A stretch of 64,000 bases of DNA from Tethya wilhelma (lineage: Eukaryota > Porifera > Demospongiae > Tethyida > Tethyidae). The stretch lies in NCBI GenBank assembly GCA_964030475.1, contig CAXIPT010000009.1:1815212-1879211 (forward strand), in the 5' to 3' direction. Positions 1-64,000 of the stretch are shown here, piece by piece (the stretch's first letter is position 1; each line of letters opens with the position of its first letter). The position numbers were made by a program, and so were the translations under genes. Below the pieces are notes generated by a model. It had not been told where the DNA came from. It worked only from the letters and a program-made list of their open reading frames with translations, and searched no databases.

Positions 1-3000
1 TCCTGTTTCCCCTCAGGCTATATTGGATGGCATTATTTGGGGATTCAGCATCTTCATCGGTAGCTAACACTCTCGCAACAAATGTTCCATTGTCAGAATT
101 TTCCACAACAAATGCTTCGTAAGATGACTCATTGAAAATGGGTGTGTTGTCATTGAAGTCGAGGATATGTACTTGCACAGTTGTCATGCCAGTCAGAGGC
201 ACCAGACCACTGTCGACTGCTATGATCGATAGCTCTAGTATGCTTTCATTTTCCCTGTCAAATATATCGTCAGTAAATAGCTCACCAGATGTAGAATTTA
301 TGAAAAATCTGTCAAAATTTGTCATATTTGGAGCCAAGAAATATTCCAGTTCAGCATTCGTACCAATGTCTGCATCAGTAGCATTCACTTGAAGTATGAA
401 GGTGCCAATTGTGTCGTTTTCATAAACGCTTGCTGTGTAGACACTTTGTGAGAAGACAGGTATCATGTCATTGGCGTCCAGGACTTCGATGAAGACACTC
501 CCAAACCCACAGAGCTGCTGAGGCACTCCCTGGTCACATACAATGATGGTGAGATTGTAAAACAACTGCACTGTCTTGTTTAAAACTTCAGCTGTCGTTA
601 TTACACCAGTTTCTGTGTGGATGGTAAACCTTTCGGCTCCCTCTCCACCAAAGATGCCATATTGAAGTTCAGCATTCGTGCCAATATCTTCATCCATAGC
701 CTGATAGTCTGATAGCACCTCAATGCCTGGGGGCATAAACTCATACACTGTGGTAGATGTGTTGCTCTCAAAGTAAGGATTGTGGTCGTTTTGGTCGCCA
801 ATTGTTATGGTAATATTGGTCACTTTGGACTGCTGTGGTACACCAAAATCAGTGGTTTCTATAGCCACCACTATACCATTGGGCTGTTGTTCCCTATCGA
901 ACACCCTCAGGCTACGTATGAGTCCTGTGGTTTCGTTCAAAGAGAATGAATCATTTAGAGACACTTCGTCGTAAATTTCAAAGAGGTCAAAGGTGAATTC
1001 ACCTCCCATTCCAAAATCAGGATCAAAAGTGTAGTCTCCGAGGGTCACAAGGTCAATTTCCGGTTCCGTATTCTCAGGAACAGCAATCTGGAATCCAACA
1101 GGAAAGATAATTGTAGGAGCTTCGTCATTAGTACCATTCAGAAAGACGGTCACATTAGTGATATCTGTGAATGGCTCAGGGAAGCCACCATCATAGGCTT
1201 CAACTTGGAAGAAGATGAAATCCCTAAAATCAAAGTCGAGGGTCGAGTTGACATAAATCTCTCCAGTAGTTTCGTTGACTTGGAAGGATCCAGCCTCGTC
1301 AAAGTTACTGATGATTCTGTAGTGAACCTCTCCAGTCAGATCCTGGTCCACATCGCTGGCACTCACATTCAGCACTACGGTACTGATATTAGTAGTCTCA
1401 AGGATCGTCACATTGTAAGACTCTTGCTCGAAAATTGGTGGATTCTCATTCACATTGTGAATGAAGATGGACACAGGGACGTCAGCAGTGAGGCGGAACC
1501 CTGTCCCTCCATCGAGAGCTCGTATAACAAGGTGATATTCTTGTTGATCTTCAAACCTGATCCGCTGGTTCAAAAACACGATACCTGTATTCTCTTGGAT
1601 CTCAAACGCCAGTGGGTTGCCTGGATCTTGAGTTTCGACACGATAGCTGACCTGACCATTTGTCCCACTGTCCCGATCGGTAGCATTGACCTGAACTATT
1701 GTTGTCCTCCTTCGAGTGCTGTCGAGAATACTAGCATTGTAGGAAGGTTGGTCAAATATTGGTGCATTGTCGTTGAAATCTCCAATAAGAACAGTCACGT
1801 TCACTTGAGAAGAAAGCTGATAAGTTTCGTTCAATGGATTATCGACAGCTTCAATTAGGAGCGTGTACGAGGGGACATCCTCATGATCCAGGGACCCATT
1901 GGTAAATATTGTACCAGTCGACCCCTCAATGTAGAATTTTCCTTCAGACCCCTCCACAATGGAGTAGCTAACAGTTCCATTGGGTCCCTCATCAAGATCA
2001 GTGGCCACAATCTGAGCCACCCTTGTGTTGATACGTGACTCCTCATTTACAGTAACAGTGTATTCTGACTGGGAAAACGTGGGTATGTAGTCATTCACGT
2101 CCAAAAGGCGTACTACGACAAAAATCGTGTCTTGGAGAGGTTCTGGAATGCCATGGTCACGGGCTACAACGGTCAGATTGACAACCGTGCCTTGTTCTCT
2201 GTCGAGAGAGGCACTAACTGTGATTTCCCCCGTCTGATCATCAATAGTGAAGCTATTGGTGGTGTCGCCGGACACAATCAGGAAGGCTATGAGGGCATTA
2301 GGTCCGCTGTCCAAGTCCGTCGCATTTATCTCTTCGAGGATCACAAATCCGAGGTTTGTATCTTCGGAAATTGTCACATCTACCCCCTGTGGGTTCAATA
2401 TCTGTGGGGGGTTGTCGTTTGAGTCCAGTATTGTGATGAGCACCATTGCTGTGTCATTCAACCCCCCACCATCAGTGGCAAGGATGGAGAGGTTGTAAGA
2501 ATCAACTATATCTACGTCAAGAGCAGCATCACTAGCGACAGACAGGGTACCATTTTCATGGTTGAGAGAGAAATGACCTAGTTCGTTTCCAGAGATAATA
2601 TCAAACAAGATTCGCCCATTGTCTACGGTGTAGACCTCTCTCACTGCTCTGAGCTCCCTGGCCATATCAACAAGCATTTCCTCAACCAGAACTTGATCAG
2701 GATCGGAGGCTGTTATGTTGAAGATGTTGCTTCCGGGAGGGGTTTCTTCAAATACAAAAATCTCAAAAATCGCTTGCTAGTAAACGCCGGAGAATTGTCG
2801 TTAATGTCGGCCAGGTTTATTTCAATTTGTACACTTGCAGAGTCGACCGCCCGGAGTGGTGTAGGTGACAGGAAACATGTAGCGTGTCTGAGGAGTCGGC
2901 ACATCCCTGTCCAACACAGCACTAGTATAACAACCCCAGTGTTACGACCTATATGGTGACAGTCTCGATCGTGAAGAATCTAGCATCACCATCCACTGGA

Positions 3001-3216
3001 ATGGAGAATGGCCATCAGTTAGTGGGATTCCAAATGAGCGTCCGTATAACTAGCTCCACTCTGCAGTACTTCAGTTCCAATTGGACTCTCTTCATCCAAC
3101 ACAGCAAAGTAAGTGGTTGAACCAAACTGCACTTGGGCACCTTGAGCACTACCCAGTTGTAGGTGAAGTGACAGCAACAAAGCTAGGAGCACAAGAATCT
3201 GCCATCTTTGGTTCAA
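1..3216 (-). CDS. Cadherin (Fat/protocadherin-like), 5' part, runs off the window
   Basis: Large cell-surface adhesion protein. From 2755 down to base 1 one minus-strand frame stays open (about 918 codons) and encodes successive cadherin repeats. Each has Ca-binding signatures such as LDFNDNTPIF, LDANDMIPVF, LDVNDYIPTF and LDSNDNPPQI, paired with ATDxD-type motifs. I count about eight repeats. Upstream (3019-3216) lies a hydrophobic signal-peptide-like segment (ILVLLALLLSLHLQLGSAQ). The first repeat (about 2755-3060) is readable only by changing frame several times, and no in-frame ATG precedes the signal peptide. The start is therefore unresolved: the ATG may lie in an upstream exon, or the sequence carries indels. 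Membrane and cytoplasmic parts lie outside the window. Family assignment is firm; the Fat, dachsous or protocadherin subtype cannot be decided here. Confidence 0.9.
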
Positions 3217-3737
3217 ACATGATTGGCTACTTCTTTGAGCAGCCCCGACCCCCTTAACTTGCTATACACAACAATCACAAGAGCAAATATCTTCTTTTCA
3301 AAACTTTTCACCTTTCAACTTCAGCTGTCTCTACTGTGTATAGCTAACACTAGCTATTCAGTAGCCATATTATTCTACACTTGAAATACAATTTTAAAGG
3401 GTAGTTTTTAAAACTGCACACACACAATATAAATATGTGTATTTGTTATTCCACAGTCACCATGACAGTATAACATATTCATAAGCAAATATTTTATGAA
3501 TCTGGCTCATAAATATTCACTTATCTTGGTTCATCAATATTCATGACTAATAATTTCATGAAATGAGGTAACCATTGGATATTTCTCAGTCAACAAACTT
3601 TGCCAAGACTTCAAAGCAAACTACCCTTCTTATCTGANCACTGACTTGCAAATGTAGAATTAATTTTAATTCATATCCACTCAGTAGCTTAGGATCCCCC
3701 CTCCCCCCACATACACTTGAAAAAAACAACACGAAAG

Positions 3738-3805
3738 AACGGTACTTGAACCAAGGACCTCCTGATTACTAGTCATAACTCTAACAACTAAGCCACTGAG
3801 TGGAA
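3738..3805 (-). repeat. tRNA-derived SINE remnant
   Basis: On the minus strand a box-A-like GTGGCTTAGTTGTTAGAG is followed about 25 bp later by a box-B-like GGTTCAAGTACC. This is the spacing of a tRNA-derived polymerase III promoter. It does not fold into a full cloverleaf, so I call it a SINE head and not a tRNA gene. Similar tRNA-like heads occur at about 42,836-42,902 and, weakly, at 12,605-12,660 and 33,530-33,545. Confidence 0.45.
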
Positions 3806-3953
3806 GCAGCACTGGCGGGTCAGAATAAATAGATATCTGCAGACCTCGATTCAATCCCAGCTGAGCATATTATCACATGTATATATAGCAGCAATTTGTT
3901 TTCTCCTCTCTTCCTTTTCTCGTTCCTTTATACCAATAGCTTTAAGTTCAAGT

Positions 3954-4032
3954 GCCTTGTTTCCAGGCTCCTACACTCACTTAAGTTCACCTTCATTTAA
4001 GATCAAAACAGTGAGAAGCTTGGAAACAAGGC
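3954..4032. mobile_element. Small palindromic MITE-like element (family A)
   Basis: The ends are inverted repeats: GCCTTGTTTCCAGGCTCC on the left and TTGGAAACAAGGC on the right. The inner arms (CACTCACT/AGTGAG) pair as well. It resembles the elements at 19,917-20,084 and 45,449-45,522, whose ends read GCCTCGTNCCCAGGC. Coding capacity is nil. Confidence 0.55.
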
Positions 4033-4251
4033 TCATACATTAGCTGAAACTAGAATCAAGCCATCAAACTGTATCAAACAATTGCAAGAGTCCGTATATA
4101 TATTTAGTAGTGATTTGAACCAGCATACAGTGGTCAGTACATAACAACATAGAAGCATTGTATATATTGTCTGAGGAGTGTGTACAAAAGGAGTGAAGTT
4201 TAATAGTGCTATAAGTGGGTTTAATTTTGATTATAAATTAGTCTAAAGTAC

Positions 4252-5280
4252 CTAGGGGCATTTCTTCCCGACCACTGCCTTCCCCACGTCATCGTACTCC
4301 TGACGAGAGATCCACATCTGTTGGAACGTACCCTGTAGGGGTCAAAGGTGAGGAGGATCAGTGGAAACAACAATAGAGCTGTTCTTGAGAAAAATATCTA
4401 AAGTCTTTTGAGTTTTTATCGGAAAGATTTACATGTAAGTCTTACCAGTGATGCTAGTATGGAGCCACCAATCCAGGAACTAAATTTTCTTTCAACTGGA
4501 CTAGAATTTTGAACCAATTTCTGAATACCTACAAGATGCAAATAACTCATTTAAGGCAACTAGAGCCTATGCAGACAGTGATTACATGCTAAGGTGTGTC
4601 TGGGACTCGGTAAGTTATACTAGAGGCACCACACCATACGTAACCGAGAGNNNNNNNNNNNNNNNNNNNNNNNNNNNNNNNNNNNNNNNNNNNNNNNNNN
4701 NNNNNNNNNNNNNNNNNNNNNNNGGGAGAAGGAGGGACATGTTACAATCAGTGAATGGCACATTATAGCACAACAGCACAGTTTATTCAAATGTGAAGTT
4801 AAACTCAGTCATAACTTCAGTGTCGTTTTGTAACTCCTGAAAAGTTATAACCCAGTCGACATTATTCCAGTGTGGACAGTTGTAACTCTAGTACAGACAG
4901 CTATAACTCACCTGAATGTAAGTTACAATCAATTATAATAAGTATGGTAGTAAATAGAAATGTAAGTTATAACTAAAATACAAATCAACAGAATATCCCA
5001 AATGTACATGACACAATTCCACTCACTGGTCTGATATCAATGTCACATTGGGAGGCGGAGTGAGTGACCACGTGGGGGATGCTGAGGAGGTCCCCCCCAC
5101 TGACCCCCCGGAGTTGGAGGCTTGAACAACCCCTCGGTCAGTTTGAACTTCTCTATGGTGAGATTGATAGTTGTAGCCGATTGGGGAACTCGTAGAGACT
5201 TGTGGGGATACTAGTGCTCTGTTCAATCCTACGAGGGGAACAGAGATATAGGAGGATGTNATCTTGCAAAAGAAGGTCAA

Positions 5281-5327
<47 letters not shown>

Positions 5328-6326
5328 CTTACTCGTCTTGCAGTGATGTAGCTGAGACTTGGCATACTGACATTTGAAAGTCTCGTAGAATCTCCTGAGA
5401 AAGGTAACAAAATTTCGCAATCATACACATTAGGATTTTTCCAAAAATAGATTCTATTTATAGCTCACATTACACATATAGTGATGGTAGGAGTCGGTCA
5501 CTTTGGGAAGGTTATTCTTTTTAGTCCACACCGGCACCTGCTTCTCCTTGACAGCCTCCTTGGTGGCTATCATGTAAGGAGGGACCACATCAACTCCTAG
5601 CTCACGCATGAACGCTCTGAGAAGGTAAAGAAAAAAGAAAAAAAACAAAGAAAAAAACAGCTTACAAAATTTCAAATGAACAGACAGAGTATGCAAGTTG
5701 ACAATCATAATAATGTGCATGTAAGTATCATGTAAAATGCTTTAAAAGATAGCTTCATTCTCACCTGCATTGAGTGGTGATGTAATCTCCCCCCAGAGGG
5801 GTTCTAATCACAGCCCCCTGCAGTGCGTACCCATCATGTACAGGGACCACTGAGGTATGAGTGGCCCCTGAGTCCACCACGAGGGCAGTGGCACGACCAT
5901 TGGCAAAACTAGAGGGAAGAGAAATGGAAGGAGAGGTGATAAAAAGAGGTGTGTGTAAGAGAGAGAAAGACAGAACTTCAAGTTAAGCTACTAAAGGTGT
6001 GATGACAGATATGTGTGTAGGCCTCAGTATTTTGGCCAGTATAATTGGCAGTATCTTGAGAGCATAATTCAATGCTTTTGTAAACATTGGAACATAGCAT
6101 AATAACAGAAAGTTGGAGCATATAATATGCTGTATGTGTGTAAGAGAAATGGAGGAAGGTGAGAGGACGTGAGAGAGGGAGAATGGTTGAGCTACTTACG
6201 ATGATAGGACAGCTGTCTTGCAGAGGAAGAAGGCAGGGACGTTGTACTTCTCAAACATCAGCTCTGTCAGTTTCTCTCTCTTTTGTTTTGTGTTCCACTG
6301 CACACAGACCATCACCGCCAATGAAT

Positions 6327-6365
<39 letters not shown>

Positions 6366-8101
6366 ACACACACACACATATGCACAACTCACTGGAGCTT
6401 CAGACATAAGGATCGGATGCAATTCAGGACTAGTCTTCACGTGTCTACTAAAGAGATGATCCAACAACCTCTGATACAACTCCCAGTCATGAACTGTGTG
6501 TGTGTGCATCAAATAAAGCACACCATTCAATTCAACACACAGCTAGTACAAGTACAGTTAACAGAAAACTAAAATGGGCAAAAGATTTTATAGCTAGCAA
6601 TCATTTGCCTAATTTCAGGCTTCTTATACTAACAATTGACAAGTGCTCTCTAGACTACATATTGACATACTGAGGCCATCCTTGAGGGGGGACTTCATCT
6701 CGACCCCCTCACGGGGGGAGTAGAGAAATGTTGAGTCGATGTAAAACTTCTTCTCTTGTGNATACACATTAGGATTTTTCCAAAAATAGATTCTATTTAT
6801 AGCTCACATTACACATATAGTGATGGTAGGAGTCGGTCACTTTGGGCAGGTTATTCTTTTTAGTCCACACCGGCACCTGCTTCTCCTTGACAGCCTCCTT
6901 GGTGGCTATCATGTAAGGAGGGATCACATCAACTCCCAGCTCACGCATGAATGCTCTGAGAAGGTGAAGAAAACAAAAAAGACACAGCTTATAAACCTCA
7001 AACAAAGACAGACACAATGGTGAACATGATGTAAGTACTTTAAAAAATCGCTTCATTCTCACCTGCATTGAGTGGTGATGTAATCTCCCCCCAGAGGGGT
7101 TCTAATCACTGCCCCCTGCAGTGCGTACCCATCATGTACAGGGACCACTGAGGTGTGAGTGGCCCCTGAGTCCACCACGAGGGCAGTGGCACGACCGTTG
7201 GCAAAACTAGAGGAGAGAGAAATGGAAGGAGAGGTGATACAAACAGGTGTGTGTGTGTGTGTGTGTAAGAGAGAAAGAGAGAACTTTAAGTTAGGCTAGG
7301 CCTCAGTATTTGGCAAGCATAATTGGCAATATTTGAGAGCATAATTCAATGCTTTTGTGAGCATTGGAACATAGCATAATAACAGAAAGTTGGAGCATAA
7401 TATGCTGTGTGTGTGTAAGAGAAATGGAAAGAAGATGAAGGATGTGTGAGAGGGAGAATGATCGAGCTACTTACGATGATAGGACAGCTGTCTTGCAGAG
7501 GAAGAAAGCAGGGACGTTGTACTTCTCAAACATCAGCTCTGTCAGTTTCTCTCTCTTTTGTTTCGTGTTCCACTGCATACAGACCATCACCACCAATGAA
7601 GGACACACACACACACATGCACAACTCACTGGAGCTTCAGACATAAGGATGGGATGCAATTCAGGACTTGTCTTCACGTGTCTACTAAAGAGATGATCCA
7701 ACAACCTCTGATACAGCTCCCAGTCATGAACTGTGTGTGTGTGCATCAAATAAAGCACACCATTCAATTCAACACACAGCTAGTACAAGTCAAGTTAATA
7801 CAGAAACTAAAATGGGCAAAAGATTTTATAGCTAGCAATCATTTGCCTAATTTCAGGCTTCTTATACTAACAATTGACAAGTGCTCTAGACTACATATTG
7901 ACATACTGAGGCCATCCTTGAGGGGGGACTTCATCTCGACCCCCTCGCGGGGGGAGTAGAGAAATGTCGAGTCGATGTAAAACTTCTTCTCTTGCGTCGA
8001 GGGGGCAGGAGCTGCATCCTTGTCCGTTTCCATGGGAACCTCACTGGCCTTGTGACCAACCCCTATGGTGGTGGGGATATCGGCCTGAGAGGAGAGAGAG
8101 A

Positions 8102-8155
<54 letters not shown>

Positions 8156-8466
8156 CAGAGAATGAAATGATTTGTGATATGTACAATGAGTTTCAAAATT
8201 TTTTGGAAATTCTGTAGAAAAGAGCTGCATACTTTTGGAGTGTCCTCTCCAGCATAGCCAGCTCTTGAAGTATACGACCCAATGTCCAATACAATAGCAC
8301 CCACCTCATCTGTGTGCATGTGTGATAAAATTTTAATATGTGAAGCAGTGAAGTATCATAGGCCTGGTTCACATTTCTATACATTTTGCAAGCGTATATT
8401 TTACTAAAATAGCTCATATAGGACTGAAATTTGTTGCTCACCTCCGCCATAGACTCCTCCACTCAT
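4252..8466 (-). CDS. ACTL6A: Actin-related protein ACTL6A/BAF53 (Arp4)
   Basis: Nuclear actin-related subunit of SWI/SNF (BAF), INO80 and NuA4-type chromatin complexes. Exons on the minus strand: 8442-8466 (MSGGVYGG), 8233-8309 ([19 protein letters not shown]), 7917-8084, 7630-7730 (ending [10 protein letters not shown]), 7475-7572 ([18 protein letters not shown]), 7063-7206, 6808-6955 ([18 protein letters not shown]), then 5333-5394 ([13 protein letters not shown]), about 5025-5260, about 4446-4520 ([17 protein letters not shown]) and 4252-4332 (ending KKCP-stop). The start matches the vertebrate N-terminus almost exactly. Four internal exons (101, 98, 144 and 148 nt) occur a second time at 5469-6493 because of a tandem duplication. 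The exon near 5025-5260 needs frame changes in G/C homopolymers, and an exon (GLYGS... region) is lost in the gap at 4651-4723. Identity is very secure. Confidence 0.93.
4651..4723. other. Assembly gap (73 N) inside the ACTL6A-like gene
   Basis: A run of N lies where the exon encoding the GLYGS/NTLIQ region of ACTL6A should be. The exon is missing from the assembly, not from the gene. Confidence 0.9.
5424..6760. repeat. Tandem copy of an internal ACTL6A segment (copy A; copy B is 6762-8000)
   Basis: The block 5424-6760 repeats 6762-8000 with only scattered substitutions and different microsatellite lengths. It contains exon copies at 5469-5616, 5765-5908, 6200-6297 and 6393-6493, of identical lengths to copy B. 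The junction is a single N at 6761. The block ends inside exon 3 homology (right side) and in the intron before 5424 (left side). I read it as two alleles joined by the assembler; a real internal gene duplication is the alternative. Confidence 0.8.
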
Positions 8467-8651
8467 TGCAGTGGCTGCTATTATACAAAATGCACTAATA
8501 ATCCCGCCTGATGCAAATATTCTAATTGAAGCGCACACATTGGTTTAGGTTCAAAGGTCACTTTTAGAAATGACATCATTGTTAAAATTTTGCTGACATA
8601 AGCAGAATCACAACCGCACAAGAAAACACACAAGAAGACTTACATGAAAAG
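8467..8651. promoter_or_regulatory. Bidirectional promoter, ACTL6A-like / BET1-like
   Basis: Only 185 bp separate the two divergent start codons. The segment holds an inverted CCAAT box (ATTGG, about 8540) and a CRE-like TGACATCA near 8570-8578. No TATA box is visible. This suits a shared promoter of housekeeping genes; the sites are inferred from sequence only. Confidence 0.5.
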
Positions 8652-9277
8652 ATGGCGTGGAACGGTAGAAATAAAGGAGGTAAGCCATTTCTATTGTCTC
8701 TGTAAGTTGTACTATGTATCTTTAGTGTGACTATTGATCTTTTGTTAGACGTCTTCTCTGAAGAACTGCTGGAGAATGAAAGTGACAGACAGATAGAAAA
8801 AGTGGCAAATAAAATCTCCACTCTCAAACATGTAAGTAGCACTGAACACCCTCTATCAACACTGTGTGTGTTTGACAATAATGATCATCAGACTGTTTGT
8901 CAACAAGTGGCAATTTGTGTCAATTTAAATGTCAATGATTTGCAAACCATTTCTCTGTGTGTGTTTGTGTGTCCTACAGATAGCTATAGATTTACGTACA
9001 GAAGCAAAGGACCAAGTATCATTCCTGGAGAATACCGTAAGCCATTAAATAACAGCTAATCTAATACACCTGTGAATTGTATAACTTGTGGTGATTCCAT
9101 TCCTCACAGAGTGGGTTGTTTGACTCCGCCTCTGTGTTGCTTAGCAACAGTTTCAAGCGTGTACAGTCTATGAGGAGAACTCGCAGCCAAAACTGCAAAT
9201 ACATGATGTACTTTACTCTCATTGCTGTCACCTTCTTGATTGTCATGTACCTAATGCTGGGCAGAGTGATGTCATAA
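8652..9277 (+). CDS. BET1/BET1L-type Qc-SNARE
   Basis: Small tail-anchored SNARE for ER-Golgi or intra-Golgi vesicle fusion. Four exons (8652-8679, 8749-8831, 8980-9036, 9110-9277) give 111 residues with consistent phases. The start gives MAWNGRNKG; an ATG six bases upstream lies in another frame. The SNARE motif spans roughly residues 14-70 (LENESDRQIEKVANKISTLK, then IDLRTEAKDQVSFLE). Q49 fits the ionic zero-layer glutamine of BET1. The C-terminus has a basic stretch followed by one membrane segment (MMYFTLIAVTFLIVMYLML) and a six-residue tail. The length matches the family (about 110-118). BET1 versus BET1L cannot be separated by eye. Confidence 0.85.
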
Positions 9278-9939
9278 CAGTGAATAATTTGATTTTCATT
9301 TCCTGTCTTGTGGGTGGGTGTGTCAGCCACTGCATTTGTTTATTTTTGTGTCATTTGAGTCACATGTAATCTTAATCTTCTGATGGTCGTGACCTAGCCG
9401 TGTGACTCAATACTCGTGACCGACATTCATTGGGGCCATATGCCATTGCGGTAACCAAAGGTGTGCTCAAGGTGTGTTTTTCTCGTGTGTGCCATTCGCA
9501 CGGGATTTAGTTATGGTCTGTATGAGGACAAAGACAGCTGCCTAATAAAGTCACCAGCTCACACAGTCACTTGATGCTATTTGTTTCTTTCTTATTTATG
9601 AAGTTTGTGTGACTCTAACCGAAGAAGAAAGACGGACGACTTTGTTGTAGTCAACCATTCACCTCCAGGGTCACCAAGTAAGTATTAAATTTCTGTATTA
9701 AAATTGGCCCACAGAGTTTGTTATAAAGCCACCCAAATAGCTGTACAGGCATACCAAAAAATTAGGCTTTAGTGTTTCTATTACGGGTGTCATAACGTGG
9801 ATATAAATTAACATAGGCCTATATACACGTCTGTATAATTATTCTATCTCCTGGTTTTAGCTAGTTCATTTCTAGACTACAAAATTTGTCTATTTAGCTT
9901 CCCTTCTCCCTCTGTTCAGCTCCTATACAGCTCAGGACC

Positions 9940-10351
9940 ATGGCTAGAGTAGGAAGAATAGCAGCTGCTACCAATCGCACTAGTGTCTCCCAGGAGCTAG
10001 AGGCCAGCGGGGCTTCTCGGAAGAGCAGTGCCTCCAACGTCCAGGCGCTCTACCCCTCCATAAACACCCTGAGGAGTGAGGAGGAGGAAGATGACTATAG
10101 CTGCTCAGAGTGTTGCAGATCAGGTGAGGGAGATGGTGGGTGTGTGGTGGTATTAAACAGGGAGAGAAGCCATGTTATCTCTGCATCTGCATGGGTTCTG
10201 TTTGGAGTAAACTAACAAAGCAAAAAACCCTAGTGTTTGTTTTGTGCAATTGTGTTTGCTGTTTGTTGTACCTCTGAAGTGCAAATAATGGATCCCATAA
10301 AAAACACTGAAAGTTATTCTGGGAATATTTTCGATGTATTTTACAAATGTA

Positions 10352-10410
<59 letters not shown>

Positions 10411-11573
10411 CCTAGCTGTAACCACCTTCTACAACTATACTCTCAACTCTTGTCGCTATGCCACCTGTCAAAAGAAAGGCAGGCGGCCATTAGAGTCCAC
10501 CTCTTCGATTGAAGACATGGAAGTGAAGGAGATAAAGGACAAACTCAACTTCCACTTCATGAATCCCTTTCAGAAGTGGAAATACGAGCGAAAGAGACGC
10601 TTCCCTTGGAAACTGCTCGTCCAGTTACTGAGCATATTCCTGGTCACTTTACAGGTACATTGATATGTCAGCAGAATATTATGTTGTTGTTACAATTACT
10701 TGGATGGGGTGTTCCCTGATCATTTCTGTAAAGTGCACAGTCATATCAAATCTCCAGTAAAACTCCATTGCAAGCTATGCAGGCTATAAATTTGCTAACT
10801 CAGTGTCCACCCCATTAACTTAATACCCAGTGCAGTATTTCCCTTTGTTACTGAAACCTAGTAAAAACGTTTACTTAAGAACATCGCCTGTGTGTGTATA
10901 CAATAGTGAATGGGATAGTGAAACGTTTACAGAGGAAGAGAGAAACTGTTCCCAAAGTGTGTAGTAGCTACTGCAGATTACATACTCCACTGTTTACTTC
11001 AGTCTTTTGAAATAGCAAACACTAGTTGACTGTTCCATTGCTACCTGTTTCACTGGCAAGAACTTTAAAAGGAAAAAAGAATTGTCTCAACACGCCATAC
11101 ATGCTATAGTACAAACTTGTTACAATAACCCTTCCATATTTGTCCCTCACAGCTGGTGCTGTTTGCCGGAGCAAAGTTTGCTCTCACAGACTTCCTCCAA
11201 GACAACAAGCGAACATTTGCTAACCTCTTCATCAAAAACATTCCCGACCTAGACCCTGATGACTCCCAGACGCCCTCCCCCATCATCACCCTCTACACCA
11301 CGGACGACCTCAGAGACCAGTTGGAGTACACCGCAGACAGAGTGAGCAGCAGCTGTTATAATATTATACAGTAGATTGAGAATTTTTAATACCAGTGTGT
11401 GAGAATCAAACATGTGAAAACTAACATGTGGTGTTCTTTGCCAAAATGGTGAACATAAAAATATTTATGCATGCTGAAATTTTGATACTGTACACATAAC
11501 AAAAATTTATTGATTTACAGTAGGTCATAGATTTATCAAAAGACGATGATTATGCCAAGATTAATGTATGATC

Positions 11574-11612
<39 letters not shown>

Positions 11613-12168
11613 GTACTTCAAGATCAAGACGCTGGCTGTTGGTAGCTATGGTTACGGGTGGAATGACGTCCCAGGGAAGAGGTATGTCCCCTCGTACCAC
11701 CATCTCGTCATGGAGGTGGATCAGGTAGAGAACGGGTACATCGACCCCGCTAACAAGATCTACGACGTCAAGAAAGACAATATAGTGACACGTAAGAAGA
11801 GTTTAAGAGTAGTGGCAAAAATACTGAGAGGGGTAATAGACTACACTTTACTTTCTATCACGTGCACACACACACACATACACGTGTGTAGGTCCTTTGC
11901 TTATTTACAATACGTCTGTTCCCAACAACTCATTATCTCACCAGGCTAACTGGCCTGCCATCTTGAAGAACCTCAGCCTGTAAGATGCTGTACTAGTAGT
12001 TTATAGTGTGTTACAACAATGATTGTCATTGTGTGTGTGTGTAGGATACAGGAAATGAGGTTACTGTTCAATATCAGCTCTGTCTATGTTGACACAAATG
12101 GAGCAGCTCAGTGTTACGAGTTTAATATAGAAGTAAGTGGATTTGTCTCTTAGAAGGACAGTGTTTTT

Positions 12169-12225
<57 letters not shown>

Positions 12226-13026
12226 ACAGATGGGACTTTCCCCACTTACATCATCTAGGGGAGACTATTACACTAACCAACAAACCGTAAGTTGAATTGA
12301 AAGTGAACACTCACTCTTTTTTTCTTGTTGACATNCCATCCATTCCCTGGAGCTGGTAGACATCACTAGCATCATCCTCGGCCTCTCTGTCTTCGGACAG
12401 TGGATGGGTCTTCTTCGATTCCTCAGCTACTTTGACAAGTACAACATGCTCCTCCTAACTCTCCGTCTCTCCATGCCTAGTGTGCTCAGGTTCATAGTGT
12501 GCACAGGTATCCTCTACATCGCCTTTCTCCTCCTGGGATGGCTGGTCTTTGGTCCTTACCACCCCAAGGTAAGGCTGGTGCATTGGTTTCTGTGCATGGC
12601 AGTTCAAAATCCTGAGGTCTAGCTAGGATTTGAACCCAGGTCTTTGCATCTCAGTTCTTTACATAAGCATGTGCAGTATAAGTATCATTCGAGAGATGTT
12701 TTTTTGTCCCGTTATTGTGCTCATAAATGATTCCATCCCATGTCTTGTCCTGACAATTCTGTCCTATCCTATTAACCTGACCTGACCTGATCATTTTCCT
12801 CCCCCTCACTAGTTCCGCAACCCGTACATCACGTCAGAGTGTCTCTTCTCACTGGTCAATGGAGATGACATGTTTGCCACCTACCACGAGATGTCCCACG
12901 CGTCCAAATCGGCCTGGATCTTCTCAAAGATTTATCTCTACGTCTTCATTGCTCTGTTCATCTATGTCGTCCTCTCAGTGTTTATCTCTCTCATTTCAGA
13001 CACCTATGAGACACTGCACGTGAGTG

Positions 13027-13065
<39 letters not shown>

Positions 13066-13639
13066 CATTAGGATTTAGCACACTAGTTGCAAAGATTTTG
13101 TGTAGACTTTGCTATTTTCTGTGCAAGTGAAGAAAGCTTTTGTTTTATTGTTTTCCAATCCTTTTCACAGGAACACTGGAGAGAGAGGTCACAGGGTTTA
13201 CTGAGGGACTTTGCTTCAGGGGAACTGGGTCGAGTCAAAGGAAGTCAAAGGTCACGTAACAACTCCACTTCCAGTTTTCATTCCATAATCAATGACGAAG
13301 AGGATTACGACTTAATTAGAGGTGGGTGTGGTCAGGTATTTATATTAAGATTGGTGTCTTAACTGTCTTGTCACTGAAAAAACAAACTACATACTCACAC
13401 ACCCTCACACCCTCACAGATCGTACCAACACTCCATCTTACGGTGCTACTGATAACGTATCTCCGTTTGTTGTCAACGGAGGTCCCCTCCTGACTAACCA
13501 CTCCCCCACACAAAACTCTCCCATGACAGCCACAAAATGGAAACTGTCTTCAACACCAGCTGATTCTCCAACCCTCAGGCATCAACCTCCTTCAGCTTCT
13601 ACAAGGCTCTTACATTCACAGGCTGTGAGTTGTTTGTGA
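9940..13639 (+). CDS. MCOLN: TRPML/mucolipin cation channel
   Basis: Endolysosomal cation channel of the TRPML family. Coding exons: 9940-10123, 10416-10654, 11153-11341, 11614 to about 11791 or 11835, 11945-11979, 12045-12132, 12230-12286, about 12341-12568, 12813-13019, 13171-13321 and 13419-13639. Visible parts: a disordered N-terminus; a basic segment (MNPFQKWKYERKRRFPWK) leading into S1 (LLVQLLSIFLVTLQLVLFAG); luminal-domain pieces including GYIDPANKIYDV and AAQCYEFNIE; S4-S5 (WMGLLRFLSYFDKYNMLLLT, LRLSMPSVLRF); pore filter NGDDMF; S6 (YLYVFIALFIYVVLSVFISL); and a Ser/Asn-rich tail. NGDDMF matches the mucolipin selectivity filter. S2 and S3 are absent; the join coincides with a single N at 12335. 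Two introns carry (CT)n tracts at their acceptors. Confidence 0.9.
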
Positions 13640-13689
13640 CTTAGTTTGGTTTAGTGTACACTGTACGTACGTAGATGAATCATTTCGTG

Positions 13690-13755
<66 letters not shown>

Positions 13756-14252
13756 TTGCAGTAAGATGGGTTTTCTCTCCACCCGAAGACTTATAAAACT
13801 TGAGGTGTATTTACTGAAAACTTTCATGCAATTTGTTTGTGTTGGCTTGATACATGCTCTCAACTGCTAACATTGTACCACTGGTGTATAGTTTTCAAAT
13901 TAATGCTTATTTTTAAAGTTAACTTTATTTATTAAAATACATATATGTTTTGTATTAACTATTTCCATAAATTATGCATGTCACTTGTGTGAAATAAAAA
14001 TATCAAAACATAATACCAGTAAAACTGTTATATAAAAGTGAAAACATTGGATGCATAAAAATAATGAATGGCCACAATTATGGCAGTTGCATAATGAATT
14101 ATATATATACAGTTTTCATAAAACACGAACATATTGAATTGGGTGCGTAAAAGTAATAAAATTACACACATACACAATGAATGGAAGTTGATCTAATAAT
14201 ACAAGTTTATAAATAGACAATCACTTGATTTGGTTGCCTAGCAACAGTCTGA
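13640..14252. other. Convergent intergenic region with long (CA)n tract
   Basis: This lies between the 3' ends of the TRPML gene (+) and the Z-alpha gene (-). A (CA)n microsatellite fills about 13,690-13,754. The remainder is AT-rich with AATAAA-type motifs (for example near 13,994), consistent with 3' UTR and polyadenylation signals for both genes. I see no coding potential. Confidence 0.6.
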
Positions 14253-15509
14253 TCAGTTACCATTGGCTGCCAAACTCCAACTATTGATGCTACCATGGAC
14301 AACTGACCTTTGAACTTTACCCTCCCTCTCCAGCTGTTGGAGTATGACAAACGCTGTTGCTCTGGTTGGCATTCCCAAATGATCGGCAACATCTTTGGCT
14401 GTCATCGATGTGTTCTGCTTGAGAAGCTCAATAACCCTCCCTTGCTCTGTGAGTGCATCAGTGAGTGTGGTCTCACCAACAGCTGGCGGAAAACGAGCAG
14501 CCATCTTCTTTTTATTGGATGACTTTTTGGCACCATTATTGCTAGTTGCAATAGAAACAGATGCTGGTGATGTCATCTTTGTTTCTTCTTTCTCTGTGCT
14601 GGGATTGACATTGAGTTGTTTCTCTTCTTCTGGTATTTCAGCTTGACCACACCCCTTGCCTACCAAATTGATGGGATCGATAGTAGCTTTCTTTTCGGGA
14701 GTAGGTGGTACGTTTTGGTCATCTGTGGACTCTTGAATAGGCAATCTTGGTACACTTTCGGCAACCTCATTGGTTCCATGTGTAGTACCATTGCCATGGT
14801 TATCAGTGGATGGCGGTCCTGCTGATGCACGGTGCAAAACATCACTCGTTTTCACTGGGTCCATAACGATACGTTCACCGACTTGGCCTTTAACTGTGTA
14901 CAGAAGATCACCATCCCACGTAGCCACATCATTCACATGTGCTGTGCCTCCACTAGTGAGAGGTCTCCCGGCAAGGTGCCAGAGTGGTTTGGAATCAGGT
15001 TTCCTGATCAGTTTCACGAGACCATCTTCTTTGAGCTTGTAAAGAAGTGGATTTACATCACCTCTGCCTGGCAATTGTAACTTTTGTGCTATCGCTAGAG
15101 CAGAGACTGGTTCTGGGGAGTCTTGTAAAACCTGTAAAACTTGTTTTTCCAGTTCTTCGCTATTGTCCGATGATGCTGCAGCTGCAGCACCCATAGGAGT
15201 GCTGTTATCCGAGGGTATTACTGATGACTCAGCAGGAATGAGTTTCGGCAGTTCATCCACCACTCCTGGACCTGCTTGACTAGTGGTTGCTTGGCCACCT
15301 GGAATAACATGGTCCTGACGTAACGTCCATACTGGAGGACCCTTTCTACCACCATTGTCCATTTGTTCAACAATCTTTCTTCTCTCCATGTCATACAACA
15401 ACCTGTTGATTTCTTTCTTGGCCTTCCCCAGCTTTTCCACCAGGTCCTTGGCAGCCAGTGGTCCACATTCATGAAGGATCTTCACTATAGAGCTCTCTAG
15501 ATCCGCCAT
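14253..15509 (-). CDS. Three-domain Z-alpha (Z-DNA/Z-RNA binding) protein
   Basis: Intronless 418-residue protein with three Z-alpha-type winged helices and no other recognisable domain. Domain 1 (about 5-63) is canonical: K31, N35, R36 and Y39 in KKEINRLLY, and P58-P59-x-W61 in GPPVW, match the residues by which ADAR1 Z-alpha contacts left-handed helices (K169, N173, R174, Y177, P192, P193, W195). Domain 2 (about 118-180) keeps Asn and Tyr (DVNPLLY) and a KPLW turn. Domain 3 (about 350-415) has the fold pattern but lacks the Asn, Tyr and Pro-Pro, so it resembles the non-binding Z-beta type. Linkers are Ser/Thr/Gly-rich. It is divergent from an ADAR1-like gene 195 bp away. ZBP1 and fish PKZ are architectural relatives, but no RHIM or kinase is present. 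Z-nucleic-acid binding is inferred from conserved contacts; the downstream role is unknown. Confidence 0.88.
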   Translation of the reverse strand: MADLESSIVKILHECGPLAAKDLVEKLGKAKKEINRLLYDMERRKIVEQMDNGGRKGPPVWTLRQDHVIPGGQATTSQAGPGVVDELPKLIPAESSVIPSDNSTPMGAAAAASSDNSEELEKQVLQVLQDSPEPVSALAIAQKLQLPGRGDVNPLLYKLKEDGLVKLIRKPDSKPLWHLAGRPLTSGGTAHVNDVATWDGDLLYTVKGQVGERIVMDPVKTSDVLHRASAGPPSTDNHGNGTTHGTNEVAESVPRLPIQESTDDQNVPPTPEKKATIDPINLVGKGCGQAEIPEEEKQLNVNPSTEKEETKMTSPASVSIATSNNGAKKSSNKKKMAARFPPAVGETTLTDALTEQGRVIELLKQNTSMTAKDVADHLGMPTRATAFVILQQLEREGKVQRSVVHGSINSWSLAANGN

Positions 15510-15704
15510 AGTGATACTATCCTTTGTTTTGATCTGACAGCAGCCAAATGACTGTATGTTTTGTGAGGTTGCCTATCTGTGGCGCGTATTATCTTGCAGG
15601 GATTTTCCAAGGGAAACTCCCTTGCCTCAATGACGTCATTAACCCTTTCTGCGCTCTTCATCTTGGGGGCTTTTTCCCTTTTCGTGTAAAACTCGTGCGA
15701 TAAA
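15510..15704. promoter_or_regulatory. Bidirectional promoter with kB-like site and CRE between Z-alpha gene and ADAR
   Basis: 195 bp between the divergent start codons. GGGAAACTCC at 15611-15620 fits the NF-kB consensus GGGRNWYYCC. It sits inside a perfect inverted repeat, CAAGGGA-AAC-TCCCTTG. A palindromic CRE, TGACGTCA, lies at 15631-15638. No TATA box is seen. Joint induction of both genes by Rel/CREB factors is inference; the motifs themselves are directly visible. Confidence 0.6.
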
Positions 15705-18527
15705 GTGTCAAACTACAGCTTTATACGCTCAGCTATGTCGCAGAGAAATAAAAAAGTGGAACCAGCACACATTGTGGATCACATTAGGAGGAGCGGTCGA
15801 CCCTGTACCACATTGGAACTGGCACAGGCGTTCTCTGTCTCTCGTAAAGACATCAACCCAACGCTCTATAGGATGCTGGACCAAGGACAATTACGTAAGG
15901 TTAAGGATAGTCCCCCCGTTTGGAACATTGCCAATGCTAGTATGGGAATGAGGACTGGGATGGGAAGGGGGCGTGGTCGGGGTCGAAGGTCACCAACACC
16001 AACTTCATTATCTCAACCTGGGTACAAGTTCACAGCCACTCAAACAAAACCAACATTTCAATTCCCAGTACCTGGTACCGGAACCGGACATAGATCTCCA
16101 TCCAAATCCTCACCAACATCATCAGTGTCTTCAAGGAGTCCGCCAGTAATGGCGGCCACTGGAGGAGGGGGGTTACGGGGCAAGTTGCTGGAAGCATTGA
16201 GACAAAATGGTCGACAGATGACAGCCCTTGAGCTGGCAAGGTGTGTCGGTCTCAAAACACGCAAAGAAGTCAATCCTTATTTGTATAGTATGGAAAAGGA
16301 GGGGCTTGTTGCCATGGAAATGGGTGCAGGACCACCACCAAAATGGTCGCTACCTAATCAACTCACACCTATCAGTCTCATACAAAGTCAAAATTCAATG
16401 ATTCCTAGTGCAGCTGCTTCATCCACTGAAGTTGCCATGCAGACGGAGGAAGGCGGGCAACCTGCGGGAGAGGAAATGGACGTGGACCAGCCCGACGAAG
16501 AGGAAGAGGAGTCCCCGTTCCAACAGTTCCACGCTCAGTTGTCCCATATCCCCGAAGATAACATACAAGAGAGACTCCTAGTGGTGTTGGAAGCCACGCC
16601 CATGGAACAGAGAACTGATTTAGAACTGTCCAAGTGCATCGGAGGCAAGTTCACGAGGTCACAAATTCGACCGGTTTTAGAACAGCTAGCAAGTGAAGGT
16701 AGAGTAGCCAAGTCTCGTGGGTTTCCAGCAAAATGGATGATTTCTCATTCACCAGCGCCTACAGGTGCCCAAACATCAAATCCTGGTATTCCCATTCCAG
16801 TTGGAAGCCCCTCCCCTAATAAGGTAATAGTGTCTGTCCCTTGTAAGTTAATTAGGCCAATTATGCTGTCCTTTGTAAAGTAATTAGGCCACTATTATGT
16901 AATGTAATTATGCTAGTTTTGTTGTCCAATTCCCATTCTAAATGTACAGAGTGGTATTGGAATTGGACCTCCAAGTACTGGAATGGGACTCTCAGTGACT
17001 GCCGATGTCACAGACATGAATAGAAATCCTGTGAGTGTGTTGAGTGAGTTTTGCCAAGCAAACAAAATGGAACTGGTATTTGCAGAACTCCGTGAGTTTG
17101 GTCCACCTCACCGCAAGCACTTTGTCATTGCTGCACAGTTTGGAGGAGAAAGCTTTGAAGCTGAATCAACCAACAAGAAAGAGGCTAAGAGAATGGCGGC
17201 TGATTTAGCTCTACAGAGCCTCAAACTGCGACAAGTTGACGTCTTTCCAACTTCAAAACCAACTGTTTCAGTTCCTTCTCAAGTCGGAGCTGGTCCTTTA
17301 CAACCTGATTCATTTTTCGACAAGATAGCAAAATTGAGTCACAATTTCTACAACCAACTACAATGTACCATAGATGCTCCACAGCCAGGTCGCAAGGTCA
17401 TAGCAGGGTTTATAATGGAGGATACAAACACTGGAAGTCTCTCCGTTGTTTCCATGGGGAGTGGCACTCGTTGCATCACAGGGGATCACATGAGTCTGGA
17501 TGGCCTTGTGGTGAATGATTCTCACGCTGAAGTGGTTGCTAGGCGATCTCTGATGAGATTCTTTTATGCTGAATTGATGAATTTTTTCCGGGGAGGCACA
17601 AAATCTGAAAATAACAATACAATCTTTATCGCTAGTCAGAAATCTCCGAACAAGGCACGTGTTCGGGATAATTTCAAGTTTCACTTGTACATCAGCACAG
17701 CTCCGTGTGGTGACGGGGCACAATTCTCTCGAGGGGACAAATTGAACCGAGACCCCCCTAGTGATACGACCCACCGACCGACAATGAGCACCAAAGCTCA
17801 GGGAGTCCTTCGAACGAAAATGGAAGGAGGAGAGGGGACCATTCCGATAGGGGACGAGACCCGACCTCAGACGTGGGATGGGATTATGCAAGGAGGGAGG
17901 CTACGAACAATGTCCTGTAGCGATAAAGTCGGGCGGTGGAATGTCATCGGGCTGCAAGGATCGTTGCTAACCCACTTCATGGAGCCCGTCTACATGTCCT
18001 CCCTCACCCTCGGCAGTCTCCACCATCACGGGCATCTCTCCCGAGCTGTCTGTTGTCGTTTTGCCGAGTTAGAAGCCAACAACACACTCCCGGCAGGTTT
18101 CCACGTGAACCATCCCTTGCTGGGAAGAGTTCAAGGTGGAGATGAGATGAAACGTCACACGGAGAAGACGAGTCAGTTTAGTCTCAACTGGGCAATGGGA
18201 GACGAGAGAGGGGAGCTAAATGACGGGGGGACCGGTCGTCCTGTGCTTCCCACGTCTGTTCCAAAGTCGCAACAAGCTACAATGTGTTCGCGTATTGCTA
18301 AAGCTCGTATTTTTGAGTTGTTTTTGCAGCTTGTCCAAGCCACAGGTCAAGCTGATCTTTGCAACGTGAAGAGTTATAAAGAAGCTAAAGAAGGAGCTCG
18401 AGAGTTTCAGAATGCCAAGGCAGTGTTGTGTAGTTTCTGTGAGGGGAAAGGCTACGGAGTTTGGATGAAGAAGCCAGTGGAAGAGGAACAGTTTGATAAG
18501 AGTGTACTGGATAGGTTGAATAACTGA
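15705..18527 (+). CDS. ADAR: ADAR1-like double-stranded RNA adenosine deaminase with Z-alpha domains
   Basis: Converts adenosine to inosine in double-stranded RNA. Two exons, 15705-16823 and 16950-18527 (phase 0). The start may be 15705 or the ATG at 15735 (898 or 888 residues). Domains in order: Z-alpha 1 (KDINPTLY... SPPVW), an RGR/Ser-Pro linker, Z-alpha 2 (KEVNPYLY... PPPKW), a third winged helix without the Asn/Tyr contacts (IRPVLEQL... FPAKW), one dsRBD (NPVSVLSEFCQANK... KKEAKRMAADLALQSL), and the deaminase domain. Catalytic features are intact: HAEVV (zinc His and proton-shuttle Glu), STAPCGDG, SCSDK (zinc cysteines), and GGEGTIP with the base-flipping-loop Glu. Vertebrate ADAR1 has three dsRBDs; this has one. 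The product should be active. It is convergent with the ALDH gene, 138 bp apart. Confidence 0.95.
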
Positions 18528-18665
18528 CTAGTTTAATAACTAACTTTTTCTTATTTTATGTCTCTTTTGAATTTTTTCGTCTGTAACCACTGTAAATTGT
18601 TCCTCAAAGTTATATTTAAAAAATCATACACTTTATAAAAGAAAATTGTTTCTTAAATTTACAAG

Positions 18666-21576
<2,911 letters not shown>

Positions 21577-21762
21577 TTTCTGCAAATTTGCTGACAATAA
21601 AGGGCGTGGCTCGACATATAATGGGCGTGGTCACCGTCGGAATGTTTGCATGCCGTCGGCTTGCATGCCATGCAAATAATTTATAAGTGGCTTCCGCGCG
21701 TAAGAACGGTCGCTGAGTTTCAGTTTGCAAAAAGAAGACTAAATTCACCTGAGAAGAAAAAC

Positions 21763-22537
21763 ATGGCGACTTTTACGCTATATTTGGCGCTTTGGTCACT
21801 CTCGGTGACCACGGTATTTGGACAATCATCTTCAAGTAAGTATTTCTTATAACCCGTAAGTTTTACTTTCATTATCCAATTTATTATTTCTCTGACTATT
21901 ATCGTTTCTTTTATCTAATAAATCAGCTGTGGTATATTATAATCTCTCTGCAGCCATTGTTCTTAGACCAGCTGACAGTGATGTAGCTGCCTCACAGACT
22001 CTTCCTCTGAGCTGTGTGGCTACTGCCAATGGAGCTGGTAGTGACTCTCCCACCTTCACTTGGAAGAGACGAAATGAAAGGACCGGGCAAGTGTCGGATG
22101 TGATCATCCCTCCCGTGAACCAGGTGTTTAGATCCTCAGACAACGTGGATTTTGTAATTTCCACTCTGTTTCTTTGTAACGTGGGATTTGGAGATGCTGG
22201 AACGTACATTTGCAATGCATCTGGTTCCACAATTGAGCAGACCACTCGGGTCTCAGTACATGGTAAGTGATTTCTCACCTAACAAACATACTGTTGAATA
22301 TTTCTGGCCTTTGATAGCCAGCAGTCATTATGCATCTTCCTTACATTATTGTAGTTCCAACATCTGCTAACTTTCAGCTTCGATTCATTGGAGTGGGTCA
22401 CTGTGGAACTTGGCTATCAGTAAGAAAAACTTTATTACCTATGCATACATTCATAATAATCATGCATTAATTGGACCAATTATGTTTGTTTCAGCAAAAG
22501 CTATAGCTAGTTTTATGTGACTCTGGTAATATTATGC

Positions 22538-22571
<34 letters not shown>

Positions 22572-23141
22572 GTCATGCAGTCAAGAGACTTGACTACAAC
22601 TGTCCAAGAGATCACACGACATCTCCAAGACAATGTCCTGAACTCCATCTGCACTCAGGCCTGTAATTACACCATCACCAACGGAAGGTTTGACTGTGCT
22701 GGTGATCCTGACTCAGACAGCGTCATCTTCCTGGCTACCCTCAACCACCAGAGGAGCAGTGAGACCCTCGGCCAGTCTGCAGGGGATCTTGTCAATGGAA
22801 TTGGAATGTGGAAAGGTGGAAGTCCTACGATTGTTGTCTCCTCACAGTCGCTGAGGGTGGATCCAGGATGTGATGTCACTGCTAGTACTATGTGTGGAGG
22901 TCAAGTGGATGAGGGTCAGAGTTCAATCGGTCCAGTTGTGGGTGGAGCTGTTGGGGGGGTGGTTGTGGTTGTCATACTGGTAGTCCTGATTGCCGTGATT
23001 ATTGCTTTGGTCGTGAGTAGATCAGGAAAGACCAAAGACAGGTATATTTGTCCTAAAGACCAATTTCTTCAGTTTGTCTTACTCACACACCTACCCTCTT
23101 ACTCACACAAACACACACACACANACACACACACACACACA

Positions 23142-23192
<51 letters not shown>

Positions 23193-23949
23193 GTAGTCAA
23201 GAGACTTGACTACAACTGTCGATCAGATCACTCAACATCTCCAAGACAACGTCCTAAACTCCATCTGCACTCAGGCCTGTAACTACACCATCACCAACGG
23301 AAGGTTTGACTGTGCCGGTGATCCTAACTCAGACAGTGTCACCTTCCTGGCTACCCTCAACCACCAGAGGAGCAGCAAGACTCTCGGCCAGTCTGCAGGG
23401 GATCTTGTCAATGGAATTGGAACGTGGAAAGATAGCAGTGATACCATTGTTGTCTCCTCACAGTCGCTGAGGGTGGATCCAGGATGTGATGTCACTGCCA
23501 GTTCAACGTGTGGACGTCAAGAAGATGGAGGTCAAAGTTTAATTGGTCCAATTGTGGGTGGGGCAGTTGGAGGTGTGGTTGTGGTCATCATCCTGGTAGT
23601 CCTGATTGCAGTAATTATTGCTTTGGTCGTGAGTAGATCAGGCAAGAGCAAAAAAGACAGGTATGTTTTCATCAATAATGTTTGGACCCTCACACACACA
23701 CACACACACACATACACACACACACACACACAAATGCACTGATTTCCCAGCACTGAAGTTCACGAGCTACATAGCAACAGGGCTTACGAGGAGGTAACCC
23801 GCCGGAACCCTTCCTATGGCGTGAGCAAGGCACTGCCAGCAATTCCAAACAATGAGAAGAATGCTGCCTACGAGAAACCAGAGAGCGTCCACTACTACAC
23901 TGCTATGGATCGTGGGGAGGGGGAGGCACAGTATGACTATATCAACTGA
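21763..23949 (+). CDS. Single-Ig transmembrane receptor 1 with tyrosine-rich tail
   Basis: Cell-surface receptor. Exon 21763-21835 encodes a signal peptide (MATFTLYLALWSLSVTTVFG). 21954-22262 encodes one Ig domain with Cys in LSCVA, the core Trp in FTWKRR, and DAGTYIC. 22355-22419 is short (FQLRFIGVGHCGTWLS). 22581-23041 encodes an ectodomain segment with paired cysteines (NSICTQACNYTITNGRFDC) and a Gly-initiated membrane helix (VVVVVILVVLIAVIIALVV). 23751-23949 encodes a cytoplasmic tail with Tyr motifs AYEEV, PSYGV, AAYEKP and QYDYIN. A second version of the TM exon lies at 23197-23660. Both TM exons start in phase 0 and end in phase 2, so joining them creates a stop; only one can be used per transcript. 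No family name is recognised beyond the Ig fold. Signalling through tail tyrosines is inference. Confidence 0.75.
22581..23041 (+). other. TM exon, version a, of Ig receptor 1
   Basis: 461-nt exon bounded by AG (phase 0) and GT (phase 2). It is paired with version b at 23197-23660 (464 nt), which is very similar but differs at scattered residues, for example DPDSDSVIF versus DPNSDSVTF. The intervening intron is (CA)n with a single N at 23124. Confidence 0.7.
23197..23660 (+). other. TM exon, version b, of Ig receptor 1
   Basis: 464-nt exon. It has the same splice phases as version a and encodes the same layout (ectodomain, Gly linker, membrane helix, SRSGKSKKDR stop-transfer). Splicing a to b reads into TGA within four codons, so the two are alternatives, or are allelic copies laid end to end by the assembler. 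Confidence 0.7.
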
Positions 23950-24228
23950 GAGTACTGAATCAATGATGCATGCAGTTGATCAACAAAACTTAAAGCTTTT
24001 AGCTACATGATAAACATTAATTTTAACACAATATTAATGCCAAGTGATACAATGTCAATGATGTTTGAAGTACTCTGTTAATATATTGTACTTTTTTTAC
24101 AGCTGCTTCAGTTCTTTGTATTGTGCAAAAAATATTCATTATCATTAAAATTAATTATTATTTTTTTGGTTGACAATAAAGGGGTGTGGCTCGATGCAGA
24201 CAATGGGCGTGAACTCCTTCCGCGCAAC

Positions 24229-25201
24229 ATGGAGAACTTGATGTTTGTTTTAGCGCTTTTATCGCTCTCCGAGATCACAGTATTTGGACTATCACCTTCA
24301 AGTAAGTTTTACACACACTACTGTACGTTAATACTCTCGTTATGCACAAATCAAACACTTTCAACACAAAAAAATGAAGTTGGTATATGCACATAGTTTC
24401 TTTGTCCATGGATATCCATGCTTTACCACAATAAAAATGATGAAACCATTCATCTTCATACATATCTCAGTCTGTGTAAAGTATTTCAAGGCAAAAATGA
24501 AGTATAGATGCATGTAAATGTGTGGATAATTGTAACGTATTATAAAATCTTCAGCTGTAAGAAGCTACAATGTACAAATCAAAGTTGTTTGCACTCAGTG
24601 ACATAATCCCTCTGCAGCCATTGTTCTTCGACCAGCTGACAGCGATGTAGCTGCCTCACAGACTCTTCCTCTGAGCTGTGTGGCTACTGCCAATGGAGCT
24701 GGTAGTGACTCTCCCACCTTCACTTGGAAGAGACGAAATGAAAGGACCGGGCAAGTGTCGGATGTGATCATCCCTCCCGTGAACCAGGTGTTTAGATCCT
24801 CAGACAACGTGGATTTTGTAATTTCCACTCTGTTTCTTTGTAACGTGGGATTTGGAGATGCTGGAACGTACATTTGCAATGCATCTGGTTCCACAATTGA
24901 GCAGACCACTCGGGTCTCAGTACATGGTAAGTGATTTCTCACCTAACAAACATACTGTTGAATATTTCTGGCCTTTGATAGCCAGCAGTCATTATGCATC
25001 TTCCTTACATTATTGTAGTTCCAACATCTGCTAACTTTCAGCTTCGATTCATTGGAGTGGGTCACTGTGGAACTTGGCTATCAGTAAGAAAAACTTTATT
25101 ACCTATGCATACATTCATAATAATCATGCATTAATTGGACCAATTATGTTTGTTTCAGCAAAAGCTATAGCTAGTTTTATGTGACTCTGGTAATATTATG
25201 C

Positions 25202-25239
<38 letters not shown>

Positions 25240-25486
25240 CACACACACACACACGTACATACTGAAACACATTTCCAGCTATGAAATCGAAGTTCATGAA
25301 CTACATCGCAACAAAGCTTATGAGGAAGTAGCCCAGGCACCCAATCCTTCCTACGGTGTGACCAGATGTGTTCCAACCAGTGAGAAGATGATCCCCTCTG
25401 ACTACGAGAAACCAGTGAGTAGCCACCACCGCACTTCCAAGAATGGAGAAGAGAAGGAGTCCGACTCTTTGTATGAATACATTTGA
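24229..25486 (+). pseudogene. Ig receptor 2: paralogue lacking a TM exon (broken as assembled)
   Basis: Exon 24229-24301 encodes a signal peptide (MENLMFVLALLSLSEITVFG). The Ig exon (24618-24926) and the short exon (25019-25083) match those of receptor 1 almost base for base, including the intron between them. The tail exon (25279-25486) encodes a related but diverged cytoplasmic tail (EIEVHELHRNKAYEEV... SLYEYI-stop). The exon encoding the membrane segment is missing. Joining 25083 to 25279 gives CTA TGA, a stop, because the tail exon expects phase 2. Either a TM exon was lost or collapsed at the (CA)n tract (25203-25237), or the gene is dead. The promoter region resembles that of receptor 1 (AATAAAGG-GTGTGGCTCG). 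I call it broken as assembled, not proven dead. Confidence 0.6.
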
Positions 25487-27495
25487 GCATGAGTTGGACA
25501 GATTGATTTGATATCCATGTTATAACGTTTGCTTTTTATTTTTACAGCTTGCAATTTTTAATTATGGTTTCAGTGTATATGATATTGTATTAGAAGATGA
25601 TTCACAATAAAAATGAAGGCACCAAGGTGCATAAGCCTTGGCACAATTAACTAGCATGATGCACAACGATACATGAATGCATGACCTCATCATCTAACCA
25701 ACCTCAAATTCTAGCCTGTAGCAATGCAAGAATGTAATTGCTGACCAGCCTAGTTATAATAGCCTCTGTTTAGAAATTCGTTGATGCTTGTAGCACTTGC
25801 AATACAGTACTGAATGCTAAGTAGCTTAGTTTCTTGATCAGTGCCAGTCTCATATATGAGCATGTGTGAGTATTCACGTCAGTATCACGCAAGTCAATAA
25901 TCTCTTTCAAGTTGTTTATAGATTATCTATGGTACCCCCAGGGGGTACTATATTATCTATGGTCTTTCTAACCTTTTTTTGCCTAGATCTCGCATACATG
26001 TTGACACCAGACGACCAGAAGAGGTGAGAGTTTCTAGCCTGCTTGCTACCACTCTTGCAGAATGTTCATGATTATACCAGCAATTCAAATCAATATCACT
26101 GAGCCGCACAATCTATTTCCCTGCAGGCCGCTCAGTGTCATTATGGAGAGACTTTTTTTAGGAGTCTGGACTTGAGGCAAAAGGCTTTTTAGCTTCTCTA
26201 GCTAAAGAATATGCTTGGATAGCTGATTTCTTGGTAGCAAAGCCATTATGCCACAGATAGTGTAGGCTAGGCCTTTTGTAGAAGCCTGGAGAAGCTGTTT
26301 TCTTTTATACGGCGCGGTGTTAATTACATTCCGTTTCCGGTACGATTACGTCACTTACTCTGAATCAATTAACTGCATTCCATTTAGCGTCACGTCTTCC
26401 GTCTCCAATGAATCTCATTAACGAAACCCAACTAACATTTCCTATCAGTAATGTTTGTGGTATAAATAGGGACTCGCAACTATATATAGTGAGTGTGTTA
26501 GTGTAGCGGGGCTATGGCAGGAGTCAAATACTGCCTAAGGTTCATCACATACATGGTCCGGGGGCCGTGGTGAGTCTCCCCTGAAATATATGCCTCGCTA
26601 ACTGCATACTTACATACATTCAGCTCATCAGTTGAGCATAGCTATAGTTGAGCCCCCACCTACTCGCAGAACCTATGTCAGTCATAGCGCCTTTGTGACT
26701 GGCATGTAGTGTACGGGGTAGGTGGGATAAAGGATGGAGGTACGATATAACCCCTTGATCGTGCAGCGCTAGCACATGTCATATGACAAGGTCAAGGCTC
26801 GTACTGAAATCCCCGCTCAACATTTTTTTTCATAGCTGTAGTCAAATCTCCGTCTAGGAAGGTCGTATTGAGCTGGGGTTGGTTGGTACCATTGCAATCA
26901 GCTTGAAGAGATCTAGTTTTTTATACACATTATTAAGCTTTCTAGTGACTGAAACTGAATTAGATGTTTAGTTAGGCTTCAGTGTTGAAGTTCGACACAA
27001 CTCAGTTTCTGTTAGTTGCAGAGCGTCTTAGCGCGTGCATGCAACTGAGCGCTCGAGCGTACACAACTCTATAATCACTATCACTGAAGTGCTAACTGGC
27101 TATATTCAATTTTCAATCAATGAGTTACTTACCTGTCCAAGCAGCTAGCTAAGCGGGCAGCCAAACTCAAGTAGTCATAAGCCTCGGCACACTCAACTAG
27201 GATGCCGCACAACTAATTAAAACATGTATGCATGACTTATGACCAGCACCATTCACTGCATGAGAGGTGTAGTCTGGTGTATCTAGACAATGAGAGGTTA
27301 TAGCAAAATCAGTTCTAGCCTGCTGCATTTGTATTGACTGAGCTGTGGTCAGCCTAACGGTTGAAATTCATTGAATATCCTGATACTTTTGACGCTTGTA
27401 GTACTTGCAAATTGAATGCTCAGCTGTAGCCAGCTACTGAGTATCGGTCAGCCATTCTTCAGATAATCTCAGTAGTAACAGACAGACAGACACAG

Positions 27496-27527
<32 letters not shown>

Positions 27528-28185
27528 GTGCCGAGGCTTAACAAGAGGACTCTCTGAGATAGGAACACTGTATTGGTAACCTCTCAACAAACTGAAAGGA
27601 CAATTCATAGTTACCCAAAATTCAAAATCCCTACTGTAGCAATACAAACACGGCAACCTCCAAGAAGAGGACAACTTCTCTACAAAGCACAAACAAGCTG
27701 AATAGTACATGTCCTTTGTTCAGAGGTTTCACTACACACCTTATACATGAACTGTAGCGTATTACACCACATGCCATAGACACAGAGAAGACATGCACAA
27801 TTAAAGATAATAATTAATTATAAGAGTTGTTTTTCCATTCCAAGAGAGGCATAAAATCAATAACGTAAATTAATCGAAAGAATGAAATTTGATCGATTGG
27901 AAAACTATATAATAATATACTGGTATTAAATTGATTGGGTAAACAGTACACTTATTAATAAACATTACATAAACAATTATAATAATTATCTCCTCATCAT
28001 TTGATACACATACTTAGATGATAAGACACAAAAGTAGCAAGTATAAATAACCATTAAGACAAGGTTCATTTAAACATGAACAAGACATGACAAAAAAGAA
28101 ACAAACAAAACTCTTTGAAGTGTCATACAACAGACAAATGTTTCCACTCCTGAAGTGGAGAGAGAAAGGTGGTAGTTGAGTATGG
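25487..28185. other. Gene-poor region with diverged repeats and an orphan promoter
   Basis: Two diverged copies of one repeat lie at about 25,615-25,850 and 27,175-27,440 (both run from CATAAGCCT-GGCAC through a CTTGTAG-ACTTGCAA segment). A half-copy of the family C palindrome lies at about 26,845-26,930, and a TATA promoter with a possible first exon at 26,461-26,569. A short (CA)n is at 27,498-27,524. The stretch 27,700-28,130 is AT-rich and probably 3' UTR of the next minus-strand gene. Confidence 0.5.
26461..26569 (+). promoter_or_regulatory. TATA promoter and possible orphan first exon
   Basis: TATAAATA (26461-26468) is followed 46 bp later by ATG at 26514. A 56-nt reading frame (MAGVKYCLRFITYMVRGP) ends in a good donor (TG-GTGAGT, 26570). 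The Cys-basic-aromatic start resembles the first exon of tetraspanin-like proteins, but I find no following exon on the plus strand before 28.1 kb. It could belong to a gene whose rest was lost, or be chance. Confidence 0.35.
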
Positions 28186-28787
28186 CTAGACCCAGGAGTC
28201 CAGAGCTGCTCCCTCCTGAAGCTGCTGTCTCTCCTGCTCCTTTTGCTGTCTCTCCTTCAACCTCCTTGAGGCACGCTTCTTCTCAATGTCAACCTGATGA
28301 GGTCAAAGGTCAAGACGATGTGATCTTTAACACCATCCATACCAGTACAAGCATAATGACAAAATTATTGCTAAACTTTTAAATAATTATAAATCTGAAT
28401 CAGTCAAAATAGACTTTTTCTTAAAACTTTCACGAAAAAAATGACTGATTGTGAAAATTTTAAAACTTCTTTGAATTTCTTGAACTAACTCATCAAAATA
28501 CACTTTTCTCTTAAAAAAAACATGGTCTGAAAGTAAAAAATTTCGCCTAACACAAACTTCTGATTTGTAGGACAAATACAAATGGCACTATAACCATAGA
28601 TCTCACTGAGGCGTAGGTGGCGTTGGGGTCTGGTTCTGGTAGTGGTTGCCCAGGTGATGGCTCCTCTTCCTGGGAGGTGATGGAGAGAGGTCCGCTGGTG
28701 GAGAGGGGACCACTGGCAGTGGAGGCAGCCGTCTCAGAGCGGGTGGACTGGACAGAGGGCTTCACCTGGGTCTCCTCGATGCTCTGA

Positions 28788-28848
<61 letters not shown>

Positions 28849-30039
28849 AAAGTAATTTTATTCAATCTTGATTTCAAAAGGTATAATTAGGGTATAGATA
28901 AAATTACACTATTTGATCTCTCCCACCCATATATATAGGTGGGATTTAGTGTGGGGGGTNTGCAGCGTGCAGATTTAAATTGTCAAAATTTTGCTAAAAT
29001 GTGAATTTGCCAAATTTTTAAGCCTGCCAAATTTCCCCGCTATACGGTACTTCCACCGATCGACTCACCTGTACTGTGCTCTCCCATTCATCCCAATGTG
29101 GGTGTGTTCATAATCCCTCCGTCTGCGAGGGGGACTTGCTTGTGAAATATTCTCCATACTGCGGGTCCCCGGACCACCAACACCTCGACCTCCCCAATTT
29201 CTTGTCTGCCCCCTGAGAGACGAGGGGGGTATTGAGACCCCCATGGCTCTAGCACCACTGGAGGCCGACTCGGGGACCGGACTGAGAGTGTCCTTGGGGC
29301 GATTAAGATAGGGGTATCCCCCTGCCGCTGCCGGCTGGGTGTTCTCGTAGTTCCTCTTACCCTGAGTACGACTGTGAAGGTGGGTGGTGGGCATTAATTA
29401 GAATAAATACCAGAAAATTTCTAAACAGGTTCTATAGTCGATTGAATATATTAATATCGGCAGCTAAGACTCAATGAAACATGAAAAATTCTAGTCATAC
29501 ATTTAGATATGGGTGTGCATTATTTAGAATCATTATGCCGGTCATACAGTAGTTCAATAAACTGCCAAACTTATCGATAAATTCAAATATTACAGGTAGT
29601 TAATACGTGTGCAATGATAAACACTGATACATGCTGCTGCTGTAGGTAAATGGATTTATCTTGTCAATCAACAGTTACATGACTCACTTGGGGGAATTCC
29701 CTACTCCTAGATGAGCTCGTCGCTGTAAATTGGGTGACCTATTTGAAGCCGGGTCGCCATGGTAACCATTACTCATACTATTATGAGACGGACTGGAATG
29801 ACCTGAAGAAATAAAGAGAAGGAAAAAAAAAATTCAATATCTCAAAAAATCTTTTGTTTTGTATTTTCTTACTGTTCTTTGGTGGCCTTCCAGTGCCCCG
29901 CCCACTCTCAAACTCCGCCTCCCCCTCCTCGTCCTGTTCCTCCGGGAGACAGTGATCCTTGATGGGATCGAGGGAGAACTCCCCCCCAGCCAGGAAGGAA
30001 GGGTCTTTGTAGTGACTGTGTTTACTGCGAAGACGTTTC

Positions 30040-30089
<50 letters not shown>

Positions 30090-30549
30090 AATATTTGATA
30101 AACAAAATTAGGATAATAATTACCATATAGCTGGTAAATTTGGCGAATTCTCATTTTAGCATGATTGGTGATTTTAAATTTGGCAATTTAATTCCGCACA
30201 CCCCATGCGAAATAAAACAACTAGTTAGTTTAAATTCGGCGACTTGCAGAATAATTCACCAATTCACTAAATTTAATTCTCACCAAATTTACATGCTATA
30301 TTATGGTGTATTAGAAACATTTTCAACCTAAAAATTTCTCAACCTACACAACATTGTACATATATACGGCACACCACCACTTGCATATCCTAGGTAGACT
30401 CACATGACAGAGTCCACGATGGCCGACCCACTCAGTTTGGAGTCAGTGTCTGAGTCCTGGTCGTCATCATCGTCCATCCAGGCCATCATCTTGGACTGCC
30501 AGCTGGCAAGACCACTCCCACCAGTCCCAACCCCTTCAGGGACAGCCAT
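28186..30549 (-). CDS. Disordered adaptor-like protein ending in a PDZ ligand (DSWV)
   Basis: Six exons with matching phases: 30404-30549, 29873-30039, 29688-29802, 29069-29371, 28606-28783, 28186-28293. The start (MAVPEGVGTGGSGLASWQSK) leads into an acidic stretch (WMDDDDDQDSDTDSK). Low-complexity Ser/Pro/Gly/Arg regions follow, with Tyr motifs (RNYENT, YPYL, DYEHT, NATYASV), then a short charged helix (KKRASRRLKERQQKEQERQQ) and the C-terminus LDSWV. S-x-V at the end is a class I PDZ ligand, and DSWV is the known ending of delta-catenin/ARVCF proteins, though no armadillo repeat is present. I do not recognise the family. Two introns carry (CT)n on the coding strand immediately before the acceptor. 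A cytoplasmic scaffold or junction partner is only a guess. Confidence 0.65.
28961..29050. mobile_element. MITE family B, truncated copy
   Basis: Right end reads CCAAATTTCCCCGCTATACGGTAC, the inverted form of the family B terminus seen at 30,121 and 44,862. The left part is lost at the single N at 28960. It lies in an intron of the DSWV gene. Confidence 0.5.
30121..30310. mobile_element. MITE family B copy
   Basis: Termini pair: TACCATATAGCTGGTAAATTTGG on the left against the complement of CCAAATTTACATGCTATATTATGGT on the right. The inside is AT-rich with repeated TTTGGC/AATTC words and no ORF. It is inside the first intron of the DSWV gene. Confidence 0.65.
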
Positions 30550-30602
30550 AGTAGTATGTGTGGTCCAGGAATAGTCTCAATGATACAATATCTATGGGGA
30601 TT

Positions 30603-30648
<46 letters not shown>

Positions 30649-30969
30649 GAAAGCTCAAATAAATGTGGAAATCTTTGTACAAGTATAAATGACTACTAGA
30701 AGGTTAAATTGTTTTCCAATCAACTCTTTTTTTTTTAAATTTCCAAGTTATTTTACTTGTGATGTTAGTCAACAATAAATAAAGACAAATTGATTAGCTA
30801 TTACCAATCCTTTGTGTGTACAAAGATCTGAGAGCAATTGGAGGCATTTCAAGTAACAGAAATACAACAAAACAAACATATATCCTATAGTAAACGGACA
30901 AACAACCTGTTTACAACCGAACTCATTCTCACACACAAACACTCACAAAATACCCTAAAACTGCCTTGC

Positions 30970-31010
<41 letters not shown>

Positions 31011-31205
31011 ATATCGTGCAGCTGTACATGTCAAGCAAGCCATGTAAAGAAAATGGATGGTGCCCAATTCCATTGAAATTGTGGGAGAGAGAAAACCAAC
31101 ACACACACAGTCAGTGAGAGTGCACTTGGCCACTACTCATTCATTGCTATAGAAACAGAGACAGGTGCACTGTTGACTGTGGGCAGGTGGCACAATGGAG
31201 GAATG

Positions 31206-31242
<37 letters not shown>

Positions 31243-31993
31243 GGCTGTCTTCCTTATACAAGCTCTCCTAGTGTATTCATGGCGTGTTCTGAGGGTGTTT
31301 CAATTCTCAGCTGTTTTTAATCGAATTCTTTCAACCCCATCACCTACTGCTGTGTTTTCATAGCTGGCATTCCACATTCCAACCTCCCATGACAATTAAA
31401 AGTCTTAAAGAAAGTATGTTAAATAAGACCTTTCTCTCTCTGTTTCTCTCTCAGCCTCAAGCACTTACAAACGTTGAAGATTGATGGTTTCATCATGATA
31501 GAACAAATTTCACAAGGAAAATGCAGTACAGAAGATTTAAATGCCACTAAATATCGTAGCTACACACACAAACACACACACACAGAAGCTTAGAAGGAAA
31601 GCGAACAATGAAAGCCTGCCTAACGTTGAATGGCTGTGTGTGTGTGGCTGTGACTTCTTATTGTGGGCTCACATAGCAATGCCCATATCACAGTCAGCCA
31701 GTGGTCAAACAAGGATGGACATTTTGCCAAAAACTGGCTCAAGATGGTAGCACTGTGATTTGACGAGCAGCAACAACACTTGGCAATGGACAATACCCAC
31801 TATCATAGCTAGTGATATGGGGGGACTGTATTAGGAGGGCTTACAGTCAGGCCTCAATTTGAACACTAATACATTAGCATTCTTGAATACACACACACTA
31901 ACTCAACTTTATAAGCACACATTGAGCAATGAGCATTATTACCACAAACACACACTTGGCTTTTTAAGCATACATACATTATGAGGACTATTG

Positions 31994-32026
<33 letters not shown>

Positions 32027-32756
32027 CAAAAGCTCTCACATTTTTCTCGAACAAGTTGCAAATACTTTCTCTACAATCAAAACTCAATCACTCGACGTAC
32101 CATCTGCAAAACACTTGCCACACACACACACACAGCCAGAGACATCTGAGCTCATCAATCATCACACACTCCAGCTTTGTCTCTGAAGAAAAACCTCAAA
32201 GACTGTTTTTACAGGACAAAGAATGCAAAGCTTACACAGGAAATTACGTAATGATGACATCATTACGTAGAGACAGACACCCATTGAACAGAACAAGGAG
32301 AATAAAATCACCTCTTTTGAACAAACTCTTGTTCTTCAAGACACCCACATACACACACACATAAGACGCTGAATGAATGATGCATAGCTGGGGTAAGTAT
32401 GGCACCAGTCAAGAGGCTTCCAGGTATTGTTGAATGTACAGAAACAGACAAATGAATAGTTTGGAACATAATACGTCTTCAAAAACACACACACATACAC
32501 ACTGGGGGAAGTCAGGGTGACTGTGAGAGAGAGAGAAATAAGATACTTTATGTGAGAGACTTTAAAAATGATTTGAATCACTTGTGAGTGCACTTTATGG
32601 ATCGGAGTGGTCATGGCTGACTGGGCACAAACCAGCCGTCCAACCACATGTGCTGGCGATGTCTGTTGGAGTTTTAATGGGAACAGTTTATTTGAGAAAT
32701 GGAGGTCACTCAATATAAATAGTTGAGGTTTAAAGTATGTCAATACACACCCACAC

Positions 32757-32822
<66 letters not shown>

Positions 32823-33224
32823 AAGGTCTGTGAAGGGAGAAAGAGACTGAGTACGCCCATTAAGGTCTTCTAGAATTTCCACCACCTTACAAAGTCGATT
32901 ACATTAGCCTAATCAAATAAAGAATGGAATACTAATTTAACACCCTCACACACACAGAGCTCTTCAAACGACAAATATCATGAGACAAGATGAACTTGAT
33001 ATCTAAAACACCCTCCAAAACGTGGGGGCTTTACAAGAATGGAGTACAGCTCCAATTACAACATTAGCACTACTAATTGGGCAGCCCATTAGTTGCACTG
33101 GCTACTTCATAGCACACTGGTACAGCTGGCAGTGGGAAGGTCAAAGGTCAGTGTCGTATGGAACAGAGAAAGGATGACCCACCCAATGGAATAGGAAGAG
33201 AGTTAAGTCACAGTGTGTAATGGT

Positions 33225-33287
<63 letters not shown>
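30550..33287. other. Microsatellite-rich region without recognisable genes
   Basis: (GT)n or (CA)n tracts at about 30,606-30,645, 30,975-31,009, 31,211-31,240 and 31,996-32,023, and (GA)n at 32,761-32,818 and 33,229-33,287, lie among non-coding unique sequence. ORFs here are only CA/GA-repeat translations. It presumably holds the upstream region of the DSWV gene. The sized gap 33288-33344 follows. Confidence 0.55.
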
Positions 33288-33344
33288 NNNNNNNNNNNNN
33301 NNNNNNNNNNNNNNNNNNNNNNNNNNNNNNNNNNNNNNNNNNNN
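33288..33344. other. Assembly gap (57 N) between (GA)n and (GT)n tracts
   Basis: The gap joins a long (GA)n run to a long (GT)n run. It marks the left border of the duplicated ZC3H/fibrinogen segment, so the adjacency of the two sides is doubtful. Confidence 0.85.
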
Positions 33345-33401
<57 letters not shown>

Positions 33402-33914
33402 GTGGCATTACAGAAATAGCATGGCCTGTGTGTTTGTGAAAATAATATGACAATGTTGTACTCGTAGATATAATAGTTATAGGAATGGACAATGAAAAAA
33501 CAAATCATTGGGGGAAAAATCTGGAAACTTACCTAGGATTCGACCCCATACATGTAATAGCATGATGAAATACATGACCATGCACATGTCAAAATGTGTT
33601 TCTAGATATGACTTATGGGCAATTTTATATAATTATAGATAATAGCTAGCGTGAGATTGCAGCAAAAGACAATCAACTATATTATCAAAGATGTGGGTCA
33701 GTGGGTGAACTAAAACAAACACCAACAGCTGCTGACACTCACATCAACACACACAGAGGATTATACCATAGAGAAGGTGGAGTCTTGGGCTGCCCACATT
33801 TTATGTCAATAATAACAGTTGTGTCAATAGCTGACGAAGGCTCACGGGCCGAAATGTCCTATTATCATTTATTTGTACTGCTATGTAAAATTGCTCAAGA
33901 AATCTACCATCTCT

Positions 33915-33995
33915 ACAATAACAATTTCCCTCATGTTGAGATAAAGATCCCGCAAAAACATGTCTAGTGATAAACAAGCAATCTGAAAGCTGTGA
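33915..33995 (+). pseudogene. 3' remnant of the fibrinogen-domain gene
   Basis: Encodes FPHVEIKIPQKHV followed by a stop. It corresponds to [13 protein letters not shown] near the C-terminus of the intact gene at 44,270-44,346, followed by the same NKQS codons out of frame. No other part of that gene is present here. Confidence 0.7.
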
Positions 33996-34156
33996 ACAAT
34001 GTAACAGTAATAATGTACATTGCCCTACAGGGTGCCCTCTCTATTGTGTAGAAAAGAATTTGTTTACAGATAATATTTGTATTTTCTTTTTTTCACAGTA
34101 TCATTTTTTGTGGCTTATTGAAAAGAAAAATAATACACAATACTAGGTATACATAC

Positions 34157-34266
34157 CGCTACCAGTAGTTCCCTAGTGAGGGGGGTGAGAGTAGCATGGG
34201 AGAATTTACACTGGGAGCCATTCTTACAATGAGACTTGGTGTGGAAGAACTTGCAGGGGAAGTGAC
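34157..34266 (-). other. Second copy of the third CCCH zinc-finger exon
   Basis: A 110-nt open exon with intact splice sites, the same length as ZC3H exon 4 (44,686-44,795). It encodes [20 protein letters not shown] with only a few changes outside the finger ([13 protein letters not shown]). It could be a working exon of a partial paralogue, or an unmerged allele segment. No other CCCH exons lie nearby. Confidence 0.65.
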
Positions 34267-34829
34267 CTGAAATGAGACATGGACCATAAACAGCTAGAAA
34301 AACAGCAACAGTAAAATCTGTGTGCAATGCACTCAAGGATCGAAGCTATATCAGATTCTGTTGTTTTGAATTCCCGCACAGTTCCTTCACATTGAGCTAC
34401 TATACTATACCTAGCCCACTGGCCAGGCTAGGATAAATTGCAATTATGGTCATGTTTCAGTTATAGGATGGTCTAGTGTCAACTAAAACATGAGTGTAAC
34501 ACAACAGAGAGGGCCTATATATACATTCACAGAGGTACTATAGCTCACAAGTTGATAGAAATTAACACTTGAAAATAATTTGTGCTATGATTTGTGACAA
34601 ATTTATATTATTTCAAACCTTGACCTCGTTTGAGACTCTGGTTTGTATCCTACCTCTTGTTGGTTCTCTGGTTGTCTCTCGACGCTCTGAGGAGGTGCAA
34701 GGGTCAAAGAAAACAGCGCCAACGAGTAAAAACATCCACACACATGCACTTGTGCTCATTCAGTAAGTGGGCGGTGTCCAGGATCACGTGAGTCTTGTAC
34801 ACACCTCCTCTGATCTGCAGACTGAATGA

Positions 34830-36060
34830 AAGAAAAAAGGAAGGCAAAAAGAAAAAGCAAATTGAAAGACCCAGAGGGTTCAGAGGAAGATAAAGGAAAT
34901 ATGTGAGACTGGTAATGATGGTGAGGGTTGTGAGGATGGTGAGGGTGGTGAGGGTGGTGAAGGGGGAGGAGCTAGCAGTGGCAGTGATAATGAGTCGAAC
35001 CACACCAAACACCTGTAGAACACCCTCACACCTCCAGGTAGAACCCCCTCACACCAAACACCTCCAGGTCAATTGCAGCAGGCTTGAATTTGCTAGGCTA
35101 AGGCTCCAGATGCCATTCCACTCTCCAATATGTGAGGGTGGTGAAGCTGGTGAGGGTGGTGAAGGGGGAGGAGCTAGCAATGGCAGTGATGATGAGGCTC
35201 CAGATGCCATTCCGCTCTCTGAAGGGAAGCATATCTCCATGGAAACAATGAAGAATGTTTCTAATGAAGTGAAAAGGTTAATACCTGGATAATAGTACGA
35301 GTAGTGCAGTGATGATATCTCTCTCTCTCGTGTGTGTGTGTGTGTGTGTGTGTAGGACTCATAAAAATATGAAGCACAAACGAAGTCAGATTCACGACCT
35401 TTTCAAGAAACAAAAGGTGACTTGAATCATGTGCTGATGTTAGATCGCTCCATTATGGTAATGGTTCAATTGTAGGAAGCAAAGAAGCTAAAGAAACTGG
35501 CTAAGTTTCCTGAGAAAAGTCTAGAAGAAGTTGCTCACAAGATTACAGAAGAGTAAGCACTCCTTGTGTCACCATGGCGATTGTGTTTGCATTGCAATAA
35601 ATAGCAAACACAAGTTGCATTGATATTCATTTTTTATGCACAGGAAAACAACAGATACCTCAAAGAAATCAAAGAAGAGTAAGATTTGGCTAAAATTTCA
35701 CTTTTTGTTTCACCTTGGTAGTCAAATTTACCAGCCATAATCATGCACACACTCTCCAGAACACAGACAGCCTTCACCTAAGAAGAAGGATGTATCTCCT
35801 TCTCTCACTGGTGGTGGTGATGGTGTAAAGATGGTGTCTCTTGATGATGTACAAGAGAGAGGTGTTGGTCCAGCTGTGAGCTATGAAGGAGCTGCTAGCT
35901 TCTTACAGGAACAGCTGTTTGGAGGGAAGCACAAGAGAATACCAGGTGTCGTGGCAACGTGTGTGTGTATTTCCCAGAAGTGTATTTTTTGCTTCCGAAT
36001 GTCTTCCATTGTCCTTTGTCTGTTGTGACTTCCCATCTGCTTTGTACTAGCCTTCCCCAT
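34830..36060 (+). CDS. Lys-rich nucleolar-like protein, partial, unrecognised
   Basis: Phase-consistent exons: about 35,130-35,276 (acidic Gly-rich, GGASNGSDDEAPDAIPLSEG, then METMKNVSNEVKR), about 35,356-35,416 (NMKHKRSQIHDLFKKQK), about 35,476-35,552 (EAKKLKKLAKFPEKSLEEVA), about 35,643-35,678 (KTTDTSKKSKK) and about 35,760-35,947 (RQPSPKKKDVSPS..., VSYEGAASFLQEQLFGGKHK). An acidic Gly-rich cassette similar to the first exon is repeated at 34,913-34,990. The 5' end is not found and the 3' end is unclear. Alternating acidic and Lys-rich segments are usual for nucleolar or RNA-processing factors, but I cannot name the family. Confidence 0.45.
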
Positions 36061-36383
36061 TTGGTATAATTTTTAGAATTACAATGCGAGGGAAGAAGCC
36101 TAGGGATGAAGTTCCTTTTGTACTACACAGATGCTACAGCTGTATACTGTAACACACACGCATATAGCATTGAGTCAGCAGGCAAAGAAATATCACAATA
36201 AACCAGCAAAGAATTTTACCAGCTCAAGTTAAACCACAAACTTGATTGCAAATGGACAGTGATTTTTTTCTTATGATCAACCATATGATTATATATATGC
36301 AACAATAACCATTTCATTTGAACTTTTTACTAGTACAGAAAAAGTACATATTTCTGTGTGTGTGTTTCTGTGTATGTGTGTGT

Positions 36384-36451
<68 letters not shown>

Positions 36452-36677
36452 ACATGGATGTGTGTGTGTGTGTGTTTCTTTCTGTGTGTGTGTGGTAATG
36501 GTAGACTGTTGTTGGAGTGTGCCATTCAAGAGGCCCAGTCCCTCCCTTCCCCTGACACTTTAGAAGTTCTTAAAACACTTCATATCTAAGAAATTTTATT
36601 ATTTCTGGAAGAAAATAACTGTTAACCTCTCTCAGGGTACTTGTATTACATGTTAGCATGACCAATGACATTGTTTA
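36061..36677. other. Intergenic, long (GT)n tract
   Basis: A (GT)n microsatellite with small interruptions occupies about 36,357-36,495. The flanks are AT-rich and likely include 3' UTR of the Lys-rich gene and of the kinase-Kelch gene. No gene is seen. Confidence 0.6.
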
Positions 36678-39600
36678 CTACATACCTACTACTCTAAGTG
36701 TGCCTTTGTAGACAGTGTTCTTCCAACCACCATCCAACCCTCCAATCACAAGGATCTCTGTTGGTGACAACACTGCAGTGGCTGCTCTATATCGTGGAGC
36801 TGGTAGATCAGAGATGTAGATCCAGGAGTCGGTAGAGGGAGAGTACATGTGGATTGAACTTTGAACCTTTCCATCCTCAGGAGCATCTCTTCCTCCAATA
36901 GAGAGAACAGTCTCACCTATCATCACATATGCAGTTGGGTCATAAGTTGGAGTGTCTGCTAGCTGCTTCCAGACAGAAATATGGTCTTGAGTGTCAGCTG
37001 TGCCATGAGGTGGAGCTTGGTTGAGGGGTGTGGCATTGTGGAGCAGTTCATCCACTGATGCACACAATGTTTGATTCATCAGTATGTATGTATGTTTGAA
37101 GCCACCAACTAGATAGCACATGTTCTTGAAAATCACTGCTGATACATTATAGCATGGTGTTGGTAGTTGATCAGCTCTGAGCCATTTTGATGTCTCTATG
37201 TTGTATATCTCAACAACATCAGTGTGGTCCACAACATCTGTATTTCCTCCTGCTACGATAAGAGCTGAAGGATGGCTGATGACAGCTGGTGCCCATCTAG
37301 CAGTAGGCATTGATGGAAGAGATTGCTTCCACTTCTTTGATCTTTCATCAAACACATATACTTCATTAGAGTCTTTCCACTCAGAGATCCTCTTACCTCC
37401 CACACTCACTAGTTGTCCTCTCACTCGTCCCAGACCAAACCACCTGACAGGAAGTGGTGGTAGTGGGCTCCATGTGTCTTGTGAAGGATCATAACAGTGG
37501 ACAGTACAATCATCTTCATCTCTGCCCGTGATAAACCCGCCATAATACACTCTGTTATTGATGACAGTGGTCTGTCCACCACCAACACCCTTAGGAAGGT
37601 CTGTACACTGCTTCCATGTGATCTTAGCCTGCAATGGCTGGAGAATAATTTTACACTCATGATCATGGGCATATAATTATAGTCATTATTGGACGTACAT
37701 AGTAAGACAATATTTGATATAGATTTTATTGCGACATTGAAAATCAGTTTTAATCAGAATTTCAATTCAGTGTCACCAATCATAGTCATATCCTCTATGT
37801 TTTAGTAATCAATTATTTAAATGTAAATAATTTCACAATGGAATGTCATAGGCATCGCATTTGGTTTCCAGTTACAAGGTAAATAATATTGTGTTATTTG
37901 ATGTGAATTTTGAATTGCTTCTTTATACGTTCACACAAATACAGAATATTCCAAATTTACGAGAATCACATGAGCTCCAAAACCAGATTAGTTAACTTCA
38001 GAGGAGGTGCAACAACCATACCTCATTGCTGAGCTGGCATTAGGCAAAATTTGTCAATTAACCGCAATCCTCGCACGTGACGTTTGACACTTCCTCTCGC
38101 GGCCACACCAAGTTAGAGCAGAAATGGCTATTACACTTGGCTACTTAAATACCAACACTTCATGACTACTGAACTTCACTGTAGTCCCTCAAATCTTTGC
38201 ACTATTAAAATTGATATCACATGCAGAAAAACTGCCAGCTCAGCAATGAGGTAAGGTTGTCACACCTCCTTTGAGTTAACTTTTCCATGGCCAGAAAAGA
38301 AAAGCAATTATTATTTAAGTTAGAAAGCATTCTTTTAACTGTTGAAACAAAAAGTGCACTACCGCAACCCAACCTCCTTTCCTTCCTCTTAGAGGTGTGG
38401 CCATGTACATGTACGTTGTTTGAAGTAAAGTAGTACAATACCTGTTGTTTTGAAGAGAGGTACTCTCTGGTTCTTGTGAGCTGGTCACTCAAACTCTTGA
38501 TCCTATCATCTTTCTGAGTCAGAGCTGTCTTCCTGGAGGCAATCTCTGAGTCCTTTCTTGAAAGAGAGACTCTCATTGTGGCTAGCTTTTGTTTGTGTAA
38601 CTTAGTCAAATGCTCCTTTTCAGTTTCAATTGTAGCTAGATCTTGTTCCTTGGAAGTTAGAGCTGCTTTCATTTTTGAGATATTCACTCTAGAGTCTAAT
38701 TTCACAGTATCAAGTTCTGACTGCAGTCTTTGAATAGCGTTCGCTTGAGCCTCTTGGATCTGTTTCTGAGACTCGACAGATTTTCTGTGAGCTTCTTTCT
38801 CAGCTTCAATAGATCGTTTATAGGCTTCTTTTTCGTCATCAATAGTTTGCTGGAGTGCTTTCTTCTCTGTATCAAAGACTTCTTTTTTTGCTTGAGTTGC
38901 TTCAGCAAAGGCTCGACGTTCTCTATCAATAGTACTACTAAGTGATCTGTTTTCTGTTTCAATGGCTTTTTTCTCACTAGTGATCATCTCCACTTGTGCA
39001 GTCACATCTCTCACTTCTGATTGTAGCTGTTTAACTTCTGATGAGTGGGCTAGCTCTAAACGTTCAAATGTTGTCTGGTGTAGTTCCTTGAGATTAGCAT
39101 TTTTTCTTTCCACATCTTCAACTTTCTTTTTTCCTTGTTCAATCTCTTCATCTTTCTGCTCACTGTCGGCTACCAAACCATTCTTCTCTTCTTCTAGAGC
39201 TGCAATTCGACTCAACATTTCCACCTTGTTGGCAAAAGATGGAGGGAAACGGACCACTGCATCTTTCAGTCGCTGGACAATCTCAGAGACATTTCCTCTC
39301 TGTGGAGGGTGGTTACTGAGGCACTTCAGAATGAGGTCCATCAGAGGGTGGTCCTGACCGATGGTACGGAGGTACTCCTCACGACGTTCAGCTTCTGAAA
39401 CAGGGATCATGTGTCCATCAGATCTTGTACGAATTGGTCCAACTTTAGGGTGTGGCCATTGTCCACTACAGACATGAATCATCATGATTCCATACGAAAA
39501 GATGTCTACACTCGTGTTGTACTTTGGCTCAGCTACCATCACCTCAGGAGGCATATAGGTAGGGGTGCCAGGGGTTTCAGTCATACGACTCATCTGGAGA

Positions 39601-40116
39601 GGAGTGAGATTCAGAATCCTGGCCACTCCCAGATCGGAGATCTTTGCCGTCATGTTGGAGGTAAGGAGAACATTGTTGGCAGAAAGATCTCGGTGTATGA
39701 TGGGTGGGGTTTGGTTGTGGAGGTAACACAGGCCCAACGACACATCGTGAAGAATGGAGTAGTTGATCTCCTTTGCTAGAATGCCATACTGGTCGATACA
39801 GCTGCTCAGGTTAGTAGGGAGGAACTCCATCACCAGGATGGGTATGGCTGCACGCCTCTCAAAATGAACTCCTAGAAATTGGACCACATTTGGATGTCTC
39901 ATTTGACTGAGTAGACGACACTCTTCAGCAAATCGACGCAGTTGGTAAGCCTCGTGTCCTTGCTGGGCAATGGCTTGATGGATCTTCTTGCCAGCACATT
40001 TCAATCCTCTGTACTCAATCTCCACAACAGCAGCATAGGAGCCTCGTCCTAACTCTCTATCGGTGACTTGTACACCACTCAGAGTGTAAGGTTCAAACTC
40101 TCTGAATGATCCTTGC
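36678..40116 (-). CDS. TKL-like protein kinase - coiled coil - Kelch repeat fusion
   Basis: Two long exons, 38442-40116 and 36678-37628, join in phase (...EYLSSKQQ to AKITWKQC...). At least one small upstream exon with the start codon is not identified. Kinase domain: Gly loop GRGSYAAV, catalytic Lys in CAGKK, HRDLSANNVLL, metal-binding motif SDLGVAR (DLG in place of DFG), GTPTYMPPEV. Then about 270 residues of Glu/Lys-rich coiled coil, then Kelch blades with GG pairs and spaced Trp (YDPSQDTWSPL, GGKRISEWKDSNEVYVFD, YSPSTDSWIYISDL, ILVIGGLDGGWKNTVYKG). It probably phosphorylates Ser/Thr or Tyr substrates in the cytoplasm and binds partners through the beta-propeller. The catalytic motifs look functional; the partners are unknown. 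Confidence 0.82.
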
Positions 40117-40589
40117 CTAGAAAATTATGAAGAAATAATTATTGCATTTTGTCAAAAGTCTCTGTATGTGCTGAAGATTTTTTGTCCTAAGTTATTAGAA
40201 TTTATATTTTTAAGTAAACTGCTTACATTTTTGTCTTAAAGTGCCCAAAACGTTGACTATAGTTGAGTCTCGCTGACTTCACCAAAAATACACCAGGCAA
40301 AAAATACACAGCTATCCAAACAGTCACATGAGTAGGCGGGGCTGGATACCATGCCTCTACCGCAACTGGTTAATTAACAGGATACAACAGTAATTTTGAT
40401 TAATTTTCATAGTTAGTATGCAAAGAGAATTGTGTGCTGTGAATTTTATTAAGTCACAATTATTAAGAATGGTATCAAAAGAAAAGTGAAAGCTATTGAT
40501 TATGGTGAAATGCAACAATCAAGGATAAAATCCTATGGTACCTATTATACAATCATCACACACTAGCTGGTACTGGTCTTGAACAGTTG
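40117..40589. other. Intergenic/5' region of the kinase-Kelch gene
   Basis: AT-rich sequence between the first identified kinase exon and the stop codon of the ZC3H gene. It must hold the missing 5' exon of the kinase gene and the ZC3H 3' UTR, but I could not pick out the exon with confidence. Confidence 0.4.
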
Positions 40590-42649
40590 CTACAATCCCA
40601 TTCCAAAGATACTCGGCAACTTCCTCGCCTGTGAATCCTGACCTTTGACCTCTCCATCGTCGGTCTTTCCTCCTTCCTCCGTTAGCGATCCAAACGCACT
40701 ATCAATCTTCAGATCACTGTCCAATCCCATCTCCAAATGAGCGAAATAGGACGGAACTGAATTCTTTCCTGGAGCTTCCTTTTTCGGTGAAGCTGTTTCT
40801 TCATTTGATTTCTTATCCTCAAGATTCTCTGCTTTAACAGTGGAACTTGATGTCTCTGTCTTGTCATTCTGGTTTAGAGTGATCTCTCCAAACTTTTGTT
40901 GAGAAGATGACGATTTGGAATCATCTTGAGCCAAGGAGGAGGGAGAAGGAGTTGATTGCTGAGAGAAGAAACTTGATTTGAAGGTCCCAAAGGGGGCAGT
41001 GTAGTCCCCAAACTCCTGGCTCTCTCCGTCCTTCCCCCCAAACAAGTCACGAGGATCCAACGGCTTCTCAAGTGTTGGATTCTGTAGCAGTTTGGGTACC
41101 TTGAACCCCCCTCCTCCTGATGACGGCTCCTCACTCTTAACTTTCTTCAAAATGGACGTTGAAGAAGAAGAAGATGGTTGCTGCGCAGATGATGATTCTC
41201 CTTTTGATTTGATCTTGAAATTGGAATATTTCCTTCGTGGATCCATTCGTCTCACATGATCACTAGCCCCGCCCACATTGCCAGATGAGGATGAGTGTTC
41301 CGGACTTTTCCCCCATACTGGAGATGCTCCTTTATTAAATGATGAAAATTGCTGTGGAGGGGACATGTGACCCCCTCCAGGGGGTGCTCTTGAGGGGTCG
41401 AATAATGGGGGGCCAGTGTGTGATAAACTAGGCATTGGATGAGTCGGGTCAGGATGAGCCATCGACCCAGGTCGACTCATCAGGTCGGGCTTGTTGAAAC
41501 CAGCGTGCTGTGAGGGATGAGGGTGGTGATGAGTGGAGGGTGGGGGTGGTGACACCGAGCCACGAGGCCATGGTGGGTGTGGCCCTCTATCTCGATCTGA
41601 CGGTAGCATCGGTTTCTGATCGTGATCAAATCTTCTTTGCTCGGCTATTCCACGTCTAGGATCCGACCTACTGTATCTCGGGTCGTGGTCCATTCCCATT
41701 TCCGGTGGTCTTTGTCCCATTCCCATTCTAGGTGGAGCACCTTGTCCCATTCCCACTCCAGGATGCTGTTCCATTCCAGTACCACCTTGATCATGCACGG
41801 GTGAATGCCATTGGTCGGCTGGTGGCGGCTGTGAGGGAGGGGGTCGAGGGGGAAGTCTCTGTAATGGAGGAGGTTGATTGACAGGAGGGTTGGACCAACT
41901 TTGAAAAGATGGTGGAACGTTTTGTTGCATAGCTGGAGGAGCTGTGTCAGCAAATGGGGGATGGCTCTTATCGACAAATGGCGGTGGAGGTGCTTTGTCA
42001 GCAAATGGTGGAAACTGCTGGGCTGGCATTTGCTGTGGGTGCTGTTGTTGCTGACTCAGCAGTTCTTGGGTCTCCCAGTATTCCATTGGTTTCATCCTCA
42101 TGAACTCCTGGGGGGTGATCTTGCTCTGAGGGGGAGGGGTAGGCAGGAGGCCTTTCTTCTGTGGCCCCCCCACCATGACCCCCGGAGGTTCCCCGAGGAT
42201 CCCTGGCTCTGAGTTAGGAGGGAACAGTGGGACAGGCTGGGATTGAGGAGGTGGGCGGGGCATCGAAGGTACAGGTGGGCGTGGCAGGTTGGGAGTTGGT
42301 TGGTTTGCAAATAGCGAAGGAATTTGGTTTCCAGATCCAGTTCCACTAGGAGGTTGAGAGTCAGTCCCATTCCCATATTTGGTTCCTAATGGTAGCTTTG
42401 CCAATGGTATTGAAACAGCCAGACTGTCTTCAGCATTTGCTATGTGATGTTTTGGAATGGAAATGACAAACTTTTTCTTGTCAGATTCCGATTCCACTGT
42501 TGTTGCAGTTGCTGCTGTGGTCGGTGGTTTGGATTTTGGGATTTTGAAGTTGCCTCCAGGGGCACTGTGGATGGGGATGATCTGTTGGAGGGTTGTTGCT
42601 GAGGTAGGATGGTCAGGAAGGGGCTGGTCGACGACCTGTGAGGGAGGGT

Positions 42650-42700
<51 letters not shown>

Positions 42701-45700
42701 GGTAATGTGGCATTACAGAAATAGCATGACCTGTGAGTGAGTGTATTTTGTGAACATATGACAATGTTGTGAATCATGAAATGGACATCCATGAAAGAAA
42801 ATCATTGGAAAAAAATCTTAAGATCTAGCTGGACTTGAACCCAAGCCTATTTGAATTCTGGACGGATGCTCTTACCACTGAGCTACTAGAGCTCACTGAC
42901 AGAGAATTCTAGTATTATGCTATTATTTATAGACACTAGTGGACTTTCAAACCAGCTCTCAAGGCCTACATGTAATGGCATGATGTCCACAATGCACATG
43001 TCAAAATGTTTCTATTATCAAAGATGTAGGTCCATAGGTGAACTAAAACAAACACCAACAGCTGCTGGCACTCATATCAACACACACAGAGGGCAATACC
43101 ACAGAGAAGGCCAGGTCTTATTGGTTGGCCACATTTTATGTCAATAATAACACACACACCAGGAAATACTATTATCTGAGAGTGAATCTAACTAGGCTGC
43201 CATTAAACAGCTGCTGGCCATTGCTTTTCAGACACTTTGCTGGGGACAAGGTTATGTGACTGACATGAACACACCCATAATAACTTAGAGGACTGATATA
43301 AAAGTTACCCACATCTAAAATCTCATTCAGCTTGTTTACTTCTTATCGGCAAGAGAGATTGGAAATTTGAGTCACTAAAATTGTTTGAACAAAAGTTAAC
43401 TATGGTGACATTACTGTTCCTCCTGCTAGTGCTAGTGAGTGGAGCATCAGCTGCTCCCACTGGTAACAACAATGGCAGCTGTACACTTCAATTTCAGGAG
43501 AAGTTCCAAGAGCTGATGTCAATGAAACAATCATGCCAGAACATTAATTTAAAGGATTGCTGCCAAGTAAGAAAGCTGCATAGCTGATATTGAAACTGCA
43601 TCAGTAAAAAAATCTTATAAATACTGAAATAAAATATTATTACAATATTTTAGGTAGCCAATGGAGTTCAAATGTTGAGTGAGGCTTCTCTAACTAATGT
43701 GCTGTACACCATCAATGATGCCTGTGTTGAGGATGATAGAAAGTTTATAAGCACACCACCGACCATCCAGGCCAGGTGTGACCCAAAGGATGGCTGGTTG
43801 GTGATAATGAGGAGAAAGGCTGATGTCTCTCCACTGGTGAACTTTAGACGCAAGTGGGATGAGTATGAAAATGGATTTGGAGATCTGAACACTGAGTTTT
43901 GGTATGGACTGAAGAACATTCATTGCCTCACAGAAAGAGATGAAGTGGAAATGATGCTAGAACTGAAACGGGATGATGGAACTGGTATAACCTGGACCTA
44001 CCAGACATTTAGAGTGGATGGACCAGAAACTAACTATGTCCTTCACATTGGAGGGGCAGAGAGGGTTAAAGGAGCTGGGAATAATAACATGGCCCCTCAC
44101 AATGGGCAACAGTTTAGTACAATAGACAGAGATAATGATGGCTGGAGTGGCCATTGTGCAACTAGTGAGGTTAATGGCAATGGAGGAGGATGGTGGTATA
44201 ATGCCTGCCTTGCCTCTGCTCTCACTCGTCCTCACACTGGGAGTTATAAAATCTACTGGGCTGGTCCCTATTTCCCCCATGTTGAGATGAAGATCCGTCC
44301 AAAAACATGTCTAGTAACAAACAAGCAATCCAACAGTTGTGAATAAGTGGATATCGTACACTCTATCTCAAGTAAACAAAAAAAAAACTTTGTATATTAC
44401 ATGCCATAATTACTGAACTAAATACTACACACACACTGACACATAATATGTGCAACTTAGCTAATACTTTAAATTTTTAATTTTTCTCGTTAAAAAATTT
44501 TTTTTTGGAAGTTATGCGGCCATCGCAATGTATTAGTAAATTTCGTGTGCAAAAAAATTTCGTAGTCGCTACCCGACTACGAAAAAAATTTTAACTGCAA
44601 AAATTTCAGGTAGCTATAGCTACAATGTATCAATTTGAACTGTACTTTAGTGAACAACTATGCAATATAAGGTAGGTATACATACCACTGCCAGTAGTTC
44701 CCTAGTGAGGGGGGTGAGAGGAGAATGGGAGAATTTACACTGGGAGCCATTCTTACAGTGAGACTTGGTGTGGAAGAACTTGCAAGGGAAGTCACCTGAA
44801 AAATGAGACACACAAACAAACAGCTTGATAAACACAAGAACAGAGAATCAATGTACACGTGACCATATAGCAGGTATTTTTTATATTTTCGTGGTTTTCA
44901 TGGTTGAATGACAAACCACAAAATAATCACCCACGAATATACCGTATAGCGGGAAATTTTCGTAGGGGAAAATATTTGCGAATTTCACGGTTCGCCAGCT
45001 TTTCGTGAAAATTTTCCCCTACAAAATTTTGTAAGGTACGAGGTCGTCACTATGTTGAGCATGCAATCCACGAAAATTTTCCCCGCGAATTTCTATTCGA
45101 GACAAAAATGCAAAAATTTTCCCCCACTAAAAATTCCTGCTATAGGGTACACTGGGGTGTGATTAACTTATATGCACCATATGTGACAATGAAGACCACG
45201 AAAATACAGCAATGCACACAAAGATCAGCACACTCACTGTGGTAGTACTGGCAGCTGTCTCCCTTGGCACAGGAGTCTTGCAGGTAAAACTTACAGACCT
45301 CCTTCTTCTTGGGCAGCAGAGACACGTCGTGTTTGTACTGACAGCTGTCTCCCTGAAACACACCAACACATGTAATGAATGGAGAATCTTAATAAAGTAC
45401 ATGTGCTAGTACAAGTAACACACAGAGGCTGATAGAAGCACCTGACTAGCCTCGTACCCAGGCGCTTCCCTTTGACTCTGAATGAAAGGTCAAAGGGGAA
45501 TCTGAGAGCCTGGGTACAAGGCTAACACCCTACTACCTAAAATCATAAATTTTACATTTAACTTTACAATGATGGCTACTGTTAGTTTCAACATGGAATA
45601 TCCATGGTTTCAACTTACATTCTTGCAAGAGTCATTCAAGAAGTACTTGCAAACAGTTTGTGCCTTCTCTGCCAGTGACAGCTGCCTCTGTTTCTCCTTT

Positions 45701-48283
45701 TCCTGGAGTTTGCCTTTCCAAACGCTCTTCTTATGAAGTGTGCGACCAGACTGAGCTTTATTTACGATGACATCATCAATCTCGGTTGTCTTTGTATGTC
45801 CCACCAGCGACAAGAGACTTTGATTGGACGATTGGTTCGTTTTGTCACTAATTGCAGGGAAATCCTCACTGAAAGGGTCATCATCATCGTGTTCAGTGTT
45901 GCCTCCACCCGACACCAAATCGGCCAGACTCATTGGTTGCTTGGAACTTGAACCTTCACCCATCTTGTTATTGGCTGCAAGGGGGAAAACCCTACTAAAT
46001 ACATTAGGGATTACATCACCATCCTCTTCTTCATCATTTTCTTCCTCCTCCTGGTCCAGCTGATCGAGGTAGTCCTCGTAGTTCACCTCATTGTCACTGT
46101 CGCTGGAAATTTTGGGGCGAAATTTGTGGCCATCTTCCGAAGGCAGTCTCGCCGTTGTAGCATTGCTGCTGTTATTTCTTGGTCTTAGTCGGTAGCTTGG
46201 TTGATCCGCTTCGTTAGTTGGGGGCGTGTTTTTATCTTTTTGGGGTGTGTCATTTGACATTATAATTAAAGGGGCAGTGGGAGTCGTGGGGGTGGGCTGT
46301 TCATTCAAAGATGAGTGTTGTTGATCTGTTGCTAATAAAGGAGGTACGTTTTCAACACCTTGTGAAGTCACTACAAGAGAAGTCTGTGGAGTTTCTTCTT
46401 GAGTATCCATTGCTTCATCATCTTCAGTTGGTGTGGCATCTTCTAGCACCTTAGCTTGAGTTAGTGCAGGGACTGAAGTTGATGTCTCGACGTTGGTTTG
46501 GTCATTTGAAGGCTGTCCATCAGATGGCTGTAGCTTTGCTGCTACCTGGGGTGGAATTATAGGTGGAATAATGGGGTCAAAGTTCACTTCGAATAGCGAT
46601 TTGATCTTTGGTGGTTGGACAGTGGGTGTGGCTTCCTGGATCACATGATCCGGCCCAATATTGCTGTCGCCACTGGTAGCTGTCACATGACCTTGTAGCT
46701 GAGAAGCCTCCATCTCTTCCTTAGCAACGTTATCGCTTGCAACTTGTGGAGTAAAATTCACATTGGTAACTATACTCATCAACGGCTCTGGTTTACCTAT
46801 CGGTTGGATGACCTGGTCAGCATCTTTGTTGTCCTGTCCCGAACCACTCTCTGTTGCCATTGGCAACGAAATAGATGTATTTTGCACTGCATCAGTTGAC
46901 GATGCTAACACATGTTCACCCTCTTTCTCTTCTTTTCTTTCCTCCCACTCTCTAACGGCTTCGAGGTACCAGGAAGGTGGCCCGGGGTAACTGGGGAATT
47001 TTGGCTTCCTCGACGGTGTGGGTAACAGGGGTAGTCCCTGCTGCCTGCGACTGGCCACTGTTTCTGACAGCATCTGCAGCTGTTGAGGGGTCACTACCGT
47101 ATTGGATTGATTAGGGGGGTGGGGGTGCTCGTAAGGGGAAAATCGCGAAGTTTTGTTTCTCTGCCGAGAAAACCCCCCTCCTCCCTTTCGGCTATATCCC
47201 CCGGTCTTGGTGTAGTCACGAGTGTTACGATTGACATCGTCCGATGATCGCTCACGCGTGGCATCCCGTCTTCCATATTTGGAAGTGGGACTGGAATAGT
47301 GCCGATCGCGATTCCTATCTTTCTCCCACGACCTTCTCTTCTTCTCCCCCCCTCTCCTCTCTTGGTCCTCGTCCGACAATTTCCCGTCTCGATCCTCAAA
47401 GAACAAGCTGACACTCTCTTTATCAGTGTCTCTAGAGCTCTCACTACCTCCTGGCGACATCTGCCAACCCTCTCTGTCTCTGCTACGATGCTTCTCTCTC
47501 GGTTGTGAGCTCTCTCTCTCCGTACCGCTGCCTGTTTGAGCCTCGACGTCTGAAAAGGGAAGTTTATCAGGTGAAGAGGATCTTTTGTCGACTGATCTGC
47601 TCTTGACTCGATCGGGATAATAGGCAGCTTCTTCATCGTCTGAGTAGATTTCACCTTCCTCAGAATCTGACTTTTTTGGCGAACGTTTTTCTTCTGACGG
47701 TTTTTGTTTAGTACTTTCTTGTTCGAGCGGTGTGTGTGTTTCGTCCTCTTGTTGCCATGGCAATGCATCATTCTGATGATTATTGCACGTTTGAAGGTCA
47801 TCAGTTTTTGGACAATCTTTGGAAGAATTGGCTACAGGAGATGTGGACTGTAGAGATAAAAATTAAAGCATAAAAATTCAATATTCGACCAATTATGTGG
47901 TGTAAACAACTGTAACAGACACACCAATGTGACGTGTTAACGTGTGTCCTGTTACTATTAATAGAATTCACTGTCGACTGCGTGGGATGCTGTGTTGGTT
48001 GGGTCACATCAAGTTTAAATGTTTTATGGTCAAAGTTTGCAGTAAGCATGCAATGGTGTGCACATTCCATACTGTTACTAAAAATAGAACACCCAAATCT
48101 ACCATACATGGATTGAACCGCAAACCGTCAAAATGAGGTCTCAAATTAATTGTGAATGGGGTTTTTGTACAAACAAAGACGCACCTGTTTGTCCGCGCTT
48201 GTTTCTTCTTCGTCGCTGGAGAGTAGCTCGCCTTCTTCCAACTCTCCCTCACTCAACTCCCCGGGGGGTTCACCGGTAGCCAT
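40590..48283 (-). CDS. CCCH zinc-finger protein of the ZC3H4/6/8 family
   Basis: Nuclear RNA-binding protein; vertebrate ZC3H4 works with WDR82 to restrain non-coding transcription. Exons: 48185-48283 ([19 protein letters not shown]), 45619-47847, 45238-45352, 44686-44795 and 42635-40590, all phase-compatible, giving about 1,530 residues. The N-terminal half is acidic, then Arg/Ser-rich ([20 protein letters not shown]) with SYRLRPRN. Three CCCH fingers follow: [38 protein letters not shown] and [20 protein letters not shown], then PLTRELLAV as in ZC3H4/6. The C-terminal exon is Pro/Gln-rich, with a [15 protein letters not shown] box and a Ser-rich end. The 2-kb last intron contains a complete fibrinogen-domain gene on the opposite strand. 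The family is clear; which vertebrate member it matches is not. Confidence 0.88.
42836..42902 (-). repeat. tRNA-derived SINE head
   Basis: On the minus strand TAGCTCAGTGGTAAGAGCAT (D-arm/box A) is followed by GGGTTCAAGTCC (T-arm/box B) at tRNA spacing. The anticodon arm is distorted and the acceptor stem pairs only in part. The upstream flank is shared with the duplicate locus at 33.4-33.6 kb. Confidence 0.55.
43402..44346 (+). CDS. Secreted fibrinogen-related (FReD) protein, nested in a ZC3H intron
   Basis: Two exons, 43402-43566 and 43654-44346, encode 285 residues. A signal peptide ([19 protein letters not shown]) is followed by a short Cys-containing linker ([12 protein letters not shown]) and a fibrinogen C-terminal domain: [43 protein letters not shown], then the Ca-site region [14 protein letters not shown] and [15 protein letters not shown]. 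These domains bind sugars or acetyl groups in lectin-like proteins (ficolin, tachylectin type), so a recognition or adhesion role outside the cell is plausible. The WWYNAC segment keeps the cysteines expected of FReD. The gene lies wholly inside the intron 42,636-44,685 of the oppositely transcribed ZC3H gene. A 3' remnant copy is at 33,915-33,995. Confidence 0.9.
44862..45150. mobile_element. MITE family B copy
   Basis: Ends: ACCATATAGCAGGTATTTTT on the left and AAAAATTCCTGCTATAGGGT on the right, inverted. The inside repeats the TATAGCGGGAAATTTTCG word and many GAAAATTTTCCCC blocks in both orientations. Size is about 289 bp; no ORF. It sits in a ZC3H intron. Confidence 0.65.
45449..45522. 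mobile_element. MITE family A copy, short
   Basis: 74 bp flanked by TA on both sides. Ends GCCTCGTACCCAGGCGCT and AGCCTGGGTACAAGGC are inverted. It shares termini with 19,917-20,084. It lies in a ZC3H intron. Confidence 0.7.
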
Positions 48284-50279
48284 TATAACACACGCACAAT
48301 AATAGCGAGTGAAAAGGGGCAAGACACACCCGATAAAAATGAAAGTTTCTGAGAGAAATTCTCAAGGGAGACGCGCTTACACTTCAGAGTAGAAGCGCAA
48401 GCTTATCCCAATGCTATTGGTATATCAAACAGTCCAATATATTACTCTCTACCCAGATAGTTTACGTGTGTGCAGTGGATGGTCTATGTACCGTCCCTAC
48501 GTGAGAAGAACTGACTGTCTTTCCAATCGGATGGATGGATCGGTAAACACACAATGTCTGGATAATAATGAAGTGTGTTTTCGTGGAAGAAACTACTGTC
48601 TTGGGCACTAATACTGCCCTCTATACTCCTGTCATGATATCCTCAATTTCGGCCATTTTTGTGTTGTGGTCATAAATGGAAATGGGCGGGTTCAAAGGTC
48701 GGTGTCTAACGTTTTGCGCATGCTCAGAATGATGGGTGTAGCCATAGATATTAGAGACTACGTACCCGGGATTGGAAACGCAGGGAAATTAACAATCCAC
48801 GCGTGTTGCGCTTTGCTGTGCGTTAAATAGAATAACTGAAAAGATTCTCCAGAGACTTGCAGAAGTTTTGGACTGGAAAAGCAAACTGCACCTGCTTGAG
48901 GATGGATAGTGCTAGTGGCCGAGTTGGCAGCATTATTACGGTCATAATGTTTCCAATAACATGTCATTATTGTTCATGCATAAGAATATACAATAAGAAT
49001 TACATCATAAACTTCAACACTGCACTGTAGAGCAGTTATGATGACAGATTCAATCACAGATCAGAGAATAGAGACTGAAAGTGACAAAGAACTAGGAGAC
49101 TTGAAGTGGCAGAGTTCCTGTAGGATATACCTGGACTGTGGCATCAGAGACTGCAGCTTAACTTTGGTTTGCCGGGCGTAAACTTCTTATTACCAGAGAT
49201 AGGTGATGTGTGTGTCCCATCCTGCCAATTTGGAATAAAAAATAAAGACAAGCTCAAGTACTTGCTGTTTAACAGTACTGCATGACCTCAAACACTAATC
49301 TACCCAATCTTGATGCTTGGTGAATAAACCATTTGAGATCTAAGTACATGTAGTGACATAGCTTTCAACTGCAAACTAAAGTTTCTCACAAATAAAAACT
49401 CTGCCCAGGTTATACAGCATAGCCTAATGCAAACAAAAAATCAATATAAGCTACTGCCAAAGAATAGTATGGACATGAGAGGTACAGAAAGTCCTACATA
49501 AAGCTATACTATACCTACATACTGAATGGCAACACTGTATCACATCCCTTTGTTTTATGTCACACAACATTAGCCCGTTCCATAGAGCATCAAAAGCACT
49601 AGTTTATGCCATAAAAATTATTACTATTGTTGGTTTTTTTTAGCAGTTAGAGGTACAGGAAGAATGATAGTTCATAGATTCCCGGCTACTTTAGTACAAA
49701 TCAGCCTGGAATGCATAGTCTAGTTAGTACTTGCACTTTATTATTTCAGTACCAAGTAAGTATATTCTTACCTGTTTCAATGAAATCTTAGCTGTAGCAA
49801 AAGCGCCGCTTCTGTTCTGGATTTCACTCCTTTCTTGGGACGGCATCAAAGATTTACAAATTGTGGCAGCTGCCCAAAAATGCCCAAAAAACGCCCAAAA
49901 GTGCAACACGCGCGGTTCGTGAAATTTACATTAGAGCATATGGGCGTTTCCAATCCCGGGTACGTAGTCTATAATATCTATGGTGTAGCCGGCAAGTAAA
50001 TTGCGAGTCAAATGTCACTATTTTTAGCAAGTATTTTTAATACAATATAGGGTACAGTGATTTAGTGAATGCAACATATAAACATACATTACATTGTGTA
50101 GTGCAGAGTATAAGCAAAAAGAAAAAAAAGACAAATTAATGATAAATTAGGTAGGTAACTTTGCGGAGATCTGACAAAAAATTACGTCATAGATATGATA
50201 AATAAGCCATATCTACGATCTTGTTTGGAGTCAGTGCGTGTGGTATACTTAAAATAGACACACATTTGGAAGCGTTCCT
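48284..50279. other. Intergenic region, ZC3H 5' side to G-gamma 3' side
   Basis: It contains the terminal-inverted-repeat element 48,742-49,983. Left of it (48,284-48,736) is the promoter region of the ZC3H gene; right of it (49,990-50,279) is AT-rich 3' flank of the G-gamma gene. No coding region is supported. Confidence 0.55.
48742..49983. mobile_element. 1.24-kb non-autonomous DNA transposon with long TIRs
   Basis: Left end CCATAGATATTAGAGACTAC, right end its near-perfect complement (GTAGTCTATAATATCTATGG). Pairing continues for about 75 bp, through CCCGGGATTGGAAACGC and CGCGTGTTGCGCTTT. The element is flanked by a 5-bp direct repeat TGTAG (48737-48741 and 49984-49988), a likely target-site duplication. 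No transposase-like ORF is inside. The high identity of its ends suggests recent movement. Confidence 0.8.
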
Positions 50280-50801
50280 CTACAAAATGACACACTTTGT
50301 CTTGTCCTTGAAGGGGTTGTTCTCAGAGGGATAAAGAAGAGGGTCGTCATTTTCATTGTCTCCAACAAACTTAACCAGACTGTGTGTGTGTGTGTGTAGG
50401 TGGGTGGGTGGGTGTATGAGAGTAAGTGCATGTGTGTGTGTTGAATTATCCACTTATAACACTCTTATCGACTAAGCTATTTATGCACTCGTACATCGAG
50501 AAAATTCCAATCATTGTGCAATGTTGTTCGGACGACAGTTGTCAAGTTTTAATGTTAAAAAACACACCATCATATACACCATCTATGTTTACACTACAGC
50601 GAACACTTTCACTATCGATTTGGCCACTACAAACAGAACAAATTTCTTTTTAGGAAACAAACATACACATATGCATACACACACTTATAATTCAACTTAC
50701 TCGTGGCTTGCTTCTGAGACCTTAATTCTTTCTAAAGAAGCCTGGTCCCTCAGCTGTTTCACCATCTCTAAGGCTTGCTGCTGTGCTGAACTAGCTGACA
50801 T
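50280..50801 (-). CDS. Heterotrimeric G-protein gamma subunit
   Basis: Membrane-anchored partner of G-beta. Two exons, 50701-50801 and 50280-50379, encode 66 residues. Features: an N-terminal helix (SAQQQALEMVKQLRDQASLE), RIKVSEAS (the family's conserved RIKVS), then DDPLLYPSENNPFKDK, as in vertebrate NPF motifs, and a CVIL CAAX box. A final Leu predicts geranylgeranylation. Length (about 65-75 in the family) and exon structure fit. Family assignment is very secure; the paralogue number cannot be given. The start codon is about 500 bp from the Ras start on the other strand. Confidence 0.92.
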
Positions 50802-50885
50802 CCTGGCTTTGAAAAACTTTGGTAATTTGATCTATATCTGAGATGAAACAAAGAGTAAACTGTCATTTGAGTATCCCATACATAC

Positions 50886-51092
50886 ATGAGCGCAACGCCA
50901 AAAGCTTATTCTAGAGTTTTAGCACAAAATACGCAGTCTGCAGACATTCAAACGCTCTCAAAAAAGCTGGACAACTTACCTACTATCTTTCAAGGTCCCT
51001 CACCGGTGTTTTCTTCCAGATTAGATCACGTGAACTCGGTAGCGGGCGCCCCTTGCGACACCCAATTAGCCAGCCGAGCAGGTGGAGTCTGA
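50886..51092 (+). CDS. Small ORF between G-gamma and Ras (doubtful)
   Basis: 68-codon ATG-initiated ORF (MSATPKAYSRVLAQNTQSAD...) that starts 85 bp from the divergent G-gamma ATG and ends about 200 bp before Ras. Composition is protein-like (no low complexity), but I recognise no family, and it may be 5' UTR or promoter sequence of Ras. Confidence 0.2.
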   Translation: MSATPKAYSRVLAQNTQSADIQTLSKKLDNLPTIFQGPSPVFSSRLDHVNSVAGAPCDTQLASRAGGV

Positions 51093-51297
51093 AAATAGTG
51101 CAATGGAATGCAGCCATTTATGGAGGAAACTGTCTAAATTGTACTAAAAATAGAACAAATCGGCTGAATCTATAAATAGCATAGTGTGAAATGCACTGCC
51201 CAAACTCTCCACAAACCGTAATTCATGAAAACCGAGTGAATTTGTGGACATCTAAAGCGAGCAAAGCAAGGAGATCGCAAACAGAGACGCTGTAAAG

Positions 51298-53673
<2,376 letters not shown>

Positions 53674-54356
53674 TTTTACTCCACACACACACAAAACTCA
53701 AATTCTATTTGTTGTTTGTCACACACTAAGACAGATCAACGCAAATATTTTAGTTTTTTTGAGTGTTTTTTTTCTCCAGTGTTTTTCTTCTGTGTACGTT
53801 CAACTACCATTCATTGTATGCACAGAAATAGTCACGCACATGTATTATAATTGTTACGTCTTAGAAGATCTAATTATTATCAAATGTGTAAGAAATAAAC
53901 TATATATTTTTTCGTGAAGTATGTAACTTTTCTTGTGTTTGCATAATTGGATACGTATATGTAAAACCATCTACTAGTGAAATAATTTAAATTATTATGT
54001 CGAAAGTGATGAGTACTATATATTTTCAATGATAAAAGATTATAATTTTTGAAGATATAATAGATAATACAGCATGAATTGAATGGGTTACAGAATTTTC
54101 AGAATTACATAAGAACGATTTATGCCAGATAAACAAGAATTGGGTTTTGATCACATGTATACGCATTGTTGACACCTGTTACTATTTTTAGAACAGGTCG
54201 ACCAGCTAGCTAAATTTAGATTTGGCGACACGGCCACTTTGATGTGAGGGATCTATAATGATCACAAATTAAGGGAACAATGAACTCAATCAAGAAATAT
54301 CGAAAAGGATCGAGACATAAACGGTTGTAAATGCAATACCTGATTGAGGGTCTTGT
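53674..54356. other. Convergent intergenic region, Ras / KIF27
   Basis: It holds the Ras 3' UTR (AATAAA at about 53,894) and the 3' end of the minus-strand kinesin gene. It is AT-rich, with no ORF of interest. Where the kinesin coding region ends is not settled: after the last clear exon (54,479) a (GT)n tract (about 54,404-54,470) follows, then a possible short terminal exon. Confidence 0.5.
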
Positions 54357-54407
54357 TTACGGGCCATACGTTCTGCAACATCTGTCGAACTGTGTGTTCG
54401 TGTGTGT

Positions 54408-54462
<55 letters not shown>

Positions 54463-55058
54463 TGAGTGCTTCGACTTACCTAAGCTGTCGTAACTGTCTT
54501 TTCTGCTTTCTCACAACTTGAGCACTCCCCCCCGCACTTCCTCTGCCCCCTGAACTCTCTCTGCCCCCCGCACTCCCTCTACCCCCTGAGCTCCCTCCTT
54601 CCATTTCACTGACGTCCAACCCAGGCTTAATATTGAGGGAATTCCCCTCAACTCCAATGACATCACTCTTAATAGCACCACCCCCACTATCAGGCTTCAG
54701 TTCAGTGGTCCGTTGGATGACGTGTCCCACAACTTGTATCTCCGGCCGATCCAACGAGTCCACCACCTTCATGTCACCTTTGACCTCTCCTTTGACCTTC
54801 TCTAGAGAGGCTGGTGAATCAGTGATCACGTGTGCTAAGCTCTCTCTCTCTGAAGCAGCCATTGATGATGACTGGAGTCTTTTCTTGAGCTCACGACTTG
54901 TCTTCTTGTAGTAGTAGAGATCTTTCTCGAGGAGCTTCATCTTTGACTCCAGTGAGTGTATCCTCTCCTGGGAGGTGGTGGAGGCGGACTGGACCTCCTG
55001 CTCCTTCTTGGAGAGCTGCTGCATCAAGAACCTCACCTGACGCTCATGGTCCTGCAGT

Positions 55059-55092
<34 letters not shown>

Positions 55093-55827
55093 AGGAGTTT
55101 GTTGTCAAAAGAATTGTGATGATTTTGTGACATTTTCAATTGTAGTGTAAAGTGCAGTGTTTCAACAAGACCTGAAAGTGCTTCAAAACGTGACACTATC
55201 TCAGCCTTCAAAGGAAAGACCCACTCACACACAGCAAAGGTGCCACTACTCTAACATGGAACAGCACCCAGCCAAGCTAGTCGCTAGGATCACTCACTCT
55301 TTCCATACAAGAAGAGAGAGCTACCCTCTAAACCATTCTCAAATAAAAAAGTTCCCTAAAGAAAGAAAGAAAGAAAGAGGGTTCTTTGGCAACAAGTTTT
55401 GCTGGCTGATTGTTTCCTACATTCCAGAGTGGCAGTGTGTTGACCATAATATTGACTTTGACTTCCCAGAGACACCCATACACATGCACACACACAGCAT
55501 GCACTACACCATGATGTGTGTGTTCAATAGGTGACATATTTGGAATGGAAAAAGAAAACAGTGACTTCTAACTTCCATTTAAATTTGATTACCAAAACTT
55601 CCCCAGCAGCTTCTATACCCAATAGTACACCTGGTCCAACCATTAAGAATCATCTACCAATAAACCTGTTACTCTTGTATCGCCTAGCTCAAACTTCTTC
55701 TAGTCTCTGGATTGAATGTCCACATTTGAACACATGTCAACACATGATTGAGTTATAACTGGTCACATTTGAGTTATAACTGGGTATGGGGTATGACATA
55801 ACTGGGTGAACATTATGTATATTATTG

Positions 55828-55867
<40 letters not shown>

Positions 55868-56444
55868 TCTGCTGAGCCAGCTGTTGTCTCTCTGCCTCTT
55901 GCTGAGCCTGTCTCCCGGATCTCTCCAGCTGCCTTATCATCTCCTGCTGGTCCCCCACCCTCACCTCCAGCTCCCTCTGTGCCAGCTTATCTTTCTCCTC
56001 GACAACTCGCAAGTCGACAACCTTCTGGAAATATCGGACCAGAAGGCTCTGAGAATCTGCTGCTGCTAAATCTTGAAACTTTGTGAGGAGTTCTTGTGAT
56101 GGGCTGTGTGTGTCTTGAAGGAGAAATTTGACGTTGAATTGTTTTGAAGAAATGGAGTCATTCTTAAAGTCGATGGCCGCCTCTAAGATCTCAATGTGTT
56201 CATTCAGTTCGTGCAGCCTACAGTAAAGTGCATCATAGGTGATATGTACATGCTAAAGCCTGGTCCCTAGGCACAATTTTCTGCCTGAAATATTTAGTCT
56301 TTTTTTTTTCAAGTAAGAAATTTTTTTTTTACTCAAACATACTTTCTCTGATCTTGTTGTGAGAGTAAGGTTCCTTGATCTTTGTTCAGCTTTAGCTGCT
56401 CTCTCTTTCTCACCAATTCATCCCTACACACACACACACAGGTA

Positions 56445-56510
<66 letters not shown>

Positions 56511-58406
56511 GAAGAATGGACAAATGCTCACAAGCCTAAAAGCTAAAAAGCTTCAACAAACCTCTCTTTACTAAGCTCAGCTATCTCCCTCCCTCTTGAC
56601 TGTATGCTGGCGGCAGTGGTGGTGATACCATCAGGGGTAGCAGCTGCTCTAGTCTCGTGTTGTTTGACACTGATGGCGCTCTCAATGGAGTCAATCTGAA
56701 GCGAGAGACGGACAATATCCCTCGCCACATCTTGCCGGCTCTTGAGCTGTTTGGCCGCCAGTGTGTCTCTCTCTGCCAACAGTGTTTCTCTCTCAGCTAT
56801 GATTCTCTCTCTCTCTGACAAATCCTGGAAAAGATGGCCATGGATGTGATGTGACAAAGTGTCGATAAGGTACAATCACAAGAGAGGGATTGTGAGGACA
56901 TGGACAACCTTCTCCAGGGCTTCAATGGTCTGTCTTTGCTTCAGCATCTTTTCCACCTCCTCATCCAACCACACTCGCTGAGCCTCCAGCTTATGACTTA
57001 GAAAACAAACAAACAAAAAACAAACAAACAAAAAACAAACAAACAAAAAACAAACAAAGAAAAAAGCTAGCAACAATAAACCATTCAAATACTCAATAGT
57101 AAAAAATCTTATTGTGGTATATATACTGAAGTAGAGCTTGATGTCATGTGCTACCTTTCACTGGTGCTCTGGCTGTCAGACTTCTTTCCACTCATCATTC
57201 GAAGCTTCCTCTGAACTGCAGCTACCTGTGTGTATGTATATGGGGGACTAGTGTAGATTCATACAATATTTTCTGCTCTAAATCAGCAATGGTTGGTCAT
57301 TAGAAGCTGGGACTTGGACCATTACAATCAGCATGAAGAGCTCTTTCAAAAGATATGGTTTATTTTTAAAATTGGAAAATGTCTATTTTTGTTAGAAAAT
57401 CGCACTTGAACAAAGGCTATAATCCATGGTTTTTGATGATTTTCTTCAAAATTAAAATCTGGCAATAAACCATATCATTTTAAAGATCTCTTTGTGCTGA
57501 TCACAATGGTACCGATCCCAGCTCAATACGTCCTTCCTAGACTGAGATATTCTTGATAATGTGTTGAGAACCTAAACCATCATACAGTGATGAGAAACCA
57601 AGAACCCAGCAACACTTTACCAGGCATATTTCAGCCTTGGACGGTTGTATTGAGATGGGACTGGCACCATTGTGATCAGCATGATAAGAGCTTTCAAATG
57701 ATATGGTTTATTTGTAAAATTGGAAAATGGTAATTTTTGTCAAAATCGCATTTGACCAAAGGGCTATAATCCATGGTTTTTGATGATTTTCATTAAAATT
57801 TAAATCTGGCATCAAAATATATCATTTGAAAGATCTCTTCACGCTGATCACAATGGTACCGATCCCAGCTCAATACGACCTTCCTAGGCGGAGATATTCT
57901 TGATAATGTGTTGAGAACCTAAACCATCATACAGTGATGAGAAACCAAGAACCTAAAACCATCATACTTGATGAGAAACCAAGAACCCAGCAACACATTA
58001 CCAGGCCTATCTCAGCCTAGGAAGGTCGTATTGAGATGGGACTTGCACCATTGTGGTCAGCGCGATGAGAGCTTTCAAATGATATGGTTTATTTGTGAAA
58101 TTGGAAAATGGAAATTTTTGTCAAAATCGCACTTGACCAAAGGCTATAATCCATGGTTTTTGATGATTTTCATCAAAATTTCAATCTGGCAATAAACCAT
58201 ATCATTAGAAAGATCGCTTTGAGCTGATCACAATGGTACCAATCCCAACTCAATACGACCTTCCTAGGCTGAGATACAGCCCAGAATGTATCTTGCTACA
58301 CACCTCTTCTGTCTTGATCTTCAGCACTTTACTCTGGTGTTCACTCTGCGTCTGGAGTGTCTGAATCCTGTGCAAGTACCTCTGGAGATCCGTCTGTGTG
58401 TGTGTG

Positions 58407-58453
<47 letters not shown>

Positions 58454-59901
58454 GTGTGTGTGCGTACGTACGTATGTAAGTACAAGCCTACCTCTAACTT
58501 TGTCTTCTTCTCTGTCTGTTTCTTGAGCTTTCTCTTGAGCACCTCCTGCTGGTTCCTCAACCTCTCCACCCCACTCTCCAGCTCCTCCACCCGCCTCTCA
58601 CTCCTGCTACCAAATTGAACCATTCTCTCCGTCTCCTACAGCATCACACACACACAGTACTGCCGTCATTGCTGAGTGGCCAATTTATTAAGTAGTAGTA
58701 AACACTGTTCTCACTTTTTGCTTCTTTTGTAGAGAGGCCAATTTTCGTTTGGCTGTTGAAAGTTTCTTCTTCTGTTCTCTGCAAGCATAAGATGGTTGTA
58801 TGGTCTTACTTTGCATGTATACAAGATTTATAACTAATGTCAGCCTGTCACTGAGTTATGTCGACCTGTGTCTGAATTAGGTCAACCTGTACTTGAGTTA
58901 GGTCAACCTGTGCTTGAATTAGGTCAACCTGCACCTGAATTAGGTCAAGGTCGACCTGTACCTGAGTTAGGTCAACCTGACCTGTACTTGAATTAGGTCA
59001 ACCTGTGCTTGAATTAGGTCAACCTGCACCTGAATTAGGTCGACCTATACCTGAGTTATGTCAACTTGTACCTGAATTAGGTCGACCTGTACCTTAATTA
59101 GGTCAACCTGTCACTGAGTTATGTTGACCTGTACCTTAATTAGGTCAACCTGTCACTGAGTTGTGTCGACCTGTACCTTAATTAGGTCGACCTGTACTTG
59201 AATTAGGTCAACCTGCACCTGAATTAGGTCGACCTATACCTGAGTTATCTCAACTTGTACCTGAATTAGGTCAACCTGTACCTGAATTAGGTCAACCTGT
59301 ACCTGAGTTAGGTCAACCTGAATTAGGTCGACCTGTACCTGAATTAGGTCAACCTGTACTTGAATTAGGTCGACCTGCACCTGAATTAGGTCAACCTGTA
59401 CCTCAACCTGTACCTGAATTAGGTCAACCTGTGCCTGAATTAGGTCAACCTGTACCTCAACCTGTACCTGAATTAGGTCAACCTGTACCTGAGTTATGTC
59501 ATCCTGTGCCTGAATTAGGTCGACCTGTTCTGACTGTGCCTGGGCATAACTTTGGCACAGGTTGACATACAGCTCAGAATAAGTTGGGCATAGGTTGACC
59601 TGTGTCTGAGTTATATAATTTGGTGTATAATATAATTATATAGTATTATCATTTGGTACTAAGGTATTCAAAAAAGTTGTCTGGAGGCTGAGTGAGTGAG
59701 TGAGTAATTGAGTAAGGATGGTTGACTTATAACCTCTTGGAACCAAGTTCAAGTCATACCAGTTTAGGAAGAAAAGGGAAAAAAAGATTTACAACATACT
59801 CGATAAGTTTCTCTCCATCTTTACCCAGCTGGCTATGAGTGCCTTGTTGAAGCTCACTCTGAGCTCGTTGTAACTCCCTCTGAGCTATTGCTGCTTCCTA
59901 N

Positions 59902-59942
<41 letters not shown>

Positions 59943-62306
59943 AGAAGACTCATACATCTCCATGGTGTAGTGCCTTACTTGTTCCAGCTTCTGTATCTTA
60001 GAAAGATTTGTTTCATTCAGTTGCTTGGCAACCGTATTGCTCTTCACCAATTCATGAATCAGCTCCTCCTTCATCCTAGAGTAATGCAGCGGTTTGATCA
60101 CATAACGATAACACGTTGGTCACAAATTACAGAAAAATAGTACATGATTGTATCATGGGCAAAGAAAAGTTGTGTGTGTGTGTGTGTGTGTTGGTGAAAT
60201 CTGCACAAAGAAATGTACCTGATTTTGAAGTTGAGAGTCTTCAATTCTTCATTAGCTTGAGCCAGTCTGCAGTGAGTGCAAACATATCGATATAACATGG
60301 CCGGGTATCACACAAACAGAACACACACACCAGCCTATAAATTCAGCCTATCAAAGACCTCCCCCCAGCCCCCTTCCCTCATAGCCACTGAGTTAGTTCA
60401 AAAAAGAGAGAGGAAGGTCTGGGAAGGTCTTAGCCATTCTCTCTCTCGCCCAACTCACTTGTCCTCAGCGTTGGCTAGCTGGTGCTGGGATTCCATGGCG
60501 CTCTCGTTCAACAGCTCCAACTCCTCCTCTTCATTGCCGACAAACTGAGAGCCCCTTCCTCCCCTCTTGTTACCATGGCGACCAACGTGTGGGGTATGAA
60601 GTCGTTTGGCAAGAGGGGGGCCAGCAGTACCTGTTTGTTGTTGGCCCATGGGCTCATTCTTAGGAAAGCCCGGGTCTTCTGAGCCAGTTGTAGCAATGAG
60701 TATTGGTATTGAGGGTCCTTGTGGTTGGTGGGTATTGAAGAGGGTGTGTGTCCGTCCCAGAGGGGGAGTGGGGAACTCCTCACCCGTCTCTTCTATGCCA
60801 GGTTGAGGGGTGTGGTCACTGCTGACGTTGTGGGTGTGGTCTCGGCTAACGAGCTTCACAGCTGCTAGGCATTTGTTAAGGATCTCCAGTGACCTTTGAA
60901 CCCCTTCTTGTGAGAAATCCTGTACAAAGGAAACAGTCATAAAACATTTCATACCAGTTTAGATATAGTACAGAGTATAGTGTAAGTTTACAGCAAATAA
61001 TTTGAAGAGTAGCTAATAAAAAGAGATTGAATCTTAGCGCGCACACACACACACACGCACACACACACACACACACACACACCTCCATCTGTCCCGTCTT
61101 GACCTTCCCTAGGAGGACACTCTGATGGATTTCCTCAAACCCTCTCATTTCTGGCGTCTTCAGCGATCGCTCCATCACACCATCACTGTCACCCACGGCG
61201 ATGTGCTGCTCCTCTGCTACCAAACTGTCCGACAAAAGTGTCGACTGTCCGCCCACAACTCCTGCTGCAGATTCAGACGGTACAAAGGTATCGTCAGAAC
61301 CTTCTACTTCGCTCTTTTCAGCCTCAAGTAATTCATTTCGATTCTCTAAACCACTGTAAGAGTTCTGTCGTAGCTGCTGCTCTTCGATCCACTCCCTCTG
61401 TCTCTCAATGACCTGATCCCTCAGAGACAGTTCGCTAGCCATGAGGGTCACCTGTTGGTAGACCTGATGGAGCTCTGATTGCAAGAGACCCTCGTTCTCC
61501 TGCGCTGCCAACCACATTGCTTCGATCCTCTCTTTCTCTTTGAGCAGCTCGTCGTAGCTGCTCTGAAGTTCTCCGATCTCTTCCATCTTTTCGCTAAAGA
61601 GCTCTTCGTCGGACTGGAGGTCCAACTGGCACTGCTCCAGCTGACGACGCAGGAGAGTGATGGTCTCCTTGGCTCGCTGGGATAAAGGGGAGGAGGTCGA
61701 AGGTCGTGGGACTTGAGACTGAGAGGACCATGCTTCGTTTCCTAGTAGAATAAGGGAACAAGTTAATTGTATTGTAACTATCATAAGTTATTTTTGTTGT
61801 AATAATAGAATAATATAGCAGCATTGTATACACAGGCTCAGAATTAGTCTATTGAGCTATATAGACCCTCTTTTCTATCTCTGATCAGTGACATGGAGAA
61901 GATAAGGGGTAGAAGAAAGGTCCAAGACTAGCTCAACAGATTGAGATTACAGCAGTTGCTACCTTCCAGTAGTTTGGATTCCTCCAGCCATTCCTTGAGC
62001 CTTGTCACCACAGCTGCGTCTAGTCTAGCCCCGCCCCTTCCTTCATCGTGACTGTCACTGGTGGAGGAGGAGGAGGTCAGTTGGAGGACACACCCCCTTA
62101 TGGCTGAGATGGAGGAGAGGTAATGGTGGCATCTCTGTCTGGAGAGGCTCAGCTCATCACGAAGCTCCTTGAGCTGTGACTCCATTTCAGGAAGCTGCTG
62201 GAGGTGAAGTGGAAAGAAGGAAAATGGAATATATATTCTATCATTGTGCATTTATAGTCACAACCATTCAAATTCTACTAGTCTTGTTACCAGGCTCCTC
62301 ATTTGC

Positions 62307-62345
<39 letters not shown>

Positions 62346-64000
62346 ACACACATACCTCTGTTGCTATGAGAGACGTCGACCCCTCGGCAGTGATGGTGGT
62401 GGCTGCAGTGACTGGCTTTGTGGAGTGAGTTCTCTGCAGCTCTTCCCTTAGAGCCAATATCTCATCAGCCATCTCCTGCAGACGACTGGCCTGAGGGTCT
62501 CTGTTCACTACCGGACGGTTCCTAATGTTACGAGCCTATGTACATAGGGGGACATGAGGTGTGGACAATAAGACTTGGTACAAAGAAACATAGTTTAGAT
62601 TAGTGATACACTGTGATACCAATAATTAATTATAGTTTTAACTCAAACGCAAATATACAAAGCTATAACTCAACTTGCACAGTTATGACTCAAACATGAC
62701 CAGTTATAACTTAAACATGACAGTTATAAACCCAGTTACAATTCTCCTCACAAACTCGTGGTTTGACACATGCACACATCATGGTAATCCCCACAGAGGT
62801 ACCAACCCTTCCCCTCACTCACCCGTTTGGCATACTTGAGTGAGTTGAGACTCTCGGCAAAGTTCCTGGAAGCAGGACTGATACAGGTGATCATGACAGT
62901 GCGGGCGTTGCCCCCCAGGGAGTCCTTCAGGAGACGTGTGATCTTGGAGTCCCGATAAGGAACGTGGGAGGACTTGCGTCGGGTGTCCCCAAGGGCACTG
63001 ATGACATTGCCGAGGGACAGTAGACCACTGTTGATGTGAACTGACTCTGGGGATAAACGAGTATGTATTAATATGTATTGTGGGTGCTTGCCTCCTTAAA
63101 ATCCACCAAATTTTTGTGCTATAATGAGGCACTATACTTAAATTAAAAATTGACTTTCTAACAATTCTTTAACAAGATATCAATGAAGTACGACAATTTA
63201 CCAGATCACCAAGTACCTTTAAATCTCTCTCCTTTGTTCCCAGTCTTGTTGGCTCTCTCAGATCCAGCTAGATCCACAAAGTGAAACTTGGCACACACAC
63301 ACTGCTCCACAGGAGGGGGGACACTCTCAATATCCCTATTAGCTACGATAGACTCAGGGGCATCCCCCTCCAGAGATGGAGCATCACTAATGAGGGGGTC
63401 ATCCCCCACATTAGACGGGCCATCAGGGAGCACTTTACGATCACCGACTTCCAAAACTTTCCATCGTTGCTCTGAATGGAAACCAGAAATCATGAAACAG
63501 GCTATGTAGATGTGAAGTTGTTGCTACATACTAAAGTCCATCTGGTTTGAGAATGCTGGTAGAAAAAATCAAATAAGAAACTTTCTATTATCCAACCAAT
63601 TTCAAAATTTCAAGCACTATTGGAAAGCACTCGTTCTCCCCATTCTTTTGATTGGTTTTCCAGCAGAAGTTTGACATTTTGAAAAGTATTGCATAGTTCA
63701 CTTCCGGCAGCATTCTCAAACCAGATGGACTTTAGCATAAACACTAAGGACTTTCAAGCCAATTCAACTCTTATTCTGAAATACAAACTTGCTACAAAAA
63801 CTTGTATACTTTGCTGCATGCAATAGGTGTGGTTTCAAGTCTTACCCATGTGCACTGTGAATATAGCGTGGGACCGACTGGAGCGTTGGTTCATCTGGGT
63901 GGTGCCTGTGATCCTAGCGGCATTACCCACCTCCAGGAGGCTGAGAGCTTCTTCTGCACTGGTTACTGGGTGTTCAGTGCAGCCTATCACCACTGTGTGT
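54357..64000 (-). CDS. KIF27: Kinesin-4 family motor KIF27/KIF7, N-terminus outside the window
   Basis: Ciliary kinesin of the KIF7/KIF27/Costal-2 group. About 19 exons. Motor: 63846->64000 ([18 protein letters not shown]), 63217-63479 ([20 protein letters not shown]), 62823-63045 ([34 protein letters not shown]), and neck [13 protein letters not shown] (62356-62535). Coiled-coil exons follow: 61963-62197, 61083-61741, 60459-60919, 60219-60266, 59978-60075, about 59801-59899, and further short exons to 55,866. Orthology is shown by [20 protein letters not shown] (about 56,900-57,000) and [20 protein letters not shown] (about 54,900), which match KIF27. Between VHM and AKFHFVDL an acidic insert of about 55 residues enlarges the loop before switch II. 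The C-terminus has Gly/Ser repeats (GGRGSAGG). The last exon is uncertain. Confidence 0.88.
55815..55865. repeat. (CA)n intronic microsatellite
   Basis: A pure (CA)n run next to a KIF27 acceptor. Comparable runs lie at about 54,404-54,470, 55,060-55,090, 56,448-56,509, 58,397-58,460, 61,040-61,082 and 62,310-62,354 within the same gene. ORFs made of His-Thr or Val-Cys repeats across these are translations of the repeat. Confidence 0.85.
57285..58277. repeat. Three tandem palindromic repeat units (family C) in a KIF27 intron
   Basis: Three units of about 265-270 bp (57,285-57,550; 57,630-57,900; 58,005-58,277), separated by a common spacer (TTCTTGATAATGTGTTGAGA, then AACCATCATAC). Each unit is an inverted repeat: the left arm runs CCTAGGAAGGTCGTATTGAG to ATATGGTTTAT and the right arm is its complement, ATAAACCATATCATTTGAAA to CTCAATACGACCTTCCTAGG. 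A diverged half copy is at about 26,845-26,930, so this is a dispersed element that has also amplified in tandem. Confidence 0.8.
58840..59612. repeat. 20-21-bp minisatellite (TTAGGTCAACCTGTACCTGAA)n
   Basis: About thirty head-to-tail copies of a roughly 20-bp unit with variants (GTCAACC/GTCGACC, ACCTGAA/ACTTGAA/GCCTGAA) fill a KIF27 intron. Most units contain AGGTCA on the plus strand. There are no unique spacers, so it is not a CRISPR array. Confidence 0.9.
63534..63732. mobile_element. MITE family D with TA target site
   Basis: 199-bp element in a KIF27 motor intron. Left end AAGTCCATCTGGTTTGAGAA, right end its complement (TTCTCAAACCAGATGGACTT), flanked by TA on each side. The TA duplication and short TIRs fit a Tc1/mariner-type MITE. 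No ORF. Confidence 0.75.

Follow-up and report, generated by a model that had tools for sequence, protein, structure and literature searches.

Organization of the locus

The window, a 64-kb stretch of DNA (64,000 nucleotides), contains two divergent genes with little DNA between them, a Z-alpha protein gene on the minus strand and an ADAR1-type editor gene on the plus strand (Table 1). The Z-alpha family profile (PF02295, curated cut-off 21 bits) scored 72.9 bits against the stand-alone protein and 76.9 bits against ADAR exon 1, with two domains per protein individually above the cut-off. The sequence-only reading had described a divergent, neighboring pair, both members bearing Z-alpha, and had proposed this profile search as a check. 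The matches and the gene order bear the description out, except that the spacing, put at 195 bp, measures 225 bp from ATG to ATG. The genome profile search of the 124.6 Mb assembly gave four Z-alpha matches above the cut-off, all of them within the pair, and found no Z-alpha gene outside it.

Table 1. Coordinates of the genes, domains and sequence motifs at the locus, numbered within the window
Feature	Position	Strand	Basis
Stand-alone Z-alpha gene, single open frame, 418 aa	14253..15509	-	ORF; Pfam z-alpha 72.9 bits; relatives P0001, P0002, P0018, P0019, P0020
Stand-alone domain 3 (residues 350-415), winged helix	14265..14462	-	HTH_IclR/MarR_2 matches; residue table; structure model
Lysine-rich segment KKSSNKKKMAARFP (residues 329-342)	14484..14525	-	read by eye from sequences
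Stand-alone domain 2 (residues 116-180), Z-alpha	14970..15164	-	genome search 30.8 bits; residue table
Stand-alone domain 1 (residues 1-64), Z-alpha	15318..15509	-	genome search 41.7 bits; residue table
Gap between start codons, candidate bidirectional promoter	15510..15734		sequence
kappaB-type site GGGATTTTCC	15599..15608	+	motif search
kappaB-type site GGGAAACTCC	15611..15620	+	motif search
CRE palindrome TGACGTCA	15631..15638		motif search
ADAR exon 1, 363 aa	15735..16823	+	start from alignment with relatives; donor and joined frame
ADAR domain 1, Z-alpha with N173, Y177, P192, P193, W195 equivalents	15756..15938	+	genome search 40 bits; residue table
ADAR domain 2, Z-alpha with N173, Y177, P192, P193, W195 equivalents	16161..16358	+	genome search 38.4 bits; residue table
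ADAR domain 3, winged helix; R and E replace N173 and Y177	16536..16748	+	residue table; structure model
ADAR intron, GT...AG, inferred	16824..16949	+	joined frame open over 888 aa
ADAR exon 2	16950..18527	+	joined frame
Double-stranded RNA-binding domain	17028..17222	+	Pfam dsrm 49.1 bits; same position in a second analysis
Adenosine deaminase domain with HAE, PCG, SCSDK motifs	17451..18476	+	Pfam A_deamin 335.3 bits; ADAR1 alignment

The stand-alone Z-alpha protein

Three Z-alpha domains had been claimed for this protein. Two of them, domains 1 and 2, are confirmed, while the C-terminal third is a winged helix that keeps one of nine Z-contact positions, W195. Domain 1 retains the equivalents of K169, K170, N173, R174, Y177, P192, P193 and W195, with T191 replaced by G. 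Domain 2 retains N173, Y177, P193 and W195 and has K at the position of P192. The contact set N173, Y177, P192, P193 and W195 is thus complete in stand-alone domain 1, as it is in ADAR domains 1 and 2, and is incomplete in the third domain of either protein.

The modelled folds agree with Z-alpha crystal structures, the PKZ Z-alpha being among the closest solved folds, and stand-alone domain 2 scores to the ZBP1 Z-alpha 2heo_A. In one structure comparison list, Z-alpha and MarR-type winged helices rank equally; absence of a family from these lists was not used to exclude it. No enzyme or signalling domain was detected at E 0.001 in any of six stand-alone-type proteins (two of them partial frames), and a Pfam search of the stand-alone protein found no protein kinase domain. 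The protein is predicted to bind Z-form RNA or DNA through its Z-alpha modules.

Relatives and linkage

Five database proteins are related to the stand-alone protein (listed in Table 1). An alignment shows a linker stretch common to these relatives. By eye, the lysine-rich segment resembles the terminal segments of P0002, P0019 and P0020, ends that the alignment leaves out of register. According to the residue table, N173 is kept in both Z-alphas of relatives down to 29% identity, and Y177 is absent from domain 1 in four of the six stand-alone-type proteins. The latter loss, together with the lack of P192 in domain 2, may mean that Z binding is weakened in some lineages.

The stand-alone-type protein P0001 and the ADAR-type protein P0003 have the same contig data (3 contigs, the longest of 4515189), which places them on the same contig. 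They are therefore probably linked, though not necessarily adjacent. In length, the contigs of P0002 (3807), P0018 (3131), P0019 (900166) and P0020 (273894) agree with none of those of the ADAR-type matches found, in a database clustered at 90%, with the 8000 best candidates scored in one search and intron-split genes escaping; this proves neither separation nor linkage for these four of the five relatives. The sequence-only reading depended on Z-alpha being present in the stand-alone protein and on the pair not being absent and unlinked in all related species. The former has been found, and the second pair of relatives suggests linkage elsewhere.

The ADAR gene

The gene at 15735-18527 has one intron and codes for 888 residues comprising two good Z-alpha domains, a degenerate winged helix, a dsRBD and a deaminase. 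That a single protein carries Z-alpha, the dsRBD and the adenosine deaminase depends on the inferred intron (16824-16949); in an alignment, the open frames of relatives meet a stop at about the same place. HAE, PCG and SCSDK, the catalytic motifs of the deaminase, are all present upon alignment with ADAR1. The Pfam matches, the residue table and this alignment uphold the earlier description of an ADAR1-like editor with its own tandem Z-alpha domains. The layout of three ZB, one dsRB and one AD domain is the same as that reported for Amphimedon queenslandica ADAR1 (PMC4323055).

The intergenic region

Sites in the gap were named by motif consensus forms that we take to be the standard ones. The arrangement of two kappaB-type sites and a CRE occurs once in 124.6 Mb, although it was picked after having been seen. 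The density of kappaB sites is higher in the window (12 in 64 kb) than in a 200-kb sample (10), which, like the post hoc choice, weighs against the arrangement. The motif search found no ISRE, Inr, GAS, AP-1, SP1, E-box, CCAAT, YY1 or either form of ETS site in the 225-bp gap. The same search picked up a single GAAANNNGAAA and a TATAAA on the minus strand.

In A. queenslandica, 45% of genes lie head to head and 11,379 have start sites within 1 kb, according to the available text of PMC4773876. With head-to-head genes so frequent in a compact sponge genome, the divergent arrangement alone is weak evidence for co-regulation. The kappaB/CRE cluster adds new support for inducible co-regulation, despite its post hoc choice, and it is plausible that the stand-alone and ADAR genes are co-regulated from the candidate shared promoter.

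Alternative explanations

A viral origin of the stand-alone gene was rejected as a leading idea. Many giant viruses have predicted Z-alpha proteins (PMC11298590, in its accessible part), and the gene might have been acquired from one of them. However, two viral-contig scans, one per alignment and each reaching only sequences with one of two short peptide patterns, confirmed no viral relative, and such a gift is highly improbable. The gene might instead have arisen long ago by inverted duplication of the N-terminal exon of ADAR, staying adjacent by inertia and now having an unrelated or minor role. Both genes share the layout of two Z-alphas followed by a degenerate winged helix, head-to-head genes are abundant in compact sponge genomes (PMC4773876, as far as its available text goes), and in a BLAST comparison among the domains the best match of stand-alone domain 2 outside its own group is ADAR domain 2 (48.1 bits). 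Nevertheless, the collinear pattern between the two proteins is only partial, and stand-alone domain 3 is best matched by ADAR domain 2 and not by ADAR domain 3. A domain tree leaves the origin undecided. It was calculated from 43 rows and 72 columns after removal of a truncated ZBP1 row and of the P0005-P0011 domains, which nearly duplicate retained rows; nine of its 40 inner branches are well supported and 16 are open, and the stand-alone second domain forms one group weakly (60/47) while the first does not form one. The persistence of N173 in relatives down to 29% identity speaks for a kept function. Neutral neighborhood appears quite unlikely.

Two other readings give the protein a function of its own. 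ZBP1 has tandem Z-alpha at its N terminus, and the stand-alone protein, which has the same arrangement, might detect viral or self Z-RNA and trigger defence or cell death via an unrecognised partner, with ADAR1 as a brake. The score of domain 2 to the ZBP1 Z-alpha is consistent with this, and the linker stretch common to the relatives could hold an interaction motif. However, the protein lacks a signalling domain, and no RHIM was matched in it or in the whole assembly with a 22-position model, by which so short a motif can be missed. A ZBP1-type RHIM output is thus not supported, the absence being a soft one, and a ZBP1-like sensor is doubtful. Z-prone repeats might also be the site of action of the protein, which would then influence chromatin or transcription rather than RNA defence, as suggested by its lysine-rich segment and by a third winged helix resembling bacterial regulators. 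(CA)n tracts, which can form Z-DNA, are abundant at lengths of at least 10 units (33 in the window and 42 in the 200-kb sample). Yet the gene adjoins that of an RNA editor and has the same type of Z-alpha, and a nuclear Z-DNA reader is likewise unlikely.

A proposed two-gene Z-nucleic-acid unit

The reading that we tentatively prefer, at somewhat less than even confidence, is that of a two-gene unit, in which an editor and an enzyme-free reader are co-fired from one promoter and tune the visibility of self double-stranded RNA. Via its two Z-alphas, the editor would engage double-stranded RNA where this adopts the Z form, and deaminate adenosines there. The reader would be a mostly disordered chain carrying two Z-alphas, the lysine-rich segment and a winged helix without Z-contact residues. 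We infer that it binds the same Z-prone RNA (or DNA) as the editor, and so competes with, buffers or recruits it. The 225-bp promoter, NF-kappaB/CREB-responsive in appearance, would fire both genes, which would rise jointly in response to infection or stress. This would probably set the amount of self double-stranded RNA visible to the RIG-I-like receptors that the genome has as well. The genome encodes Rel-homology exons and an IRF gene and has 11 above-cut-off matches to RIG-I C-RD. In planarians, editing restrains RLR-linked dsRNA responses, according to the accessible text of PMC8797187.

A more far-reaching form of this proposal is unlikely to hold. It states that, outside vertebrates, a dedicated enzyme-free Z-RNA reader and ADAR1 already share a single NF-kappaB/CREB-type promoter in head-to-head order, the two being co-induced and opposing or assisting each other over which self dsRNAs RIG-I-like receptors see, a balance independent of, or before, ZBP1. 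With no further Z-alpha gene detected in the assembly, knockdown of either gene would isolate half of the Z response.

Comparison with known Z-alpha proteins

ADAR1 is the best solved relative of the plus-strand protein, and both have Z-alpha, dsRBD and an intact deaminase. In the alignment ADAR1 shows three dsRBDs, whereas the plus-strand protein has one and, in addition, a third winged helix that lacks the Z residues. The stand-alone protein resembles ZBP1 in being enzyme-free with tandem N-terminal Z-alpha, but differs in having no detected RHIM, an extra C-terminal winged helix and a gene beside ADAR. With PKZ it shares tandem Z-alpha and a close fold, but not the kinase domain. Poxvirus E3 and cyprinid herpesvirus ORF112, which could compete for Z-RNA, are likewise Z-alpha proteins that lack an enzyme. 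In contrast to these, the stand-alone gene, with no viral relative confirmed by the two pattern-limited scans, appears to be the animal's own, beside its editor.

ADAR1, ZBP1 and PKZ were the sole known eukaryotic Z-alpha proteins in a 2023 review (PMC10523160, in its accessible part), and a 2024 study predicts further ones (PMC11298590, likewise). The anthozoan and other proteins predicted there also fall outside the three, and some of these families share the change of Y177 to F with several of the relatives, but the available text gives no sponge protein or ADAR neighbor among those found. A Z-alpha-only gene beside ADAR was not found described in the literature surveyed, largely titles and abstracts. 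Grice and Degnan searched for ZB domains regardless of ADAR genes and may have met the stand-alone gene. A conserved Z-alpha protein that has no enzyme domain and is encoded next to ADAR1 would add another type to the cellular Z readers, and the position of its gene makes it testable whether Z-RNA sensing is coupled to editing outside vertebrates.

The gene pair

The window lies at G000:C9:1815212-1879211 in an assembly (G000) of 124.6 Mb and 204 contigs. The gene for the stand-alone Z-alpha protein and the ADAR1-type gene form a real pair. They are arranged head to head, as the sequence-only reading had it, and the start codons are separated by 225 bp rather than by its 195 bp. The Pfam profile check it had proposed found z-alpha in both products.

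Features of the gene pair and of the gap between its start codons
Feature	Position	Strand	Description
Stand-alone Z-alpha gene	14253-15509	minus	single open frame, 418 aa; Pfam z-alpha 72.9 bits
ADAR1-type gene	15735 (ATG)-18527	plus	joined frame 888 aa, final stop only
ADAR exon 1	15735-16823	plus	Pfam z-alpha 76.9 bits
ADAR intron (inferred)	16824-16949	plus	joined frame stays open
ADAR exon 2	16950-18527	plus	Pfam dsRBD 49.1 bits, deaminase 335.3 bits
kappaB-type site GGGATTTTCC	15599-15608	plus	consensus match
kappaB-type site GGGAAACTCC	15611-15620	plus	consensus match
CRE TGACGTCA	15631-15638		consensus match

Among solved structures, the exon 2 protein is closest to ADAR1 (370.5 bits), ahead of ADAR2 (318.2 bits). 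Its catalytic deaminase motifs HAE, PCG and SCSDK align with ADAR1. Adenosine-deaminase matches occur at three further places (G000:C1:3223407-3226103, C1:21376378-21377322 and C1:3831778-3833087), the first of which has two dsRBD matches upstream and is ADAR2-like in look.

Domain structure

AlphaFold models of the stand-alone protein and the ADAR exon each contain three winged helices, with pLDDT mostly 80-94 within domains and low in the linkers. The pTM values are low (0.25 and 0.28), so that the models give no mutual arrangement of the domains. Z-alpha structures are among Foldseek's best domain-sized matches for both (for example PKZ Z-alpha, whose TM by target length is 0.92 against the stand-alone protein and 0.83 against the ADAR exon), and winged-helix regulators tie with them in a second Foldseek comparison.

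Nine Z-contact positions (K169, K170, N173, R174, Y177, T191, P192, P193, W195) were located in an alignment of 62 domains and three references. Stand-alone domain 1 has eight of the nine, T191 being G; domain 2 has N173, Y177, P193 and W195, with K for P192; domain 3 retains W195 only. ADAR domains 1 and 2 have the equivalents of N173, Y177, P192, P193 and W195, while domain 3 has R for N173 and E for Y177. Judged by these residues, each protein comprises two Z-alphas and a third winged helix lacking the Z signature. The tandem Z-alphas proposed for the editor are thus borne out, and two of the three proposed for the stand-alone protein stand.

N173 and Y177 occur together in 16/16 rows of ADAR domain 1, the window included, and in 15/16 of domain 2 (the exception being P0016, an ADAR-type protein); domain 3 has neither in all 16. 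Among the six stand-alone proteins N173 is invariant in domains 1 and 2. Y177 is present in two domain 1 sequences (F in three, S in one) and four domain 2 sequences (F in two), and P192 of domain 2 is always replaced (K in five, R in one).

The linker at stand-alone residues ~195-229 (14823-14927, minus strand), around LLYTVKGQVGERIVMDPV, recurs in relatives. Its model, of low confidence, has strands and a helix, and the stretch may be a binding motif or a small module of no recognised type.

Relatives and origin

A search of 5.8 billion proteins at E 0.01 with the stand-alone protein returned P0001 (54% identity, 418 aa) and P0002 (29%). Profile search, scoring the best 8000 candidates, added P0019 and P0020; P0018 surfaced with the ADAR exon as query and is placed in this group by its linker. 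At E 0.001 these five match z-alpha and otherwise generic winged-helix models only. P0018 and P0020 are apparently partial. Since P0002, P0019 and P0020 stop shortly past a lysine-rich segment, a third domain may be encoded by another exon. The ADAR exon matched 16 proteins, 15 of them ADAR-type.

P0001 and the ADAR-type P0003 carry identical figures ("3 contigs, longest 4515189") and therefore very probably share a contig, which does not imply adjacency; the other four stand-alone relatives have no contig figure in common with the ADAR-type matches seen. The pair is probably not absent and unlinked in all relatives.

In a domain tree that is weak overall, ADAR domain 3 (60/99) and stand-alone domain 2 (60/47) each form one group, and no source for the stand-alone domains emerges. 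Their best scores outside their own groups are to the PDB ADAR1 Z-alpha for domain 1 (40.0 bits) and to ADAR domain 2 for domains 2 and 3 (48.1 and 32.7 bits).

PF02295 has five matches in the assembly, searched exon by exon so that an intron-split Z-alpha could escape. The four above cut-off all fall within this pair; the fifth (17.8 bits) has an internal stop. Two particular genes would be neighbours by chance roughly once in ten thousand, by our estimate for tens of thousands of genes, which makes common origin or selection likelier than chance. For Amphimedon queenslandica 40,122 gene models are reported, with 45% of genes head to head and 11,379 having start sites within 1 kb (PMC4773876); given such frequency, the divergent order is unremarkable on its own.

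The shared gap

The motifs in the gap, a candidate bidirectional promoter, are called kappaB and CRE by their consensus forms. When the gap was simulated 20,000 times with a first-order Markov model, 0.03% of the copies had at least two kappaB sites. Twenty sampled stretches of the assembly, 200 kb in all, contain 10 kappaB sites, no two of them within 225 bp, and five CREs. Pointing the other way, the window itself is kappaB-rich, with 12 non-overlapping sites in 64 kb against those 10 in 200 kb, and 19 matches against a mean of 7.8 in shuffles. The CRE alone is unremarkable: the window has two, a number reached in 20 of 100 shuffles. Across the 124.6 Mb, a CRE with two kappaB sites is found at this one place only (40 bp, 15599-15638), and the reversed control gives no match. 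The composite is a lead rather than a test, because motif and spacing were picked after being seen. Rel-homology exons occur at two sites in the assembly, which also has an IRF gene. A. queenslandica NF-kappaB is described as activating transcription once C-terminally processed (PMC13042239).

(CA/TG)n tracts, which can take the Z form, number 33 of at least 10 units in the window (0.52 per kb) versus 42 across 200 kb of sampled assembly (0.21 per kb); those at 13691-13754 and 18882-18909 each lie downstream of one gene of the pair. At 22575-23742 lie two open frames that overlap and whose extracellular and membrane-like segments are nearly identical, which suggests a tandem exon or gene duplication.

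Possible function

RIG-I C-RD has 11 above-cut-off matches in the assembly, so that double-stranded RNA sensing is probably well developed here. Ten lie within 49 kb, at G000:C5:1273197-1322018 (loci L015, L016 and neighbours), in open frames of 668-811 aa that form a tandem array of RIG-I-like genes. In planarians ADAR knockdown is reported to raise dsRNA-response genes, and double knockdown of a RIG-I-like receptor and adar1 to rescue lethality (PMC8797187). Comparative editomes led to the proposal that editing first served to protect against dsRNA derived from repeats, and sponge editing sites are described as enriched where antisense transcription occurs (PMC9989829). Against this background we tentatively favour an enzyme-free Z reader that would compete with or guide ADAR1 on Z-prone dsRNA and might be co-induced with it.

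The ZBP1 parallel of the sequence-only reading needs correcting. RHIM, a motif of 22 model positions that a search can overlook, has no match in the assembly, and a ZBP1-like sensor is unlikely. A nuclear Z-DNA reader is improbable to the same degree, and a neutral duplicate slightly more doubtful. Viral origin is very improbable. That the two genes are functionally paired is still an inference.

The ADAR1 of A. queenslandica is described as having three ZB, one dsRB and one AD, with the same layout in a sea urchin (PMC4323055), so that this arrangement, which fits the ADAR gene of the window, is not peculiar to sponges.
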